Part shown: positions 1 through 62,947 of the stretch, one piece after another
Layout of the letters: every line of letters starts with the position of its first letter
Numbering within the stretch: position 1 is the first letter of the stretch
Assembly (NCBI RefSeq): GCF_017255015.1
Contig: NZ_JAFKCS010000022.1
Coordinates: 1 to 62,947, forward strand
Direction: 5' to 3'
DNA: 62,947 nucleotides
Source of the DNA: Bowmanella yangjiangensis
GTDB lineage: Bacteria > Pseudomonadota > Gammaproteobacteria > Enterobacterales > Alteromonadaceae
The notes under the pieces: model-generated
The model's input: the letters and a program-made list of their open reading frames with translations, nothing else
Database searches by the model: none
Told to the model about the DNA's origin: nothing
Translations under genes and position numbers: made by a program

Positions 1-43
1 GCTATTGTTGGAATGAAGATCTATTGCGCTATAGTAGTTCATG

Positions 44-110
44 TCAGCCTCCGATCAGCTTGTTGGATCTCACTTACAGCGTAATAGCTGTAGCTGATCC
101 GCGAGGCTGA
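44..110. other. compound stem-loop at left edge
   Basis: Left arm 44-60 and right arm 92-110 pair (GATCAGCT with AGCTGATC, then AGCCTC with GAGGCT, with a two-base bulge). An inner hairpin ACAGC/GCTGT (76-80 with 87-91) sits in the loop. There is no T-tract, and no coding frame covers it. It could be a structured RNA, a mobile-element end or a recombination site. The upstream context is outside the window, so no function is assigned. Confidence 0.4.
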
Positions 111-523
111 TTAGAGGATTATTCAGAGTTGTCGATCACTGCCGCCCTCTGTGATTCGGTAAAACGTGATTTTTACATTGTCATTTTGTAGCACGCCTGT
201 AACCCTTTGCCCAGCAAGAGTTTTTTTGGTGGTATCGATATAGTGTCGGGGGAAAGGCGGAACTGTTTCGTACCATTTTAGATATACAGAACGCTCTCTT
301 TAGCTGCTTTATTTAGTAGTTGAATCCCTTCGTGGACTTCGCGTTCTTCGTGTTTAATGAGTTTTAAAATACCAGCTTCACCACGATGATCAGAAGAACA
401 CGAAGAAGGTATTTTTCATCACAGATAAACTCTGGCTTGCACAATTTCAACGAACCTGGTCTGTTGGCCCTATTACTAAAAAGCAGGCGCGCTTGGCCTT
501 GTTAAGGCTCCTGGCGTATACTA
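111..523. other. non-coding stretch before toxin-antitoxin pair
   Basis: No convincing gene was seen on either strand. The stretch is AT-rich compared with the genes to the right. It holds a short hairpin-capable segment around 160-180 (GTAAAA with TTTTAC) and copy 1 of the dispersed repeat at 326-407. The rest shows nothing recognisable. Confidence 0.5.
326..407. repeat. dispersed hairpin repeat, copy 1
   Basis: The first 31 bases (326-356) are identical to 2491-2521, and the last 20 (388-407) are identical to the end of copy 2. The arms TTCTTCGTGTT (344-354) and AACACGAAGAA (397-407) are exact reverse complements, so the unit can fold into a hairpin. No gene is inside. It resembles REP/MITE-type intergenic repeats. 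It lies upstream of yefM-yoeB while copy 2 lies beyond the sigma factor. Confidence 0.75.
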
Positions 524-540
524 GTACGGAACTTCCGTAC
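524..540. promoter_or_regulatory. palindromic operator upstream of yefM
   Basis: GTACGGAA-C-TTCCGTAC is a perfect 8-bp inverted repeat ending 16 bases before the yefM start. YefM-type antitoxins are known to autoregulate through promoter palindromes, so this is the likely YefM/YefM-YoeB binding site. The assignment is inference from position and symmetry. Confidence 0.6.
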
Positions 541-556
541 ATTAAGGTGCCGTTTT

Positions 557-829
557 ATGGACACAATCAGTGTAAACAAATTCAGAGATAACCTTAAAAG
601 CGTTGTAGAGCAAGTGGTTAGCCGACACGAACCGCTCAAGGTAACGCGCCGTGCAGGAGAGGCTTTTGTGGTGATAAGTGCCGACGACTGGGAACGAGAG
701 CAGGAAACTCTTCACGTACTCCAAAGCAAGAATCTTATGCAGCAGATTGCCGACTCTCTTGAAACCCACACCCGTGGACAAGGCTATAAACCCACTGGCG
801 AGCAGATGGATGAGATCACTGGTATTTGA
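557..829 (+). CDS. yefM: YefM/Phd-family antitoxin
   Basis: This 90-residue protein has the Phd/YefM fold signature: an N-terminal DNA-binding half (MDTISVNKFRDNL, then EPLKVTRRAGEAFVVISADDW) followed by a polar C-terminal tail that would wrap the toxin. It should neutralise the downstream YoeB-type RNase and repress its own promoter together with it. The ATG is used by the whole conserved N-terminus. The toxin gene begins inside its last codons (20-base overlap), which implies translational coupling. The pair sits in an AT-rich accessory patch next to a dispersed repeat, suggesting horizontal acquisition. Confidence 0.9.
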   Translation: MDTISVNKFRDNLKSVVEQVVSRHEPLKVTRRAGEAFVVISADDWEREQETLHVLQSKNLMQQIADSLETHTRGQGYKPTGEQMDEITGI

Positions 830-1082
830 GGGCAACACTTGGGCAGCGTATGAGGCTATGCGCGAAAAAGACAAACCTCTGCACAAGGCCCTGTGTAAAT
901 TGCTCAAGGAAATGCTGCGCTCCGATGACCCATCTTCCGGACTGGGAAAGCCAGAACCACTGAAGCACAACCTCTCTGGCTTGTGGTCCAAGCGGATATC
1001 ACAAAAAGACCGTTTGATATATCGGTTCGACGATGAGTGCACTTATATCTTTGCTATTGGTGGTCACTACGATCAGCCTTAA
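810..1082 (+). CDS. yoeB: YoeB-family toxin (ribosome-dependent mRNA endonuclease)
   Basis: The 90-residue product carries the YoeB/Txe signature GKPEPLKHNLSGLWSKRIS around residues 46-64 and ends in the usual aromatic/His segment (FAIGGHYDQP), where the family has its catalytic His and C-terminal Tyr. A longer open frame begins at 678, but the family length and N-terminus (MRSLVFEGNTWAAYEA) fix the start at the ATG at 810, inside the end of yefM. Known YoeB proteins cleave mRNA in the ribosomal A site when free of YefM. No frameshift or missing segment is visible, so the toxin is probably intact. Confidence 0.9.
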   Translation: MRSLVFEGNTWAAYEAMREKDKPLHKALCKLLKEMLRSDDPSSGLGKPEPLKHNLSGLWSKRISQKDRLIYRFDDECTYIFAIGGHYDQP

Positions 1083-1096
1083 CTGGCCCAAAAGAA

Positions 1097-1127
1097 AAGC
1101 CGAGGGCACTATTGTGCTTCTCGGCTT
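1097..1127 (-). terminator. rho-independent terminator for the VOC/sigma unit
   Basis: AAGCCGAG (1097-1104) pairs with CTCGGCTT (1120-1127), with further pairing inside. On the minus strand the stem is followed by TTTTCTTTT. It lies just beyond the VOC gene end and can also block read-through from yoeB. Confidence 0.7.
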
Positions 1128-1178
1128 ACCTTCTTCGTTATCCATCTAAAACTCTGTGGCGCTTACGCCAAACAGCAC

Positions 1179-1562
1179 TCAATTTAGCTTGCGCGGCACT
1201 GCTTCGGATTGATACATAGATATCTGGTGATGGTCTGGGTCGGCGATTTCTGCAGACCAGCCGCCGGGGGCGTGGCTCACCGGCGTGACTATGGTGACGC
1301 CTTTTTCTGATAGCGCGGCAACCACATCGTCGATACCGCCATCGGGCAGATCAAACACAATAATGGGTGTGTTTCCTGGTCGTGATTCCTGTTTAAAGAA
1401 CAGTAGTTCCACCTCATTGGCCGTTTGCGCTATTAACCAGTCACCGTCTTCACCTTCCATTCTCTGCATCGCCAGCCCCAGCGCATCGCGGTAGAAGGCT
1501 TCGGTCTTATCAATGTCGCTTACGTAATAACAAATAGCGCCAAGCTTACTTTGACCAAACAT
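1179..1562 (-). CDS. VOC (glyoxalase/bleomycin-resistance fold) family protein
   Basis: The 127-residue single-domain VOC protein has two beta-alpha-beta-beta-beta modules (YYVSDIDKTEAFYRDALGL near the N-terminus; EIADPDHHQISMY at the end). The first metal-ligand position carries no His (KLGAICYYV), and the last strand lacks the usual Glu (HHQISMYQ). A metal-dependent glyoxalase I or dioxygenase activity is therefore doubtful, and a ligand-binding or resistance role is more likely. The gene overlaps the end of the upstream sigma factor gene by 17 bases, so the two are one transcription unit. The ligand is unknown. Confidence 0.8.
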   Translation of the reverse strand: MFGQSKLGAICYYVSDIDKTEAFYRDALGLAMQRMEGEDGDWLIAQTANEVELLFFKQESRPGNTPIIVFDLPDGGIDDVVAALSEKGVTIVTPVSHAPGGWSAEIADPDHHQISMYQSEAVPRKLN

Positions 1563-2244
1563 TGTCTTTTTCCTTTTTTTGGGTTGATTTCATCCTAGGT
1601 TGCCGCAATGGGCCGTTTTGTGAGCTAAGCATAAAAAGATGTCCGTCCGGGTCGTGAGTGGCGAGCATCACATGCTCCCTGCAAGGCAATTTGCGTAATG
1701 CCTGACGTATGCGGCCAAACGCCAGCCCCTCTTTTAAACCTCTAAGTTCAAGTACATGACTGCCGTCGAACTGACGCCAGCGCCGTTTAATTTGCACTAT
1801 GCGTTGGCGCAGGGCCGCATCTGACACACGCATTAACCAGGCTATCTCAGCTTTAGTATGCCCGGTTAGGGCCAGAAGCGCGGTCGTTTTAAGGCTTGGC
1901 GGTAATCTGCTGACAAAAGAGGTGGTTGATGCTTCGCTTTGTGTTTGCTCATCACTTAAGTAGGCAAATGACGCTTCCCGTTTTCGCCGTCTTATGGCCG
2001 AGCGGGCATGAAAGGCTGACTGATTTCGAATAGCGCCAACTAACCAGCGGCGGTTATCAACACAGGCCATATCGGTTCGACCTGTCTCGATGGCGGCAAG
2101 CAGTGCGGTCTGAAGCAGATCCTCAGCTTCATCGGCATGCCATGCCAACTTATGGGCATACCGCAAAAGCGCGGTATAGTGTTTATCTTTTCTTATCACA
2201 AATGCAATGCCCCTATCCCAGGGTTCTGCCACGCTATCGGGCAA
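1546..2244 (-). CDS. RNA polymerase sigma factor, sigma-70/ECF-like
   Basis: Region 2 is visible as YTALLRYAHKLAWHADEAEDL followed by LQTALLAA. Region 4 is visible as LPPSLKTTALLALTGHTKAE with IAWLMRVSDAALRQR, a helix-turn-helix. At 232 residues it is longer than a minimal ECF factor: about 70 residues follow region 4 and include CREHVMLATHDPDGHLF. No anti-sigma gene adjoins it; its partner is the overlapping VOC gene, so signalling may run through the tail or the VOC protein. The longest frame opens with TTG at 2244 without a clear ribosome site. GTG at 2199, preceded by AGGGG, is an alternative, so the N-terminus is uncertain. Confidence 0.8.
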   Translation of the reverse strand: MPDSVAEPWDRGIAFVIRKDKHYTALLRYAHKLAWHADEAEDLLQTALLAAIETGRTDMACVDNRRWLVGAIRNQSAFHARSAIRRRKREASFAYLSDEQTQSEASTTSFVSRLPPSLKTTALLALTGHTKAEIAWLMRVSDAALRQRIVQIKRRWRQFDGSHVLELRGLKEGLAFGRIRQALRKLPCREHVMLATHDPDGHLFMLSSQNGPLRQPRMKSTQKKEKDNVWSK

Positions 2245-2934
2245 ACGCAGAGATAAACTGTCCCTGTTTGATTTAACTGCCTATATGGCAATGATTTAGC
2301 CAGACGGCGCAAAAACGATCAATAGCATCATAGAGAAATGCCCCTGTGCCATCACTCTTACTCTTGACCTTAGAGAAACTGCTTCAGTCTCCCTGAATTT
2401 AAAGGTGATGATTGCAGACCGGAACTGGCTTACTCGATTTCAGTGAGTCAGACATCTTGCGCTTTCAACTGCCAAGTTGGGAAAGCAAGCCCCTTCGTGG
2501 ACTTCGCGTTCTTCGTGTTTAAGGAGTTTTAAAATACAGCCTCACCACAAAGATCAGAAGAACACGAAGAATGGGCAATCTCTTTCATCCTTTGTAGTAA
2601 AGCTATCCAATGACCTGCAACAGTTTTACATACATAGTCAAAAAACAGATTGAACAGCTTTAGCTAGCCTGAAAGCCAACAGGCAGGACGCATGTTTGTA
2701 AAAATAACAGGCGCGCAAAGGACTGCGTCTCATAAAGAACAGAGAGGTTAGCCAATTGGTACAGCAAAAGCAGACAGTTGATACTGCGTTATTCAGTTCG
2801 TTGTCGCCAATATAGAAAAATCTCACTCTGCGGGTATAACCTTCACATCTTGGCGACATTTTAGTCACATTGGCTTTGCTAGCTTCCCCTTTGTTCCATC
2901 AAATAGATAGGCTCAACATTTGGAAGGTAGCAAT
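2245..2934. other. long intergenic region with repeat copy 2
   Basis: This stretch separates the minus-strand sigma/VOC unit from the plus-strand TonB receptor operon and must hold both promoters. It contains repeat copy 2 (2491-2571) and a short segment (CTTCAGTC at 2382, TTAAAGGTGA at 2399) that recurs in diverged form at 7356-7380. The only open frame of note (2638-2868, minus) has no ribosome site or recognisable domain and is judged spurious. Confidence 0.5.
2491..2571. repeat. dispersed hairpin repeat, copy 2
   Basis: Same orientation as the copy at 326-407, with the identical 31-base head and identical 20-base tail; the middle differs by a few substitutions and a one-base indel. It carries the same TTCTTCGTGTT/AACACGAAGAA terminal pairing. 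No gene is inside. Confidence 0.75.
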
Positions 2935-5313
2935 ATGAACAGGCAATTAACGCAAATATCCTGGTTGACTCTGTGGGCGCTGCTGATTGGCTTGCCACTT
3001 TTCAGCCAGGCCGCAGAAGCACCCGGTGCGCTGACTGTTATCGTTAAAGATCAGAATACTGAGCGCCCCCTTGCGGATGTGCAGATTACCGTCAGGGAAC
3101 GGGAAACCTCGTCCACACAAACCTTTGCAACCGACGCACAGGGGCGCATCGTTATTGAACAGCTTGACCCCGGTCTGTACTCGGTAAGCCTGGCCAAAAA
3201 CGGTTTCGCCTCATTGTATGAGCCAAGCATACGGGTGGTGACGCGGAAAAATATCAAACTGGCATTCGAACTTAGAGAGCAAGCCATTGAAGTGGTAGAG
3301 GTTAGAGCGCAGCAAGCCGATACCTTTGCCTCAGGCTCCAGCACCTATCTGGACCGCGAGGCGCTGCGCAGCGCGGTGGGCGGTGGCGCCGATCCACTGC
3401 TGTCTTTGGACGGCTTACCAGGCCTGGCATCAGCCAGTGAATTTGCCAGCTTTAGCGTACGTGGCCGTGGCCCCAGAGATAATTTGATATTCGTTGATGA
3501 CTTTCCCTTTGATAAAGCGGTGCACTTTGATGCCACCTTAGGGGAAGAGGAAGATGTTGGCGGTGGTGGCCGTTTCTCGATTTTCGCCCCGAATGTGATC
3601 AGTAGCGCTGAGTTCTCCCCCGGAGGCTGGGGAGCGGCCTATGGTGGGCGGGCGGCATCGCTACTGAAACTGCAGGTTGCCGATGGCAATCCAAGCCCAT
3701 CGGCAAGTTTCCGCTACGACCTGGCTGGGTTTGAGGTGGGTTACGATGGCCCGGTTGGTGATGACGCAACGATGCTGTTTTCTGCCCGGCGCCTGGACTT
3801 TGGCCAGTTGTTTGAAACCATTGAAGAGCTGGATATTGGCGAGCCGGTGTTAAGAGATATCATCCTAAAGTCAGTGATACCTATTAACCAGAACCACAGC
3901 GTTGAAATTCTGCTGATGGATACGCAGGAAGACTATCGCCGCGACGTTACGCATGTGTTTGCCTCACCCAACTTTGAAGATGCCGCGCTGCTGGACTTCA
4001 AACAAGACAGTGATTTATATGGCCTGACATTGCGCTCATTAGTGGGTGAAAAAGCGGTCTGGACCAATAAGCTGTATTACCGCAAAAGCGACAAGCTAAG
4101 CTCAGAAGGTGAAGCTTTTCCTGATCTGGTGCCAGAAGGCTCACCGGCCGCCAGTTTCCCGGTTAGGGAAGATATTATTAGCATCGCTGAAGATGAAACC
4201 GAGCTTGGCTGGCGCAGTGATTTTGAGACAACCAATCACTGGGGGCTGTTCAGTGCCGGGGTACGGCTGACGCAAATTGAACTGGACTACAGCACGGTGC
4301 TGGATGGCGATTGGATCCGCTTTGTGTACGACGATGATGACTTCAGAGCTGACCCACAGCAGCGCTATATTGTGCTAACGCCTTCGCACATCAACTCGGC
4401 AATAAAACACAAAGAAACCAGCTATGCTGGCTATGTCGAGCAGGTTTTTCAATTCGGTGATTGGGATGTTGGCACCGGCTTACGCCTGGAGCGCGATGGT
4501 TTTGCCGATGAACGCCTGGTTGCTCCCAGGCTCAGCCTTAACTGGCAGCCGGGTAAAAAAGTCAGGTATTTTGCCAGCGCCGGGCTGTTCCATCAGTCGC
4601 CAAGGTACTTAGAACTGGCCGCTAACGAGTCAAACACACTTAAGAATGAAACAATCACCCATACCAGCATAGGTTTAAAATACTTCCCCGACAGCAACTG
4701 GTCGGTATTAACCGAGGCCTATTATCAACGTCTCGACGACCTGGTGGTCGACCTTGACCGGGCCAGCGGCACCTTTGCCAACCTGGGCGATGGCAGCTCC
4801 TATGGGGTCGATATTGTGGTTAACGGTACGCTGTTCGAAGGCCTGTACGCCAGCGCCACCTATTCTTACAACGATGCAGTAGTTGACCGCAAGGACGGGC
4901 GCGGTGAGGTGGCGGCGGAATTTAACCGCAAGCATGTCGCCACCCTGGGCCTGACCTGGGAAATCAGCGACCGCTGGAAAGTTGCAGCGCGCTACAAATA
5001 CCTTTCCGGTCGCCCAGATGATAACTTTGTTATTCATGCAGACGTATTGGGGCCGGGGCAAATGCTGCGTTACTCAAAAGAGATCACTGAGCGTAATGTT
5101 GGTCGCAAAGACGGCGCTGGCTTGTTAAACCTTCGGGTTGACTATCGGCGCGCCTTTGGGCCGGTTGATGTCACAGCCTTTCTTGATGTGATTAACGTCA
5201 CGGCAGCCTCGTCAAGCGATGATACCGAGTTTGACTATCGCCGCGGTGTGCTGGTGCAGGACGATAGCGAGGCAGAGCCGTTAATTGGTCTGCGACTGGA
5301 TTATGCCTGGTAA
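2935..5313 (+). CDS. TonB-dependent receptor with carboxypeptidase-regulatory-like N-domain
   Basis: Outer-membrane importer of about 792 residues. A signal peptide (MNRQLTQISWLTLWALLIGL, cleaved near residue 26) is followed by a carboxypeptidase-regulatory-like beta domain (about 32-110), a plug (about 125-235, with FSVRGRGPRDNLIFVDDFP) and a 22-strand barrel ending in a terminal Trp. The reading frame is open from a TTG at 2920, but ATG 2935 has GGAAGG at the right distance and begins the signal peptide. A response regulator and kinase follow within 25 bases, so receptor and sensor system appear co-transcribed. The transported substrate cannot be read from the sequence. Confidence 0.88.
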   Translation: MNRQLTQISWLTLWALLIGLPLFSQAAEAPGALTVIVKDQNTERPLADVQITVRERETSSTQTFATDAQGRIVIEQLDPGLYSVSLAKNGFASLYEPSIRVVTRKNIKLAFELREQAIEVVEVRAQQADTFASGSSTYLDREALRSAVGGGADPLLSLDGLPGLASASEFASFSVRGRGPRDNLIFVDDFPFDKAVHFDATLGEEEDVGGGGRFSIFAPNVISSAEFSPGGWGAAYGGRAASLLKLQVADGNPSPSASFRYDLAGFEVGYDGPVGDDATMLFSARRLDFGQLFETIEELDIGEPVLRDIILKSVIPINQNHSVEILLMDTQEDYRRDVTHVFASPNFEDAALLDFKQDSDLYGLTLRSLVGEKAVWTNKLYYRKSDKLSSEGEAFPDLVPEGSPAASFPVREDIISIAEDETELGWRSDFETTNHWGLFSAGVRLTQIELDYSTVLDGDWIRFVYDDDDFRADPQQRYIVLTPSHINSAIKHKETSYAGYVEQVFQFGDWDVGTGLRLERDGFADERLVAPRLSLNWQPGKKVRYFASAGLFHQSPRYLELAANESNTLKNETITHTSIGLKYFPDSNWSVLTEAYYQRLDDLVVDLDRASGTFANLGDGSSYGVDIVVNGTLFEGLYASATYSYNDAVVDRKDGRGEVAAEFNRKHVATLGLTWEISDRWKVAARYKYLSGRPDDNFVIHADVLGPGQMLRYSKEITERNVGRKDGAGLLNLRVDYRRAFGPVDVTAFLDVINVTAASSSDDTEFDYRRGVLVQDDSEAEPLIGLRLDYAW

Positions 5314-5337
5314 GGGGCCTGGTTAGGAGCAACAGCT

Positions 5338-6042
5338 ATGGTACATGCGCTTGGTGTGGCACCGGTTAGGGTGCTGATTGTCGAAGACAACCGCGACATA
5401 TGCGAGAACATTGCCAGCTATCTTGAAAAGCATAGCTATGTGATGGATTTTGCCTATGACGGCATCAGCGCCATGTACCTGGCGTTAACCAATACCTTCG
5501 ATGTGATTGTGCTGGATCTGATGCTGCCGGGCATGGATGGCCTGAGTTTCTGCCACAAGCTGCGTGCCGATGCCAAAATCGAAACGCCGGTGCTGATGCT
5601 CACGGCACGAGACACCCTCGACGATAAACTAAAAGGCTTTGCGGCAGGCGCCGATGATTATCTGGTTAAACCTTTTGCCTTACAGGAGCTACATGCGCGC
5701 CTGCAGGCCCTGTACAAACGCAGCCACGGTAAAACCGATTGTCTGTTAACGGTGGCGGATCTGGCGCTCAACAAGTCGACGCTGCAGGTGTCTCGTGCAG
5801 GAAGACGGATTGATCTAAACCCTGCGGGTATGAAATTACTGCAGCGCCTGATGGAGCAGGCGCCCTCTGTGGTGGCACGCGATGAGCTGGAAACCTTATT
5901 ATGGGCAGACGAACGCCCCGATGGTGATGCGCTGCGCTCGCATATGTATAAGCTGCGTCAGGCTATCGACCGGCCATTTGAACGCCCGCTTATTCATACC
6001 GTGCATCGTATTGGTTATCGCATTGCACTGGACGATAATTAG
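5338..6042 (+). CDS. OmpR/PhoB-family response regulator
   Basis: The receiver domain (about 10-125) has the acidic pair E16/D17, phospho-acceptor D60 (VIVLDLMLPG) and the switch Lys 111 (YLVKPF). It is followed by a winged-helix DNA-binding domain (about 140-230, ending HTVHRIGYRI). It would be phosphorylated by the kinase encoded immediately downstream and probably controls this operon. Its stop codon overlaps the GTG start of the kinase by one base (TAGTG). It lies 24 bases behind the TonB receptor gene. Confidence 0.92.
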   Translation: MVHALGVAPVRVLIVEDNRDICENIASYLEKHSYVMDFAYDGISAMYLALTNTFDVIVLDLMLPGMDGLSFCHKLRADAKIETPVLMLTARDTLDDKLKGFAAGADDYLVKPFALQELHARLQALYKRSHGKTDCLLTVADLALNKSTLQVSRAGRRIDLNPAGMKLLQRLMEQAPSVVARDELETLLWADERPDGDALRSHMYKLRQAIDRPFERPLIHTVHRIGYRIALDDN

Positions 6043-7268
6043 TGTACCGCCATAGTTTGCGCAAGCGTGTTGCCATTGCCTTTGCCATCTGCGTTGCAGT
6101 GCTTAGCCTGGCCTGGGGATTCGCCTTTTTTGCCGCCATCCGGTTAAGCGAAGACCGGGTGCTAACCCAGCAGTTGCAGGTTGCCGCCAACAGCTATCCC
6201 GCTATACCAGCGAATCTGCGCGGCTACGATACGATTGCCAGCCTGCCGGCATCGCTGCAGGCGTGGGCGCAAACAAACCCGGCGGAAGGGTTGTACGAAT
6301 TTGAAGCCGAAGAGCTGCATGTGGCGGTCATCGCCAACGGCAATCAGCAACGGGCCTTTGTGGTATTCGACGTTACCGGAATTGAAGCGGCATCGTCAGA
6401 GGACTGGTGGCTGCTGCTGGTGATCAGCGCTGTTGTGGGTACCCTTGGTGTGCTGGGTTTCGGGCTGGGTGTGCTGGTCATGCGCCAGGCTGTTGCCCCG
6501 GTGGCGCAACTGGCCAAAGCGGTGGCCGATATCGACGTACAACAGCTTTCGATGGATGATTATAAACGCATTGAATCCAGCCGCTTTGGCGATGATGAAG
6601 TTGGCGTACTGGCAGCAACCATTGAGAGAACGCTTGAGCGTATCAGCGCCTTTATGGCCAGGGAGCGCTATTTTACCAGTTCCGCCAGCCATGAGCTGCG
6701 CACGCCCATCACGGTCATTACCGGCGCACTTGAGCTGCTGGAACACAGCGAGCTGTCAGCCAGCGACAGAAAGGCACTGGACAGGGTACGCCGTGCCACC
6801 CTTGATATGAAAACCACCATTGACATGTTTTTATGCCTGGCCCGCGAAACCGACGACGGCTTATATCACCAGCAGTTTTTTGTCACGCCATTGGTGAGCA
6901 GCGCCATAGACCAGCAGCGCCACCTGCTAAGCCGCAAGCAAGTCGATGTTGACATTGACCAGCGCGCTAACCCCAGAGTTTGCGGCCATCCGCAAGCTTT
7001 TGCTATCGCGGTTAATAATCTGGTACGCAATGCATTTGAGCATACCCTCGCCGGTCAGGGGCCCATCACGATTCGGATTGACCAGCAGGAACTACTGGTG
7101 ACCAATAAGCTAAGCAGTGAAGCTGACGAGCCGCACTTAGCTACCGACGCTTCAGCACAGGGCTATGGTCTGGGGTTGGGTATAGTGCAACGCTTGTGTG
7201 AGCGCAATGGCTGGTCGTTTGCACTGCACGCCGATGAAAAGCGCGTGGTAGCCCGCCTTTCCTGGTAA
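6042..7268 (+). CDS. sensor histidine kinase
   Basis: Membrane kinase of 408 residues starting with GTG. The first membrane segment is at about 10-32, a short periplasmic sensor region of ~85 residues follows, and the second membrane segment is at about 123-147. Then come HAMP, a HisKA domain with phospho-acceptor H217 (SASHELRTPIT), and a HATPase with the N box (NNLVRNAFEH) and a glycine-rich box (GYGLGLGIVQRL). The C-terminal ATPase part is compact. It is translationally coupled to the response regulator. The small periplasmic domain resembles no sensor that can be named by eye. Confidence 0.9.
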   Translation: MYRHSLRKRVAIAFAICVAVLSLAWGFAFFAAIRLSEDRVLTQQLQVAANSYPAIPANLRGYDTIASLPASLQAWAQTNPAEGLYEFEAEELHVAVIANGNQQRAFVVFDVTGIEAASSEDWWLLLVISAVVGTLGVLGFGLGVLVMRQAVAPVAQLAKAVADIDVQQLSMDDYKRIESSRFGDDEVGVLAATIERTLERISAFMARERYFTSSASHELRTPITVITGALELLEHSELSASDRKALDRVRRATLDMKTTIDMFLCLARETDDGLYHQQFFVTPLVSSAIDQQRHLLSRKQVDVDIDQRANPRVCGHPQAFAIAVNNLVRNAFEHTLAGQGPITIRIDQQELLVTNKLSSEADEPHLATDASAQGYGLGLGIVQRLCERNGWSFALHADEKRVVARLSW

Positions 7269-7404
7269 CGGCCACAAAGAGGCCTTATTGAAATCAATGG
7301 GTCAGAGAGAATTGCTCCAATGTCATAGCTATCGTCTTTACCTAAACTCAACCGACTTCAGTCCCAAGCCTTAAAGGTGAAAATGCCTGAGCCCCCAAAC
7401 AACC

Positions 7405-7430
7405 AACGCCCGATAACTATATCGGGCGTT
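7405..7430. terminator. terminator-like hairpin between convergent units
   Basis: AACGCCCGATA (7405-7415) pairs perfectly with TATCGGGCGTT (7420-7430). A short T-run follows on the plus strand. It lies between the end of the kinase gene and the end of the minus-strand XRE regulator and may serve both. The preceding 7269-7404 stretch is non-coding. Confidence 0.6.
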
Positions 7431-7458
7431 TACGCATTGAATCAACGTTGTACCAATA

Positions 7459-7674
7459 TCAGCTCTGGTCATCCAACAGAGCAAAGATACTCTCTACCGG
7501 CACCTCAAAAAAACGCGCCATTTTCAGGGCTATCACCACCGACGGGGTAAAACGCCCGGTTTCCACCGTGCTGATGGTTTTGCGTGATACGCCGATAGCA
7601 TCCGCCAGTTCTTGCTGAGAGACCTTGCGCTGAGTACGCAGCTTGTGAATATGGTTATCCAGTTGCTCATTCAT
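7459..7674 (-). CDS. small XRE-family transcriptional regulator
   Basis: The 71-residue protein is almost entirely one Cro/C1-type helix-turn-helix (LRTQRKVSQQELADAIGVSR followed by KTISTVETGRFTPSVVIALK), of the stand-alone type. Its start overlaps the end of the upstream membrane-protein gene by 8 bases, so they form a two-gene operon. A double palindrome in front of that operon (8140-8170) is the likely binding site. Small regulators paired with small membrane proteins are common; the signal is unknown. Confidence 0.88.
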   Translation of the reverse strand: MNEQLDNHIHKLRTQRKVSQQELADAIGVSRKTISTVETGRFTPSVVIALKMARFFEVPVESIFALLDDQS

Positions 7675-8107
7675 TCTCTGCCCTCAAGCCTTTCAGTACT
7701 GGCAGTGCATAGGCAATCAGCAATACCGCACCCAATGCCGCGCTGATACCTTGCCCGGATATTTGTTTGCCATCTGTTGTTGCACCAAAGGTTGCCCCCA
7801 GTGCTATCGAAATTATCAGAAAGGCATTCTTACAGCCGCGCTGATGAAGGTGGTTGGCAAATTCATCCTGAAATTCGCCATACCAGAAGGCAGCTTTAAC
7901 ACTGCCAACGCAATCACGTATGGTGACTAACATACAAACAAGCGCTGCCAGTACAGTGGCCGCATACAGCCAGTTGGCGAATGCTACGTTAAACCACTTA
8001 TCCAGACAGATAACGACCAGCACTACAGCCATAACAAGGCTGCAGACGGCATTGCGCTTAAGATACTGTTGCTCACGTTCATAGAGGGAAATGGCTTTAT
8101 TTGTCAT
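7667..8107 (-). CDS. small integral membrane protein of unknown function
   Basis: About 146 residues with four predicted membrane segments (roughly 20-37, 43-63, 95-112, 120-137) and a charged loop in the middle (WYGEFQDEFANHLHQRGC). The longest frame starts at 8137, but ATG 8107 has AAGGA about eight bases upstream and gives a better N-terminus (MTNKAISLYEREQQYLKRN). It is first in an operon with the XRE regulator. I do not recognise a family. By analogy with similar pairs it could modulate or be controlled by the regulator, but this is conjecture. Confidence 0.7.
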   Translation of the reverse strand: MTNKAISLYEREQQYLKRNAVCSLVMAVVLVVICLDKWFNVAFANWLYAATVLAALVCMLVTIRDCVGSVKAAFWYGEFQDEFANHLHQRGCKNAFLIISIALGATFGATTDGKQISGQGISAALGAVLLIAYALPVLKGLRAENE

Positions 8108-8139
8108 CTTCTGCTTCCTTTTCAAGAATATTTTCATGA

Positions 8140-8170
8140 TACCCTTGGGTAACTATTGATACCCAAGGGT
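8140..8170. promoter_or_regulatory. double TACCC/GGGTA operator
   Basis: TACCCTTGGGTA (8140-8151) and TACCCAAGGGT (8160-8170) have centres 20 bp apart and are reverse complements of each other apart from the last base. They overlap a possible minus-strand -10 element (TATCAA, with TTGTCT 16 bases upstream) for the membrane protein/XRE operon. They also lie 100 bp upstream of the S9 peptidase start. The likely ligand is the XRE protein, as autorepressor. Confidence 0.6.
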
Positions 8171-8270
8171 TACATAAAGACAAGTTTTATTTTCAGGCAG
8201 CAATAGCTTGACTAAGCCGGTCAGTATTTATACAAAACCTTGTGGAACTGCAAAAAATACAAGGATCACT

Positions 8271-10190
8271 ATGAAACCCAGCCACTATTGGTCTGCCCTT
8301 TGCCTAAGCGCCGCCTTGCTGGCAGGTTGTCAGAGCGCCAAGGCGCCGGATGCTCAGCAAAGCGCGGCACAAATACAACCCGTACAAATTCCTCAATACA
8401 GTGCCCAAAGCTTTTATGACACGGTGAGCCTGTATGGTTCGTCCATTAACCACAACAACAGCCAGGTGCTGGTCAGCAGTGACGCCAGCGGCGTGTTTAA
8501 TGCCTACAGTTACCCCCTGGATGGCAGTGCGCCGACTCAGTTAATCCATTCCACCACCGATGCCATCAGCGGCGTAAGCTGGTTCCCGGCAGATAACCGA
8601 GTGCTGTATACCTCAGATCAAGGGGGTAACGAGCTACACCATTTATATGTGTTGGAAGAAGACGGTAGCAGCCGCGACATCACCCCAGGGGAAAAACTCA
8701 AAGCACAGTTTATGGGTTGGCATCAGGACGATATTCACTTTTATGTGGCCACCAATGAACGGGATGCCAAAGCCTTTGATCTGTATCGATACGATAGCGA
8801 AGACTACGGCCGTACTTTGGTGTTTGAAAACACCCAGGGCTGGGAGCTGGGTGAGATCAGTAAAAACGGTAACTGGCTGACCTTGATGAAAGTGCATAGC
8901 AACGCCGATGACGATATTTATGTGGCTAATCTGCAACAACTTGCCGCCCCACCTCTGCATATCACCCCCCATCAGGGCAAAGTCAGTCACATCGTGTTTA
9001 GCTTTACCCCAGACAGTGATGAGTTGATCTACGGTAGCAACGCCCAGGGAGAGTTTACCCAGGCCTGGTCCTATAACCTGTTATCAGGTCAGCGTAACTT
9101 GCACTATGCCGACAACTGGGATGTGTCTTTTGTCTACTACTCGGATAGTGGCCGTTATCAGGTAACCGGTGTTAACGCGGATGCCCAAACCCGCCTGACG
9201 ATTCTGGATACACACAGTGGTAAAGAACTGCTGTTACCGGCCTTACCGGCCGGAGATTTGCGCGGGGTAAACTTCAGCCGCGACGAGCAGCGCATGGTGT
9301 TCTACATTAATTCCGATGTGTCTCCGTCCAATTTGTTTAGCTGGCAGGTTGGCAGCAGTGCCGCCAAGCAGCTTAGTCAGTCACTAAACCCACAAATAGA
9401 CGCCCAGTATCTGGTCAGCAGTGAGGTAGTGCGCTTTCCCAGTTTTGACGGCATCACTATTCCGGCTATCCAGTACCAACCCAAGCAAGCCAGTGCCAGT
9501 CATAAAGTACCGGCGATTATCTTTATCCACGGTGGCCCCGGCGGTCAAACCCGCAAGGGTTACAGCGCCATTATCCAGCATCTGGTCAATCATGGTTATG
9601 CGGTATTGGGGGTGAATAACCGTGGCTCATCAGGCTATGGCAAAACCTTCTTCCATCTGGATGACAAACGCCATGGCGAAGACGATCTGCAGGACATTGT
9701 TTACAGCAAAAAATACCTGCAAAGTCTGGACTGGGTAGACGGCGAGCGTATTGCCGTGATGGGCGGCAGCTATGGCGGCTACCTGACCATGGCCGCCATG
9801 GCCTTCACCGATGAGTTTAAACTAGGCATCAATATTTTCGGTGTCACCAACTGGGTGCGCACACTGGAAAGTATTCCACCCTGGTGGGAGAGCTTCCGTC
9901 AGTCTCTGTACGACGAACTGGGTGATCCGGCTACCGACAAAGCACGCCTGACCCGTATTTCACCGCTATTCCATGCCGACAAAATCAAAAAGCCGGTGCT
10001 GGTAGTACAAGGGGCCAACGATCCCAGGGTTCTGCAGGTTGAGAGTGACGAGATGGTAGAAGCCATTCGCGCTAATAATGTGCCGGTGGAATATGTGCTG
10101 TTTGCTGATGAAGGCCATGGCTTTCGCAGCAAGGCCAACCGCATTACCGCCCAGGAAGCCTATCTGAAGTTTCTGCAAACCTATCTATAG
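8271..10190 (+). CDS. S9 family prolyl-oligopeptidase-like lipoprotein
   Basis: Serine peptidase of 639 residues. The N-terminus is a lipoprotein signal (LSAALLAGC), so the enzyme is probably anchored in an envelope membrane facing the periplasm. Residues ~50-390 form a beta-propeller of WD/PD40-like blades. The C-terminal alpha/beta-hydrolase domain has the triad S500 (GGSYGGY), D584 (GANDPRV) and H616 (DEGHGF). The frame is open from 8208, but ATG 8271 has AAGGA and starts the lipoprotein signal. It would release dipeptides or oligopeptides; exact specificity is unknown. A strong terminator follows, so it is monocistronic. Confidence 0.9.
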   Translation: MKPSHYWSALCLSAALLAGCQSAKAPDAQQSAAQIQPVQIPQYSAQSFYDTVSLYGSSINHNNSQVLVSSDASGVFNAYSYPLDGSAPTQLIHSTTDAISGVSWFPADNRVLYTSDQGGNELHHLYVLEEDGSSRDITPGEKLKAQFMGWHQDDIHFYVATNERDAKAFDLYRYDSEDYGRTLVFENTQGWELGEISKNGNWLTLMKVHSNADDDIYVANLQQLAAPPLHITPHQGKVSHIVFSFTPDSDELIYGSNAQGEFTQAWSYNLLSGQRNLHYADNWDVSFVYYSDSGRYQVTGVNADAQTRLTILDTHSGKELLLPALPAGDLRGVNFSRDEQRMVFYINSDVSPSNLFSWQVGSSAAKQLSQSLNPQIDAQYLVSSEVVRFPSFDGITIPAIQYQPKQASASHKVPAIIFIHGGPGGQTRKGYSAIIQHLVNHGYAVLGVNNRGSSGYGKTFFHLDDKRHGEDDLQDIVYSKKYLQSLDWVDGERIAVMGGSYGGYLTMAAMAFTDEFKLGINIFGVTNWVRTLESIPPWWESFRQSLYDELGDPATDKARLTRISPLFHADKIKKPVLVVQGANDPRVLQVESDEMVEAIRANNVPVEYVLFADEGHGFRSKANRITAQEAYLKFLQTYL

Positions 10191-10205
10191 GTGGCATTTG
10201 CGATT

Positions 10206-10231
10206 AAGGCCCGCATCGTCGGGCCTTTTTT
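10206..10231 (+). terminator. rho-independent terminator of S9 peptidase gene
   Basis: AAGGCCCG (10206-10213) pairs with CGGGCCTT (10220-10227), followed by a run of T to 10231. It lies 15 bases past the stop codon. Confidence 0.9.
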
Positions 10232-10284
10232 GTTTGTGTTATGCTCGTTACGCAGCGGAACAGCCAAACCAGAAAGGAGCGAGC

Positions 10285-11547
10285 ATGGTTAGTCGAATGA
10301 CATTCTTGGCCAATAAGTTATCCGAACGCTTATGGGTACGGCCGTTATTGATGTGCCTGGTGTCTGTTGTTGCCGCTTTTATGGCTCAGTGGCTGGGCAA
10401 CAGCGGGCTCTCCGTTTATCTACCCAGCATCAGCCGCGACAGCCTGGAAACCCTGCTGAGTATTATGTCATCCAGCATGCTGGTGATAGCCACCTTCTGC
10501 GTGGGCTCTATGGTGGCAGCCTATGCCAGCGCTGGTAACAGTGCCACACCGCGTTCCTTCGCCCTGGTAATTGCCGATGATGTGTCACAAAACGCCCTGG
10601 CCACCTTTATCGGCGCCTTTATTTTCAGTGTGGTAGCCATAGTTGCGGTGAAAAACGACTTTTATGCCGAGGGCGGTCACTTTGTGCTGTTTTGTATGAC
10701 CTTTTCGGTACTGGCGGCAGTCATTGTCACCTTTGTACGCTGGGTCGACCGTATTGCCCGCCTTGGCCGGGTTAATTCCACCATAGATAAAATTGAAGAA
10801 GCCACCGCCAAAGCCTTAGAACATCGCAAACAAGCACCGCTGATGGGCGGCATTGCTCTTGCCCCTGTATCAGCCCCGAATAGGGAAGTGTACATACTCA
10901 AGCCCGGCTATATTCAGCGCATCGAACTTAGCAGCATTCAAAAATTGGCCGAGCGGCTGGACATGACCGTCAGGCTATTGGTGTTACCTGGCAGTTTTGT
11001 CTTTCCCGGCCAGCCGGTTTTGCTGGTAGGCGGGCAGAGAGCTCTGGATGAGCAAGATATCAGCACACTGCAAAGTGCCTTTATTCTCGGCAAAAACCGC
11101 ACCTTTATTGAAGATCCTCGCTTTGGTTTGGTGGTGCTTTCGCAGGTTGCCTGTAAGGCCCTGTCTCCTGCGGTTAATGATGCAGGTACTGCGATAGATG
11201 TGCTATCCAGCTTCGCCCGGCTGTTTAGTCAGTGGAATGAGCCAGTGGCCACAGAGGATATGGCCGACTGCAGGTTCGACCGCATCCAAGTGCCTGAACT
11301 GGATATGCAGGATTTGTTTGACGATGCCTTTAACGCCATAGGTCGTGACGGTGCAGGCAGTATTGAAGTGGTGCTAAAGCTACAGAAAACCCTGACGGCG
11401 CTGGCTGACTGCCCGGCGCCTGGTATGCGTGAAGCAGCCAGATTGCACGCAGCCAAGGCCTTAGCCCGCGCCGAGCAAAGCCTGTCGCTGGACACAGATA
11501 AGCAGCAAGCCAGACAAGCAAGTTGCTGCGCTTCGCCAGCATCATAG
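10285..11547 (+). CDS. DUF2254 family membrane protein
   Basis: The 420-residue protein has four membrane segments in its first half (about 17-35, 54-77, 108-126, 136-157). A soluble C-terminal half follows, with the conserved DUF2254 segment RTFIEDPRFGLVVLSQVACK and ALSPAVNDAGTAIDVL. The function of the family is unknown; it is a predicted inner-membrane protein. The frame extends upstream to 10198 through the preceding terminator, but ATG 10285 with AGGAG eight bases ahead is clearly the start. It stands alone between a terminator and the ALDH promoter region. Confidence 0.88.
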   Translation: MVSRMTFLANKLSERLWVRPLLMCLVSVVAAFMAQWLGNSGLSVYLPSISRDSLETLLSIMSSSMLVIATFCVGSMVAAYASAGNSATPRSFALVIADDVSQNALATFIGAFIFSVVAIVAVKNDFYAEGGHFVLFCMTFSVLAAVIVTFVRWVDRIARLGRVNSTIDKIEEATAKALEHRKQAPLMGGIALAPVSAPNREVYILKPGYIQRIELSSIQKLAERLDMTVRLLVLPGSFVFPGQPVLLVGGQRALDEQDISTLQSAFILGKNRTFIEDPRFGLVVLSQVACKALSPAVNDAGTAIDVLSSFARLFSQWNEPVATEDMADCRFDRIQVPELDMQDLFDDAFNAIGRDGAGSIEVVLKLQKTLTALADCPAPGMREAARLHAAKALARAEQSLSLDTDKQQARQASCCASPAS

Positions 11548-11551
11548 AAAT

Positions 11552-11571
11552 AATTGGACGAAAGACCAATT
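11552..11571. promoter_or_regulatory. TetR-type operator, site A (ALDH promoter)
   Basis: AATTGGACGAAAGACCAATT shares the AATTGGAC head and CCAATT tail with the sites at 16555-16570 and 17492-17521, although its centre is less symmetric. It lies 79 bp upstream of the aldehyde dehydrogenase start and directly after the DUF2254 stop. The probable ligand is the TetR protein encoded at 16705-17352. Confidence 0.65.
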
Positions 11572-11650
11572 ATCTGAAACGGATAACAATAAGCCGCTTG
11601 TTCCCCCCGCAGGAATAGCATAATGTGAACACCTGTTTGAATTATTCGGG

Positions 11651-13030
11651 ATGCACATGACTGGGCTAATTGCACAACAGGTAGAAGGCTTACGCAGCTA
11701 CTTCAATACCGGCGTCACTAAAGATTTAAGCTGGCGTCGTCAGCAGTTAAATCAGTTGCTGACCATGACCCTGACTCATCAGCAGGATATTGTTGAGGCG
11801 CTCAGGCAGGATCTGGGTAAAGCGGAACAGGAAAGCTGGCTGGCGGAAATCGGTTTTCTGGAAGACGATATAAAACACAGCCTCAAGCACCTTGCCAAGT
11901 GGTGCAAGCCCCGCAAGCTTTCCACTCCCATGCTGGCCCAACCCGGCAGCAGTTGGTTGCAACCCGAGCCGCTGGGTACGGTGCTGATTATTGGCGCCTG
12001 GAATTACCCCTTTCAGTTACTCTTAGCCCCATTAGTCGCCGCCATTGCTGCCGGTAACTGTGCGGTGGTCAAGCCATCTGAACTGGCCGAACACACCAGC
12101 GCCCTGATTGCCCGCTTGCTGCCCCGTTATCTCGACAGTAACGCCTATCAGGTGGTGGAAGGGGGCGTGGAACAAACCACCGAGGTACTTAAACAGAAGT
12201 TTGACCATATTCTCTACACCGGCGGAGAGACGGTAGGCAAAATTGTCATGAAGGCCGCCGCCGACCACCTGACCCCAGTGACACTGGAACTGGGTGGCAA
12301 AAGCCCCTGCATTGTCGCCAGTGATTGCGATCTGGATGTCACCGCCGCGCGCATTGTGTGGAGCAAATGGATGAACGCCGGGCAAACCTGCGTGGCCCCG
12401 GATTACATTCTGGTGGAGAATGCCTTCGTCGATAAACTTATCGCCGCTATTGTCAGCAAGTTAGACGCCTTTTACGGAAAAAATCCGGCCCAAAGCCCAG
12501 ACTATGGCAGAATTATCAACCCCCGCCACCTCGCCCGGCTGCAGTCGTACCTTGAAGGGCAGAAGGTGGTATGCGGTGGCCAGGTAGATGAAAATACCCG
12601 TTATATGGCGCCGACCCTGGTACAAAACCCGGCCCTGGACAGCCCGCTGATGCAGCAGGAAATATTCGGCCCCATCTTGCCTATTGTCGGTCTGGACCGA
12701 ATTGAACAGGCCAAGGATTTTATCAACCAGCGGGCCAAGCCACTGGCCCTGTACTTGTATACCCGCTCTCAAAGCTTAGAACAGCAGATACTGGCAGGCA
12801 CCAGTGCCGGTAGCGTCTGTATTAATGACGGCATCATGTTTATGGCTAACCCGGCGCTACCTTTTGGGGGCGTGGGCAATAGCGGCATGGGCCGTTATCA
12901 TGGTCAATGGGGTTTTGATACCTTCAGCCATTTAAAGGCCGTAATGAAACGCAGCACCCGCTTTGACATTGACTGGCGTTACCCGCCCTTTAGTGCCAAA
13001 AAAATGAAAATGCTCAAGTGGGTGAAATAA
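11651..13030 (+). CDS. NAD(P)-dependent aldehyde dehydrogenase, class 3 / coniferyl-aldehyde type
   Basis: The 459-residue cytoplasmic enzyme has the short class-3 ALDH length. Glu213 (VTLELGGKSP) and the catalytic Cys247 (NAGQTCVAPDY) are both present. The coenzyme-binding segment (GAWNYPFQLLLAPLVAAIAA) and GGETVGK are intact. Family members oxidise medium-chain, aromatic or fatty aldehydes to acids. A matching TetR operator in its promoter ties it to the oxidase/cytochrome/TonB-receptor block to its right. The next gene overlaps its stop by one base (TAATG). Start is ATG 11651 or the second ATG two codons later. Confidence 0.9.
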   Translation: MHMTGLIAQQVEGLRSYFNTGVTKDLSWRRQQLNQLLTMTLTHQQDIVEALRQDLGKAEQESWLAEIGFLEDDIKHSLKHLAKWCKPRKLSTPMLAQPGSSWLQPEPLGTVLIIGAWNYPFQLLLAPLVAAIAAGNCAVVKPSELAEHTSALIARLLPRYLDSNAYQVVEGGVEQTTEVLKQKFDHILYTGGETVGKIVMKAAADHLTPVTLELGGKSPCIVASDCDLDVTAARIVWSKWMNAGQTCVAPDYILVENAFVDKLIAAIVSKLDAFYGKNPAQSPDYGRIINPRHLARLQSYLEGQKVVCGGQVDENTRYMAPTLVQNPALDSPLMQQEIFGPILPIVGLDRIEQAKDFINQRAKPLALYLYTRSQSLEQQILAGTSAGSVCINDGIMFMANPALPFGGVGNSGMGRYHGQWGFDTFSHLKAVMKRSTRFDIDWRYPPFSAKKMKMLKWVK

Positions 13031-13446
13031 TGCTACAGCCTTTTCATTTAGCCATACCTGTCACCTCACTGGCCAAGGCCAGACGCTTTTATGGGGAATT
13101 ACTGGGCTGTGAAACCGGGCGTTTCAGTGAGCAGTGGATAGACTGGAATTTTTTTGGTCATCAGCTAGTCACGCACTTGGTGGAACAGATGCCCAGCGCC
13201 CCGGCGCATAACGAAGTAGATGCCCATGCGGTGCCCGTGCCGCATTTTGGCGTGGTACTGGCCTGGTCTGACTGGCAACAACTGGCTGACAAACTCACCC
13301 ATGCCGGCTGTGACTTTGTGATCAAACCCTATATTCGCTTTAAAGGTCAGGCCGGCGAGCAGGCAACCCTGTTTTTACTCGATCCTTGTGGTAATGCCCT
13401 GGAATTCAAGGCCTTTAAAGATCTTAATCAACTCTTCGCGGTTTAG
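13030..13446 (+). CDS. VOC family protein (putative metal-dependent lyase/dioxygenase)
   Basis: The 138-residue VOC protein has a candidate metal triad: H6 (PFHLAIPV), H72 (PHFGVVL) and E125 (GNALEFK). Unlike the VOC protein at 1179-1562 it therefore could be catalytic. ATG 13030 overlaps the ALDH stop (TAATG), giving translational coupling. An upstream GTG at 13018 is less likely. Related small VOC proteins are annotated as extradiol-dioxygenase-like or glyoxalase-like; the substrate is unknown. Its last four bases overlap the end of the convergent PLP-type gene. Co-transcription with ALDH puts it in the TetR regulon. Confidence 0.82.
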   Translation: MLQPFHLAIPVTSLAKARRFYGELLGCETGRFSEQWIDWNFFGHQLVTHLVEQMPSAPAHNEVDAHAVPVPHFGVVLAWSDWQQLADKLTHAGCDFVIKPYIRFKGQAGEQATLFLLDPCGNALEFKAFKDLNQLFAV

Positions 13447-14729
13447 GGGCCATCGGCCCCCAATACCGGCCAGCGAGCCAGCAATTGGCCATTACGCATG
13501 GCCAGCAAATGGCCAAACTGTAATAACACGGCCTCGCTTTGCAGGGGCCGCAAAAATACCCAGTCATCCACCGCCAGCGGCAGTTGTGCTGAGCCACTTA
13601 ACCCTTGCTGATTGGAGCTGTCATACAGGCCATTAAAACTCAGCCCAGGCGGTGACCAGGGAGCTGCCAGCCATTTACCACCGTAGATAAAAAAGCTCAC
13701 CTGCTGATTGGGATCCCACCAACTTGCCACGCTACCCAGCCATTCCTGGGTCGGCACTCCTTGATTCACCTGTTTTTTTAGTACACGAGTGGCAATGGCC
13801 GCGGCCGGTTCAAACTCTGCAAGTATTGGCAGGTCAAAATCCAGAGGCTTTAACAAACAAGAGCCCACTGACAAATCATTTACTTGTGTGACATCACCGT
13901 AGCGCAAAAAGGTTGGGCTACCGGCGCCGTTAAAACACAGCGGCCGCTCAAACCACTTGGGGTATGCACTGCGAATCTGTTCCACATAAGCACGATAACG
14001 GGCCTGCACTTGTATGAACTCGCGGTCCCCCAAAAAGCCGGGCAGTTTACTGACATGGGCGTCGTAACCCATTAAACCGGAAAATTGCAGATGCTCGGGA
14101 TTTGCTGCCACTAATTCCAGAGCCTTGGCAAAGCTGGCCGGTTCATTAAAGCCGCCACGATGCAGCCCCACATCAATCTCAAAGTTTACTCTCAGTAGCA
14201 AGCCTTGCTGTTTGGCCAGTTGCAGGTATTGCTCAAGCCTTGGCAGGCTGTCAATCAGCCACTGCAATTGCTCTGCAGGAACAAAGCCCTGCGATTGTGG
14301 TTGCCAGCTTTGATAAAAAGCCGCGGCGGATGCCACCGGCATTGGCTTACCAAACAGAATGTCGGCATCGGGTTTGGCTTTGGCCAGCGCTTGCAGGAAA
14401 GGCAAATGAAACACCATATAAGCCTGGCTTTGGCTGCGCTTGGCTATATAGTCAAGCAAGTCGGGGCTTGGCAGCGACTTCACCACAATCCGGTAGGTTT
14501 TATCTGGCTGGCGGCTGAAAAATGCATTTAATACCGCCAGGTTCTGGTCCAGTTTATCCAGATCAATCAGTAGCGACGGATGGGTAACATCAGCGCGGTC
14601 TAATGCCGAAGACAAGCCCTGAAAGTAAGGCTCAACGGCACCGGCATTATCCTGCGGCTTGGCCAGCCAGGCACCGCCCAGCAACGCCACACCAGCACCG
14701 GCTTTTAAAAAGGTGCGTCTGCTTGTCAT
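13443..14729 (-). CDS. Tat-exported fold-type III PLP protein (alanine racemase N-terminal / DSD1-like)
   Basis: The 428-residue protein begins with a twin-arginine signal (MTSRRTFLKAGAGVALLGGA), so it is exported folded, consistent with a bound cofactor. The body resembles the alanine racemase N-terminal/D-threonine aldolase-like group: SLLIDLDKLDQNL, the candidate PLP lysine in RIVVKSLPSP, EIDVGLHRGGF, GSPTFLRYGDV, and a C-terminal domain with QSEAVLLQFGHL. D-amino-acid dehydratase, aldolase or racemase chemistry is known for relatives. Here the substrate is unknown and the active-site pattern is not canonical. It lies downstream of the FAD oxidase and cytochrome genes (65-base gap), probably in one operon. 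Confidence 0.78.
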   Translation of the reverse strand: MTSRRTFLKAGAGVALLGGAWLAKPQDNAGAVEPYFQGLSSALDRADVTHPSLLIDLDKLDQNLAVLNAFFSRQPDKTYRIVVKSLPSPDLLDYIAKRSQSQAYMVFHLPFLQALAKAKPDADILFGKPMPVASAAAFYQSWQPQSQGFVPAEQLQWLIDSLPRLEQYLQLAKQQGLLLRVNFEIDVGLHRGGFNEPASFAKALELVAANPEHLQFSGLMGYDAHVSKLPGFLGDREFIQVQARYRAYVEQIRSAYPKWFERPLCFNGAGSPTFLRYGDVTQVNDLSVGSCLLKPLDFDLPILAEFEPAAAIATRVLKKQVNQGVPTQEWLGSVASWWDPNQQVSFFIYGGKWLAAPWSPPGLSFNGLYDSSNQQGLSGSAQLPLAVDDWVFLRPLQSEAVLLQFGHLLAMRNGQLLARWPVLGADGP

Positions 14730-14794
14730 CTCAACCTACTCCATTTATCAATTCATTAATCAGTCGTTGAAGCCCCTGCCGGGATAAACAGCAT

Positions 14795-16213
14795 TTACAC
14801 ACCCAGCACCTGTTTTAAATGGGTATTCAGCAACTTGCCATTGGGATCCAGACTTTCCCGAATGGCGAGAAAGTCCTGCCAGTGTTTGGGATACAGTGCG
14901 GCCAATTGTGGTGCCTGTAAGGTATGGATCTTGCCCCAATGGGGACGCCCTTCGTACTGGTGGAATATCGGTTCAATCTCGGCAAAAAACGGCCGGTAAT
15001 CCAGGTCGCCAAACTGATGGATAGATAGCACAGCACTGTCGCGTCCTTGGTACATGGACAGCATAATGTCGTCGCTTTTCACATGCCGGTATTCAATAGG
15101 AAAACAGGCTGGCAACTTACGTCGCACAATAGTATCCAGCACCTTACGTAAACACTCCGGCCCGGCTTCCACCGGCACAGAATATTCCATTTCACAAAAA
15201 CGCGTGGTTCTGGCATGGGCCAGCACCCGATAAGAGGGGCCGGTTCGAACTACTGGCGGGTTGCCGCCAAAGGCTTTGTCCAGCAACCAGGCATACAGAG
15301 ACTCCCCTACTCCAGGTAGCCAGGAGACAGATTCGAATACCTGACGTAGCTGGTTCAAGGCACCGGGATCCTCTTCGCCCTGATTCACATCTGCGGCTTT
15401 GGCCTCATTGGTGGCCACCGAGATACCAAGGGGCGAATAAGGCAAAGCAAAGATTTCAAAATGGCGGTTTTGTGCCATACGCTGCTCAAGCTCTGAGAGC
15501 ATCAACTCAAGGGGTTCAACCTGGCTGACTTCGGTCAGACGGTAGGCGCTTTGGCATTGCAAACGCACTCTGGAAACGACACCCAAAGCACCTAAGTGGG
15601 TGCGGGCGGCGTTGAATATTTGCGGATGTTGTTTGGCGCTGACATCCAGCAATTGCCCATCCACTGTTGCCAAAGTAAGCCCGGCCACCTGGGTAGACAG
15701 CGAGCCGAAGTGTTTGCCGGTGCCATGGGTTGAAGTGGCAATAGCCCCGGCCAACGACGGATAATCCATATCCGGCAGATTTTGCGTGGCCAGCCCGACA
15801 CTTTCCAGTAAGGGGCCCAGACTATGCAGGCGCGTGCCGCCCCAAACTTCAGCTTGTAAGGTAGCGGGGTCGTGGCTAATCAGCCCTGACAAATAGTCCG
15901 TGGTCAGCAAGGTATCGTCGGTAGGCACTAAGGCACTAAATGCATGACTGGAGCCCACCGCCCGCACTGTGCCTTTGGCCTGGGTCAAACCTTGCAGCAA
16001 CTGCTGTTCGTTACGTGGTGCCAGACGCTGTGACGGATAACAACTGTGATTCTTGCCCCAGTTAATCCAGGGCAGGGGTTTGCCCGGCACGTAGGGCGCA
16101 GCCAGTGGCGGCGACGCCGGATTAGGTGAACAGCCCGCCATAGGCACAGCAGCGCTGGCGGCCAAACCTTTGAGTAAGGTACGTCTGCTGATGCCGGACG
16201 TATTACTTGTCAT
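14795..16213 (-). CDS. Tat-exported FAD-linked oxidase, D-arabinono-1,4-lactone oxidase / alditol oxidase type
   Basis: About 472 residues. The twin-arginine signal (SRRTLLKGLAASAAVPMAGC) also ends in a Cys, so it may be lipid-linked. An FAD-binding PCMH-type domain spans about 60-230 (VRAVGSSHAFSALVPTDDT; GAIATSTHGTG). The C-terminal ALO domain carries the family hallmark GRPHWGKIH. Relatives oxidise sugar lactones or alditols. The gene directly follows cytochrome c and overlaps its end by 11 bases, so electrons probably go to that cytochrome rather than to oxygen. ATG 16213 has AGGAGG upstream and is preferred over an in-frame ATG at 16231. Confidence 0.85.
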   Translation of the reverse strand: MTSNTSGISRRTLLKGLAASAAVPMAGCSPNPASPPLAAPYVPGKPLPWINWGKNHSCYPSQRLAPRNEQQLLQGLTQAKGTVRAVGSSHAFSALVPTDDTLLTTDYLSGLISHDPATLQAEVWGGTRLHSLGPLLESVGLATQNLPDMDYPSLAGAIATSTHGTGKHFGSLSTQVAGLTLATVDGQLLDVSAKQHPQIFNAARTHLGALGVVSRVRLQCQSAYRLTEVSQVEPLELMLSELEQRMAQNRHFEIFALPYSPLGISVATNEAKAADVNQGEEDPGALNQLRQVFESVSWLPGVGESLYAWLLDKAFGGNPPVVRTGPSYRVLAHARTTRFCEMEYSVPVEAGPECLRKVLDTIVRRKLPACFPIEYRHVKSDDIMLSMYQGRDSAVLSIHQFGDLDYRPFFAEIEPIFHQYEGRPHWGKIHTLQAPQLAALYPKHWQDFLAIRESLDPNGKLLNTHLKQVLGV

Positions 16214-16535
16214 GCCCCACCTCCTTGGCATCGCCCAACATAAAGTCGATCAGGGTCTGCATATCCTCCTCGGTGCAGGCACTGCAATAGCCCATGGGCG
16301 GCATGCCACCTACGCCCTCAATACTGTTTAGCAGGATCTGCTCGCGGCCTTTTTGCATACGCGCCTGCCAGGCCTGAGTATCGCCCAGCAGTGGCGCACC
16401 GGTGTGAGCAACCGCATGACATTGCAGGCAGTTATGACTCAACAACTGCATTTGTTCCGGAGTCATTTGTGCTTGAACAGCGCTGCCTGACAAGCCAGCG
16501 ATGAGCAGCGCCAGACGAAGTGGAGATAGAGCCAT
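16203..16535 (-). CDS. periplasmic c-type cytochrome (c5-like)
   Basis: The 110-residue protein has a Sec signal peptide (cut after about residue 22, AVQA), one haem motif CLQCH, and the c5-type tail MPPMGYCSACTEEDM, which supplies the axial Met and a second Cys pair typical of cytochrome c5. It is first in the operon with the FAD oxidase and the PLP-type protein, and is the obvious electron acceptor for the oxidase. Its promoter carries the TetR-type operator B. Confidence 0.9.
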   Translation of the reverse strand: MALSPLRLALLIAGLSGSAVQAQMTPEQMQLLSHNCLQCHAVAHTGAPLLGDTQAWQARMQKGREQILLNSIEGVGGMPPMGYCSACTEEDMQTLIDFMLGDAKEVGHDK

Positions 16536-16554
16536 AAAGCCTCACCGGCATAAA

Positions 16555-16598
16555 TTGGACGAGCGTCCAAATTACAGTCCACCCTGTTGGTTTGTCAA
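16555..16598 (-). promoter_or_regulatory. cytochrome c/oxidase promoter with TetR operator, site B
   Basis: The operator TTGGACG-AG-CGTCCAA (16555-16570) has perfect 7-bp arms. On the minus strand a consensus -35 TTGACA (16598-16593) is followed after 18 bases by TAATTT (16574-16569), which overlaps the operator, so bound repressor would block the polymerase. The stretch 16599-16704 shows nothing else. Confidence 0.75.
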
Positions 16599-16704
16599 CA
16601 GCTTGTTAGACTACCTGCGGGTTGAGCGAACTTGCCCGGATAGACACCGGGATTGGCGGCTGCCTGGGTATCAGAGCCAATACATTCGTGCAGTATGGGC
16701 AAAG

Positions 16705-17352
16705 CTAGGACTGCGCAGTAAACAAGCTGCTAAACAAGCGCTTCAGGCACTGATAAACAAATTCAGCATCAAATTCACGTCCGCCGTTGGCATGGGCAAA
16801 CTCCATCTGGCTGATGGCCGCGAGAATCAAATGCGCATCCTGCCAGGGCATGCTGCTGCCAAAACGCAGACACACAGATTCAATCATCTTTAACTGCATC
16901 TGAGTAAAGGCCTGAATTTTCGCAGCCAGCGGCTCAGCCACATTAAAGGCATACACAAAGTGGCTTTCCACCCCCAACTCGCGGCGCCGCTGCGTGACCC
17001 CGGCTTGGATATGCTGGGTCAGAAAGTCTGCCAACTGGCTGGTCAGCCCGTCCAGTTGTGCCGCCGACAACGAGCCATCCGGTAACTGACATTGCTGATC
17101 AATGTTGGCTCTGACCTTGTCACGATAGGGCTGAGTTTGTTCGACAAAGCGGTCAAAGGCCGCCTCAATCAGATTATCGAGGGAACCGAAATAGTAGCTG
17201 GTGAGGGACAAGCGCACCTCAGCACGGCTGGCAATAGTGCGATGTGACAGCGCTGCCAGGCCACCTTCGGCAATCAAATCCAGCGCGGCTTCGAGGATTT
17301 TGCCCCGGGTGATCTCACTTTTTACCGTTTTCTTGTCCACCGTGCCGGTCAT
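16705..17352 (-). CDS. TetR/AcrR-family transcriptional regulator
   Basis: About 215 residues. The N-terminal TetR helix-turn-helix spans about 10-60 (GKILEAALDLIAEGGLAALS, HRTIASRAEVRLSLTSYYFG). The C-terminal ligand domain is not recognisable by family. The frame opens at 17397, but ATG 17352 has a GGGGAG ribosome site. It sits between operator sites B and C and is the natural candidate for the repressor that reads the AATTGGAC palindromes at sites A, B and C. It would thereby control ALDH-VOC, the cytochrome/oxidase/PLP operon and the TonB receptor. The inducer is unknown. Confidence 0.9.
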   Translation of the reverse strand: MTGTVDKKTVKSEITRGKILEAALDLIAEGGLAALSHRTIASRAEVRLSLTSYYFGSLDNLIEAAFDRFVEQTQPYRDKVRANIDQQCQLPDGSLSAAQLDGLTSQLADFLTQHIQAGVTQRRRELGVESHFVYAFNVAEPLAAKIQAFTQMQLKMIESVCLRFGSSMPWQDAHLILAAISQMEFAHANGGREFDAEFVYQCLKRLFSSLFTAQS

Positions 17353-17470
17353 CCCGTCTCCCCGTTTCACCAAATACAAAAGTCCGACGTTATCCAAGCC
17401 CTATGGGGCAGTCAAGCCGCTTTCACTAGCAAAGCGCACAGACACAAAGCAACAAATTCATTACAAAGCA

Positions 17471-17521
17471 TTGACAATTCTCGCCATCGGAAATTAAATT
17501 GGACGAGTGTCCAATTTAATT
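17471..17521 (+). promoter_or_regulatory. TonB-receptor promoter with TetR operator, site C
   Basis: Perfect 13-bp arms AATTAAATTGGAC (17492-17504) and GTCCAATTTAATT (17509-17521) surround GAGT. A -35 TTGACA (17471-17476), a 17-base spacer and -10 TTAAAT (17494-17499) place the operator over the -10 and start site, as at site B. Position relative to the TetR gene also allows autoregulation. Confidence 0.8.
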
Positions 17522-17561
17522 AAACCGACCAACAAGGCCGGGCGCACGCAGGAGAATTCCC

Positions 17562-19889
17562 ATGTACCTTAATTCGAAGCTCAGTGCTTTGGCGCTATCC
17601 ACCAGCTTAGCCCTCACCTCAGCCTGGGCTCAGGAAGCGCCACCGGCCGAAGACAGTGGTTTGGAAGTCATCATGGTGTCGGCGCAAAAACGCAGCCAAA
17701 GCGTGAAAGAGGTGCCGATTTCCATCACCGCTATCCCGGCGCAGAAACTTATCGACAACAACCTCAGCACCGCAGAACAGCTATCCAGCAGCATTGCCAA
17801 CTTCTCGGTGGGTCAGACCGGCCAGGGCTTTGCCATCAATATGCGCGGCCTGGGATCGGGGTCGAATCAGGGTTTTGAGCAAACCGTAGGAACTTATGTG
17901 GACGGGATTTACCGCGGTCGGGCCCAACTAATGCGCAGTAGCTTTCTGGATGTTGAACGTATTGAGGTGCTACGCGGCCCCCAGAGCACCTTGTTTGGTA
18001 AAAACACCACCGCCGGTGCCCTGAATATCCTCACCGCCAAACCCACCGATGACTTACGTGGCTATCTGCATGGTGCCTATGAACTGGACAATGGGTACAG
18101 CCTGGAAGGCGCGGTGGGCAATGCCCTGACGGATAATTTGCAGGGCCGCGTGGCACTGAAATTGATTAATGAAGACGGCTTTTTGCATAACAGCCTGATG
18201 GGCCGCGATGAAGTGGCCCGTAACAGCCTGTTAGGGCGTGTATCCCTGGCCTGGCAACCGGCCGACGATGTGGACGTCCTGCTACGTTACCAGTTTGACC
18301 GTGAAGATTCTGACGGTGTGCGAAATGCCCAGCCGGTAGCCGAGCCTATCTACTTAAACGGCGGAGCCCAGTTGCCAGATTATTTTGGCGATCCCCGCCA
18401 GTATGTACTGGACGATGTAACGCAAAAAGGCTTACGAGAACTGGGGGAAGACGAAGGCACAGACTATCAGGCTGACCATCTGACGTTGGATGTACAGTGG
18501 CAGTTGGGAGAGCTGAGTCTGACCTCAGTAACCGGCTGGCAACGTTATGATTTGGCCCTGACCAGTGACGGTGATGACAGCCCGGTGCCGCTGGTGTATC
18601 GCCAGTACAACGACGAAGAATACCGCCAGCTCAGCCAGGAATTACGCTTAACCTCCGACTGGCAGGGTGCCTTTAACTTTATCGCCGGCGCTTACTACCA
18701 AGAGACCGAACTGGATTTTGCCGAGGCCTATCGCATCTATCCGCTGAATGCATTGGGGCCGCGGGACTACCAGAATGACTCAGACACTTGGGCCTTGTTC
18801 AGCCAGTTGGACTTCAGCTTTAGCGACCACTGGCAGGCTACGCTTGGCCTACGCTATTCCCAGGAAGACAAGCAAGCTTCCCGCACCCTGACACTGGTAG
18901 AGTTATCCACTGGGGAAATCCTTGCCGAGCAGGACATAGTCAATGTACCGGACATGCTGCAAGCCATGGGACTACCAGCCCAGTTGCCGCCGGAAATCTA
19001 CCTGGGGATCCTCGCCAGCGAACTGCAACTAGAACAGCATGCGGTAAGTGGCGAACGCACCGAGAAAGCCTTTTCGCCAGCCCTGAACATTAAGTACAAG
19101 TTTGGCGGCGGTATGCTGTACGGCGCGGTATCCACCGGCACCAAAGCAGGTGGTTTTGATGCCAGGGCCAATGTGGCCAGAGACTGGGAATTTGAAGACG
19201 AGTCGGTCCTCGCCTACGAACTGGGGGCCAAATTGACCTTGGATGATGGCAGTGCTGATCTGAATCTGGCCCTGTTCAATATGGAATTTGAAGATTTGCA
19301 AACCTCGACCTTTGATGGCACTGCCGGTTTCTTTGTAGAAAACGGCGGTAAGTCCACCAGTCGCGGCGTTGAACTAGATGGCCGCTGGCAGTTTGCCGAC
19401 AACTGGCGTTTATCCGGTAACCTCGCCTGGCTGGATTTCAGTTGGGATGAATTCAAAGGTGCGAAATGCTTCTACAGCCTGATGTATACCCCGGATAATG
19501 TTGAAGCCGATGGGCAATCTTGCGATATGTCCGGCAAAACCGGGGCCTTTGCGCCCAAATGGTCCGGTTCACTGGATTTGGATTACCTGATGGAAATCGG
19601 TGACGGTCTGGAGCTTAAAGTGAATCTGCAAAGCCAATTTAAGTCCATGCATTACACCAACTATGATCTCAACCCTTTTACCGCACAAAGCGGCTACGGT
19701 AAGTTGAATCTGCGCGTCGCATTAGCCGACTATGCCAATGGTTGGTCGGTGGCAGTGCTGGGCAAAAACCTCACAGACAAAAATACCATCAACTATTCCA
19801 CCGATATGTCTTTTGGTCCGGTAGGCATGTACAGCGTGTACACCGAACAAGGACGCAGCGTTACCCTGCAGTTCGGTTATCAATTCTAA
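17562..19889 (+). CDS. TonB-dependent receptor of the TetR-controlled block
   Basis: The 775-residue outer-membrane receptor has a signal peptide to about residue 23 (TSAWA), a TonB box region (LEVIMVSAQKR, about 34-44), and a plug with INMRGLGSGSNQGFEQTVGT and VERIEVLRGPQSTLFGKNTT. The barrel ends in a terminal Phe. The plug style is that of the large siderophore/small-organic-molecule receptor group of proteobacteria, not the glycan type at 24194. Regulation by the same operator as the periplasmic oxidase suggests it imports the oxidase substrate. Its last 29 bases overlap the convergent acyl-CoA dehydrogenase gene. Confidence 0.9.
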   Translation: MYLNSKLSALALSTSLALTSAWAQEAPPAEDSGLEVIMVSAQKRSQSVKEVPISITAIPAQKLIDNNLSTAEQLSSSIANFSVGQTGQGFAINMRGLGSGSNQGFEQTVGTYVDGIYRGRAQLMRSSFLDVERIEVLRGPQSTLFGKNTTAGALNILTAKPTDDLRGYLHGAYELDNGYSLEGAVGNALTDNLQGRVALKLINEDGFLHNSLMGRDEVARNSLLGRVSLAWQPADDVDVLLRYQFDREDSDGVRNAQPVAEPIYLNGGAQLPDYFGDPRQYVLDDVTQKGLRELGEDEGTDYQADHLTLDVQWQLGELSLTSVTGWQRYDLALTSDGDDSPVPLVYRQYNDEEYRQLSQELRLTSDWQGAFNFIAGAYYQETELDFAEAYRIYPLNALGPRDYQNDSDTWALFSQLDFSFSDHWQATLGLRYSQEDKQASRTLTLVELSTGEILAEQDIVNVPDMLQAMGLPAQLPPEIYLGILASELQLEQHAVSGERTEKAFSPALNIKYKFGGGMLYGAVSTGTKAGGFDARANVARDWEFEDESVLAYELGAKLTLDDGSADLNLALFNMEFEDLQTSTFDGTAGFFVENGGKSTSRGVELDGRWQFADNWRLSGNLAWLDFSWDEFKGAKCFYSLMYTPDNVEADGQSCDMSGKTGAFAPKWSGSLDLDYLMEIGDGLELKVNLQSQFKSMHYTNYDLNPFTAQSGYGKLNLRVALADYANGWSVAVLGKNLTDKNTINYSTDMSFGPVGMYSVYTEQGRSVTLQFGYQF

Positions 19890-21534
19890 CCAACAAACGC
19901 TCGACAATAGCCTGGGTATTAATCCCTTCGGGTAGGCAGCCAAATTGCAGGCTGCTCTGCCCAAGGCGGGCGCGTACAAAAGCCTCAGCAATCCAACCTT
20001 CACCATGCAGCAGCAGGGTGGCAGCCTGCCAGCACAGTGCCAGATGCTGCAGAATATGGCGGGCAGCGTATTCAAGGCTTTCTGTTTGTACCAGCATGGC
20101 CAGGGTTTGCTCTAAACGGCGATCATACAAAGGATGCCGGCCTCTGGCCGCTTCAAGCTCTGCTATCAACGCATTCAGACAGTCAGACTCCCGCGATAAC
20201 ACCCGCAGTAAATCCAGACACTGCACATTGCCCGAACCTTCCCAGATGGAATTCACCGGCGCTTCCCGGTACAAACGGTTGCAGACATTTTCATCCACAT
20301 AACCAACGCCGCCAACACATTCCATGGCTTCAAAGGTTTGCAGTACGGCCCGTTTACAGACCCAGTATTTACCGATGCCCGTGGCACAGCGCACCAACGC
20401 TGCCTGCTGTGCATCCTGCATATTATCCAGCGCATGGGCAATACGCATACTGATGGCCAGGCTGGCTTCCGCTTCCAGGGCCAAATCCGCCAGCACGTTG
20501 AGCATCAGTGGTTGCAAATGCAGCGGCCGGCCAAAGGCACTGCGACCGGCCGTATGCCAGATGGCTTCCTTGGCCGCCTGCGCCATCAGAGCCGACGAGC
20601 CAATCATGCAGTCATAGCGAGTTAGCGCCACCATCTGGATAATGGTGGCCACGCCGCGTCCTTGCTCTCCCACCAGCCAGCCATGAGCGCCGCGCAGTTC
20701 AATTTCGGCACTGGCGTTGGATCTGTTGCCCAGTTTGTTTTTAAGACGTTGAATGTGAATTGGGTTTTTGCTGCCATCTTCCCGCCAGCGCGGCACCAAA
20801 AAGCATGAAAGCTGATCCTCCACTTTTGCCAGCATTAAAAAGCCATCGCACATGGGGGCCGAGCAGAACCATTTATGACCAAGCAGGCTGTATAGCTGCC
20901 CAGCGCCAGGCTGACCGACAGGCACCGCCACCGTGGTATTGGCCCGCACATCAGAACCGCCCTGTTTCTCGGTCATGGCCATACCTATAGTCAGACCGAC
21001 TTTTTCATACCAGGGCTTATTGCTCCCATCATAATGGCCGGACAGAATGCCAGGTAACCAACAACTCGCCACGTCGGGTTGCGTTTGAATAGCTGGCACA
21101 CTGGCAAAGGTCATGGTTAAGGGGCAGCCCGAACCAGGATCAGCGTGATTATGCAGATAGGCCAGGGCCGCCCTGGCCACATGCGTACCGGGCTCCTGCA
21201 TGGTCCAGGGTAAATGGGTGTGGCCAGCGGTAATGGCCGCCTGCATAAGTTGGTGATAGGCAGGATGGTAATCAACCTGGTCGATACGGTGCCCAAAACG
21301 ATCGTGGGGGAGAAATTCCGGAATGTGTTTATTGGCCTGGAAACCCGCTTGCAATAATTCATGACCGACCTGATGACCGAATTCCATAAGCCTGGGTTCA
21401 GCCCACTTTGCACCAAAGACCCGCAGCCAATATTGCAACATGCGGTCACCGTGGAAGGCATTGTAGTTTTCAAGCGGCGGAGGTTGGTTAAAAACCTGGT
21501 GGGTAGAAGCAATGGCATGAGTCAATTCCGTCAT
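19861..21534 (-). CDS. AidB-like acyl-CoA dehydrogenase family protein
   Basis: The 557-residue protein is close in layout to E. coli AidB. It begins with VFNQPPPLENYN and has the flavin/substrate loop GMAMTEKQGGSDVRANTT, HKWFCSAPMCDGFL, RLKNKLGNRSNASAEIE and the C-terminal REAPVNSIWEGSGNVQCLDL. AidB binds FAD and DNA and is linked to the alkylation response; some relatives are isovaleryl-CoA dehydrogenases. ATG 21534 has AAGGAGG. It overlaps the TonB receptor tail by 29 bases. No TetR-type operator was seen in front of it, so membership of that regulon is not supported. Confidence 0.9.
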   Translation of the reverse strand: MTELTHAIASTHQVFNQPPPLENYNAFHGDRMLQYWLRVFGAKWAEPRLMEFGHQVGHELLQAGFQANKHIPEFLPHDRFGHRIDQVDYHPAYHQLMQAAITAGHTHLPWTMQEPGTHVARAALAYLHNHADPGSGCPLTMTFASVPAIQTQPDVASCWLPGILSGHYDGSNKPWYEKVGLTIGMAMTEKQGGSDVRANTTVAVPVGQPGAGQLYSLLGHKWFCSAPMCDGFLMLAKVEDQLSCFLVPRWREDGSKNPIHIQRLKNKLGNRSNASAEIELRGAHGWLVGEQGRGVATIIQMVALTRYDCMIGSSALMAQAAKEAIWHTAGRSAFGRPLHLQPLMLNVLADLALEAEASLAISMRIAHALDNMQDAQQAALVRCATGIGKYWVCKRAVLQTFEAMECVGGVGYVDENVCNRLYREAPVNSIWEGSGNVQCLDLLRVLSRESDCLNALIAELEAARGRHPLYDRRLEQTLAMLVQTESLEYAARHILQHLALCWQAATLLLHGEGWIAEAFVRARLGQSSLQFGCLPEGINTQAIVERLLVRIDNRTAG

Positions 21535-21593
21535 TTCGCCTCCTTATGGCCAAAGCTCAGTCAAGCCAGCGTTTCACCCACTTGTGTGCAGGC

Positions 21594-21899
21594 TTAGCAT
21601 TTTAACCGGCCAATCAGTATGTCCTTAAACATCACCCAGTCTCCAATCAGGCTGTACAGCGGATACTTAAAAGTCGCAGGCTTATTGTGTTCAAAAAAGA
21701 AGTGCCCTACCCAGGCGAACCCGTAGCCCGCAATCGGCATAAACCATAAGGCCCAATAATTGGCGCTGGACAAACTATAGAACAAAATTCCTAACACTAA
21801 CCATGAGCCAATAAAATGCAACCGTCGACAAACAGGATGACGGTGCTCCTTTAAATAATAAGGATAAAACTCACGAAAGCTGTGGAACTCTGTTTTCAT
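21594..21899 (-). CDS. Mpo1/YGL010w-like (DUF962) membrane protein
   Basis: A 101-residue membrane protein with His-rich conserved segments (YLKEHRHPVCRRLHFIGSW; VGHFFFEHNKPATFKYP) and three or four membrane segments. The yeast homologue Mpo1 is an iron-dependent dioxygenase acting on 2-hydroxy fatty acids; the conserved His here match that idea. The open frame begins at 21914, but ATG 21899 follows GGAAAAGAC. It lies between the AidB-like and chemoreceptor genes on the same strand, with a 59-base gap on the AidB side. The role in bacteria is not established. Confidence 0.82.
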   Translation of the reverse strand: MKTEFHSFREFYPYYLKEHRHPVCRRLHFIGSWLVLGILFYSLSSANYWALWFMPIAGYGFAWVGHFFFEHNKPATFKYPLYSLIGDWVMFKDILIGRLKC

Positions 21900-21930
21900 G
21901 TCTTTTCCGGGCATATTCTGTTCTGGCTGA

Positions 21931-23610
21931 TCAAAATCTCAGTCTAAACCGGTTTACTTCCTCAGTCAGCGTCCTGGCAATGGACAGCAGCTCTTCGGAT
22001 GACGCAGAAACCGAACGGCTTTGTTGATTAGCTTCTTCGGCACCATCACGCACTATGATTAACCGTTCAGCAATGTCATCCGACACTTTTGCCTGTTGCT
22101 CAGAAGCGGTCGCAATCGACAGGTTCATATCGTTGATATTCTTGACCAGGGCCTGTATGTCCGTGAGCAGTTCCCCAACTTTCTGAGAGTTCTGCACTGC
22201 CAACCTAGCGTTCTCATCGCTACTTTTAATGCGGTTTGAAACTGATTCAGTAACCGACTGCAATACATTGATCTTACTTTGAATTTCTGTAGTCGACTGC
22301 TGAGTTCGCTGAGCCAGGGTGCGAACTTCGTCAGCCACAACGGCAAACCCCCGCCCCTGGTCACCGGCCCGTGCGGCTTCGATAGCGGCATTGAGGGCCA
22401 ACAGGTTGGTTTGCTCTGCAATGTTATTGATCACGTCCAGAATCGCGGCCATATCCTGAACCGAGCCCTGCAGTTCATGCAGCCCTTGGGTGGCAGTCTG
22501 CAACACCTGTGATACCTGCTCAACCGACGCGACACTTTGCTGAACGGTCAATTGGCCACTGTTAGTCATGTCGTCAGCCCGACTTGCCGAGTCAGCCGCC
22601 TCACTGCAATTTTGCGCAACCTCTTTTACCGCGTTGGAATTTTCGTATACCGAAGTGGAGATCATCTCTATAGCATTATTCTGACTGCTGCTTAAATTTG
22701 CAGACTGGCGGGCGATGTCACTCAGCACCACAGACGCCTTATTGGCTTGCTCTGCCTGGTCACGAATTTTACTCAGCAGCTCACTGAGTTTATCTATCAT
22801 CAGGTTAAAAGCCGATGCCAGCTGAGCCAACTCGTCAGTGCCTGGCATGCTAATCTGCTCAGTGAGATCTCCCTTGGCTATCAGCAAAGCCTTAGCAATC
22901 AGAGAGTGACTGGTCCTGATAACCCGTTTTTCCAGCCACCAGTAACAAAGGATCAGCATAATAATGATCACCAATACAGCTGCAACACTCATAAAGCTGT
23001 ATCTGTCAGCACTTTTCTGGGTCTCTTCCAAAGCCTGGCGAGAAGAAACCGCAATAGCCTCGATAAACTTATCAACAGGCGCCTTTATTTTGTCAGTTTC
23101 GTTTTCATAGGCCTGGTTATGCACCATATCCACGGCTTTAAGCCAGCTCAACCGTTCTTGCTCAGTTAAGTCACTAATATTTTTATGCTTAAAAGGCGCG
23201 ACCAGATCAAAGGCCGCCACTTCGGTGTTGACCAAGGCCATGGACAGCTCATTGGATTGCTCCAGATAAGCTAAATCACTACTATCAATGCCTAATTCGC
23301 GTAAACGCTCCAGATAGCCAGTGGCTCTGCCATCTTCCCATCTAGCATTACCCTGAATCTGCTCCACCAACAGGTTGTAGGCATCCAGATATTTCTCTTC
23401 AAGCGTAACCACATAATGGCGGGCCAAAAGCGTAAGGGTTGCGGAGTTGGTAGCGGACAGCTTGGCCAAATGGCTTGATTGGTAACGAAATTCGGCCGCG
23501 TTAAAGCTGTCAGTCAGGTTTTGTTTCAGCAATAAAACAATCAATAAGAGTAGAGCGGCCACCCCTATTGTCACACCAAAGGCAAGTCTGAGAAGATTCT
23601 TAATGGTCAT
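21931..23610 (-). CDS. methyl-accepting chemotaxis protein
   Basis: About 559 residues. Membrane segments at about 9-28 and 205-226 flank a ~175-residue helical periplasmic sensor. A HAMP domain and the signalling hairpin follow, with the core [20 protein letters not shown]. The frame extends to 23712, but ATG 23610, preceded by GGAA, matches the usual N-terminus before the first membrane helix. A LacI-type operator lies about 290 bp upstream (23898-23911), so its expression could respond to the beta-glucoside repressor. The ligand is unknown. Confidence 0.9.
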
Positions 23611-23897
23611 ATCATTGTTCCGGCGAATTAACAGACTGAAATTGCGGTTCAGAATCCTTCCCTTCCAGCTAGAGCGAACTTGCTGGACCGCAATAAAAAG
23701 CATGAGAATCAATAAGTAAAGATAGCAGCTTTTTATTAAAGCAATAGCACATCGACGAAGCTTTACGCAGCCAGTCGGCTTCTATAAAACTCAACTTTGG
23801 GCAGGAAAGATTGGTACCTAAAAGCCCAGCTTACAGCACCCCAAACATTTAACATTTCAAAAACACTTGCATCACAAATCAAAACGAACTAACTTAA

Positions 23898-23911
23898 TGA
23901 AAGCGCTTACA
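23898..23911. promoter_or_regulatory. LacI-type operator, distal site
   Basis: TGAAAGCGCTTACA has the core AAGCGCTT of the site at 24138-24153 with one arm degenerate. It is placed to allow looping with that site or to control the divergent chemoreceptor gene. Confidence 0.55.
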
Positions 23912-24137
23912 TGCCTACAGAAACAGTTAAGATGCATCATTCCATCACTAAGAAAAACTGTCCCAGGCCTTGTTGTGCAAGTGTATAGGTCAGCATTACT
24001 GCATTTAAGTAACCTGGCACAAACCTTATGCCCAAAGGTTAACGAGATGTTACACTTGCCATTAACAGTCAGCGCATAATTACTTTGGGCCGGCGGCGCC
24101 ACGCAATTCAGGTCAGGCGCTTTTTTCTGACCAGAAA

Positions 24138-24153
24138 TTGTAAGCGCTTACAA
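24138..24153. promoter_or_regulatory. LacI-type operator, TonB-receptor promoter
   Basis: TTGTAAGCGCTTACAA is a perfect 16-bp palindrome with the central CG step typical of LacI-family operators, 40 bp upstream of the TonB receptor start. The likely ligand is the LacI-family protein at 27309-28304. Confidence 0.8.
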
Positions 24154-24193
24154 AACAAAATGATTCGATGTCATTGGTTACATCGGGGGACAC

Positions 24194-27094
24194 ATGAAAA
24201 GCAACACATTCAATAAAACCCGGCTGGCGACCTGCTTGTCGTTAATTTTGGGGGCAACGTTGTCCCCAGCCTTTGCTCAGGACGCGGTTCAGGGTGCTGA
24301 AGAAGTAGAAGTCATTCAGGTTTCAGGGATTCGCAGTAGCCAGATCCGCGCCATGGACGTTAAACGCAGCAGTGATGGGGTAGTAGATGCCATTTCGGCG
24401 GAAGACATAGGTAAGTTTCCCGACACTAACCTGGCTGAATCATTACAGCGTATTACGGGTGTATCTATCGACCGCCAAAATGGTGAAGGCAGTAAAGTCA
24501 CAGTAAGGGGCTTTGGCCCTGATTTTAACCTGGTTTTGCTGAATAACAGGGTGATGCCTACCGCCCAGGTATCTGGTGAGTCAACCCGCTCCTTCGAGTT
24601 TGCCAATCTGGCATCTGACAGTGTCAGCGCTGTGGAAATTTACAAAACCGGAAAAGCCGATGTGGCGTCCGGTGGTATCGGTTCGACCATAAATATTCAA
24701 ACAGCGCGTCCATTGAGCAGCAAATCCATGGTCGCCAGCTTCGGTGTTAAAGCCCACCACGACACCAGTGTCGAATCTGGTGACAATCTGACGCCGGAGA
24801 TCTCCGGCATTGTCAGCAACACCTTTATGGACAATAAACTGGGGTTAGGCTTGTCGGCCTCCTATCAAAAGCGTGACAGCAACGTCAAACGCGCCACCAT
24901 AGACGGCTGGCGACAAAACATTCACGGCGACCTTAACCCCAATGCGGTGGTGGAAGACAACAACAAGAACCCCTACGGCAATACCTTCTATGCCAGGAAC
25001 GTGGGTTTTGCCACCGAAGATATTGAGCGAGAGCGCGCCAATGCGCAATTTGTGGTGCAATACGCCCCAGTCGAGAATCTCGAAATTACCGCCGACTACA
25101 CATACTCACAACTGGAAGATGTGTCCAGTACCGATACCTGGGGTTTATGGTTTTCCGGCCCTGGCAACGCCACCTCTGCGCATATCAATGAAAACGGTAC
25201 GTTTGACCGGGTCACCGAGGTTGATGGGGACTACTCTGGCACCATGAATCAAAATGCCAGTAAGAATCGCAACACCTCTCTGGGCCTGAATATCGATTGG
25301 CAAGCCAGCGAGCAGCTTAGCTTCAGTCTTGATATGCATGACTCCGAAGCGGTATCAGAAGGCGGCCTGGACAATTATGCCGATAATATCTTCTTCATCC
25401 TCGGTGCCTTAAACGTCTCAGATAAAACTTACGACGCCACCTCAACAGATATCCCTTTACTGGGTGCCAATTACGCCAATCTGAATCCGGCCGGTGAACC
25501 CCACCTGCTGCCAGAACATTATGCGTCATTGTTTGCAGGTGTCAGAGCCGGGCGTAATGAAACAGATGTTCAGCAAACCCAGTTTGATGGTAGCTGGGTA
25601 AACCCCAATGACAGTGCCCTGGCATCCATTGATTTTGGTTTGTCATACCTGTCAATGCAGACTCATGCACAAGCTAGCTATACAGGTCCTATCAGTGCAG
25701 GCTGGTATGGAAATATGGGCCTGTGGAAAGACGATGTACAGTTTGTGGGGCTGGGTTCAGATTTTCTATCAGACTTCAGCGGCGGTGGTAGTGAGATGTT
25801 AATTCCTTACTACTACAGCTACGACCAAGCGGCTGCCATGCAAAAAGCCGAAGGCTTGTATGACGTAGAATATGTTGCAGCCCCTTGGCAGGATGACCAC
25901 AACATCGAGGAAAAAACCAAAGCGGTGTATATCCAGGCCAATATCCAGAGTGAGCTTTACGATATGCCATTGGATGTAGTCGCAGGTTTGCGTTATGAGC
26001 AAACCGACGTCACGGCTAGCAGCATGCAACAAGAAGCCCAACAGGTGGTATGGCTGAACCCAACAGAGTGGCAGACGCTGTTCTCCGATGATTTTACCTT
26101 CAGCCATGAAACGCACGACTACAGTGAGCTTCTGCCAAGTTTGGATTTGCGTTTGGAACTACGTGAAGATCTCATCACCCGTGTCTCATACAGCAAAACC
26201 ATTACCCGTCCTACTCTGGGCTCTATGCGGGCAACCACCTCACTGACGCCAATTCCTAAAGTCGGCTCTCGTACTGGTTTTGCCGGAAACCCAGCCCTTA
26301 AACCATATAGTTCAGACAATATCGATCTCTCGGTTGAGTACTATTACGACGATGCCAGTTATCTTTCTGTGGGTTGGTTTAACAAGGACGTAGAAAACTT
26401 CCTGATGAACACCATCTCCACTGAGCAGTATGACCATCTGCGTGACCCCTTTATGGGACCCGCCGCCGAGCAAGCGCGGGCGGAGCTGATCGCCAACAAC
26501 CAAACCCCCAGTGATGAAGCAGTTTTTCAATGGTTACTGGATAACGGTTATGGCAACGATGAGAACCGGGTTGTCCAGTCAGACAATGACCCTGTTGCCA
26601 CCTGGAATATCAGCAAGCCTAATAACGTGGAAGATCTCAGCATTCGTGGCTGGGAGTTGGCCTGGCAGCATTGGTTGTGGGATACCGGCCTGGGCTTTAG
26701 CCTCAACTACACTAAGGTCAACGGAGATACCGAATACGATGTGCAGCGTACCGACGAGCAGTTTGCCCTACCGGGTTTGAGCGACTCGGCCAACTTCGCG
26801 GTGTTCTATGAAGATGAACGCTGGCAGGCACGTTTGGCCTACAACTGGCGGGATGACTTCTTGTCCGATATGGGTCAGGCGGAAGCCGGCGGCCCAGCCC
26901 CGCAGTTCACAGAAGCCTATGGTCAGTTGGACCTGAGTGTCAGCTACCAGGTTAATGAGGAGCTGGTAGTGTTCTTCGAAGGTATCAACATACTCGAGCA
27001 GGAAAAACGCGTGCATGGCCGCTTCCAGGAGCAGATGCTGCTGGCGCAGCAAAATGATGCCCGCTATGCCCTGGGCTTACGTTATACCTTCTAA
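24194..27094 (+). CDS. TonB-dependent receptor, oligosaccharide type
   Basis: A 966-residue receptor with a signal peptide to about residue 28 (SPAFA) and a TonB box (EVEVIQVSGIR, about 38-48). The plug is of the Alteromonadales glycan-receptor type (IGKFPDTNLAESLQRITGVS; VTVRGFGPDFNLVLLNNR; VEIYKTGKADVASGGIGSTI), and the barrel ends LGLRYTF. It is preceded by a perfect LacI-type operator and followed by the LacI/GPH/GH1/FucP/GH3 genes, so the inferred cargo is beta-glucosides or beta-gluco-oligosaccharides such as cellodextrins or laminari-oligosaccharides. ATG 24194 follows a GGGGGA ribosome site. Confidence 0.9.
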   Translation: MKSNTFNKTRLATCLSLILGATLSPAFAQDAVQGAEEVEVIQVSGIRSSQIRAMDVKRSSDGVVDAISAEDIGKFPDTNLAESLQRITGVSIDRQNGEGSKVTVRGFGPDFNLVLLNNRVMPTAQVSGESTRSFEFANLASDSVSAVEIYKTGKADVASGGIGSTINIQTARPLSSKSMVASFGVKAHHDTSVESGDNLTPEISGIVSNTFMDNKLGLGLSASYQKRDSNVKRATIDGWRQNIHGDLNPNAVVEDNNKNPYGNTFYARNVGFATEDIERERANAQFVVQYAPVENLEITADYTYSQLEDVSSTDTWGLWFSGPGNATSAHINENGTFDRVTEVDGDYSGTMNQNASKNRNTSLGLNIDWQASEQLSFSLDMHDSEAVSEGGLDNYADNIFFILGALNVSDKTYDATSTDIPLLGANYANLNPAGEPHLLPEHYASLFAGVRAGRNETDVQQTQFDGSWVNPNDSALASIDFGLSYLSMQTHAQASYTGPISAGWYGNMGLWKDDVQFVGLGSDFLSDFSGGGSEMLIPYYYSYDQAAAMQKAEGLYDVEYVAAPWQDDHNIEEKTKAVYIQANIQSELYDMPLDVVAGLRYEQTDVTASSMQQEAQQVVWLNPTEWQTLFSDDFTFSHETHDYSELLPSLDLRLELREDLITRVSYSKTITRPTLGSMRATTSLTPIPKVGSRTGFAGNPALKPYSSDNIDLSVEYYYDDASYLSVGWFNKDVENFLMNTISTEQYDHLRDPFMGPAAEQARAELIANNQTPSDEAVFQWLLDNGYGNDENRVVQSDNDPVATWNISKPNNVEDLSIRGWELAWQHWLWDTGLGFSLNYTKVNGDTEYDVQRTDEQFALPGLSDSANFAVFYEDERWQARLAYNWRDDFLSDMGQAEAGGPAPQFTEAYGQLDLSVSYQVNEELVVFFEGINILEQEKRVHGRFQEQMLLAQQNDARYALGLRYTF

Positions 27095-27132
27095 CCGCTC
27101 GCTTCCCCCACCTTATTGGTGAACATAGCTAG

Positions 27133-27158
27133 AGGCACCCTTTACGGGTGCCTTTTTT
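27133..27158 (+). terminator. rho-independent terminator of glucan TonB receptor
   Basis: AGGCACCC (27133-27140) pairs with GGGTGCCT (27146-27153), followed by T to 27158. The following 150 bases up to the LacI gene end show nothing recognisable. Confidence 0.9.
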
Positions 27159-27308
27159 GTATTACCCAAACTGCGTTGGCATGCCATGGCCGTTCCAACA
27201 AAAAGTTGAAGGTAGATAAAGCTGTCGGGATGGCCTCAAAACACAGGGGCGGGAGATGGGTGGCGTACCTGTGCGGTGTGACCTAGGGTACTCAAGCAAT
27301 CAAGGGAA

Positions 27309-28304
27309 TTAACGACGGCTTACAGAATCACGCAATACCAGGCTAGGTTCAAACAGGTTTTGTACCTTGAGTTTATCGTCCTGATAAATGTGCTTACGCA
27401 CCCAGCGGGCGGCCATGCGGCCCATTTCACCGGCGGGGAAATCAATAGTACTTAAATGCGGGAAGGTGTAACGGGATATAATCACATTATCGAAACCCAT
27501 AATGGACACATCCGCCGGGATATCCAGTTGATGATCGCGGGCGCAATTCATGGCGCCGCAGGCCATCTCGTCATTGGCGCACACCACGGCACTAAAGGGT
27601 TGCTTGTGCTTTAGCAACTGTTCCATGGCAGCCACCCCGCCGGCTTCATGAAAGTCTCCTTCCACAAACAAGCCCTCGTCAAAGGCTCTGCCAGCTTCCT
27701 GTAAGGCTCGCTTGTGGCCCGCCAGACGCTCGCGCACATCCAGTTTAAACAAGGGGCCGGAAATATAAGCGATTTGCTGATGCCCCAGGTCCAGCATGGC
27801 TTTTGTAGCCAGATAGCCACCCAATTCGTTGTTAAGGCAAATACAGTTTTCATCCATGCCGGCCACATGACGGTTTAACACCACCACCGGCGTCTGCTTA
27901 TTCAGTTCCAACAAATACTCATCAGACACCGCGTCAACATGCAGGATCAGCGCATCGCACTTGCGGCTAATAAGGAATTCAATGGCGTCTTTTTCGCTTT
28001 CAACATCACTGTGGCCAGCGGCAATAATCACGTGTTTGCCCACCGAGCGCAGTTCGTTCTCCACGCCACTCATCATTTCACCAAAGAAAGGACCATGCAC
28101 TTCAGACACCAGCATGCCGACGCTATTCGAGCAGTTTGACGCCAGTGACTGGGCAATAGAATTGGGTCGATAGTTAAGCTCCTGCATGGCTTGCAGCACT
28201 TTATTGCGGGTAGCTTCCCCAACCTTGGCGCTGCCGTTCATTACCCGGGAGACAGTAGCCAGTGAGACACCGGCCCGTTCAGAAACTTGGTAAATGGTTG
28301 CCAT
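27309..28304 (-). CDS. LacI-family transcriptional repressor
   Basis: The 331-residue protein has an N-terminal LacI helix-turn-helix (TIYQVSERAGVSLATVSRVM) with hinge (YRPNSIAQSLAS), and a periplasmic-binding-protein-like effector domain (SVGMLVSEVHGPFFGEMMSG; DVSIMGFDNVIISRYTFPHL). It is last in the GH1-GPH-LacI operon, 18 bases after the symporter gene. Three sites with the AAGCGCTT core occur in this locus, so it probably represses the TonB receptor, its own operon and the FucP/GH3 operon. The effector is probably a beta-glucoside or glucose-type sugar, by context. Confidence 0.92.
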   Translation of the reverse strand: MATIYQVSERAGVSLATVSRVMNGSAKVGEATRNKVLQAMQELNYRPNSIAQSLASNCSNSVGMLVSEVHGPFFGEMMSGVENELRSVGKHVIIAAGHSDVESEKDAIEFLISRKCDALILHVDAVSDEYLLELNKQTPVVVLNRHVAGMDENCICLNNELGGYLATKAMLDLGHQQIAYISGPLFKLDVRERLAGHKRALQEAGRAFDEGLFVEGDFHEAGGVAAMEQLLKHKQPFSAVVCANDEMACGAMNCARDHQLDIPADVSIMGFDNVIISRYTFPHLSTIDFPAGEMGRMAARWVRKHIYQDDKLKVQNLFEPSLVLRDSVSRR

Positions 28305-28322
28305 GCTAACTCTATTGCACTC

Positions 28323-29645
28323 CTAGCGGCTTTCTATCGCTACTCTGACTTTTTCGACTTCCTGAGTGCCGAGTTTATAGAACTTCATGACCAGCGCCAC
28401 TATTAAAAAGGCCAGCGCCGGCAGCCAGGTGAAGGATAACAAAATCCCCTGCAGGGTATCGGCGGATTGCGCCTGGTCAGGCTGGTAGCCATAAAACGCC
28501 AGTAACCATCCGGCCATAGCACCACCAATCGCCAATCCCATTTTGATGAAAAACACCACTGAGGAATACGTCATACCGGTAATGCGTATGCCGCTGCGAT
28601 ACTGGCCGTAGTCGACTACATCGGCCATTTTGGCCCATAACAAAGGCGTGCCCATTTGCAATATAAAGCACCACAGCACATAGATAATAAAGGCCAGTAA
28701 CGTTTGCTCTGGGCCGATAAAGTAGCTGACCACACACAGCAGTGCCGCAATCACTTGAATCGCCATATAAGCTTTGACCTTGCACACTCTGGCCGCCAGC
28801 CACTGGGCGACGGCACAGCCAGCAATATTGCCCAGCATACCCAAGGTCACAAATAAGGTAATCAGATCTTCGCGCCCCAAATAATACTTCACGTAGTAAA
28901 TGGCCAGGGTATTGCGTAGCACCATACCCACCAGCACAAACAGCGCTGCCAGGCTCAGAATACGCCATTGATCATTGTGCCAAAGGGATGCCATATCCTG
29001 CCAGAAACTGGATTTTTGCTCGGCGGGCGGAAACACTCTTTCCTTGGTTCCGGCAAAACACAGCCAAAACATAATAACCCCGAGCACACTCATGGCCGCG
29101 ATGGTCATTTGATAGCCTTTGGCTTTATCTCCAGCGCCAAAGAAATCCACCAACGGCAACGTGCAGGCGGTTACCAACAAGCCACCTAACATACCAAACA
29201 CAAATCGATAAGATTGCACCGACACCCGCTCGGTGGGATTAGCAGTCAACACCCCACCGAGGGCCGAGTAAGGGATATTAATCGCCGTATAGGCCAACAT
29301 CAGTAAACCGTAAGTAACGAAGGCATACACCGCCTTGCCGTCCGGACTGAGATCGGGTGTGGTAAAAGCCAGTACGCTGATAATGCCGAAGGGCACCGCC
29401 AGCCATAACAGATAAGGACGAAATTTACCGTGTCGGGTGTTGGTCCTGTCATTAATGGCCCCCATTAGCGGGTCGGTTACGGCATCAAAGATACGCACCA
29501 CTAAGAACAGGGTACCGACCAGCGCCGGAGACAAGCCGAAAATGTCCGTATAAAAGAAGGACAGAAACAGCATCACCGATTGAAAGACAATATTACTGGC
29601 GGTATCGCCAAGTCCGTAAGCAACCTTCTCCCGTACCGACAGCAT
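28323..29645 (-). CDS. GPH family sugar:cation symporter (melibiose-carrier type MFS)
   Basis: A 440-residue inner-membrane transporter with 12 predicted helices and the GPH signature near the N-terminus (VREKVAYGLGDTASNIVFQS; VVRIFDAVTDPLMGAINDRT; HGKFRPYLLW). Family members move glycosides or pentosides with Na+ or H+. It lies six bases downstream of GH1 in one operon, which suggests import of a beta-glucoside disaccharide that GH1 then cleaves in the cytoplasm. ATG 29645 follows GGGGAG. Confidence 0.92.
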   Translation of the reverse strand: MLSVREKVAYGLGDTASNIVFQSVMLFLSFFYTDIFGLSPALVGTLFLVVRIFDAVTDPLMGAINDRTNTRHGKFRPYLLWLAVPFGIISVLAFTTPDLSPDGKAVYAFVTYGLLMLAYTAINIPYSALGGVLTANPTERVSVQSYRFVFGMLGGLLVTACTLPLVDFFGAGDKAKGYQMTIAAMSVLGVIMFWLCFAGTKERVFPPAEQKSSFWQDMASLWHNDQWRILSLAALFVLVGMVLRNTLAIYYVKYYLGREDLITLFVTLGMLGNIAGCAVAQWLAARVCKVKAYMAIQVIAALLCVVSYFIGPEQTLLAFIIYVLWCFILQMGTPLLWAKMADVVDYGQYRSGIRITGMTYSSVVFFIKMGLAIGGAMAGWLLAFYGYQPDQAQSADTLQGILLSFTWLPALAFLIVALVMKFYKLGTQEVEKVRVAIESR

Positions 29646-29651
29646 CAGTTT

Positions 29652-31025
29652 TTACTCCCCGCTCAATACCCTGGAAGGACGGCGATTAAGCATGTCCCGG
29701 TAGGCCAGACCGCTGGCTTTAACAATACGCTGCTGACTGGCGTAATCCACATACACCAAACCGAAACGCTTGAGGTAGCCTTCAGCCCATTCAAAGTTAT
29801 CCATCAGGCTCCAGGCAAAATAACCGCGAATATCCACGCCCTGCTCGGCCGCCTCATTCACCGCATTAATATGACTGTGCAAATACGCCAGCCGGTCCCA
29901 GTCATTAACCTGACCGTCTTTCAACTCATCCACCATTGCCGCACCATTCTCGGTAATGTAAACCGGCGGCAGGTCGTACTGCTGGTGGTAAGCAAGTAAC
30001 AGATTTTTTAATCCCTGCGGATAAATCTCCCAACCCATATCGGTCAATGGTAGCGACTTTTCCTGTCCGCCTCGAAACAGTTCGTGCTGGTCGGCGGAAT
30101 AAATCTCACGGGTATAATAGTTGATGCCCAGGTAATCCAGTGGGTGAGCAATCACTTGCATGTCACCTTCTTCAATCACAGGACGCTCATCAGCAGGCAG
30201 AGCATGAATTAAGTCAGGATAGCGGCCTTCCATGACCGGACGCAAATACCAGTGGTTAAAGTACTGATCGGCATTCTGTGCGGCCTGAATATCTTCTGCC
30301 GAGTTGGTTTTTGCATAGCAAGGGCTGAAGTTCAGTACGATACCGTTTTGTGCGTGCGGGGCATTTTTTGCCAGCACCTGCATAGCCAATCCATGGGCAA
30401 GCAATAAATGATGGGCTGCCTGTTTGCCCCAGGCTTTATTTTTATGCCCAGGGGCATGCACACCAATTTCATAGCCAAGATAGGCACTGCAGTATGGCTC
30501 GTTCAGCGTGGCATAAGAATAGACCCGCTCACCAAAGGTTCGAGATACCAAATCAGCATATTCACGAAATTGGTAGGCGGTTTGGCGATTTAACCAGCCC
30601 CCTTTATCTTCAAGGTGCTGAGGTAAATCCCAATGGTAGAGGGTAACAAAGGCCTTAATCCCCAAAGCATTCAGCTTGTCTAACAAGCGCAGATAAAAGT
30701 CCAAGCCTTGCTGATTGGGGCTGCCGTCTTCATGCATCACTCTGGGCCAAGACACCGAGAAACGATAGGCATCCACCCCCATGGCATGGATAAGCTCAAT
30801 ATCCTGCAACCAGTGTTCAACATGCTGGCAGGCTTGCAGACCATTTGAGCCGTCGCGGATCTTACCGGGAGTGGCACAAAAGGTATCCCAGATACAGGGC
30901 AAACGGCTTTGTGCCGCGCCTTCGATCTGGAACGCGGCTGTGGCCACCCCAAAAAGAAAATCCGGACTTAGCAGCGGTGCGCCATGGGGCAGTTCAATGC
31001 GTTTGTTATTCAAGGTGTTATCCAA
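29652..31025 (-). CDS. GH1 beta-glucosidase
   Basis: About 457 residues without a signal peptide, so cytoplasmic. Counted from the first codon used, E176 (YATLNEPYC) is the acid/base and E359 (VYITENGAAM) the nucleophile. The N-terminal FLFGVATAAFQIEGA is the GH1 hallmark. It hydrolyses beta-glucosides such as cellobiose or laminaribiose. No ATG fits: the frame opens with TTG at 31025, and a second TTG at 31013 has GGA seven bases upstream and may be the true start. It is first gene of the GH1-GPH-LacI operon, with a LacI-type operator 104 bp upstream. Confidence 0.92.
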   Translation of the reverse strand: MDNTLNNKRIELPHGAPLLSPDFLFGVATAAFQIEGAAQSRLPCIWDTFCATPGKIRDGSNGLQACQHVEHWLQDIELIHAMGVDAYRFSVSWPRVMHEDGSPNQQGLDFYLRLLDKLNALGIKAFVTLYHWDLPQHLEDKGGWLNRQTAYQFREYADLVSRTFGERVYSYATLNEPYCSAYLGYEIGVHAPGHKNKAWGKQAAHHLLLAHGLAMQVLAKNAPHAQNGIVLNFSPCYAKTNSAEDIQAAQNADQYFNHWYLRPVMEGRYPDLIHALPADERPVIEEGDMQVIAHPLDYLGINYYTREIYSADQHELFRGGQEKSLPLTDMGWEIYPQGLKNLLLAYHQQYDLPPVYITENGAAMVDELKDGQVNDWDRLAYLHSHINAVNEAAEQGVDIRGYFAWSLMDNFEWAEGYLKRFGLVYVDYASQQRIVKASGLAYRDMLNRRPSRVLSGE

Positions 31026-31128
31026 TCAGCTCTGGGTTTTAACATTCAATTAACGACAGTACGCCCGGGCATCTAAATTTGCTTTACACCAGCTATGTGT
31101 TGCGCAAGGGATTCAGTGATGCTAATAA

Positions 31129-31142
31129 TGTAAGCGCTTTCA
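31129..31142. promoter_or_regulatory. LacI-type operator between GH1 and FucP operons
   Basis: TGTAAGCGCTTTCA shares the AAGCGCTT core with the sites at 24138 and 23898. It lies in the 189-bp divergent region and can repress both the minus-strand GH1-GPH-LacI operon and the plus-strand transporter/GH3 operon. Confidence 0.75.
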
Positions 31143-31214
31143 CAAATGTTAAACCCTTGTAACTGGCCGGTCAATGTAAAACGTTACCAGCCCTCAGCTA
31201 AGCCGGAAATTGCT

Positions 31215-32474
31215 ATGCACAACGCCGCTTCGGGGATCAAATCCCCTACTGCTAATCTGACCTTTGCCCTGGTGTCGTTAACCTCGTTATTTTTTATGTG
31301 GGGATTTATAACGGCCTTAAACGACATACTTATCCCGCATTTAAAAGCGGTATTCAATCTCAACTACACCCAGGCCATGCTGGTGCAGTTCTGCTTCTTC
31401 GGGGCGTATTTTTTGATTTCGGTGCCTGCCGGGCAATTGGTGGACCGCATAGGTTTTCAGCGTGGCATTGCTACCGGCCTTTTGACGGCAGCCTGCGGCT
31501 GCGTGCTGTTTGTGCCATCCGCACTCTACACCACCTATTGGATGTTTCTGCTGGCGCTATTCGTACTGGCCAGCGGTATCACCATACTGCAAGTAGCGGC
31601 CAATCCTTTGGTTACCTTGCTGGGTAGTCCAAAGACCGCCTCCAGCCGTTTGACGATGACGCAGGCGTTTAACTCGCTCGGAACCACGGTGGCACCAGTG
31701 GTAGGTGGTTTGCTGATATTTTCTCACGCTGCAGACGCACAGCAGAGCGCTGATTCGGTGATCCTGCCCTATATCGGCCTGGCCATACTGCTGGCAGCCA
31801 TGGCACTAACCTTCCTGAAGCTGCACTTACCTAATCCGACACAGGAACATGGGCAAAGCACCACCAACACCAGTAAAGTCTCCTTGTGGCAGTATCCGCA
31901 TTTGGTGCTGGGTGCCCTGGGTATTTTTGTCTACGTAGGTGCGGAAGTATCCATTGGCAGCTTTCTGGTTAACTTCCTCGGTGAAGACCAGGTTATGGGT
32001 ATGAGCGAAGCGCAAGCCGCTAAGTACATTGCCTATTACTGGGGCGGCGCTATGGTTGGACGTTTTATCGGTGCCCTGTTGATGCAGCGCGTGGCCCCAG
32101 GTTTATTACTGGCGGTTAACAGCCTGGCGTCCATGGCGCTAATCCTCACCGCCATTGTGGCTGATGGAAGCCTTGCCATGTGGAGCATCCTGGCGGTGGG
32201 ACTATGCAACTCCATAATGTTTCCTACCATCTTCAGTCTGGCCATTAAGAATCTTGGGCTGGATACCGGCCGGGGATCAGGATTGCTGTGTCTGGCCATT
32301 GTTGGCGGCGCATTGGTACCGCTAATGCAAGGCATACTGGCTGACAATATTGGTTTGCAGTTGTCGTTCCTGCTGCCGCTGGTTTGCTATCTGTATATCG
32401 CATTTTATGGCCTGGTCGGAGCCAGGGTACGCCAATCTTCACCCGCTTTTGTGCACAATGAGGTAGCCAAATGA
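31215..32474 (+). CDS. FucP-type sugar MFS transporter (glucose/galactose type)
   Basis: A 419-residue inner-membrane protein with 12 predicted helices. The FucP/glucose-galactose transporter signature is clear ([32 protein letters not shown]). It would import the monosaccharide, probably glucose, released in the periplasm by the following GH3. The frame opens at 31146, but ATG 31215 with GGA eight bases upstream matches the family N-terminus. It overlaps the GH3 start by four bases (ATGA), so the two are translationally coupled. Confidence 0.9.
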
Positions 32475-34993
32475 TACGCACTTTACCTATTTCATTACCG
32501 CTACTGACACTGAGTGCGCTGCTGATGTCATGCACAGATAATGAACCGCAGCAAAACGCGGTTGAGACGGCTGTACCGGACTACTGGCCGGTGATCCGTT
32601 CAGAGGTGGTCGCCAGTACTGAGATCGAAACGCGGGTAAAGACCTTGCTGGCGAGCATGACCATAGAGCAAAAAGTCGCACAGACCATGCAGCCGGAAAT
32701 CCGTGATATCAGTGTTGAGGATATGCGCCGTTATGGATTTGGCTCTTACCTGAACGGTGGCGGTGCCTTTCCCAACAACAACAAACATGCCTCAGTGCAG
32801 GACTGGGTAAAGCTTGCTGAAGCCATGTATCAAGCCTCTGTGGATGATAGCCTGGATGGCAGTCGCATCCCCACCATGTGGGGCACCGATGCAGTGCATG
32901 GCCATAATAACGTGATTGGTGCGACCTTATTTCCGCACAACATTGGTCTGGGCGCCACGCGTAATCCGGCGCTAATCGAACAGATAGCCGAAGCCACTGC
33001 CAAAGAAGTGGCGGCAACCGGCATCGACTGGATCTTTGCCCCCACAGTGGCGGTTACCCGCGATGATCGCTGGGGTCGTACCTATGAGGCCTATTCAGAA
33101 GACCCGGATATTGTGCGTGACTACGCCTACGCCATAGTCAAAGGCTTGCAAGGGCGGGGAAATGACTTTCTCTCTGAGCAACATGTGATAAGTACGGTTA
33201 AACATTTCCTCGGTGATGGCGGCACACAAGGCGGCGATGATCAGGGCGATAATCTGGCCACGGAGCGGGAACTTTTTGACATCCATGCCCAAGGTTACAT
33301 TGGTGGTTTAACCGCTGGTGCGCAATCGGTAATGGCCTCGTTTAACAGCTGGCATGGGGTGAAAAATCACGGTAACCCTTATTTGCTGACCCAGGTTCTC
33401 AAACAGCGCATGGGCTTTGACGGCTTTGTGGTAGGTGACTGGAACGGGCATGGCCAGATCCCTGGTTGCAGTAACGAAAGCTGTCCTGACGCACTCAACG
33501 CCGGACTGGATATGTATATGGTACCCACTCAGGCCTGGAAGCCACTGTTGGAAAACACCATAGCCCAGGTTAAATCAGGGCAAATCAGTACCCAGCGCTT
33601 GGATGATGCAGTAGCGCGGATTCTGCGGGTCAAACTGCGCGCAGGTTTGTTTGATAAGCCCTCGCCTGCGCAGCGTGCGTTGGCGGCCAAGCAAAACCTG
33701 ATAGGCCATCCCGCACACCGGGCTGTCGCACGCCAGGCCGTGCGTGAATCATTGGTTTTACTTAAAAACCATCACCAGTTGCTGCCATTGGATCCCCGCG
33801 CGCATATATTGCTGGCCGGTGATGGGGCCAACAATATCGGCAAGCAGTCGGGTGGCTGGACTATCACCTGGCAGGGCACAGGGAATCAGAACGGTGATTT
33901 TCCAGGCGCCACCTCAATATACGACGGTTTTAAACAGGCCATGCAAGCAGCAGGGGGCAAAGTCACACTTTCACAGGATGGCAGCTTTACACAGCGACCC
34001 GATGTTGCTGTTGTGGTGTTCGGTGAAGAACCCTATGCAGAAGGTAACGGCGATCTGGCCAATCTGGAATACCAACGGGGTAATAAAACTGACCTGGCCC
34101 TGCTAAGCAAGCTCAAAGCTCAAGGCATTCCTGTAGTGGCAGTATTTCTCAGTGGCCGGCCGCTATGGGTGAACCCGGAATTGAATGCGGCAGATGCCTT
34201 TGTGGCGGCCTGGCTACCTGGCTCGGAGGGCGTTGGCATTGCGGATGTGCTGTTGAAGAAAGCCGATGGCACAGTCAACTATGATTTCAAAGGTAAGCTG
34301 TCTTTCTCCTGGCCCGCCACGCCAGAACAAACCACAGTCAACCGTCATGATGCTGATTATCAGCCCTTGCTGCCTTATGGTTTTGGTCTGCGTTACGGTG
34401 ATGCTGAGGTACTGGCCCCCCACCTGAATGAAACACTAAGCGCCGCCAATAGTGACTTGTCACCACTGGTGCTGTTTGAAAACAACATCAAAGCGCCGTG
34501 GCAATTGAGTATTGGCGAAGTTGGCCACACCCAGGCAGTGGTCAGCAGCGTACAGCAACAAGGTCCGGTGAGTTTGCGCACCAGTGACTGGAAAATTCAG
34601 GAAGACAGTCGCCTATTGCGTTTTGACGGTTCGGCCACAGGCGAAATCCAGATTGGTGCCGCTTTCCCGCAAGATCTGCGTACCTACCTGGAAAGTGGTG
34701 CAGTACTGAACCTCACGGTTAAGCTTGGCAGTCCAGCCCAGGCCGAAGTGCGGCTTGCCATGTTGTGTGGAGAGGGATGTCGCGCTGAACTGGATATCAG
34801 CGATAAATTAGCCCAATTACCCACAGGGCAGTGGCATCAATTGTCTTTTGCTTTAGCCTGCTTTGCCGAAGCGGAGCAGTTGGCCAGGGTATTCAGCCCA
34901 TTTAGTTTGCAGGTCAAAGGGGAACTTGATATCAGTTTGGCCGATATCCGCTTGCAGCCGGGTGTCACTGCCCCGCAGCAGTGCCTCAAATAA
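32471..34993 (+). CDS. GH3 exo-beta-glucosidase/glucanase lipoprotein
   Basis: An 840-residue protein with a lipoprotein signal (SALLMSC), so membrane-anchored outside the cytoplasm. The GH3 (beta/alpha)8 domain has nucleophile D323 ([12 protein letters not shown]) and the substrate motif KHFLGDGGT. The second GH3 domain follows ([17 protein letters not shown]). About 180 extra C-terminal residues form a beta-rich domain like the galactose-binding-like end of Pseudoalteromonas ExoP-type 1,3-1,4-beta-glucanases. It trims glucose from beta-gluco-oligosaccharides for the FucP-type transporter it is coupled to. Confidence 0.92.
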
Positions 34994-35055
34994 TCTTGTA
35001 TTAGCCAGGTAAAAGCCTCTAAGCTGCGGTTCAACAAAGTGAGGGGAACCTGTAA

Positions 35056-35871
35056 ATGAGCAAATGGATAATCGCAACCGGCATCACCCTGAGTGTGTTG
35101 AGTCAGTCAGGTATCGCCAAGGATTTCACCTGGCCGGATGGCCAGCAGGCAGCGGTGAGTCTCGGCTATGACGATGCCCTGGCCAGCCAGTTGGATATCG
35201 CCATCCCGCAACTGAATAAACACGGCCTGCGCGGGACTTTTTATCTGACCTTGTCTTCCCCGGTGTTGGTCGAACGCATGGATGCCTGGCGTGCTGCCGC
35301 GTTAAGCGGTCATGAACTGGCCAATCACAGTATCAATCACCCCTGCCGGGCAGACTTGCCCGGACGTGAGTGGGTGGAGGCAGAGAACCAGTTAGATAAC
35401 TGGAGCATGACCCGCATGCTACGCGAAGTAAGCCAGGCCAGCAGTTTTTTGTATGCCATTGATGGCCAGACGGTACGCACTTACACACCACCTTGTGGAG
35501 ATCGGCAGACTAAAGACGGTGATTACGTCAGCGCCATTGAACCTAAGTTTGCTGCCATACGCCTGCCTGGGGCGCCGCTGGTCAGTATGGATGAATTGAA
35601 TCTATCACACACCCCCACCTGGTTTCCTGACCAGCCAAGTCTGGATGCGTTAATTGCCTATGTGGAACAAGCGGCCAAACGCGGTACCTTGGCCAGTATT
35701 AGTTTTCACGGTGTGGGGGGCGACCATATGCGTGTTAACGCTGATGTTCACGATGCCTTTTTAGCCTATCTGGCCAAACACCCTAAGCGCTTTTGGGTAA
35801 GCACCTTTCGTGACATAGCCCAGTATATTCACCATCAACAATCAGGCGCAGGTCTCAGGGGTAAAAAGTAA
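35056..35871 (+). CDS. polysaccharide deacetylase (CE4/NodB-like), exported
   Basis: The 271-residue protein has a signal peptide to about residue 21. NodB motifs: D39-D40 in a divergent first motif (SLGYDDA instead of TFDDG), and the metal pair H91/H95 (NHSINH). The usual Arg-Pro motif seems replaced by TPPCGDR. The chain ends in SISFHGVGGD, matching the catalytic-His motif. It probably removes acetyl groups from a glycan in the periplasm. It lies 62 bases behind GH3 and before a shared terminator, so it is probably the third gene of the FucP-GH3 operon. The target sugar is unknown. Confidence 0.85.
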   Translation: MSKWIIATGITLSVLSQSGIAKDFTWPDGQQAAVSLGYDDALASQLDIAIPQLNKHGLRGTFYLTLSSPVLVERMDAWRAAALSGHELANHSINHPCRADLPGREWVEAENQLDNWSMTRMLREVSQASSFLYAIDGQTVRTYTPPCGDRQTKDGDYVSAIEPKFAAIRLPGAPLVSMDELNLSHTPTWFPDQPSLDALIAYVEQAAKRGTLASISFHGVGGDHMRVNADVHDAFLAYLAKHPKRFWVSTFRDIAQYIHHQQSGAGLRGKK

Positions 35872-35897
35872 AAGGGGAGCGAATTGCTCCCCTTTTT
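35871..35897. terminator. bidirectional rho-independent terminator
   Basis: AAAGGGGAGC (35871-35880) pairs with GCTCCCCTTT (35886-35895), with T-runs on both strands. It ends the GH3/deacetylase operon and, on the other strand, the HBM chemoreceptor gene. Confidence 0.92.
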
Positions 35898-35901
35898 ATC
35901 C

Positions 35902-37812
35902 TCAGACTCTGAAAAAGCCCACCAGCTTTTCCATCTGACCGCTGCGCTCAACCTGTTCACGGATCTGCTGTTGGATCTCGTTTAAGCCCTCGGCATTCTG
36001 ATCAGACATATTTTTGATCTGCATAATATTGCCGTTTACTTCCTCAACCACTGAGCTTTGCTCTTCAGCCCCCACCGACACCTGAGTGTTCATCTCAGAG
36101 ATACTGTTAATGGCGGCCACAATGCTGCCATAGGCATCACTGGACTCATTGGTCAGGTTGACAACATTATTCGTCTTGTCCGTTGACTGGCCAATAACGT
36201 TAACTACATTGGCTGCGCCTTGCTGAATAACCTCAATGATAGTAGTAATTTCAGCAATAGAATCCTGGGTTTTCTGTGCCAGCGTGCGCACTTCATCGGC
36301 CACCACAGAGAAGCCCCGACCCTGCTCTCCAGCTCGCGCCGCTTCAATGGCAGCATTGAGCGCTAACAGGTTAGTTTGGTCGGCAATGCCACGGATCACG
36401 CCCAGAATACTGGAGATATTCGCCGCATCACCGTCCAGCTTATTCACCACTTGGGTGGCTGATTGCATATCCATAGCCAGCTCTTGCATGGCGTTGATGG
36501 TCAGGCGCACCACCTGCTCACCATTTTTTGCCTGCTCTTCGGCATTGACACTTTCCTGATGTGCCTGTGATGCATTTTGCGCAATCTGCAAGGTGGCTGC
36601 GGCCATTTCATTTAATGCCGTGGCCAGCATATCGGTTTCCATTTGCTGGGTTTGTACTGAACGGTTGGACTGTTCGACTGCCGCCATCACAGAATTACTA
36701 GAGTCATTCAATACCCCTGTCACCTGCTGGATCTGGCCTACGATGTCGCGTAGTGAGGCTGCCGACTGATTCATGGCGGTATTCAGTTCGCCAAACTCGT
36801 CATTATTGATGATATTGATATTGCTGGTTAAATTACCCTCAGCAATTTCCTTTGCGAACGCAATGGATTGATTAAGCGGATTCATAATACTGCGTACCAA
36901 CCACACCCCCAGCACGGCACTTAGCAACATGGCCAGTGCCACGGCAATAAAGGTTACTGCTTTTACCTGGGTGCGCACATCGGACTCAACCACCAGTTCC
37001 TCACCAATGAGTTTAGTCGCCATGGTTGATGCTTCTTCACCTTCACTCAGCATGTGAGAAAACGCGCTTTCAACACCTATGCTGGCATCACGCATCGCAA
37101 CAAACAGGCTACGATACTGAGTAAGACTGTCGTTTAGTTTACCAAGGTGAGTCTGAGTTTGGTCCGAAAGCATAATACTTTTCATATGCAATACTTGCTT
37201 ACTCAGACCTTCGATTTCGCTCAGAATGTTGTCTGCTAACTGAGCCGTTGGCTTACTGTTGTATTTACGGATTTCCACTCTAACCAAATTAAAACTGTCT
37301 TTAAAATGCTTGGCGGTACGATAACGATTGAACTCGGCGAAGTCGGTCTGATGGGAAGAAAAGTAACTCTCGATAGCAGAGAGTACTGCATCAATATCCG
37401 TGGAGACAGCACGCGCAGCACCGTCGAATGACTCGCGACTTCTGATATTGTCAGACTGCGCTTGCGTAAAGTCTTTGAAGGCACTTCTGTAGTCCGCAAT
37501 ATTACTACGAATAGACTGTGCCTGACGAAGGCGTTCCGGTGCCTGCATATTGGCCAGAACAGGCTCGAGACTGGCATTAGCCTGATCCAGATACCCCAAA
37601 ACACCGTCATGATATTTAGGTAATTCTGTAATCATATAATCGGCTTGCGACAGCCTGGCTTGATAAAGTTGGGTATTGGCGTTGGACAGGCCGGTCAGAA
37701 TCTGAATTTGCCCTTCCAGTCGGCCCAACATCAGATAGGAAATGATGCCCAGTAACAGCATCACAAAGGTCAGGGAAAACAGTGCAGTGTACAGCTTTTG
37801 TCTTATTGTCAT
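35902..37812 (-). CDS. methyl-accepting chemotaxis protein with helical bimodular (HBM)-like sensor
   Basis: A 636-residue chemoreceptor. The first membrane helix is at about 8-28. An all-helical periplasmic region of ~255 residues, the size of HBM domains, follows, then a second membrane helix near 285-308. HAMP ([20 protein letters not shown]) and a signalling hairpin follow, with [23 protein letters not shown] sensors in Pseudomonas recognise organic acids, but ligand residues cannot be matched by eye. It is convergent with the deacetylase gene. Confidence 0.9.
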
Positions 37813-38315
37813 TTACTACGTCGCCTTGCAATAGATCTATTATCACGCTATCCCAGACGCAGAGCTCTCCCTCTGCTCGATAGCCTATCGCAAGCCGCCC
37901 CAGCACTTGCACGGCACAGTTCAACGCCTGAAATTATTGAAATTTCAGAACCTTGCGCAGCTGTCCATGGCCATGTCCGAGAGGCGCGCAGTGTAACGTA
38001 CAAAGATTCACCAGGGCGCACAATTTTCACGCTTCAACATAGTAAAAACAGCAACACCCATAACCTAAACGAATAACCTTATGCCATTTGTTAATAGCAT
38101 TAACCAAGGTTACAATTTTCCAACAAAAACAGTGTGTTACACTATTGTCAGTAAAAGGACGGAAAGCCTAAGCGAGAATGTAAATACCACAAGGGATTTT
38201 CATCTGACCGTTATTGGGCACTAATCGGCTAAGCCCCGCTGTCTGCCTCATTAGCGCAGACCCGTTTATCAACTTGTGTCAGAATCGCCGCCGTCTACCA
38301 GCCAGGGAATATCAG
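37813..38315. other. long divergent intergenic region with long leader
   Basis: Holds promoters for the HBM chemoreceptor (minus) and the TonB receptor (plus). The plus promoter (38088-38116) would give a ~190-base leader. The leader contains a hairpin GTCTGC (38241-38246) with GCAGAC (38256-38261) without a T-run. No known riboswitch class could be matched by eye. Open frames here lack ribosome sites. Confidence 0.5.
38088..38116 (+). promoter_or_regulatory. sigma-70 promoter of TonB receptor gene
   Basis: TTGTTA (38088-38093), a 17-base spacer and TACAAT (38111-38116) match the sigma-70 consensus in 4 and 5 of 6 positions respectively. The start would be near 38123, about 190 bases before the ATG. 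Confidence 0.5.
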
Positions 38316-40349
38316 ATGCCGGATCACAAGTCTCTCCTCCTACCTTTCAGCTATTTTTTCAGCCTCAGTGTTTTAGCCCATGGCCTGGACTATGAGCACA
38401 TAGCCGTGCATGGCCATCAGACCCGTCTGGTAGGTCAGGCGATATCCGCTTCTGAAGGCATTATTGGTCAGGGTGAAATTGCTCAGCGCCCGCTACTCAG
38501 AACAGGTGAAATGCTGGAGTTGGTGCCTGGTATGGTGGTCACTCAGCATAGTGGTTCAGGTAAAGCCAATCAGTACTTCCTGCGAGGTTTTAACCTTGAC
38601 CATGGTACGGACTTTCAAACCCGTGTGGATGGTATGCCGGTTAACATGCGCACCCATGGCCACGGCCAGGCCTATACCGACCTGAACTTTATCGTGCCGG
38701 AATTCGTTGGCAATATTCAATATCGCAAAGGGGCTTACCACGCAACCCAGGGCGACTTTGCTACCGCCGGTTCTGCCAGTTTCTTTATGACGCCGCAATT
38801 ACCCAGCATGCTATCCCTGCAAATGGGCCAGGATAATTACTGGCGCACCCTGGCTGCGAAAAGTCTGAAGATAGACAATGCCGTTCTCAACTTAGGGGTG
38901 GAAGCCACTCGTTATGATGGCCCCTGGACGGATGTTGAAGAAGACATTAAGAAGTTCAACGGCCTAGTTAGTTACCATCGCCCGACTGAAAATGGTCAGC
39001 TCAGCCTGACTTTCATGGCATATGACAACCAATGGAATTCAGCCGACCAAATCCCGCAGCGCGCTGTCGAGCAAGGTCTGATTGATGAATTAGGCTCGTT
39101 GGATACCACGTTAGGAGGCGAGTCTGACCGCTACAGCCTGTCGGTTAACTGGCTGGTCGGCGAATGGAGCCTCAGCGCCTATGCCATCGAATCAAATCTG
39201 GACTTGTATTCCAACTTTACCTACTTCCTTAATGATCCGGTGCAGGGCGACCAATTCAAACAAGTTGATCAGCGCCGCATCTGGGGCGGAGAAATCAATC
39301 GCCACGCGTATAGCAATTTGTTTGGCAAAGAATGGGCGCATGAATTTGGTGCTCAGCTTCGCCATGATGATATTGGAGAAGTGGCCTTGTATAACACCCG
39401 CGCCAGGCAAGTGATAAGCCCAGTCAGGGTGGATGCCGTGCAAGAAACATCCAGCTCGTTGTATTGGCAGTCTGAGCTACTGTTAAGCAGCCGCCTGACC
39501 TTAAGCAGCGGTGTACGCTACGACTATTTTGATGTATCTGTAGACAGTGATTTGACTGATAACAGCGGCAATGCCAATGATGATTTAGTCAGCTTTAACG
39601 CCAGCCTCACCTATAGCCTGACACCCAGTCTGGAAGCCTATGCCAACGCCGGTCAGTCATTTCATTCCAATGATGCCCGCGGTGCCACCATTTCTGTTGA
39701 TCCGGTAACAGGGGAAGCCGCCAGCCCAGTGGATTTGCTGGTGCGCGGCGAAGGTATGGAGGTGGGACTGCGTTACTTCGACAGTCGCCGCCTCAACCTG
39801 TCAATGGCACTTTGGAGTTTGAATCTGGACTCAGAACTGCTGTTTGTCGGTGATGCCGGGAATACCGAAGCCAGCCGCGGCTCACGTCGCTACGGGCTGG
39901 AACTTGCCGCCTATTACTGGTTAGCCGAGACCTTAAGCGCGGATCTTGAGCTGGCCTTGACCCACTCCCGCTTCCGTGGCGAGGAGGAAGGCGAAGGTAA
40001 TCGTATCGACGGATCTTTACCTATGGTAGCCAGCGCAGGCTTAAACTGGCAGCTCAGCGAACAGTGGCAAAGCAGCCTGCGGGTTCGCCACTTCGGTAAA
40101 CGTATGCTGGATAGTCATGGCGAACAGCGTTCTTCACCGCTGACGGTAGTTAATCTGTCGGTAAGTTACCGTCTGCCATCCTGGCAGTTCAGACTCGAAG
40201 CCCTGAATCTGTTGGACAGTAACGACCACGATATTGACTACTTGTATGAGTCACGCTTGCCGGGTGAAGCACAAGAGGGCATTGAAGATGTACACTACCA
40301 CCCCATAGAACCCCGCACCCTGCGAGTAGGCGCTACCTATCACTTCTGA
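38316..40349 (+). CDS. TonB-dependent receptor, cargo unknown
   Basis: About 677 residues with a signal peptide near 1-22, then a plug with GMVVTQHSGSGKANQYFLRG and VDGMPVNMRTHGHGQAYTDL, and a barrel ending in GATYHF. The His-rich HGHG segment in the plug, just where cargo contacts occur, is distinctive. The frame opens at 38214, but ATG 38316 with AGGGA upstream starts the signal peptide. No transporter or enzyme gene adjoins it, and the next gene on this strand is an RND adaptor. The long leader suggests post-transcriptional control. Metal chelate or small-ligand uptake is possible; unproven. Confidence 0.87.
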   Translation: MPDHKSLLLPFSYFFSLSVLAHGLDYEHIAVHGHQTRLVGQAISASEGIIGQGEIAQRPLLRTGEMLELVPGMVVTQHSGSGKANQYFLRGFNLDHGTDFQTRVDGMPVNMRTHGHGQAYTDLNFIVPEFVGNIQYRKGAYHATQGDFATAGSASFFMTPQLPSMLSLQMGQDNYWRTLAAKSLKIDNAVLNLGVEATRYDGPWTDVEEDIKKFNGLVSYHRPTENGQLSLTFMAYDNQWNSADQIPQRAVEQGLIDELGSLDTTLGGESDRYSLSVNWLVGEWSLSAYAIESNLDLYSNFTYFLNDPVQGDQFKQVDQRRIWGGEINRHAYSNLFGKEWAHEFGAQLRHDDIGEVALYNTRARQVISPVRVDAVQETSSSLYWQSELLLSSRLTLSSGVRYDYFDVSVDSDLTDNSGNANDDLVSFNASLTYSLTPSLEAYANAGQSFHSNDARGATISVDPVTGEAASPVDLLVRGEGMEVGLRYFDSRRLNLSMALWSLNLDSELLFVGDAGNTEASRGSRRYGLELAAYYWLAETLSADLELALTHSRFRGEEEGEGNRIDGSLPMVASAGLNWQLSEQWQSSLRVRHFGKRMLDSHGEQRSSPLTVVNLSVSYRLPSWQFRLEALNLLDSNDHDIDYLYESRLPGEAQEGIEDVHYHPIEPRTLRVGATYHF

Positions 40350-40352
40350 AGA

Positions 40353-40607
40353 CTAATCCTCTGATGTGCGGGCCGCTGCACGGCCCCACACATGGAAAGC
40401 ATTGAGGTAAAGCCGCTCAACCTTTTCCCTGGCCCATGGGGTGCGCCGCAAGAATTTAAGACTCGATTTTACCGAGGGATCATGGGTGAAACAGCGTATC
40501 TCTACCGCCTTGCCCATTTGCTCCCAGCCTAACTCTTTTTCAAGGCGGATTAACATCTGTTCAAGAGTAACGCCATGTAAGGGATTGTTTGCTTGTATAT
40601 CCGCCAT
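40353..40607 (-). CDS. VF530/DUF2132 family small protein
   Basis: The 84-residue basic protein has the VF530 family pattern: NPLHGVTLEQMLIRLEKELG, RCFTHDPSVKSSLKFLRRTP and WAREKVERLYL. The family has a small DNA-binding-like helical fold but no established function. It lies tail-to-tail with the TonB receptor gene, three bases apart. The 163 bases to the RND adaptor gene hold promoters only. Confidence 0.9.
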   Translation of the reverse strand: MADIQANNPLHGVTLEQMLIRLEKELGWEQMGKAVEIRCFTHDPSVKSSLKFLRRTPWAREKVERLYLNAFHVWGRAAARTSED

Positions 40608-40770
40608 GTGCAGCTCTACGGGATAAAAAGGACCTTGCCTTATTCTAACAGAGCGTACATGGGTATTAAAAAAGCATTTCTACTAACAGAAATTTACAAT
40701 TGCCTTACGCCTTTGTTGCAAAGCTTGGTTATCATAGGCACTTTAAGACACCAAAGCAGACGCACAGCCA

Positions 40771-41958
40771 ATGAACAAAGTTTGGATAAAGATCGCACTT
40801 CCGGTACTCGCGCTGGGTATCGGATTTGTGGGTATGGCAGCCATCAAAGCCACCGCCGAAGATAAAGAAGACAAGCAAGAGATTGATTCGCGCCCCACCG
40901 TTAAGGTTGAAGTGCTGCGTACCGAAGACTATCAGGTAGCGATTAACAGCTTTGGTGAAGTGAGACCTTTGGAAAAAACTCAGTTAGCAGCAATGGTGTC
41001 TGGAGAAGTCATTGGCTGGCATGAGGACTTTGTGCCTGGCGGCGTGGTAAAGCGTGGTACCTTGCTGTTTAGCATCGACAAGCAACAATATCAGGCCGCC
41101 TTGTTACAGGCTGAAGCCAACCTGAGTCAGGCTAATGCACAGTTAATCGAAGAGCGTGCCAAAGCTGAAGTCGCCAAACGCGAAGCCAAAACCATGCCGG
41201 CCGCCCGCATCACCGACTTGTACTTACGAAAGCCGCAGGTGCTGAGTGCCGAGGCCGCGGTTAAATCTGCCGAGGCGCAATTAAAGATCGCCCAGCGCAA
41301 CCTGTCTTACACCGACGTCCGCGCCCCTTATGATGCGCTAGTTGTGTCTCGCAACCTGGGTACAGGGCAATATGTGCATCAGGGCAACGAAGTTGGTTTG
41401 CTCTACAATATTGAAACCGCTGAAATCAACCTGCCCATTGCAGGTTTTGATGCCTTGTTCCTGCCTGCCGATTTACAAGGCAGTACAGCGCAAATCAGCA
41501 GCCGTGGCGCTATTACTGTGACCCGTACCGGCACAGTTGAACGCGATCTTGGTATTGTTGATCAGGACACTCGTATGAGTCAGGTGGTGGCAAGGATTAA
41601 TGACCCATATAGCCTGAACACCGACGCGCCAGCCTTCAAATTCGGCACTTATGTGGAAGTCAGTCTCAAAGGTTCAACCCTGCAGGATATTTTCCGCCTG
41701 CCTCAGGAACTGGTCACTAACCGCAAAGTTTGGGTGGTAAACAAAGACAACGAATTAGAATCCCGCACCGTGAAAGTCTTGCGAGAAGAGGCGCAGTTTT
41801 TCCTGGTGGAGAATGGTCTGAATGCCGGCGAACGGGTGGTTATGACCCTGCCTGAGTATCCACAAAACGGCATGAAAGTGAAAATCGCCGGTGAGCAGAG
41901 CAAACAAACCAACACAGGCACCGAGGATAGTGGTCTGGTTGCGCAGGCGAACGATTAA
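40771..41958 (+). CDS. RND efflux periplasmic adaptor (membrane fusion protein)
   Basis: The 395-residue protein is anchored by an N-terminal helix (ALPVLALGIGFVGMAAI) without a lipobox. Next come barrel-sandwich halves (AAMVSGEVIGWHEDFVPGGV; TDVRAPYDALVVSRNLGTGQ), an alpha-helical hairpin at about 110-170, and a beta-barrel and membrane-proximal domain. It links the inner-membrane pump encoded nine bases downstream to an outer-membrane channel, which is not encoded here. A possible CpxR-like direct repeat (TTTAC at 40693, CTTAC at 40704) lies 63 bases upstream. Confidence 0.92.
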   Translation: MNKVWIKIALPVLALGIGFVGMAAIKATAEDKEDKQEIDSRPTVKVEVLRTEDYQVAINSFGEVRPLEKTQLAAMVSGEVIGWHEDFVPGGVVKRGTLLFSIDKQQYQAALLQAEANLSQANAQLIEERAKAEVAKREAKTMPAARITDLYLRKPQVLSAEAAVKSAEAQLKIAQRNLSYTDVRAPYDALVVSRNLGTGQYVHQGNEVGLLYNIETAEINLPIAGFDALFLPADLQGSTAQISSRGAITVTRTGTVERDLGIVDQDTRMSQVVARINDPYSLNTDAPAFKFGTYVEVSLKGSTLQDIFRLPQELVTNRKVWVVNKDNELESRTVKVLREEAQFFLVENGLNAGERVVMTLPEYPQNGMKVKIAGEQSKQTNTGTEDSGLVAQAND

Positions 41959-41967
41959 GGAAGCATC

Positions 41968-44900
41968 ATGTCCAGTACAGCACCTCAAGAACAGGGCCTG
42001 ATTGCCTATTTTGCCCGCAATACGGTAGCTGCCAACCTGATGATGTGGTTTATCATCATTATGGGTTTGGTCAGCTATTTCACTATCCAGCGCCAGATGT
42101 TCCCAAACATCGAAATCAATTACATCAATATCAACGCCACTTACCGCGGCGCCTCACCTCAGGAAATTGAAGAAGGCATATTGATTAAAATTGAGGAGTC
42201 ACTCAAAGATGTGACCGAGATTAAGCGCCTGGTTTCACGCGCATTCAGGAACAACGGCCGAATTACCCTGGAAATCCACACTAAGGAAGACATTACCGAT
42301 GTGTTGGATAAGGTCAAACTACGCGTAGACAGCATCGCCACTTTCCCGGCCGGTATGGAACCTGTGACGGTATCGCAGCAGGAATTCCGTCAGGATGTGA
42401 TTGAGATGGCCGTGGTGGGAGAGTTGCCACTCAAAGACCTTAAAAGCATAGCCATTCAGATGGAACGGGAAATGCTGCAACTGGGCAATGTGTCGCTGGT
42501 AAATCTGGATGCCCCGGATGACGAAATTGCCGTTGAAATTAAACCCGAGATGCTGCGCCGCTACAACCTGACCTTGGATGATGTAGCCGCCGCAATCCGC
42601 CGCTATTCAGCGAATATTTCTGCCGGTCAAATTCGCACTGAAACAGGCATCATCGCCGTGCGGGTGGAAAACCAATACTACAACGGCGAAGAGTTTCGCA
42701 ATATCCCGGTCAAAATAGGCGCAAGTGGTAACAAAGTACTGCTGCAGGACGTGGCTTTTATTCAGGATGAGCTGGCCGAGGGTGAGTACTACTTCAAGTA
42801 CTCGGGCGAAAACGCCATTTTTATGTCGGTGAAAGCCACCAAAGACCAGAATATGGTGCCGGTTGCCAAGTCAGTGAAAGACTTTATCGAACACCGCAAT
42901 CAAACCCTGCCCCATGGCGTGGAAATGAAGGTACTGGTGGATATGACCTACTACCTGAATGCCCGTCTGGACATGATGCTGAATAACCTCTGGCAAGGGG
43001 CAATTCTGGTAGCATTGATGCTGACTATCTTCCTGCGCTTCCGTTTAGCGTTCTGGGTAATGGTGGGTCTGCCGGTCTGTTTCCTGGGTGCCATGATGAT
43101 GATGCCGGTATTTGGCATCACCATTAATATCCTGTCGCTATTCGCCTTTATTATGGTACTGGGGATAGTGGTGGACGACGCTATAGTCATAGGGGAAAGC
43201 GCCTACACCGAAATAGAAAGTAAGGGGCCGGGGGTTGAAAATGTTATCCGCGGCGCTAAGCGGGTTGCCACGCCTGCGACCTTCGGGGTATTGACCACTA
43301 TTGCAGTATTTGCGCCCTTTGTGTTCAGTAAAGGGCCAGAAGGTACCTTCTTTGTCATCATCGCCACTATGGTGATCTTGTGCCTGAGTTTCAGCTTGAT
43401 CGAGTCCAAGCTGATCCTACCAGCGCATATTGCCCATATCGATTTTAAACCTATTAAAAAGGGTAGCTGGCGTGACCGCTTCAACACGCGCTTCTTCGGT
43501 TTTGTAAACGGTACCTACAAAAACTTTGTTGCTCGCTGTGTGGAATGGCGCTGGCTGACCTTCTTCTCGTTTATTGCCATGTTGATGATTAGCTGGGCAC
43601 TTATCTCTGCTAATCATGTACGCATGGTTCCAACGCCCAAAGTACCGCATGACTTCCCAGCGATTAAGATTGAAATGAACGAGACCGTCTCGGATGAAGC
43701 CACTATTGATGCGCTGAAAATTGTCGAAGCTGCCATCTGGCAGGTGGAGAAAGAAATCACCGCTGAATATGGTTCCGGTATGGTTAAAGACCTGCTGGCC
43801 TTCAACCAGGGCCGCACCGAGGCCCGCATTGTAGTGCCACTGGTAGATGAAGCAGATCGTCATTTCACGGCCTTTGAGCTGGCACGCCGCTGGCGTGAAA
43901 AGATCCCTGAAATTCCCGGCATGAAGTCCTTTACCATTCAGGACGACGTAAATGGCGGGCGTGATGACGGCGAGTTCGGTTACCTGTTGTTTGGTTCAGA
44001 TATCAAAACCCTCAACGAGGCTGGCCGCTACTTCATCAGCAAGTTGCAGGAGCAGGAAGGCCTGTTTGATGTCAGTTCCACCATAGACCCGGCTAGTAAA
44101 GAAGTGCAGATACAACTGCTGCCCGTTGCCTACGACCTGGGACTGAACCTGACCAGCATAGCCAATCAGATTGGCGATAGTTTTTATGGTAGCGAGGCTC
44201 AGCGGGTTATTCGCGGCACCGAAGAAGTGCGGGTTATGGTGCGTTATCCCAAGTTATCCCGTGAACAATTTGCCGAACTGAAATACGCCATTATTCAAAC
44301 GCCGTCCGGCAAGGAAGTCATGCTGGGTGATGTGGTAGCTTTGGTTGAACAACCGGGTATCAGCTATATCCGCCGTGAAGGGGGTTATCGCAGCGTCTAT
44401 GTATGGGGCAATATTGACGAAGAGAAAGTCGAGCCCAATGCGGTGGTCAAAACCATTGAAGAGACCTTACTGCCAGATATGCAAGCCACCTTCCCGTCAG
44501 TGAAAACTGAGCTAGGCGGCGGCATAGCCGAACAGCAGGCCCAGCAAAATGAACAGGTTATGTTCTTTATTGCCGGCATGATCATCGTCTACATCTTGTT
44601 GGCCGTGCCGCTGAAAAGTTACGGGCAGCCGATTATTATCATGTCGGTTATCCCATTCAGCTTGACCGGCGCTATCTGGGGACACTTCCTGTTCGGACTG
44701 GATTTGAGCATGATGTCCACCTTCGGCCTGATTGCGGCGGCAGGGGTAGTGATTAACGACAGTCTGGTCATGACAGACTATGTCAACCAGCGCCGTGCCG
44801 AAGGCATTCGCATCAAAGATGCGGTACTGGAAGCCGGCTGCGCCAGATTCCGGGCCATTACCCTGACTTCCATCACGACCTTCGCCGGTGTACTACCGAT

Positions 44901-45117
44901 TATGTTTGAGACCAGTCTGCAGGCCAGGTTTGTTATTCCTATGGCTGTAGCACTGGGCTTCGCGGTGATGTACGCCACCTTGGTGACGCTGTTGTTAGTG
45001 CCCTGTTTGTACATGATTCTGGAAGATATGCGCAAACCTTTCAGGTATGTGCGGCAAAAGCTGTCTCGTAAGCCTGCGCCTCAGCAAGGCAATGACCTGG
45101 AAGGGTCACATTACTGA
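41968..45117 (+). CDS. RND-family efflux permease (HAE1/AcrB-like)
   Basis: A 1049-residue inner-membrane pump of full length: 12 predicted membrane helices, two large periplasmic loops and an N-terminal RND start (FARNTVAANLMMWFIIIMGL). Membrane helix 4 carries the proton-relay acidic pair (GIVVDDAIVIGES). It sits behind its adaptor with an AAGGA ribosome site. It belongs to the broad drug/detergent-type RND group; the substrate is unknown. A strong terminator follows. Confidence 0.93.
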   Translation: MSSTAPQEQGLIAYFARNTVAANLMMWFIIIMGLVSYFTIQRQMFPNIEINYININATYRGASPQEIEEGILIKIEESLKDVTEIKRLVSRAFRNNGRITLEIHTKEDITDVLDKVKLRVDSIATFPAGMEPVTVSQQEFRQDVIEMAVVGELPLKDLKSIAIQMEREMLQLGNVSLVNLDAPDDEIAVEIKPEMLRRYNLTLDDVAAAIRRYSANISAGQIRTETGIIAVRVENQYYNGEEFRNIPVKIGASGNKVLLQDVAFIQDELAEGEYYFKYSGENAIFMSVKATKDQNMVPVAKSVKDFIEHRNQTLPHGVEMKVLVDMTYYLNARLDMMLNNLWQGAILVALMLTIFLRFRLAFWVMVGLPVCFLGAMMMMPVFGITINILSLFAFIMVLGIVVDDAIVIGESAYTEIESKGPGVENVIRGAKRVATPATFGVLTTIAVFAPFVFSKGPEGTFFVIIATMVILCLSFSLIESKLILPAHIAHIDFKPIKKGSWRDRFNTRFFGFVNGTYKNFVARCVEWRWLTFFSFIAMLMISWALISANHVRMVPTPKVPHDFPAIKIEMNETVSDEATIDALKIVEAAIWQVEKEITAEYGSGMVKDLLAFNQGRTEARIVVPLVDEADRHFTAFELARRWREKIPEIPGMKSFTIQDDVNGGRDDGEFGYLLFGSDIKTLNEAGRYFISKLQEQEGLFDVSSTIDPASKEVQIQLLPVAYDLGLNLTSIANQIGDSFYGSEAQRVIRGTEEVRVMVRYPKLSREQFAELKYAIIQTPSGKEVMLGDVVALVEQPGISYIRREGGYRSVYVWGNIDEEKVEPNAVVKTIEETLLPDMQATFPSVKTELGGGIAEQQAQQNEQVMFFIAGMIIVYILLAVPLKSYGQPIIIMSVIPFSLTGAIWGHFLFGLDLSMMSTFGLIAAAGVVINDSLVMTDYVNQRRAEGIRIKDAVLEAGCARFRAITLTSITTFAGVLPIMFETSLQARFVIPMAVALGFAVMYATLVTLLLVPCLYMILEDMRKPFRYVRQKLSRKPAPQQGNDLEGSHY

Positions 45118-45131
45118 TTAAGTTAGAATTT

Positions 45132-45157
45132 AAAAAGAGCCCGCCCGGGCTCTTTTT
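45132..45157. terminator. bidirectional terminator after RND operon
   Basis: AAAAAGAGCCC pairs with GGGCTCTTTTT (stem core GAGCCC 45137-45142 with GGGCTC 45147-45152), with A/T runs on both sides. It serves the RND operon and the convergent binding-protein gene. Confidence 0.92.
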
Positions 45158-46233
45158 TATTGGCGCTTCTCGTTCAGCGTTGCGGCCAGCGAGGCAATGG
45201 TCATAGGAAGCGGCGAATTGCTATAACGGCGGCTGAGTTTTTGGTAATCAAGGGCGGTGAAATGGCCTGCATGCATAGCAGCAATCAAGGCTTTAGCTGA
45301 CGCAGATTGATTGCTCACAGAAATCGGCAGCACAGTGGGAATGCCTGGCTTTAATTCACGCAAGCCAGCAAAGTGTTCGTCCAGCATCACCAGCGCTAAA
45401 CTACCCAGAGTCACGTGACCACCAAAGCTGATATAGTCTGCAGGCACATTGGCCGGTAAGCTGTCCCAGTTGATCCCAACATAGCGAATAGTGCCCTGCA
45501 GACCAGCTTCGTTGGCAGCCTTAGCCGCCCCAAAAGCCATTGGATCATTGGCTGCCCATACCGCATCCACCTGCACCGCACGGGAGAAGAGTGCATTGGC
45601 CAGCCGGTACGCCTCATCCTGAGACCAGTTGCCAAAATCCTGATACACCAGTTGAATTGCCCCTTTATAATGCTGTAAGGCTCGCTGCATGCCCAAGGTG
45701 CGGGCCTTGGACGAAGACGAGTGCCGATCGCCGTTAATGACCAACAGTTTCAGTGGCCTGCGGCTATCTTCAGCAAGTAGCGCCGATACCATTTGAAAGC
45801 CGGTGTCCGACAAATCGGCAGTTAAAGCTCCCAGATAATGCCTGGGATGGGGTTGCTTCGGTGCCACCAGAAAATCATTGTTAACCAGAAAGTAAGGAAT
45901 GCCGCCACTTTCCAGTAACGCAACATGCTGATCCAATACCGCATTTTCATTGACCAGCAGCAAATAATCCGGACGACGTGCAATCCCCTGGCGTATCAAT
46001 TCCACCAGCTTCAATCTGTCTCGCTCGGCATATTCAATGCTTAATTGCAGATTCAGATCCACAGCGGCTGCCAGCATAAACTGACTCACTGTCGCCCAGA
46101 ACACACCGGTTTGATCACCCGCAGCAGAGCCGGGATTAATGAACAAAATATGCGGATGCTCAGAAGCCTGCGCTGTGCAGGAAATGCTCCAGTTTAAGCC
46201 CAACAGAAAGACAAGAAGAAGGATACGAATCAA
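45157..46233 (-). CDS. orphan periplasmic sugar-binding-like protein
   Basis: The 358-residue protein has a signal peptide to about residue 23. A type I periplasmic-binding fold follows (HILFINPGSAAGDQTGVFWA; VDAVWAANDPMAFGAAKAAN; GTIRYVGINWDS), as in ABC sugar-binding proteins. No ABC permease or ATPase gene is near, and no kinase or chemoreceptor adjoins it. It may feed a sensor encoded elsewhere or act alone. The ligand cannot be inferred. It is transcribed singly and ends in a shared terminator. Confidence 0.82.
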   Translation of the reverse strand: MIRILLLVFLLGLNWSISCTAQASEHPHILFINPGSAAGDQTGVFWATVSQFMLAAAVDLNLQLSIEYAERDRLKLVELIRQGIARRPDYLLLVNENAVLDQHVALLESGGIPYFLVNNDFLVAPKQPHPRHYLGALTADLSDTGFQMVSALLAEDSRRPLKLLVINGDRHSSSSKARTLGMQRALQHYKGAIQLVYQDFGNWSQDEAYRLANALFSRAVQVDAVWAANDPMAFGAAKAANEAGLQGTIRYVGINWDSLPANVPADYISFGGHVTLGSLALVMLDEHFAGLRELKPGIPTVLPISVSNQSASAKALIAAMHAGHFTALDYQKLSRRYSNSPLPMTIASLAATLNEKRQ

Positions 46234-46425
46234 GGCTGGATGAAGAGTAGAGACACCATTTTGCCACTTTAGCGCAAAACCGCCGCACAGTCAGGCTCAA
46301 ACAGTGGAGTTATCCAGTCAAATTGTTTATTCGCATGCCCATAAAAGACATAGGGATGTCTTGGTACTAACATAGGGTGGTAGCTCCCCCCAAAGAAGTG
46401 ATCACCATAATTTTTTTAAACCATG

Positions 46426-46454
46426 ACAAAAGCGCCAATAATTGGCGCTTTTGT
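46426..46454. terminator. terminator hairpin of hpd operon
   Basis: ACAAAAGCGCCAAT (46426-46439) and ATTGGCGCTTTTGT (46441-46454) are perfect 14-bp arms with a one-base centre; they start 18 bases past the FAH stop. On the minus strand the T's lie within the stem end. The 46234-46425 stretch is otherwise non-coding and holds the promoter of the binding-protein gene. Confidence 0.75.
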
Positions 46455-46471
46455 CAAGGTAACCGTGGCAA

Positions 46472-47479
46472 TCAGGCTTTTTGCACAACCTGCTCAATAC
46501 GACCAAAGATCGACTGGCCGTTGTTATCCAGCATTTCAATCTGAATACTGTCGCCAAAGTCCATAAAGGGCGTACTGGGTTTGCCTTGTTGAATAGTTTC
46601 AATCATGCGGATTTCAGCAATACAGCTATAGCCTACGCCACCTTCCTTGACTGGTTTGCCTGGGCCATCGTTGAGCTTATTGGATACCGTGCCTGAGCCG
46701 ATGATAGTGCCAGCCACCAGTGGGCGGGTTTTGGCTGCATGAGCAATCAACTGACCGAAGTGGAAGGTCATATCCACACCGGCATTGGGTTTACCAAACA
46801 GCTCGCCGTTTAGATGCGACAGCAGCGGCAGATGCAGTTTACCGGCCTGCCAGGCTTCGCCCAGTTCATCCAAGGTGACGCAAACCGGGCTGAAGGCACT
46901 GGAAGGTTTGGACTGATAAAAACCAAAACCTTTGGCCAGCTCGGCCGGGATCAGGCCACGCAACGACACGTCATTGACCAGCATTACCAGGCGAATATAA
47001 GACAGCGCCTGCTCAGGCGATACGCCCATGGGCACATCATCAACAATCACGGCAATTTCGGCTTCAAAGTCGATGCCAAAGCCTTCGCTTTGCGGCATCA
47101 CTATCGGTGCGCGCGGTGCCAAAAAGGTATCCGAACCCCCCTGGTACATCAGTGGGTCGGTCCAGAAGGTCTCGGGCATCTCTGCGTTACGGGCCTTACG
47201 CACCAGCTCTACGTGGTTCACATAAGCACTACCATCAGCCCAGTGATAAGCGCGCGGCAGGGGCGAGGCGCAGTCAGCCTGATTAAAAGGCTCGGCACTG
47301 ATGCTACCGCTTTCCAGGGCCTCATAGCGTGCTTGTAAGGCACCATGCAGCTCGCGCCAATTATCCAGGGCAAATTGCAAGGTAGGGGCAATATCACTGA
47401 CCGACACCATACGGGTCAGATCACGACTGACCAATACCAATTTGCCGTCACGACCGGCATTCAGACTGGCCAGCTTCAT
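46472..47479 (-). CDS. fumarylacetoacetate hydrolase family protein
   Basis: The 335-residue FAH-fold enzyme has GIDFEAEIAVIVDDVPMG, with the metal-binding acidic residues, VNDVSLRGLIPAELAKGFGF, and GSGTVSNK near the end. FAH cleaves fumarylacetoacetate to fumarate and acetoacetate, the last step of tyrosine/homogentisate breakdown. The length suits the short bacterial FAH group. Its start overlaps the VOC stop (ATGA), and hpd lies upstream, so the pathway assignment is strong by context. Confidence 0.88.
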   Translation of the reverse strand: MKLASLNAGRDGKLVLVSRDLTRMVSVSDIAPTLQFALDNWRELHGALQARYEALESGSISAEPFNQADCASPLPRAYHWADGSAYVNHVELVRKARNAEMPETFWTDPLMYQGGSDTFLAPRAPIVMPQSEGFGIDFEAEIAVIVDDVPMGVSPEQALSYIRLVMLVNDVSLRGLIPAELAKGFGFYQSKPSSAFSPVCVTLDELGEAWQAGKLHLPLLSHLNGELFGKPNAGVDMTFHFGQLIAHAAKTRPLVAGTIIGSGTVSNKLNDGPGKPVKEGGVGYSCIAEIRMIETIQQGKPSTPFMDFGDSIQIEMLDNNGQSIFGRIEQVVQKA

Positions 47480-48024
47480 GCATTGTCTCCGGGAAATTCA
47501 CCTTCGCCGTGCAGCCAGGCCGCATGCTTGGGGGCCTTTTTAGTTTGTGCCCATTCCTCCAGCATGGCCGGCGCAACCCGTTTAAGCTCTTCCAGCATAC
47601 CGGGCTTGGCGGTATTGGCCGCCAGCTCAATGCGGTGACCGTTGGGGTCAAAGAAGTAAATGGACTTGAAGATGGTATGCTCGGTGGGGCCCAGCACCTT
47701 CAAACCGGCATTCTCCAAACGTTCCTTAGCAGCCAGTAGTTCATCCATGGACGCCACTTCAAAAGCAATATGCTGCACCCAGGCTGGGGTATTGTGGTCG
47801 CGGTCCATGTCAGGCGAGTTAGGCAGTTCAAAAAACGCCAGTACATTGCCCTGCCCGGCATCCAAAAACACATGCATGTAAGGGTCTGGCGCTTTAGTAG
47901 AGGGCACTTCGTTTTCGGCAATGGCCAGCAAAAATTCCATATCCAGCAGGTCGCGGTAAAACTCCACGGTTTGCTTGGCGTCTTTGCAGCGGTATGCCAC
48001 ATGATGAATACGTTGAATGTTCAT
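47476..48024 (-). CDS. VOC family dioxygenase-like protein of the hpd operon
   Basis: The 182-residue VOC protein has a full candidate metal triad: H8 (RIHHVAYRC), H85 (WVQHIAFEV) and E133 (HRIELAA). That is the pattern of catalytic extradiol-dioxygenase-like VOC enzymes. It lies between hpd (18-base gap) and the FAH gene (4-base overlap). No homogentisate dioxygenase or maleylacetoacetate isomerase gene is in the window, so this protein could act on a pathway intermediate; this is conjecture. ATG 48024 with AAGGA is preferred over the in-frame TTG at 48030. Confidence 0.82.
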   Translation of the reverse strand: MNIQRIHHVAYRCKDAKQTVEFYRDLLDMEFLLAIAENEVPSTKAPDPYMHVFLDAGQGNVLAFFELPNSPDMDRDHNTPAWVQHIAFEVASMDELLAAKERLENAGLKVLGPTEHTIFKSIYFFDPNGHRIELAANTAKPGMLEELKRVAPAMLEEWAQTKKAPKHAAWLHGEGEFPGDNA

Positions 48025-48042
48025 GATCAATCCTTATGCCGG

Positions 48043-49119
48043 TTATTTACCCTGACCAACCACACCACGGGCAACCTGGTCGCGCTCAATAGACTCGAAC
48101 AATGCCTTAAAGTTACCTTCGCCGAAACCTTCATCTTCCTTACGCTGAATAAACTCAAAGAACACCGGGCCCAGCACGGTTTCTGAGAAGATTTGCAGCA
48201 ACAGGCGCGGTTTGCCGCCTTCGGTGGTGCCATCCAACAAGATACCACGGGCTTGCAGTTGGTCTACCGGCTCACCATGCCCTGGCAGGCGCTCTTCCAG
48301 CATCTGATAGTAAGTTGCAGGCGGCGCCGTCATAAACTTCACGCCTTGCTTTTTGAGCTTATCCCAGCAAGCCAGCAAATCATCACAAGCAAAAGCAATG
48401 TGCTGAATACCTTCACCGTTGTACTTCATCAGGAATTCTTCGATCTGGCCACCGGCACTGGCTTCTTCATTCAGAGGAATGCGGATTTTGCCATCAGGTG
48501 CGGTCATGGCTTTAGACAACAACCCGGTGTATTCACCCTTAATATCGAAGTAGCGAATCTCTCGGAAGTTGAACAGATTGGAATAGTAATCTGCCCAGTA
48601 CTGCATACGGCCGCGATATACGTTGTGAGTCAGGTGGTCCAGCGTATGGAAGCCACAACCTTCAGGATGACGGTCCACCCCCTCAATCCAGTTAAAGTCG
48701 ATATCGTAAATGGTCTGACCTTCCTGATAACGGTCAATCAGATATAAAGTGGCACCGCCTATGCCTTTGATGGCAGGCAAACGCAGTTCCATGGCTCCGG
48801 TTTGGATTTCAACCGGCTGCGCACCTTTTTTCAGCGCGGCGGCATAGGCCATTTGCGCATCTTTTACGCGAAACGCCATACCGCAGGCAGACGGGCCGTG
48901 CTCGATGGCATAGTAGTGGGCGTGGCTCTTAGGCTCGTAGTTAGTGATAAAGTTAATATCACCCTGGCGCCACAGTTCCACGTCTTTGGATTTGTGTCTT
49001 GCCACCTTAGTGAAGCCCATGGCTTCGAATACCGGTTCCAGCACACCTTTTTGCGGCGCGGTGAACTCGACAAATTCAAAGCCGTCCAGGCCCATTGGGT
49101 TTTCAAACAAATCCGCCAT
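48043..49119 (-). CDS. hpd: 4-hydroxyphenylpyruvate dioxygenase
   Basis: The 358-residue Fe(II) enzyme converts 4-hydroxyphenylpyruvate to homogentisate in tyrosine catabolism. Metal ligands are H162 (TLDHLTHNV), H240 (GIQHIAFAC) and E322 (VFFEFIQRK), all in the expected places. The C-terminal [20 protein letters not shown] is diagnostic. The frame opens at 49158, but ATG 49119 with AAGGGG is the start. It is first gene of the hpd-VOC-FAH operon and is divergent from a MarR-family gene with two palindromes between them. Homogentisate can also polymerise to pyomelanin. Confidence 0.95.
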
Positions 49120-49150
49120 CTCAATCCCCTTATTTACACTTTGCTGCTTT

Positions 49151-49178
49151 TTGGGCAACCTCTTAGGTTGTTACCCAA
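49151..49178 (-). other. hairpin in presumed hpd leader
   Basis: TTGGG-CAACCT (49151-49161) pairs with AGGTTG (49165-49170) and, after a three-base bulge, with CCCAA (49174-49178). It lies 32 to 59 bases upstream of the hpd ATG, so it would be in the leader RNA or act as an extra palindrome. No T-run follows. Confidence 0.5.
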
Positions 49179-49185
49179 TAGTATT

Positions 49186-49220
49186 GTTTCAGTTGAAAGC
49201 ATATTAGTTTCAAATGAAAC
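49186..49220. promoter_or_regulatory. paired GTTTCA-N2-TGAAAC operators
   Basis: GTTTCAGTTGAAAG (49186-49199) and GTTTCAAATGAAAC (49207-49220) are aligned with centres 21 bp apart, two helical turns. They lie between hpd and the divergent MarR gene, 25 bases before the latter's start. The MarR protein is the expected ligand, controlling both directions. Confidence 0.7.
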
Positions 49221-49244
49221 CACTGACAATGGCGGAGCCCGAAC

Positions 49245-49694
49245 TTGCCCTGTAAACCAAACTCTCCACTGCTGTTGCAGCGCTTCCTGCCGTATCGGCT
49301 GACTACTTTGTCGAACAAGATCTCCCAGGCGCTAGCTGCACAGTACAGTCAGCGCTTTGACCTGAGCATTCCTGAATGGCGCATTCTGGCTGTACTTGGC
49401 GAAGGCACAGCACTGTCTGCTGCTGAAATAGTCCAGCGCACCGCTATGGACAAAGTGGCCGTCTCTCGGGCAGTGAAAAAGCTGCTGGAAAAGCAGCGAC
49501 TGGAAAAAAATCAGGACAGCAACGACAACCGCCGCTTCTCCTTATCCCTGTCTGAATCCGGTCAAGCACTGTACGAGGAAGTGGTACCTATTGCCCTTGA
49601 GTATGAAAGACGCCTGATTGCCGAACTCAGCCATGATGAAATTGAAAACATGGATAAGCTGTTCAATCATCTGGACAACGTGATCCTAAAGTAA
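49245..49694 (+). CDS. MarR-family transcriptional regulator
   Basis: The 149-residue protein has a MarR winged helix (SIPEWRILAVLGEGTALSAA; EIVQRTAMDKVAVSRAVKKL; KNQDSNDNRRFSLSLSESG). No ATG or GTG is available before the conserved domain; TTG 49245, preceded by GGAG at seven bases, is the only well-placed start. It probably regulates the divergent hpd operon through the palindromes at 49186-49220 and may respond to a tyrosine-pathway aromatic acid. The latter is inference from context. Confidence 0.9.
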   Translation: MPCKPNSPLLLQRFLPYRLTTLSNKISQALAAQYSQRFDLSIPEWRILAVLGEGTALSAAEIVQRTAMDKVAVSRAVKKLLEKQRLEKNQDSNDNRRFSLSLSESGQALYEEVVPIALEYERRLIAELSHDEIENMDKLFNHLDNVILK

Positions 49695-49735
49695 GTCCCT
49701 AATTACATAAGCCCTAAACAGTATAAGGATGCCCC

Positions 49736-50368
49736 GTGAACAAATTCTGGTCTTTGTTTCTAACCCGCTTTACCTGGCTCACTTTGTTAATCGCCAGTGC
49801 TCTATCAGCCAATGCACAACCGGCCAATCCGCAAGTGCTGCTGGAAACCCCGATGGGCAACATTCAGGTGGAGCTTTATCTGGATAAAGCGCCCCTGTCG
49901 GCGGGGGATTTTCTGGCCTACGTAGAACAAGGGTTGTTCGACAATCAGCTTGGCTTTCATCGCGTGGTCAGGCCTGATAATGACCACGGCACGCCGGTTA
50001 TCTCGGTGATCCAGGCCGGGTTAAAAGACGGCGCGCAGCGCAGAGCCCCAATTGCCCATGAAACCACCGAGCAGACTGGACTGAAGCATCTGGATGGCAC
50101 CTTGTCCATTGCCCGGGCAGCGCCTGGAACCGGCGGTGGTAGTGATTTTTTTATCTGCGTGGGTGACCAGCCGGCCCTGGATTTTGGCGCCAAACGTAAC
50201 CCCGACGGTCAGGGTTTTGCTGCTTTTGGGCGCGTCGTCAGCGGCATGGAGGTGGTGCGTAAAATCAATGCTCTACAAGGCGTTAGTACCGGCCAGGATG
50301 ATTATGTAGATGGCCAGATACTCGCCGAGCCGGTATCGATCACTAAAGCCTATTTACTTCGACAATAA
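49736..50368 (+). CDS. periplasmic cyclophilin-type peptidyl-prolyl isomerase
   Basis: The 210-residue protein has a Sec signal peptide (to about residue 27) and a bacterial cyclophilin domain (TPMGNIQVELYLDKAPLSAG; LSIARAAPGTGGGSDFFICV; GQGFAAFGRVVSGMEVVRKI). It accelerates proline isomerisation in exported proteins. GTG 49736 follows AAGGAT. It lies 41 bases after the MarR gene and may be co-transcribed with it; function is independent. A GC-rich hairpin (50371-50391) without T-run separates it from the convergent helicase gene. Confidence 0.9.
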   Translation: MNKFWSLFLTRFTWLTLLIASALSANAQPANPQVLLETPMGNIQVELYLDKAPLSAGDFLAYVEQGLFDNQLGFHRVVRPDNDHGTPVISVIQAGLKDGAQRRAPIAHETTEQTGLKHLDGTLSIARAAPGTGGGSDFFICVGDQPALDFGAKRNPDGQGFAAFGRVVSGMEVVRKINALQGVSTGQDDYVDGQILAEPVSITKAYLLRQ

Positions 50369-50392
50369 ATCGCCGCTAGTCTGTGGCGGCGC

Positions 50393-52843
50393 TCAAGGTG
50401 CCGCCAGGGCAAGCCGAATATCCTCCCAGCTAACCTCATCCCCCAGTGCCGTTTTGACGGCCTTCAGGCTATTGTCCCGTTGAGCAGCGGCGGCTTGGCG
50501 AATAGCCTCAATACGTTCTGCTGGCAGTAGCTCCTGCACCTCAATCTCACCGGTCTGAATAAAGTGGCATAAGTGATTGGCCACAGTACCAGGCACCAGG
50601 CCGCGCTGCTCGGCAATCTGCGCCAGGTTTAAGCCTTGTCGGTAAAGATCCAGGGTAATATCACGAGTGCTGCGCTTTTCGGTGGCATCTTCTGCACTGT
50701 TTTCCTGGCCGGATGACAAAGCCACTCTGGTGTCGGCGCTGGATAAGGGCGCAGGATCGGTCTCCAGGCCCTGCTCAGCGCAGTATTCGGCCACCAGCTT
50801 AAGTAAATCCTCGCCATATTTTTCCACCGTGCTGGGGCCAACTTTATGCACTTTCAATAACGTCTGGCGACTGCCCGGCAAATGCTTGGCGATTTGCAGC
50901 AGCACTTGCTGATGAGCAATGCGGTAAGCGGGCACCTGCTGATGTTCGGCTTGCGCACTACGCCAGTCCCGTAAGCGCTGAAACAGCGCCGGGTGCGCCA
51001 GGTCATCAATGCTCAGTTCCTCTGCCGGGGGGCTTTTCACCGCAGCGCTTTTACTTTCCTGAATACCCGCTTTGGCCAGGGCTTGTAACCAGATGGCCAG
51101 ATTGAACCCGGCTGCACTGCAAGCCACAATGGCCTGCTTCTCGGCCAAAACCCTATCCAGTCGTTCCAGGGCTTTTTTAATCTGCTTGTTAAGCTGCTTG
51201 TTGTCGGTGGCATAGTGAAATGCTGCTCGCCAAGCCATCAGTTCAGCCAGGGCCTGACTGAAATAACCACTGGCTTTGCTGACCCGCTCCTGCACTGCGC
51301 TATCCTGCTCCGGCAACGGCGCGTTAGCAAACAGGCTGTGCAATTGGCGCTGGAATTTCGTTGCCACTGCGACCACGTTATTCTGGATGGCCAGCTTTAA
51401 TTCAGGCAAAGCTGCACTGTTATGGCTTTGCACCCTGTCTCCGCCATCCGCCAATTCTCTTTCCAGCCGGTTTAGCGCAAACCCCAAGCCACTAAAATCA
51501 AAACTCTCCAGCAACAGTCCTTGCTGATACTCACCTTTGGCCTGCTCCAGCATGGCAGCATCCGGCGCCGGGCAATGCTGGCTGAAATGAATAATCAGCT
51601 CGTCACAACGCACGGCCTGAGGGAGCAGCGGGCTTTGCAACACTAGTCCATCCAATTGGCGACAACGGCTTAGCGCCACATAAATCTGCCCGTGGGAAAA
51701 GGCCGCCTGACCGTCGATTATGGCCTTATCGAAGGTCAGCCCCTGGCTCTTATGAATGGTAATCGCCCAGGCCAGGCGCAGCGGGATCTGGCTGAAACTG
51801 CCGATGATATCTTCACTAATCTGCTGTTCGCCGTCCAATCCATATTTGATGTTTTCCCAGGTGGCCGCTTCCACCTCAATGGGTTCTGGCTCGTCTGCAC
51901 ATTGCACCCATACCTTGTCGGCCTGTATACGGCTGACCACCCCGCGCTTGCCGTTAAAATAGCGCCGCTGCTCGCCCTGGTCATTGCGGATAAACATCAC
52001 CTGAGCGCCAACTTTCAGTGCCAGTTGCGCGGCGGCCGGATAGCTTTGCTCAGGGTACTCACCGTTAACCCGCGCCTCAAAATATTGAAGTTCGCCAGGC
52101 AGCGCCGCCAGCTTGCTGTTATTCAGCTTGTCCGCGCTGTGATTATGAGTGCTCAGCACTATATAGTCGTCATCATGAAAATCCGGCTGATAGCGCCGGT
52201 TCAGGGCGTCAAGCGCCTGGTCATCCAACTGGTTATTGCGCACCTGATTCAGCAGACTGATAAAGGCCGGGTCGGACTGACGGTAGACCTGCTGCAATTC
52301 CACCTGCACCCACTGGCTTTGCGCCAGGGCCTGGCTGGCAAAAAAGTAAGGGTTGGCATAATGCGGTTGCAGCAGTTGCCAGTCGCTGTCTTTCACCACC
52401 GGCGGCAACTGGTATAAATCGCCAATCAGCAGCAACTGCACGCCACCAAAGGGCTTGTTGCGGTCACGAAAACGCCTTAGCACCGCATCCACGGCGTCCA
52501 GCATATCGGCCCGCACCATACTGATCTCGTCAATCACCAGCAAGTGCAGGCTGCGGATAATATTGATCTTTTCTTTGCTGAAACGGTTATGTTCAGCCTG
52601 TCTGGTACCAGGTATATAGGGCCCGAAGGGGAGCTGGAAAAACGAATGCAGGGTTACGCCGCCGGCATTAATGGCTGCCACACCGGTTGGGGCGGTAACC
52701 ATCATACGTTTAGGACTATGCGCTTTTAGTTCACGCAGGAAGGTGGTTTTGCCGGTCCCGGCCTTACCGGTTAAAAACACATGTACGCCGGTTTGTTCCA
52801 CCAGCATTCTAGCTGTGTGCAATTGGGGATTGGGGTTGGTCAT
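50393..52843 (-). CDS. PIF1/RecD2-like superfamily 1 helicase with HRDC and HTH tail
   Basis: About 816 residues. Walker A at 26-33 (GKAGTGKT), Walker B with D105-E106 (LLVIDEISMV), LLIGDLYQLPPV and the late motif AWAITIHKSQGLTFDKAIID make a PIF1-type SF1B helicase. The C-terminal half carries an HRDC-like domain (FQRLRDWRSAQAEHQQVPAY; LLKVHKVGPSTVEKYG) and an HTH (LDLYRQGLNLAQIAEQRGLV), normally found in RecQ-type proteins. ATG 52843 with AGGGAT is preferred over the frame start at 52873. It probably acts in recombination or at G-rich structures. Confidence 0.88.
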   Translation of the reverse strand: MTNPNPQLHTARMLVEQTGVHVFLTGKAGTGKTTFLRELKAHSPKRMMVTAPTGVAAINAGGVTLHSFFQLPFGPYIPGTRQAEHNRFSKEKINIIRSLHLLVIDEISMVRADMLDAVDAVLRRFRDRNKPFGGVQLLLIGDLYQLPPVVKDSDWQLLQPHYANPYFFASQALAQSQWVQVELQQVYRQSDPAFISLLNQVRNNQLDDQALDALNRRYQPDFHDDDYIVLSTHNHSADKLNNSKLAALPGELQYFEARVNGEYPEQSYPAAAQLALKVGAQVMFIRNDQGEQRRYFNGKRGVVSRIQADKVWVQCADEPEPIEVEAATWENIKYGLDGEQQISEDIIGSFSQIPLRLAWAITIHKSQGLTFDKAIIDGQAAFSHGQIYVALSRCRQLDGLVLQSPLLPQAVRCDELIIHFSQHCPAPDAAMLEQAKGEYQQGLLLESFDFSGLGFALNRLERELADGGDRVQSHNSAALPELKLAIQNNVVAVATKFQRQLHSLFANAPLPEQDSAVQERVSKASGYFSQALAELMAWRAAFHYATDNKQLNKQIKKALERLDRVLAEKQAIVACSAAGFNLAIWLQALAKAGIQESKSAAVKSPPAEELSIDDLAHPALFQRLRDWRSAQAEHQQVPAYRIAHQQVLLQIAKHLPGSRQTLLKVHKVGPSTVEKYGEDLLKLVAEYCAEQGLETDPAPLSSADTRVALSSGQENSAEDATEKRSTRDITLDLYRQGLNLAQIAEQRGLVPGTVANHLCHFIQTGEIEVQELLPAERIEAIRQAAAAQRDNSLKAVKTALGDEVSWEDIRLALAAP

Positions 52844-52931
52844 ATTATCCCTGCCTGGATTCAGTGGTGCCATCCTATCATTAATTTAGAACAGCCAGGG
52901 CCAAGGTCCAGTCAGGGACAAGCATTCATGC

Positions 52932-54899
52932 TTAATTGCCTTGGATAACTTGCCCGTTATCTAAATTAACAATGAAATGTCTGTCCGGCTCCCCTTGCTG
53001 CAGGGCCTGGAATATCGCCAGCAGTTGGCTTAGCCTGGTTTTTAGTGCCCATTGCGGCGAACCCTCAGGCTGCTCAGAACGGTTAAGCCGCTGGGCCAGT
53101 AATTGATAGGCCAAGATACGCTTAGCAGGGATGTCCGCCAGGGCCAGACTGCCAGCATTACGCAACCGGTAAAAATCCAGCGCCAGCTCAAAGCCCGTCC
53201 AGCGGCTAAGCTCCTCCGGCATCACAGACGGATACGGCCAGTTATTGCGCAGGCTGATATCGGCAGACTGCCAGTCTTTACTTTGCGTCAGTACATTAAG
53301 AGCCTGTTCCCGGTCGCCATTAAAGCCACTGAGCACCATCAGTTGCCAACCATTGAAAGCCAGTAACGCCTCACGTAAGTCCGGTGGCCATTCCCCCGGC
53401 AAAAAGCGCAGCCGGGTCAGTTCCTGTAAATGCCAGAGGGTAAACTCCCGGTAGCTTTTGGCCGTTAGAATGCCTTTATCCCAGGGCGGGGCGTTGTGGC
53501 TGCTGACCTGATATTCCTGGGCATAATGCTCAAACAACTCGTCAAAACGTGGCACCTTGTTCAGCACGATAGTGTCGACCTCCACTTGCCTGTCGCTGTG
53601 CAGGGTCAGCAGTTTGTAAGCTGGCACATAAGCGGCCAGTGACGGTGCCTGAATATTGACCAGGGTGTTGCCCTGCGAGCCCTTGATTGTGCCAGTATCG
53701 TTAAAATGCATATGCCCGCCCACATGCAGGGTCAGGCCGGTATCCGCCAATAACTGCCCCACCTTGTCTGTCGGGCGCCTGGTCAATTGCAGGGCTTCCC
53801 GGCCAAACACCTGGGCGATAGCCTGTGACTGGCCGTCATAAAATTCCGTCATCGGAAAATGGCTGAAAGCCAGCAGGGTTTTACCTTGGCTGGCCGCCCG
53901 TTTAACCACAGAGCGGATCCAATCCAGCACCTGGGTTTTATGGCTGACCAGTTTGTTGTATCCCGCATTCCCGGAACCGGCAAACTCGCCGCTAGCTACT
54001 TTTGGCACATACACATTGGCATCAATGGCCAGTAACCAAAGGTCCGGCACAGGTTCAACCAGATAGCTGGCATCCGCCACCTGCTGACATTGGCTGTAGC
54101 CAGCCTGTTTATAGGCCCCGCCTGTACCCTGAGCACAGATTTCATAATTGCGCTGGTCCAACTCAGCCTGCTGACTTGCCTGGTGGAAACTGTATGTATC
54201 TGTCTGATAATCGGAATAAGGCGATTCCCAGTAAAGGTCTCTGCTATCCGGGAAAAAACCAAAACTGGCAAGCTCGGCAAGAATACCGCCATACCCCATA
54301 TGGCGTATTTCCTCGCTACAAATCGTATCAGGCGTATTATCGCCCTTGATCACCGCCCAGGTCCCTTGATAAGCCAGACACTTGTCTGCCCCGCGACTGA
54401 ATATGGCCTGCTGATGGCCACCCGCGCCCAGAAAATCCGGCTCGCCGCCAGGTGAGTCAAGGGGTCGCACTGGATCGTGATTGCCCGGCGTGGCAAAAAA
54501 ACGCATGCCGTAGGTTTGACTATAGTTATCCAGAATTCGCCGCAGGCCGCGAATATGCAGGGGCTGGCCGTCGTCACTGAAATCCCCCGGTAGCGCCACC
54601 AGCTTGACACCACGGCGGGCAACATCGTCAAGGGCCGCCAGCAGGGCAAAGTAGTTTTCATTAAACAGCCGGGTGGAATGTAACTGTGCCCGCATACTGC
54701 GAATGGTAGCCTTACGGCCACTTTTACTGTTGGGTAGGCCCTCAAATGCCCCATCGCGAAACTCGCCGTAAACATCATGAAAATGCACATCCGGCATAAA
54801 GGCGATTTGCAGCGGCTCAGCAGCCGGTGCACTATCCGCCCCTGCCCCACCCGGCAACAGGGTCAGAAAAAGCAGCACGCCAATGATTAGCCTGAACAT
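52932..54899 (-). CDS. secreted calcineurin-like metallophosphoesterase
   Basis: The 655-residue protein has a signal peptide to about residue 20. All metallophosphoesterase motifs are present: D37-x-H39 (FMPDVHFHDV), GDFSDDG, GNHD (FFATPGNHDPV), FSHFPM, and GGHMHFND. The C-terminal ~200 residues are helical and unrecognised. It should hydrolyse phosphate mono- or diesters in the periplasm or outside. It follows the TonB receptor gene by 56 bases in one operon, so the receptor may import the dephosphorylated product or the phosphate-bearing substrate. Confidence 0.9.
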   Translation of the reverse strand: MFRLIIGVLLFLTLLPGGAGADSAPAAEPLQIAFMPDVHFHDVYGEFRDGAFEGLPNSKSGRKATIRSMRAQLHSTRLFNENYFALLAALDDVARRGVKLVALPGDFSDDGQPLHIRGLRRILDNYSQTYGMRFFATPGNHDPVRPLDSPGGEPDFLGAGGHQQAIFSRGADKCLAYQGTWAVIKGDNTPDTICSEEIRHMGYGGILAELASFGFFPDSRDLYWESPYSDYQTDTYSFHQASQQAELDQRNYEICAQGTGGAYKQAGYSQCQQVADASYLVEPVPDLWLLAIDANVYVPKVASGEFAGSGNAGYNKLVSHKTQVLDWIRSVVKRAASQGKTLLAFSHFPMTEFYDGQSQAIAQVFGREALQLTRRPTDKVGQLLADTGLTLHVGGHMHFNDTGTIKGSQGNTLVNIQAPSLAAYVPAYKLLTLHSDRQVEVDTIVLNKVPRFDELFEHYAQEYQVSSHNAPPWDKGILTAKSYREFTLWHLQELTRLRFLPGEWPPDLREALLAFNGWQLMVLSGFNGDREQALNVLTQSKDWQSADISLRNNWPYPSVMPEELSRWTGFELALDFYRLRNAGSLALADIPAKRILAYQLLAQRLNRSEQPEGSPQWALKTRLSQLLAIFQALQQGEPDRHFIVNLDNGQVIQGN

Positions 54900-54955
54900 A
54901 AGCCGCTCCTGAAAAATACCAATATAAAGGCCCGCACAGAGCGGGCCACAACGAC

Positions 54956-57712
54956 TTAGAAGCTTGCGCGTACACCTAAACTGAAGCGACGGCCTGAGAA
55001 CTCATACATGCTGGGGAACACCGGTGCGATGGTGTAAGCACGGGTTTCCTCATCGGTAATATTGATGCCTTCCAGTGAAACTTTGATGTCGTCGGTAAGT
55101 TGATACCCCAGCGACAAATCCAACTGACCATAGGCATCGCGATACACCGGATACATATCCCGCTCAATGACTTCTACGTATTTGTCTTTATAGTTGTAAG
55201 ACAAACGCGCATCGAAGGCGGCATTTTCGTAGTACAGGGTGGCGTTCCAGGTTTTGTCTGCCAGGCCTTCGGGTGGCGTGGGAATAGACAGATCAGAGGC
55301 TCCGGTCAGGGAGTTGTCCAGCATGGTGTAGTTGGCATTGATACCAAAACCTTCCAGCATGGGATGCAGCATGCTAAGCGGGAATTGGGCAATCAGTTCC
55401 ACCCCTGACACATCATAGGCGCCTTCGGCATTGACCTTCTGATACACGTCAAAGTCATAGATACCATCAACCGTGCCATTGGCATTATATTTGGTCACAT
55501 CCTTGACCACGCCGGTCAGACTCTCGCGTACCACCCCTTCAATGGTCTTTTCGAAGTAAGACACTGCCAGCAGACCACCATTTTCCAGATAGTACTCCAG
55601 GCCAATTTCCCACTGATCGGCATAGGTGGGTTTCAGGTCCGGGTTACCGTCACGGTATTTAAATTCGTTAACGCTGACGGTGCGCTTATAAGCAATATCG
55701 CCCAGCGCCGGGCGCATCAGGGTTTCGGAATAGGCCGCGCGCAGCATCAAGTCATCAGACAATTCCATCATCAGGTTGGCACTGGGCAGCACTTCCTGAT
55801 ATCCCCCATCCTTGGACACTGGCTCAGGGGTATAACCTGTGGAGCCATCACTGTTTTGTACCTGATGGTAACCAAAGGACAACACCGAGGTGTCTACGTA
55901 ACGCACACCGGCATTAAGGGTGACCGGCATATGCCCAATATCAAACAGGAAATCTGTCATGGCATACAGGCTCAGGACCTCCTCGTCCACCTGATAAAAT
56001 TCACTGTCGGCAAAGTCCACGTTAAAGCCGCTGTAGCGGAAGGTGTCTCTGGCGTAATCGTTACCCACCTGCGACCACTGCGGGCTGCCATCAAGCTGCT
56101 TCATATAGCGCCCACCGGGCACCAGGTCAGAAATTAACTGAATGTCACTGTCTTGTAATGTGCGGGTGTTACGCCAGGAGCTGTCTCCTTCGGCTGGTCC
56201 ACGCACCGTATTACTACCGCGGTTACGCTGTTTGGATTTGTCGGTGTAACGCACCCCAAACTGCACCTTAGCCAGGGACGGCAGAAAATCCAGACTCAAA
56301 GGGCGGGCAAAATCCAACTGCGCAGCATATTTGTCGTCCTGTATTTCTTCCAGATTAACCTCGTAGGAATCAAACAGGTATTTGTCCGGCGAGTTGTACA
56401 TATCAATGCTTTGGGGGTTGGCGCTAACAATAGTCTCACCACCTGTGTCGGTATAGCGGCTGCGGGACGGGGCAAAGGCCACATGCTTGAGATTGCTGGT
56501 ATCTGACAGTTTTTCCGCACCGGAATAGCCCAGCAGGCCGGTGATTTGCCAGTTAGCCACATCCCAGTCCAGACTCAGGCTGTATTGGCTGTAGTCGGTT
56601 TCGTGCACATTTTCTTTACTGAGGAATTCATGCTGAGTGGCGGCGTAAGATACATCGGTCAGCACCACCACCCCATAATCAGCCAGGGTGGTATTGTCAT
56701 AGCTATGTACCTGTTCCAGTGCGCTGATGCTGGAGGCGGAATAAGCGGCAGCGTCGTATTCATCCTCGGTGTTGTCGTATCCTCCCAGCATGGCATCAAA
56801 GGTCAGGCTCAGCGTTTCACTGGGCTTGAATTGCAATGACGCAGTGGCTCCCCATTTGTCCTGATCATTGAGATAGGCACGGTCGCCGACTTTATCCAGA
56901 AACACCACGCGATTGGTTTGCTCGGTATCAAATGGATCGCTGATCACCACGCCGGTATCGCGCGCCAGCACCTCAATGGTCTGGTCTGACTGCCACTGTG
57001 AAGAACCTTTTTTCTCGGTCCAGCGGGACAGGGGACGGAAATTGATGCCCGAATTAGAATCGGTGCGGTTGGTGCGGCTGGCTTTAGAGAAAGACACCAG
57101 CGCCCCCCAGTCACCAAAGGTGTCACTGGCCAAAAAAGAGAATTTTGGATCGGTCTTTTCAGAAATGGAGTTATAGGCGGCATCAGCCGACACCACAAGC
57201 TGGCGTTCGTTGTAGTCAAAGGGTCTGGCGGTGGAAATCAGCACCGAACCGGCAATACCGCCTTCCTCATCGGCGGCGGTCGGGGATTTCTGCACAGTGA
57301 CGCCCTGAATAATTTCTGAGGCGAAAATATCAAATTCCACATCGCGGCCACCACTGCCAGAGGCGGTAGCCAGACCGTTAATGGACACATGGGTGAACTC
57401 ACTGGGCAAACTGCGCACATTCACTTTACTGCCCAGGCCCTTGTTACGCTCGATTGTTACCCCTGGCATACGTTGCAGGGCTTCGGCCAGGTTTTGCTCC
57501 GGGAAATCGGCAATGTCGGTAGCCACAATAGAGTCAGAAAAACCAATATTGTTGCGTTTAATATCCACTGCCCGTTCCAGGCTTTTGGCGTAACTGCCGG
57601 TGACCACAATTTCTTCTATCGCTGCAGCCTCATCCTGAGCCATAACGGGAACAGACAAAACGGAGCCCAGGGCCAGAGCCAGGGGGGAAAGGACAAACAA
57701 GGAGGATTTCAT
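54956..57712 (-). CDS. TonB-dependent receptor of phosphoesterase operon
   Basis: The 918-residue receptor has a signal peptide to about residue 25 (VPVMA) and a TonB box (IEEIVVTGSYAKS, about 33-45). The plug contains FPEQNLAEALQRMPGVTIER and EIIQGVTVQKSPTAADEEGG, and the barrel ends LGVRASF. There is no N-terminal STN signalling domain, unlike the receptor at 59455. ATG 57712 follows AGGAAGC. It is first gene of a two-gene operon with the metallophosphoesterase, and diverges from a FecI-type sigma factor across a near-symmetric promoter region. Cargo unknown, perhaps a phospho-organic compound. Confidence 0.9.
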   Translation of the reverse strand: MKSSLFVLSPLALALGSVLSVPVMAQDEAAAIEEIVVTGSYAKSLERAVDIKRNNIGFSDSIVATDIADFPEQNLAEALQRMPGVTIERNKGLGSKVNVRSLPSEFTHVSINGLATASGSGGRDVEFDIFASEIIQGVTVQKSPTAADEEGGIAGSVLISTARPFDYNERQLVVSADAAYNSISEKTDPKFSFLASDTFGDWGALVSFSKASRTNRTDSNSGINFRPLSRWTEKKGSSQWQSDQTIEVLARDTGVVISDPFDTEQTNRVVFLDKVGDRAYLNDQDKWGATASLQFKPSETLSLTFDAMLGGYDNTEDEYDAAAYSASSISALEQVHSYDNTTLADYGVVVLTDVSYAATQHEFLSKENVHETDYSQYSLSLDWDVANWQITGLLGYSGAEKLSDTSNLKHVAFAPSRSRYTDTGGETIVSANPQSIDMYNSPDKYLFDSYEVNLEEIQDDKYAAQLDFARPLSLDFLPSLAKVQFGVRYTDKSKQRNRGSNTVRGPAEGDSSWRNTRTLQDSDIQLISDLVPGGRYMKQLDGSPQWSQVGNDYARDTFRYSGFNVDFADSEFYQVDEEVLSLYAMTDFLFDIGHMPVTLNAGVRYVDTSVLSFGYHQVQNSDGSTGYTPEPVSKDGGYQEVLPSANLMMELSDDLMLRAAYSETLMRPALGDIAYKRTVSVNEFKYRDGNPDLKPTYADQWEIGLEYYLENGGLLAVSYFEKTIEGVVRESLTGVVKDVTKYNANGTVDGIYDFDVYQKVNAEGAYDVSGVELIAQFPLSMLHPMLEGFGINANYTMLDNSLTGASDLSIPTPPEGLADKTWNATLYYENAAFDARLSYNYKDKYVEVIERDMYPVYRDAYGQLDLSLGYQLTDDIKVSLEGINITDEETRAYTIAPVFPSMYEFSGRRFSLGVRASF

Positions 57713-57792
57713 GTTTTCAGCTTCCTGAGTTGGTTATGTGTGACAGCCAGTGCTGCAATGTCGTCCCTCTAGACGTCAGGAAGAACGCCAAT

Positions 57793-57875
57793 GGGGACGC
57801 GTTTTTTTATGAAGTTTTTGTGTCAGTCAGGCATCACATCGCTGTCATGAAAACTTCATAAAAATGTTCGTCCCC
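57793..57875. promoter_or_regulatory. 34-bp-arm inverted repeat with mirrored putative ECF promoters
   Basis: Arms 57793-57826 and 57842-57875 match at about 27 of 34 positions. Each arm, read outward, contains AAAACTTCATAAAAA, four variable bases, then CGTCCCC. That would give a -35-like GAAAAC/AAAAAC and a -10-like CGTCC about 14 bases apart, one pointing to the TonB/phosphoesterase operon and one to the sigma factor operon. ECF promoters with a CGTC-type -10 are known. Both flanking genes diverge, so it is not a terminator. Confidence 0.7.
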
Positions 57876-57929
57876 CTTTGGCTACAATGCGCGTCTTAAC
57901 GCTAATAGGCCCACCTATCAGATTTCATC

Positions 57930-58511
57930 ATGCAGTTGCCCTTTCGCCGAGCCAAAGCCGTTACCCCAGGTTCATCAGCCCCGCTGCTGACCTGCCTGAT
58001 GGCCAATCAGACTGCACTTAAGGCCTATATTCGCCGGACCCTGTCGGAAGAAGCCGATGTGGAGGATCTGTTCCAGAAGTTGCTGCTAAAGGCGCTGCGT
58101 ATGGACAACCAACAGGCTATCGACAACCTCTTGGCTTATGGCTACAAAATGGCCCAGAGCCTGATCATCGATCATCTGCGGGAGTCTCAACGCCAACCTG
58201 ATGAGCTGGTGCATGAGCCTGAAGCCCCGTCACTGTGCCTGGACACTTTGCTCGACCATCAACAGCGCATCACCTTGTACAAACAAGTGATAGCCACCAT
58301 GCCCGCACTGCGACGAGAAGTGTTTATCCGCCGTCGCCTGCACAGTGAAAGTCGTGACACTATTGCCAGAGCCATGGGCCTGAGCGAAGAGGCGATCAAG
58401 AAGCATCTGAGCCGGGCCATGGATGACCTGCGCCAGGCAATGGAAAAACTCGACCCTGACCTGTCCCCAAATAGTCAGTCGGGCAGTCATAGCAATAAGT
58501 CATTCAGGTAG
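57930..58511 (+). CDS. FecI-type ECF sigma factor
   Basis: The 193-residue factor has region 2 (ALKAYIRRTLSEEADVEDLF; YGYKMAQSLIIDHLRE) and region 4 (IATMPALRREVFIRRRLHSE; SRDTIARAMGLSEEAIKKHL). The layout is typical of FecI-like factors with a FecR partner. The FecR gene starts on the base after its stop codon. The ribosome site before ATG 57930 is weak. It probably drives its own operon and the divergent TonB/phosphoesterase operon from the mirrored promoter region. Confidence 0.92.
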   Translation: MQLPFRRAKAVTPGSSAPLLTCLMANQTALKAYIRRTLSEEADVEDLFQKLLLKALRMDNQQAIDNLLAYGYKMAQSLIIDHLRESQRQPDELVHEPEAPSLCLDTLLDHQQRITLYKQVIATMPALRREVFIRRRLHSESRDTIARAMGLSEEAIKKHLSRAMDDLRQAMEKLDPDLSPNSQSGSHSNKSFR

Positions 58512-59408
58512 ATGCAGATGTCAGACAAGCCACGCCACACCCCGCACAGCCAAAAACTGGAACAAGCCATTTGGCAGGACGATGCCCTGACGGAGGCTTT
58601 GCAGCAGTGGCAGACTCAGCAACCGGCTGAAGCGCCGCTGAAAAAACGCTTTATGCCGCCTGCACTGTATGCCCTGGCAGCGACCATTTTGATTTGTGTG
58701 TTGAGTGTCTATCTACTGATGCCAGCCGCAGAAAACATCCCACTCGCGCACACAAACAGCCAGGCCAAACCCATTCAGTTTCAAAGCCAGCAAGCCAGAG
58801 ACATTGTTTTGAGTGACCAAACTCAGGTAGCCATGAATCGCGACAGCCACCTGACCTTTGTCGAACATGCTGACAGCCGTGAAGTTATTCTGTCCAAAGG
58901 AGAGGCTTACTTTGATGTGGCTCGCAATGAATCCAAACCCTTTAGTGTTAAAGTCGGTGATACGCAGGTCACCGTATTGGGCACCCGTTTTAATATCAAT
59001 CGCTTAGCTAACCAGGTCGAGGTACAGGTATTTCATGGCAAAGTGGCCGTGACTCAGCTGTCCAGTCAGCAAAGTGTGCAGCTTAGTGTTGGCCAGCAGC
59101 TCAGTATTGACGCCATGGGCATGCATAGCGGGCAGATAAGCGGTAATACACCGGCCTGGCAGTCGGGTTGGCTGAATATAGACAATCAGGCACTGTCCCG
59201 CGTGGTATTGCAGTTGTCCCGCTACAGTGACAAGCCGGTATTAGTCAGCGATGAGCTCAGCAACCTGACGGTCAGTGGCCGTTTTCGCACCGGTGATATT
59301 CCAGGCGCACTGGATCTGATCAGCAAGCTATATGGCCTGAAGACTGACAATTTCAGCGACAGTTATCTGCTGAGCAAGGCCCCTGTCATAAAAACGTCAC
59401 CTGAATAA
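58512..59408 (+). CDS. FecR-family anti-sigma/sigma regulator
   Basis: The 298-residue protein has a short cytoplasmic N-terminus that would bind the sigma factor, one membrane helix (about 50-70), and a periplasmic FecR domain (VILSKGEAYFDVARNESKPF; VKVGDTQVTVLGTRFNINRL). A C-terminal STN-interacting segment (LSRYSDKPVLVSDELSNLTV, then SGRFRTGDIPGALDLI) follows. It relays the state of the STN-containing receptor encoded 46 bases downstream to the sigma factor. It is contiguous with the sigma gene. Confidence 0.92.
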   Translation: MQMSDKPRHTPHSQKLEQAIWQDDALTEALQQWQTQQPAEAPLKKRFMPPALYALAATILICVLSVYLLMPAAENIPLAHTNSQAKPIQFQSQQARDIVLSDQTQVAMNRDSHLTFVEHADSREVILSKGEAYFDVARNESKPFSVKVGDTQVTVLGTRFNINRLANQVEVQVFHGKVAVTQLSSQQSVQLSVGQQLSIDAMGMHSGQISGNTPAWQSGWLNIDNQALSRVVLQLSRYSDKPVLVSDELSNLTVSGRFRTGDIPGALDLISKLYGLKTDNFSDSYLLSKAPVIKTSPE

Positions 59409-59454
59409 TACAGGCTTACAGGCCAGTTTCAGCCACAACTGACTCGTCTGCCAA

Positions 59455-62301
59455 ATGCTAAAAACACTGTCGGCCTTATTGATGTTGCTGGCACCAGGCT
59501 GTCTGATGGCCGCACCACTGGCAGAGGTATTAAGTGCACTGGCCCGCCAGCACCAGGTCGCCATCGTGTTTAACCAGGCGGAGCTGGCGGATATCCAGGT
59601 TGATATGCCTGATACCGAATTGCCACTGCAGGTGGCTTTGCAACAGCTACTTGGCGACTTACCTCTTGATCTGGAGATCAGCGACACGGGCATTGTGATA
59701 CGGCGGCATGACCAGAGCACGGAAAGTCAGCCCGAATTGACAAAAGTATTGGAAGAAGTCCGGGTTACCGGCACTGCCCTGACAGCAAATGCTCAGCAAC
59801 TTGAGCGGGATTATCAGGCCGCTACCCGTGCCAGCCGCCAACTCAAACAACAGCAGATTGGCGACAGTGATTATTTACTTGGCGCGATGTTAAAGGGGCT
59901 GCCAGCAGAAAACCTGGCCGAGTCCATGCAGGCCCTACCGGGCCTCAGTATCAGCCGCGATCGGGGCGAAGGCCTGAATATTAACGCAGGCGGCCTGGGG
60001 CCCGCCTACCAGTTAACCCTGCTAAATGGTCGGCGTATTGCCAACACCGAAAATGTCAGAAACAGTAATCAGTATGGCCAGGAATATCGCTTCGACACAC
60101 TAAGCGCCGGGGTATTTTCTGCGGTGGAATTGCATAAAACCGCCGATAGCGCTTTACCCGCCGGAGCCATAGGCGCGGTAGCCAATATTATCAGTGAAAA
60201 GCCACTTTCCCTGCCCAGCCAGCAAACGCAATTGACTTTATCCGGCACCAACCTGTCCGGTGACAACCAGGTGCAACCCAATATGACCATCAGCAGCAAT
60301 GGGTTTAGCACTCAACGCCAATGGGCCTGGCTGGCCAAACTGAACTATCAGAGCCGGGTCCAGCGGCAGTTTCAATACGAGACTTGGCACTGGGGCCGCA
60401 ATGCCGATGCCCCCGCCCAGTATCACTACCCTCAGCTCGATGACACCACATTGGTACCTGTTGATGGGCTGGCGCTGACCATAGAAAACGAGGACAGAAC
60501 CCGGCTCAGTGCCCTGTTAACTGCCCAGTGGCAACCAACATCGCACACCAGTTGGCTGGTAAGCGGCTTTTTGTCGGATACCGACTATGCCTTTGATGAA
60601 CACAGATTGTCGGTAAACCCCGCAAGTAAAACAGCGACTCCACATTTTATTTCTGCGGACAATGCCTTATCCGCCGTGACATACCGCGATGCCGATATTA
60701 AAAGTGCCAGAGAAGTATCCGGGCTGAATTATCAGCATCAAACCTGGCAGGCCAGTGGTGAACACCAGGCTAGCTTTTTAGGTTGGCCGCTGCTTATTCA
60801 GCCCTATCTGAGCCTGAGTCAGGCCATCAGCCGGACCACCTCTCCCATTACCCGGCTCCGCAGCGAAATAGCCAGGACGGATCTGGAGTTTGCCATTGAT
60901 GCGCAAAGATTAGGGCAATTCACGCTCAGCAGCCCGGCACTGAGCCCCGACAGTTTTTCCCGTATCAGTGGCATCAGTGAACGGCATATTCGGGTGGATA
61001 ATCAGGTGCTGGAGACAGGAGTGGATGCCACAATTGAGCTTTCTCAGCGCAGTCAGTTAGACCTGGGGCTAGTGCTGAGCAGGCATCATCACCAATACCA
61101 TCGTCAGGATATTGAACTCGACTCTGCACAACTTGCCGCCATTGATGCGCACAATGCCCTTTATTATCAGGCTTTGCCTACCCCTTTTGAGGCTGACTTT
61201 GCCGCCCAGATTGCCAGTCAGTGGCTGATTCCCAGCCTGCAACTGCAAAGCGACCAGCGCCATCTGCTAACGTTCGGCGCAATGTCACAAAGCGATAAAC
61301 TGAACAGTTACCGCGTCGATTTTCGTACCACCGAAGCTTTTGTTAACGGCCAATGGCAGCTTCCCGGGATCACGACATTGCAACTACAGAGCGGGATTCG
61401 TTACAGCGCCACTCAGAGTCAGTCACAGGGATTTGGCTTGTTCGACGATCTGCAGGTGGTGCCCAGACACAGTCAGACCCGTTACCGCCACTGGCTCCCC
61501 TCATTAAGCTTAGTCTGGCAACCCGGCGAAAACTGGCAATGGCGCAGTGCACTATCGCGCAGCATGGCGCTGCCCAACTATTCCGATCTGAACCCTAAAA
61601 TTCATGCCCATTCTGGCGGTCAGCCTTATGCAGAGGGCGGAAATCCGGCCCTGCGTCCGGTGGAATCGAGGAATCTGTCCAGTTCACTGAGCTACACCGC
61701 AGCAGGCGGACAGCTATCGCTGCTCTGGTTTGACAAGCAGTTGAGTCATTTTATCAGCGAGCAGGTCAGCCAATTGACCTATATGGGCCAGCAATACAAC
61801 CTGCGCAGTAAAACCAACCAGGGACAGGGGGCGGTTTCTGGCATTGTGGCCAGTTTATCACTGGATATTCCCCTGCCGATAAACGGGTTAGACAGTCTGG
61901 GGCTGTCCACCAGCATCACCCAACTTAACCACGAAGGCGAATATCAGGTGGCAGGCCAGCCAAAGGTACGCCCATTGGAAGGTGTATCAAAGCGCAGCGC
62001 CAATCTGCGTATGGCACTGCGTGGCGGCCCCTGGCAGGGCGCAGTGAATATGAATTTTCGCAGCCGCTACCTGGAACAACTGGACAATACCAATCGCGCA
62101 GACATTTGGGTGGATGACTTTACCAGCCTGGACACCAGCCTGTCTTTCACACCACTGGAGCAAGTATTGCTGCGGCTGGATATTTACAACCTGCTCAATC
62201 AGAACAAACGCCGCTACGCACAAGACGGCCATGCCCAGGCATTAATGAAAGTCGAAGACTTCGGTGTCCGTTTCGCCTTTTCATTGCAACTGCAGTGGTA
62301 A
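59455..62301 (+). CDS. TonB-dependent transducer with N-terminal STN domain
   Basis: The 948-residue receptor has a signal peptide to about residue 20 and an STN signalling domain at about 22-73 (PLAEVLSALARQHQVAIVFN). Next come a TonB box (LEEVRVTGTAL), a plug (PAENLAESMQALPGLSISRD; LNINAGGLGPAYQLTLLNGR) and a barrel with terminal Trp. The STN domain marks it as the sensor of the FecI/FecR system. The plug pattern RDRGEGLNINAGGLGP belongs to the same broad group as oligosaccharide receptors. The ribosome site is weak. Cargo unknown. Confidence 0.92.
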   Translation: MLKTLSALLMLLAPGCLMAAPLAEVLSALARQHQVAIVFNQAELADIQVDMPDTELPLQVALQQLLGDLPLDLEISDTGIVIRRHDQSTESQPELTKVLEEVRVTGTALTANAQQLERDYQAATRASRQLKQQQIGDSDYLLGAMLKGLPAENLAESMQALPGLSISRDRGEGLNINAGGLGPAYQLTLLNGRRIANTENVRNSNQYGQEYRFDTLSAGVFSAVELHKTADSALPAGAIGAVANIISEKPLSLPSQQTQLTLSGTNLSGDNQVQPNMTISSNGFSTQRQWAWLAKLNYQSRVQRQFQYETWHWGRNADAPAQYHYPQLDDTTLVPVDGLALTIENEDRTRLSALLTAQWQPTSHTSWLVSGFLSDTDYAFDEHRLSVNPASKTATPHFISADNALSAVTYRDADIKSAREVSGLNYQHQTWQASGEHQASFLGWPLLIQPYLSLSQAISRTTSPITRLRSEIARTDLEFAIDAQRLGQFTLSSPALSPDSFSRISGISERHIRVDNQVLETGVDATIELSQRSQLDLGLVLSRHHHQYHRQDIELDSAQLAAIDAHNALYYQALPTPFEADFAAQIASQWLIPSLQLQSDQRHLLTFGAMSQSDKLNSYRVDFRTTEAFVNGQWQLPGITTLQLQSGIRYSATQSQSQGFGLFDDLQVVPRHSQTRYRHWLPSLSLVWQPGENWQWRSALSRSMALPNYSDLNPKIHAHSGGQPYAEGGNPALRPVESRNLSSSLSYTAAGGQLSLLWFDKQLSHFISEQVSQLTYMGQQYNLRSKTNQGQGAVSGIVASLSLDIPLPINGLDSLGLSTSITQLNHEGEYQVAGQPKVRPLEGVSKRSANLRMALRGGPWQGAVNMNFRSRYLEQLDNTNRADIWVDDFTSLDTSLSFTPLEQVLLRLDIYNLLNQNKRRYAQDGHAQALMKVEDFGVRFAFSLQLQW

Positions 62302-62420
62302 GACCCTGCATACCTTTGATTCAGCCAACCTATTGCATCAATCAGTTTTCTTCATAGTCAACTATCTGGTGTACCGATAAAAGCCACCTATAGTTACCCA
62401 GGGCAAAAACAACCTGATAA

Positions 62421-62947
<527 letters not shown>

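Follow-up and report, generated by a model that had tools for sequence, protein, structure and literature searches.

Palindromes of the type AATTGGAC-N4-GTCCAATT precede three units of a Bowmanella yangjiangensis locus, namely an aldehyde dehydrogenase (ALDH) gene, an operon encoding a cytochrome c, an FAD oxidoreductase and a PLP protein, and a TonB receptor gene, raising the question of which pathway, and which substrate, a regulon of this kind would serve. The window, i.e., the whole stretch of DNA analyzed here, comprises 62,947 nt (contig NZ_JAFKCS010000022.1 of GCF_017255015.1, forward strand, positions 1–62,947). An earlier note on this DNA had named the same genes, and our profile search agreed, with calls to an ALDH, a VOC protein, an Ala_racemase_N-type PLP protein, an ALO/FAD_binding_4 oxidase, a single-haem cytochrome c, a TetR_N regulator and a TonB receptor (Table 1). 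The note had further known of no described pathway with this gene set and had called the substrate unknown. Neither statement is supported, as the core of the locus is the counterpart of the P. aeruginosa sphBCD operon (47–49% identical), the genetics of which are published, with sphBC described as needed for sphingosine metabolism (PMC11893366). We consider it fairly probable that the locus is a regulon for taking up and degrading sphingoid bases (sphingosine/sphinganine-type), built around a sphBCD operon; in the best reading, its substrates would be sphingoid bases or close long-chain amino-alcohols.

Table 1. Genes, putative operators and likely promoters of the locus (positions in the window).
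Feature	Position	Strand	Remarks
Operator A	11552–11571	.	AATTGGACGAAAGACCAATT; 1 mismatch; 80–99 bp before the ALDH start
Class 3-type aldehyde dehydrogenase	11651–13030	+	Best solved match by sequence 'Fatty aldehyde dehydrogenase' 4qgk
VOC/glyoxalase-fold protein	13018–13446	+	Overlaps the ALDH end; variable member
SphD-like PLP protein	13443–14729	−	Fold type III, D-threonine/D-3-hydroxyaspartate aldolase-like; twin-arginine N terminus SRRTFLKAG by eye
SphC-like FAD oxidoreductase	14795–16213	−	TIGR01679; putative twin-arginine N terminus; best solved match xylitol oxidase 2vfr
SphB-like single-haem cytochrome c	16203–16535	−	Sec-type signal by eye; overlaps the sphC start
Operator B	16553–16572	.	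AATTGGACGAGCGTCCAAAT; 1 mismatch; before the sphBCD-like operon
Likely promoter, sphBCD-like operon	16571–16598	−	TTGACA (16598–16593), 16 nt, TGTAAT (16576–16571, read by eye)
TetR-family regulator	16705–17352	−	TetR_N; ATG start; upstream TTG start at 17397 possible
Likely promoter, TonB receptor gene	17471–17500	+	TTGACA (17471–17476), 18 nt, TAAATT; kept in three species
Operator C	17493–17520	.	Perfect palindrome ATTAAATTGGAC-N4-GTCCAATTTAAT, 12-bp arms; pattern match 17497–17516, 0 mismatches
TonB-dependent outer-membrane receptor	17562–19889	+	Profile search

Putative Operators, Likely Promoters and the TetR Regulator

The palindromes had been placed at 11552, 16555 and 17492, and all three were found, the last two a few bases away from those positions. 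Within the window, the pattern AATTGGACNNNNGTCCAATT (≤3 mismatches) gave three matches against 0.27 expected, a number reached in none of 100 shuffles. A scan of the whole genome (5,401,690 bases, 922 contigs), as the earlier note had proposed, returned 17 places at ≤3 mismatches; operators A–C carry 0–1 mismatches and the other 14 exactly three, leaving operators A–C alone at <3 mismatches in 5.4 Mb. The backward pattern, used as a control in the same genome, yielded 37 places at ≤3 mismatches and one at ≤2, versus three for the true pattern.

The three sites are conserved in position across three Bowmanella genomes (this genome, B. pacifica and B. denitrificans), with operator A showing two mismatches in each of the other two. 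As the ≤2-mismatch counts in those two genomes are not clearly above the backward control (4 vs. 7 and 5 vs. 3), the case there rests on position. Lacimicrobium keeps two of the three sites, with the core of operator B (TTGGAC-N4-GTCCAA) exact and operator C in a two-mismatch version, and no site was found at ≤3 mismatches for its ALDH. In two further genomes of the genus that lack the PLP gene (G003 and G004), no sites were seen at ≤2 mismatches. By comparison, the assignment of the three palindromes as putative operators of the regulon is well supported. Comparison likewise supports a single predicted regulon joining the receptor, the oxidase/cytochrome/PLP genes and the ALDH; of the regulon as first described, the conserved sites stand, but the VOC gene is an unstable member and the ALDH of Lacimicrobium has no such site. 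In B. denitrificans a DJ-1/PfpI protein takes the place of the VOC protein, and we did not retain the latter as a core member. We also rejected as a member the acyl-CoA dehydrogenase gene at 19861–21534, which has no adjacent operator and is unmatched in the B. denitrificans stretch.

At two sites, the palindrome had been said to overlap the −10 of a TTGACA promoter. This holds for the edge of operator B (TGTAAT) and for the palindrome of operator C (TAAATT), and both hexamers at operator B are, like those at C, kept in the three species. A promoter scan gave five promoter-like sites against a shuffle mean of 4.7, i.e., no excess, and listed the receptor pair and not the pair at site B, so that these likely promoters rest on conservation among the three species. 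No overlap with an evident promoter was seen at operator A, downstream of which a CATAAT is conserved.

The tetR gene lies between operators B and C, as the note had it, with operator C between the divergent tetR and receptor genes, and its product would act on operators A–C. Related TetR genes (24–36% identity) occur beside sphCD elsewhere, and four of six such loci carry TGTAC-N4-GTACA palindromes of the same geometry; loci L018 and L035 had no TTGTAC-type site, though each has a related TetR. No SphR-type regulator adjoins the operon, the adjacent regulator being TetR_N and not AraC-type. A search with P. aeruginosa SphR gave 11 matches across this genome; the one of highest score is 27% identical, and none lies on the contig of the window.

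The sphBCD-like Operon

The operon shares its gene order (cytochrome c, ALO-type FAD oxidoreductase, Ala_racemase_N-type PLP gene) with P. aeruginosa sphBCD. Identity to the P. aeruginosa operon near sphR was 47% for SphC, 48% for SphD and 49% for SphB (over 74 residues), and the window gene was the sole match to P. aeruginosa SphC in this genome. Judged from these sequences, the case for orthology to sphBCD is strong. The P. aeruginosa SphR regulon (PA5324–PA5328, cerN) also includes an outer-membrane entry protein, as here. The two differ in that P. aeruginosa has the AraC-type activator SphR, the porin SphA and the ceramidase CerN, whereas a TetR-type regulator, a TonB receptor and a class 3 ALDH are present here, and neither a ceramidase (PF04734) nor a close SphR relative was found.

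For SphC, we chose the ATG at 16213 as the start (the longest ORF begins at 16231). An SRRTLLKG motif was identified by eye in the N terminus; the Tat model PF10518 scored 20.4 bits, below its cut-off of 22.7. SphC has the FAD-binding domain and ALO-type kinship in common with xylitol (alditol) oxidase and L-galactono-1,4-lactone dehydrogenase. Unlike those oxidases, it has a putative twin-arginine N terminus, a cytochrome c gene as partner and an expected lipid amino-alcohol substrate. Xylitol oxidase acts on terminal hydroxyls.

The structure model of SphD used here was built from 44 rows (mean pLDDT 90.4), in place of a weak first one from seven rows (66.4); the 44 rows are the window's protein, 39 of 80 SphD-type loci (the 41 left out being nearly all Pseudomonas) and four from a genome search. 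The nearest fold neighbors of the model are beta-hydroxyaspartate aldolase (6qkb), D-serine dehydratase (3anu) and D-threonine aldolase (4v15), enzymes that share fold type III and the PLP lysine region with SphD at only ~15–17% identity. The PLP lysine K84 is kept in all 44 chosen sequences. In D-threonine aldolase, the metal ligands include a His-x-Asp/Cys near the C terminus. SphD has Gln-Ser-Glu at 397–399, where Gln397 (43/44) apparently replaces the metal-site His and E399 is found in 44/44; this register was set by a region where the alignment is weak. A further difference is the twin-arginine pair of SphD. In 33/44 sequences the pair occurs among the 12 residues that open the aligned range, and it is absent from the aligned ranges of the other 11, most of which start later; the P. 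aeruginosa SphD record has it ahead of the start annotated there. A long branch (1.39 among the 44 chosen sequences) leads to the SphD clade of Bowmanella and Lacimicrobium, so the substrate of this clade could have shifted.

Aldehyde Dehydrogenase and TonB Receptor

The ALDH matched the class 3 enzymes 4qgk, 1ad3 and 3sza with 473–480 bits over residues 3–453, and the other 12 matches in this genome are 26–34% identical to it. A match to the ALDH occurs in 41 SphD-type loci, in 36 of them at only 24–27% identity and at higher identity in L021, L022, L023, L055 and L060. Among the genes listed for the P. aeruginosa sphBCD stretch there is no ALDH, and the ALDH upstream of sphB in Pseudomonas (e.g., L040) was rejected as an equivalent link, being of a different type.

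A receptor 54% identical to that in the window lies beside sphCD in Colwellia L031. At E 1e-150, the receptor was matched in three of seven genomes with a strong SphD match, and two genomes without SphD carry it (54–55% identity) beside unrelated genes. Its presence does not track SphD, and we set it aside as a sphingoid-specific marker.

Related Loci in Other Genomes

The co-occurrence of the genes elsewhere was another check suggested in the earlier note. Among the 80 SphD-type loci, 76 have a match to SphC and 67 to SphB (tblastn, E 1e-4, ≥30% of the query), and Paraglaciecola arctica (L060) carries a gene for a 58%-identical ALDH, a TonB receptor gene, a TetR gene and an acyl-CoA dehydrogenase gene together with sphBCD on one strand. 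Seven further stretches of the class (two of which repeat L049 and L051) had sphC with SphD in four, with varied neighbors. In the Colwellia MAG locus L031, TTGTAC-N4-GTACAA palindromes precede both sphC and the TonB receptor (three matches vs. 0.07 expected; 0/100 shuffles reach three), and no relative of the window's TetR was found in its 21-kb stretch. The ceramidase PF04734, present in two of ten genomes searched, was absent from this genome, the two other Bowmanella and Lacimicrobium, and in the same search likewise from two Pseudomonas genomes with sphBCD.

Proposed Pathway and Alternatives

According to PMC11893366 (2025), which covers genetics in P. aeruginosa, P. protegens and P. fluorescens, SphD is dispensable for growth of P. 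aeruginosa with sphingosine, and by its authors' account there is evidence neither for sufficiency of SphBC nor for their direct action on sphingosine. There, a direct sphingosine metabolite was sought without success; a possible reason is that one candidate, an aldehyde aldol, is reactive. The idea of C1 oxidation and aldol cleavage is that of LaBauve and Wargo (PMC3900636). Our literature searches found no genetics of sphBCD in Bowmanella, and the titles and abstract starts among the matches listed name no TetR-, TonB- or ALDH-linked sphBCD; this link is the contribution of the present analysis.

In the pathway we propose, TetR would, without substrate, repress all three units: it would occupy operators B and C, where the −10 regions of the sphBCD promoter and the receptor promoter lie, as well as operator A before the ALDH, until a sphingoid base or its product releases it. 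The receptor would carry the lipid across the outer membrane, and in the periplasm SphC would oxidize the C1 hydroxyl, passing electrons to the cytochrome SphB. C1 oxidation of natural (2S,3R) sphingoid bases would give a 2R, D-type product, presumably the hand taken by D-threonine-aldolase-type enzymes. SphD may cleave this 2-amino-3-hydroxy product of D configuration, giving a fragment from the glycine side and a long-chain aldehyde; the aldehyde would enter the cell for conversion to fatty acid by the class 3 fatty-aldehyde-type ALDH. We infer the substrate and the chemistry of each step, as well as the binding of TetR, the ligands of TetR and the receptor, and the protein locations. The sphingosine-1-phosphate lyase route similarly yields a long-chain aldehyde for a class 3 ALDH, its hexadecenal being handled by fatty aldehyde dehydrogenase ALDH3A2; the kinase and lyase of that route would here be replaced by C1 oxidation and a D-aldolase-type enzyme. 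Given a fatty-aldehyde-type ALDH under the operon's operator and a related ALDH in the differently built Paraglaciecola cluster, a product can be predicted. More tentatively, and with some doubt, we suggest a complete kinase-free sphingoid-base route under one TetR-type regulator, in which the ALDH marks the missing SphBCD product as a fatty aldehyde. The ALDH could then be a trapping enzyme, and Bowmanella an additional organism, in an assay of the SphBCD product. Bowmanella is an environmental genus, and, if the proposal is true, bacteria of this kind would have a definite route for using bases that come from sphingolipids.

The same regulon and type of chemistry might instead serve another amphiphilic or aromatic 2-amino-1,3-diol or beta-hydroxy-D-amino compound, with sphingoid bases as the substrate in Pseudomonas only. 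The long SphD branch and the missing ceramidase of Bowmanella and Lacimicrobium favor this, as do the best NCBIfam model of the ALDH, benzaldehyde dehydrogenase MdlD (393.8, under its cut-off of 550), and the Ruegeria operon, which adjoins genes for breakdown of the aromatic 4-hydroxyphenylacetate. We nonetheless regard it as rather unlikely in view of the strong orthology to sphBCD and of the solved structures, among which 4qgk scored 479.8 bits and the benzaldehyde enzyme 5ucd 318.2. It is improbable that the operon serves defense, detoxifying membrane-active sphingoid bases with an ALDH that merely clears toxic aldehyde: the receptor under the shared operator suggests active uptake, unwanted in pure defense, and the Paraglaciecola cluster includes an acyl-CoA dehydrogenase gene. 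Very improbable, in our estimate, is a grouping that is not one pathway, in which the palindromes bind another regulator or TetR controls its own divergent promoter only. The link of TetR to the operators comes from sequence comparison, and the two sites of Lacimicrobium and the control-level counts in the other two Bowmanella would fit such a case, but the same three promoters carry sites in three species and same-geometry palindromes accompany related TetR genes beside sphCD.

Against the sphingoid-base reading, we also counted the dispensability of SphD, its long branch and Gln397, the ceramidase absence, the receptor that does not track SphD, the Lacimicrobium ALDH without an operator, the P. 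aeruginosa stretch without an ALDH, L031 without a TetR relative, the Ruegeria neighbors and operator A overlapping no evident promoter. Because neighbors vary and the porin agrees with what has been published on SphA, an aromatic-aldehyde or lignin-type pathway was set aside as the main reading; it was kept as a rival. Beside the operon lie an RPE65-type oxygenase in Haliea (L077) and a phenol-MetA-type porin in a Pseudomonas locus (L029).

Identity of the core operon

The three genes for the cytochrome c (SphB), FAD oxidase (SphC), and PLP protein (SphD) occur in the same order in Pseudomonas aeruginosa, where they are followed by genes for a 'transporter' and sphR; by position and description, these counterparts are PA5328-PA5326, sphBCD. 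The window proteins share 47% (SphC), 48% (SphD), and 49% (SphB, over 74 residues) identity with those of P. aeruginosa, and searching the host genome with SphC of P. aeruginosa gives one match, the window gene. The core of the locus is an already known operon, and the earlier note's statement that no described pathway holds this set fails. Published work places sphBCD within the sphingosine-induced SphR regulon, along with the porin gene sphA and the ceramidase gene cerN (PMC3900636, PMC5150637). A further study reports that deletion of sphBCD reduces growth with sphingosine, that sphingosine accumulates without sphBC, that SphD was dispensable in the growth conditions of the sphBCD deletion, and that the authors sought a direct sphingosine product and did not find it (PMC11893366).

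Previously regarded as unknown, the substrate would, via this orthology, most likely be a sphingoid base. While the gene order is alike, sphR lies near the operon in P. aeruginosa, whereas a TetR gene does so here, and the host genome has no close SphR relative: its 11 SphR matches all lie outside the window's contig, and the top-scoring one is 27% identical. The novelty lies in the regulatory and enzymatic wrapping around sphBCD, with putative regulation and enzyme steps, and it makes the identity of the SphBCD product accessible to experiment.

Palindromic sites and their conservation

Gene prediction agreed with the layout first read from the DNA: ALDH and VOC genes on the plus strand, the cytochrome c, FAD oxidase, and PLP genes on the minus strand, the TetR gene between sites B and C, and the TonB receptor to the right. 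The proposed palindromes at three units were likewise borne out, as none of 100 window shuffles gave three, and a scan of the whole host genome (5,401,690 bases) found the three sites at 0–1 mismatches and 14 other places at exactly 3. The backward control pattern matched 37 places at ≤3 mismatches and 1 at ≤2.

Palindromic sites in the window and the genes they precede
Site	Position	Form	Downstream gene	Remark
A	11552-11571	AATTGGAC-N4-GTCCAATT	ALDH	
B	16553-16572	AATTGGAC-N4-GTCCAATT	cytochrome c/FAD oxidase/PLP operon	
C	17497-17516	AATTGGAC-N4-GTCCAATT	TonB receptor	perfect palindrome with 12-bp arms, 17493-17520

Among the matches listed, the closest named genomes by PLP protein were Bowmanella pacifica and B. 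denitrificans, both of which hold all three sites at the same three genes (0–2 mismatches). When the three species are aligned, each palindrome is conspicuous against flanks that drift, as are the TTGACA boxes at sites B and C. We surveyed 17 genomes at ≤2 mismatches, taking SphD status from a separate protein search. The palindrome occurred three times in each of the three genomes with the locus (plus one stray place in B. denitrificans and two in B. pacifica), at no place in two same-genus genomes without SphD, and at 0–2 scattered places in each of the other 12. Since the backward control at this threshold gave 7 places in B. denitrificans and 3 in B. pacifica (1 in the host, 0–80 elsewhere), the case in these two relatives is one of site position, not number. 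In another genus, Lacimicrobium alkaliphilum keeps sites B and C, with no site before the ALDH gene at ≤3 mismatches. A three-site regulon is well supported by this comparison, with TetR as its putative binding protein.

The wider set comprised the best 80 of 288 SphD-type loci, from named genomes; being so chosen and mostly Pseudomonas, these are not 80 independent events. Matches to the FAD oxidase accompany SphD at 76/80 of these loci, to the cytochrome at 67/80, to the window TetR at 6/80, and to the TonB receptor at 7/80. In the Thalassomonas/Colwellia/Shewanella branch of the SphD tree, a related TetR (24–36% identity) lies divergently beside sphCD, and TGTAC-N4-GTACA palindromes were found in the intervening gap at four loci (L017, L019, L028, L030) and not at two others (L018, L035). 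A Colwellia metagenome-assembled genome (L031) has three sites of this type, upstream of sphC and of a TonB receptor that shares 54% identity with that of the window (0.07 expected; 0/100 shuffles reached three); no relative of the window TetR was seen in its 21-kb stretch. The recognition-helix region of TetR differs by group (RLSLTSYYF vs., e.g., PLGSTTYHF), seemingly in step with the different half-site, which is suggestive only.

Enzyme logic

Sphingoid bases in nature are (2S,3R). Oxidizing C1 reorders the substituent priorities around C2, and the oxidized base would therefore be a 2R, D-type amino acid or aldehyde, which would suit a D-aldolase role for SphD; aldol cleavage would then yield a long-chain aldehyde. 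The best solved match of SphC is xylitol oxidase, and the SphD model (mean pLDDT 90.4) has beta-hydroxyaspartate aldolase, D-serine dehydratase, and D-threonine aldolase as its nearest folds. K84, D186, H190, R191, and E399 are invariant in all 44 chosen SphD sequences and Q397 is present in 43. However, residues 397–399 of SphD (gene at 13443-14729) are Gln-Ser-Glu, in P. aeruginosa too, and in a weakly aligned region they seem to take the place of the metal-binding His motif of D-threonine-aldolase relatives; this apparent replacement of His by Gln397 speaks against a plain aldolase reading. The Bowmanella SphD clade forms a long branch in the tree.

Export of SphD is likely, since 33 of 44 aligned ranges show a twin-arginine pair near the start, and in P. 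aeruginosa such a pair precedes the annotated start, which looks too far downstream. In the P. aeruginosa locus L117 (NZ_CP070468.1; position 9998), an in-frame twin-arginine stretch, NRRKFMFAG, directly precedes that start. This record is named a plasmid, yet it carries spoT, rpoZ, gmk, rph, pyrE, argB, dut, and coaBC, and given these household genes looks like chromosome labeled as plasmid.

An ALDH under the putative sphBCD operator is what long-chain aldehyde production predicts. The window ALDH is of class 3 type, scoring 479.8 bits against its best solved match ('Fatty aldehyde dehydrogenase', 4qgk) vs. 318.2 bits against benzaldehyde dehydrogenase (5ucd), and by sequence it is unlike the remaining ALDH genes of the host (12 further matches, 26–34% identity; 14 PF00171 matches in total). 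The small accessory gene after it (13018-13446) is swapped between species, being a VOC protein in the window and B. pacifica (99% identical) and a DJ-1/PfpI protein in B. denitrificans (L022, 11575-12342). An AidB-type acyl-CoA dehydrogenase gene (19861-21534), convergent with the TonB-receptor gene and overlapping its end, is present in B. pacifica, while the stretch from B. denitrificans gave no match to it.

Distribution and gene neighborhoods

SphD-type genes are uncommon, found in at least 8 of 369 class genomes (E 1e-40; host included). At least three of the seven genomes that strongly match SphD have the window-type TonB receptor, as do at least two without SphD; in the latter it adjoins a bile-acid-symporter-type gene or Entner-Doudoroff genes. 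A ceramidase was found in 2 of 10 genomes searched (Pleionea, Haliea) and not in the host, two other Bowmanella, or Lacimicrobium; this absence says little because the same search found none in the two Pseudomonas genomes either.

On one strand of the Paraglaciecola arctica locus L060, genes for a TonB receptor, the cytochrome, the FAD oxidase, the PLP protein, an ALDH, a different TetR, and an acyl-CoA dehydrogenase stand in succession. Its ALDH is 58% identical to that of the window; the set seems assembled from other parts, as its receptor is 27% identical and its TetR gave no match to the window's in the search. In Ruegeria pomeroyi, genes for a TetR regulator, the cytochrome, the FAD oxidase, and the PLP protein stand one after another, adjoining 4-hydroxyphenylacetate genes. 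Elsewhere, the PLP gene is grouped with genes of the alpha/beta hydrolase and wax ester synthase types (L112, 6816-10659; no sphC match in the stretch), or, in Yoonia (L118, 7899-14695), lies between alpha/beta hydrolase and AMP-binding genes, a few kb from the cytochrome and FAD oxidase genes, which are on the opposite strand. In an uncultured Haliea (L077, 5985-16102), whose genome also has a ceramidase, the sphBCD-type operon is flanked by di-haem oxidoreductase, RPE65-type carotenoid/stilbene oxygenase, and thiolase genes.
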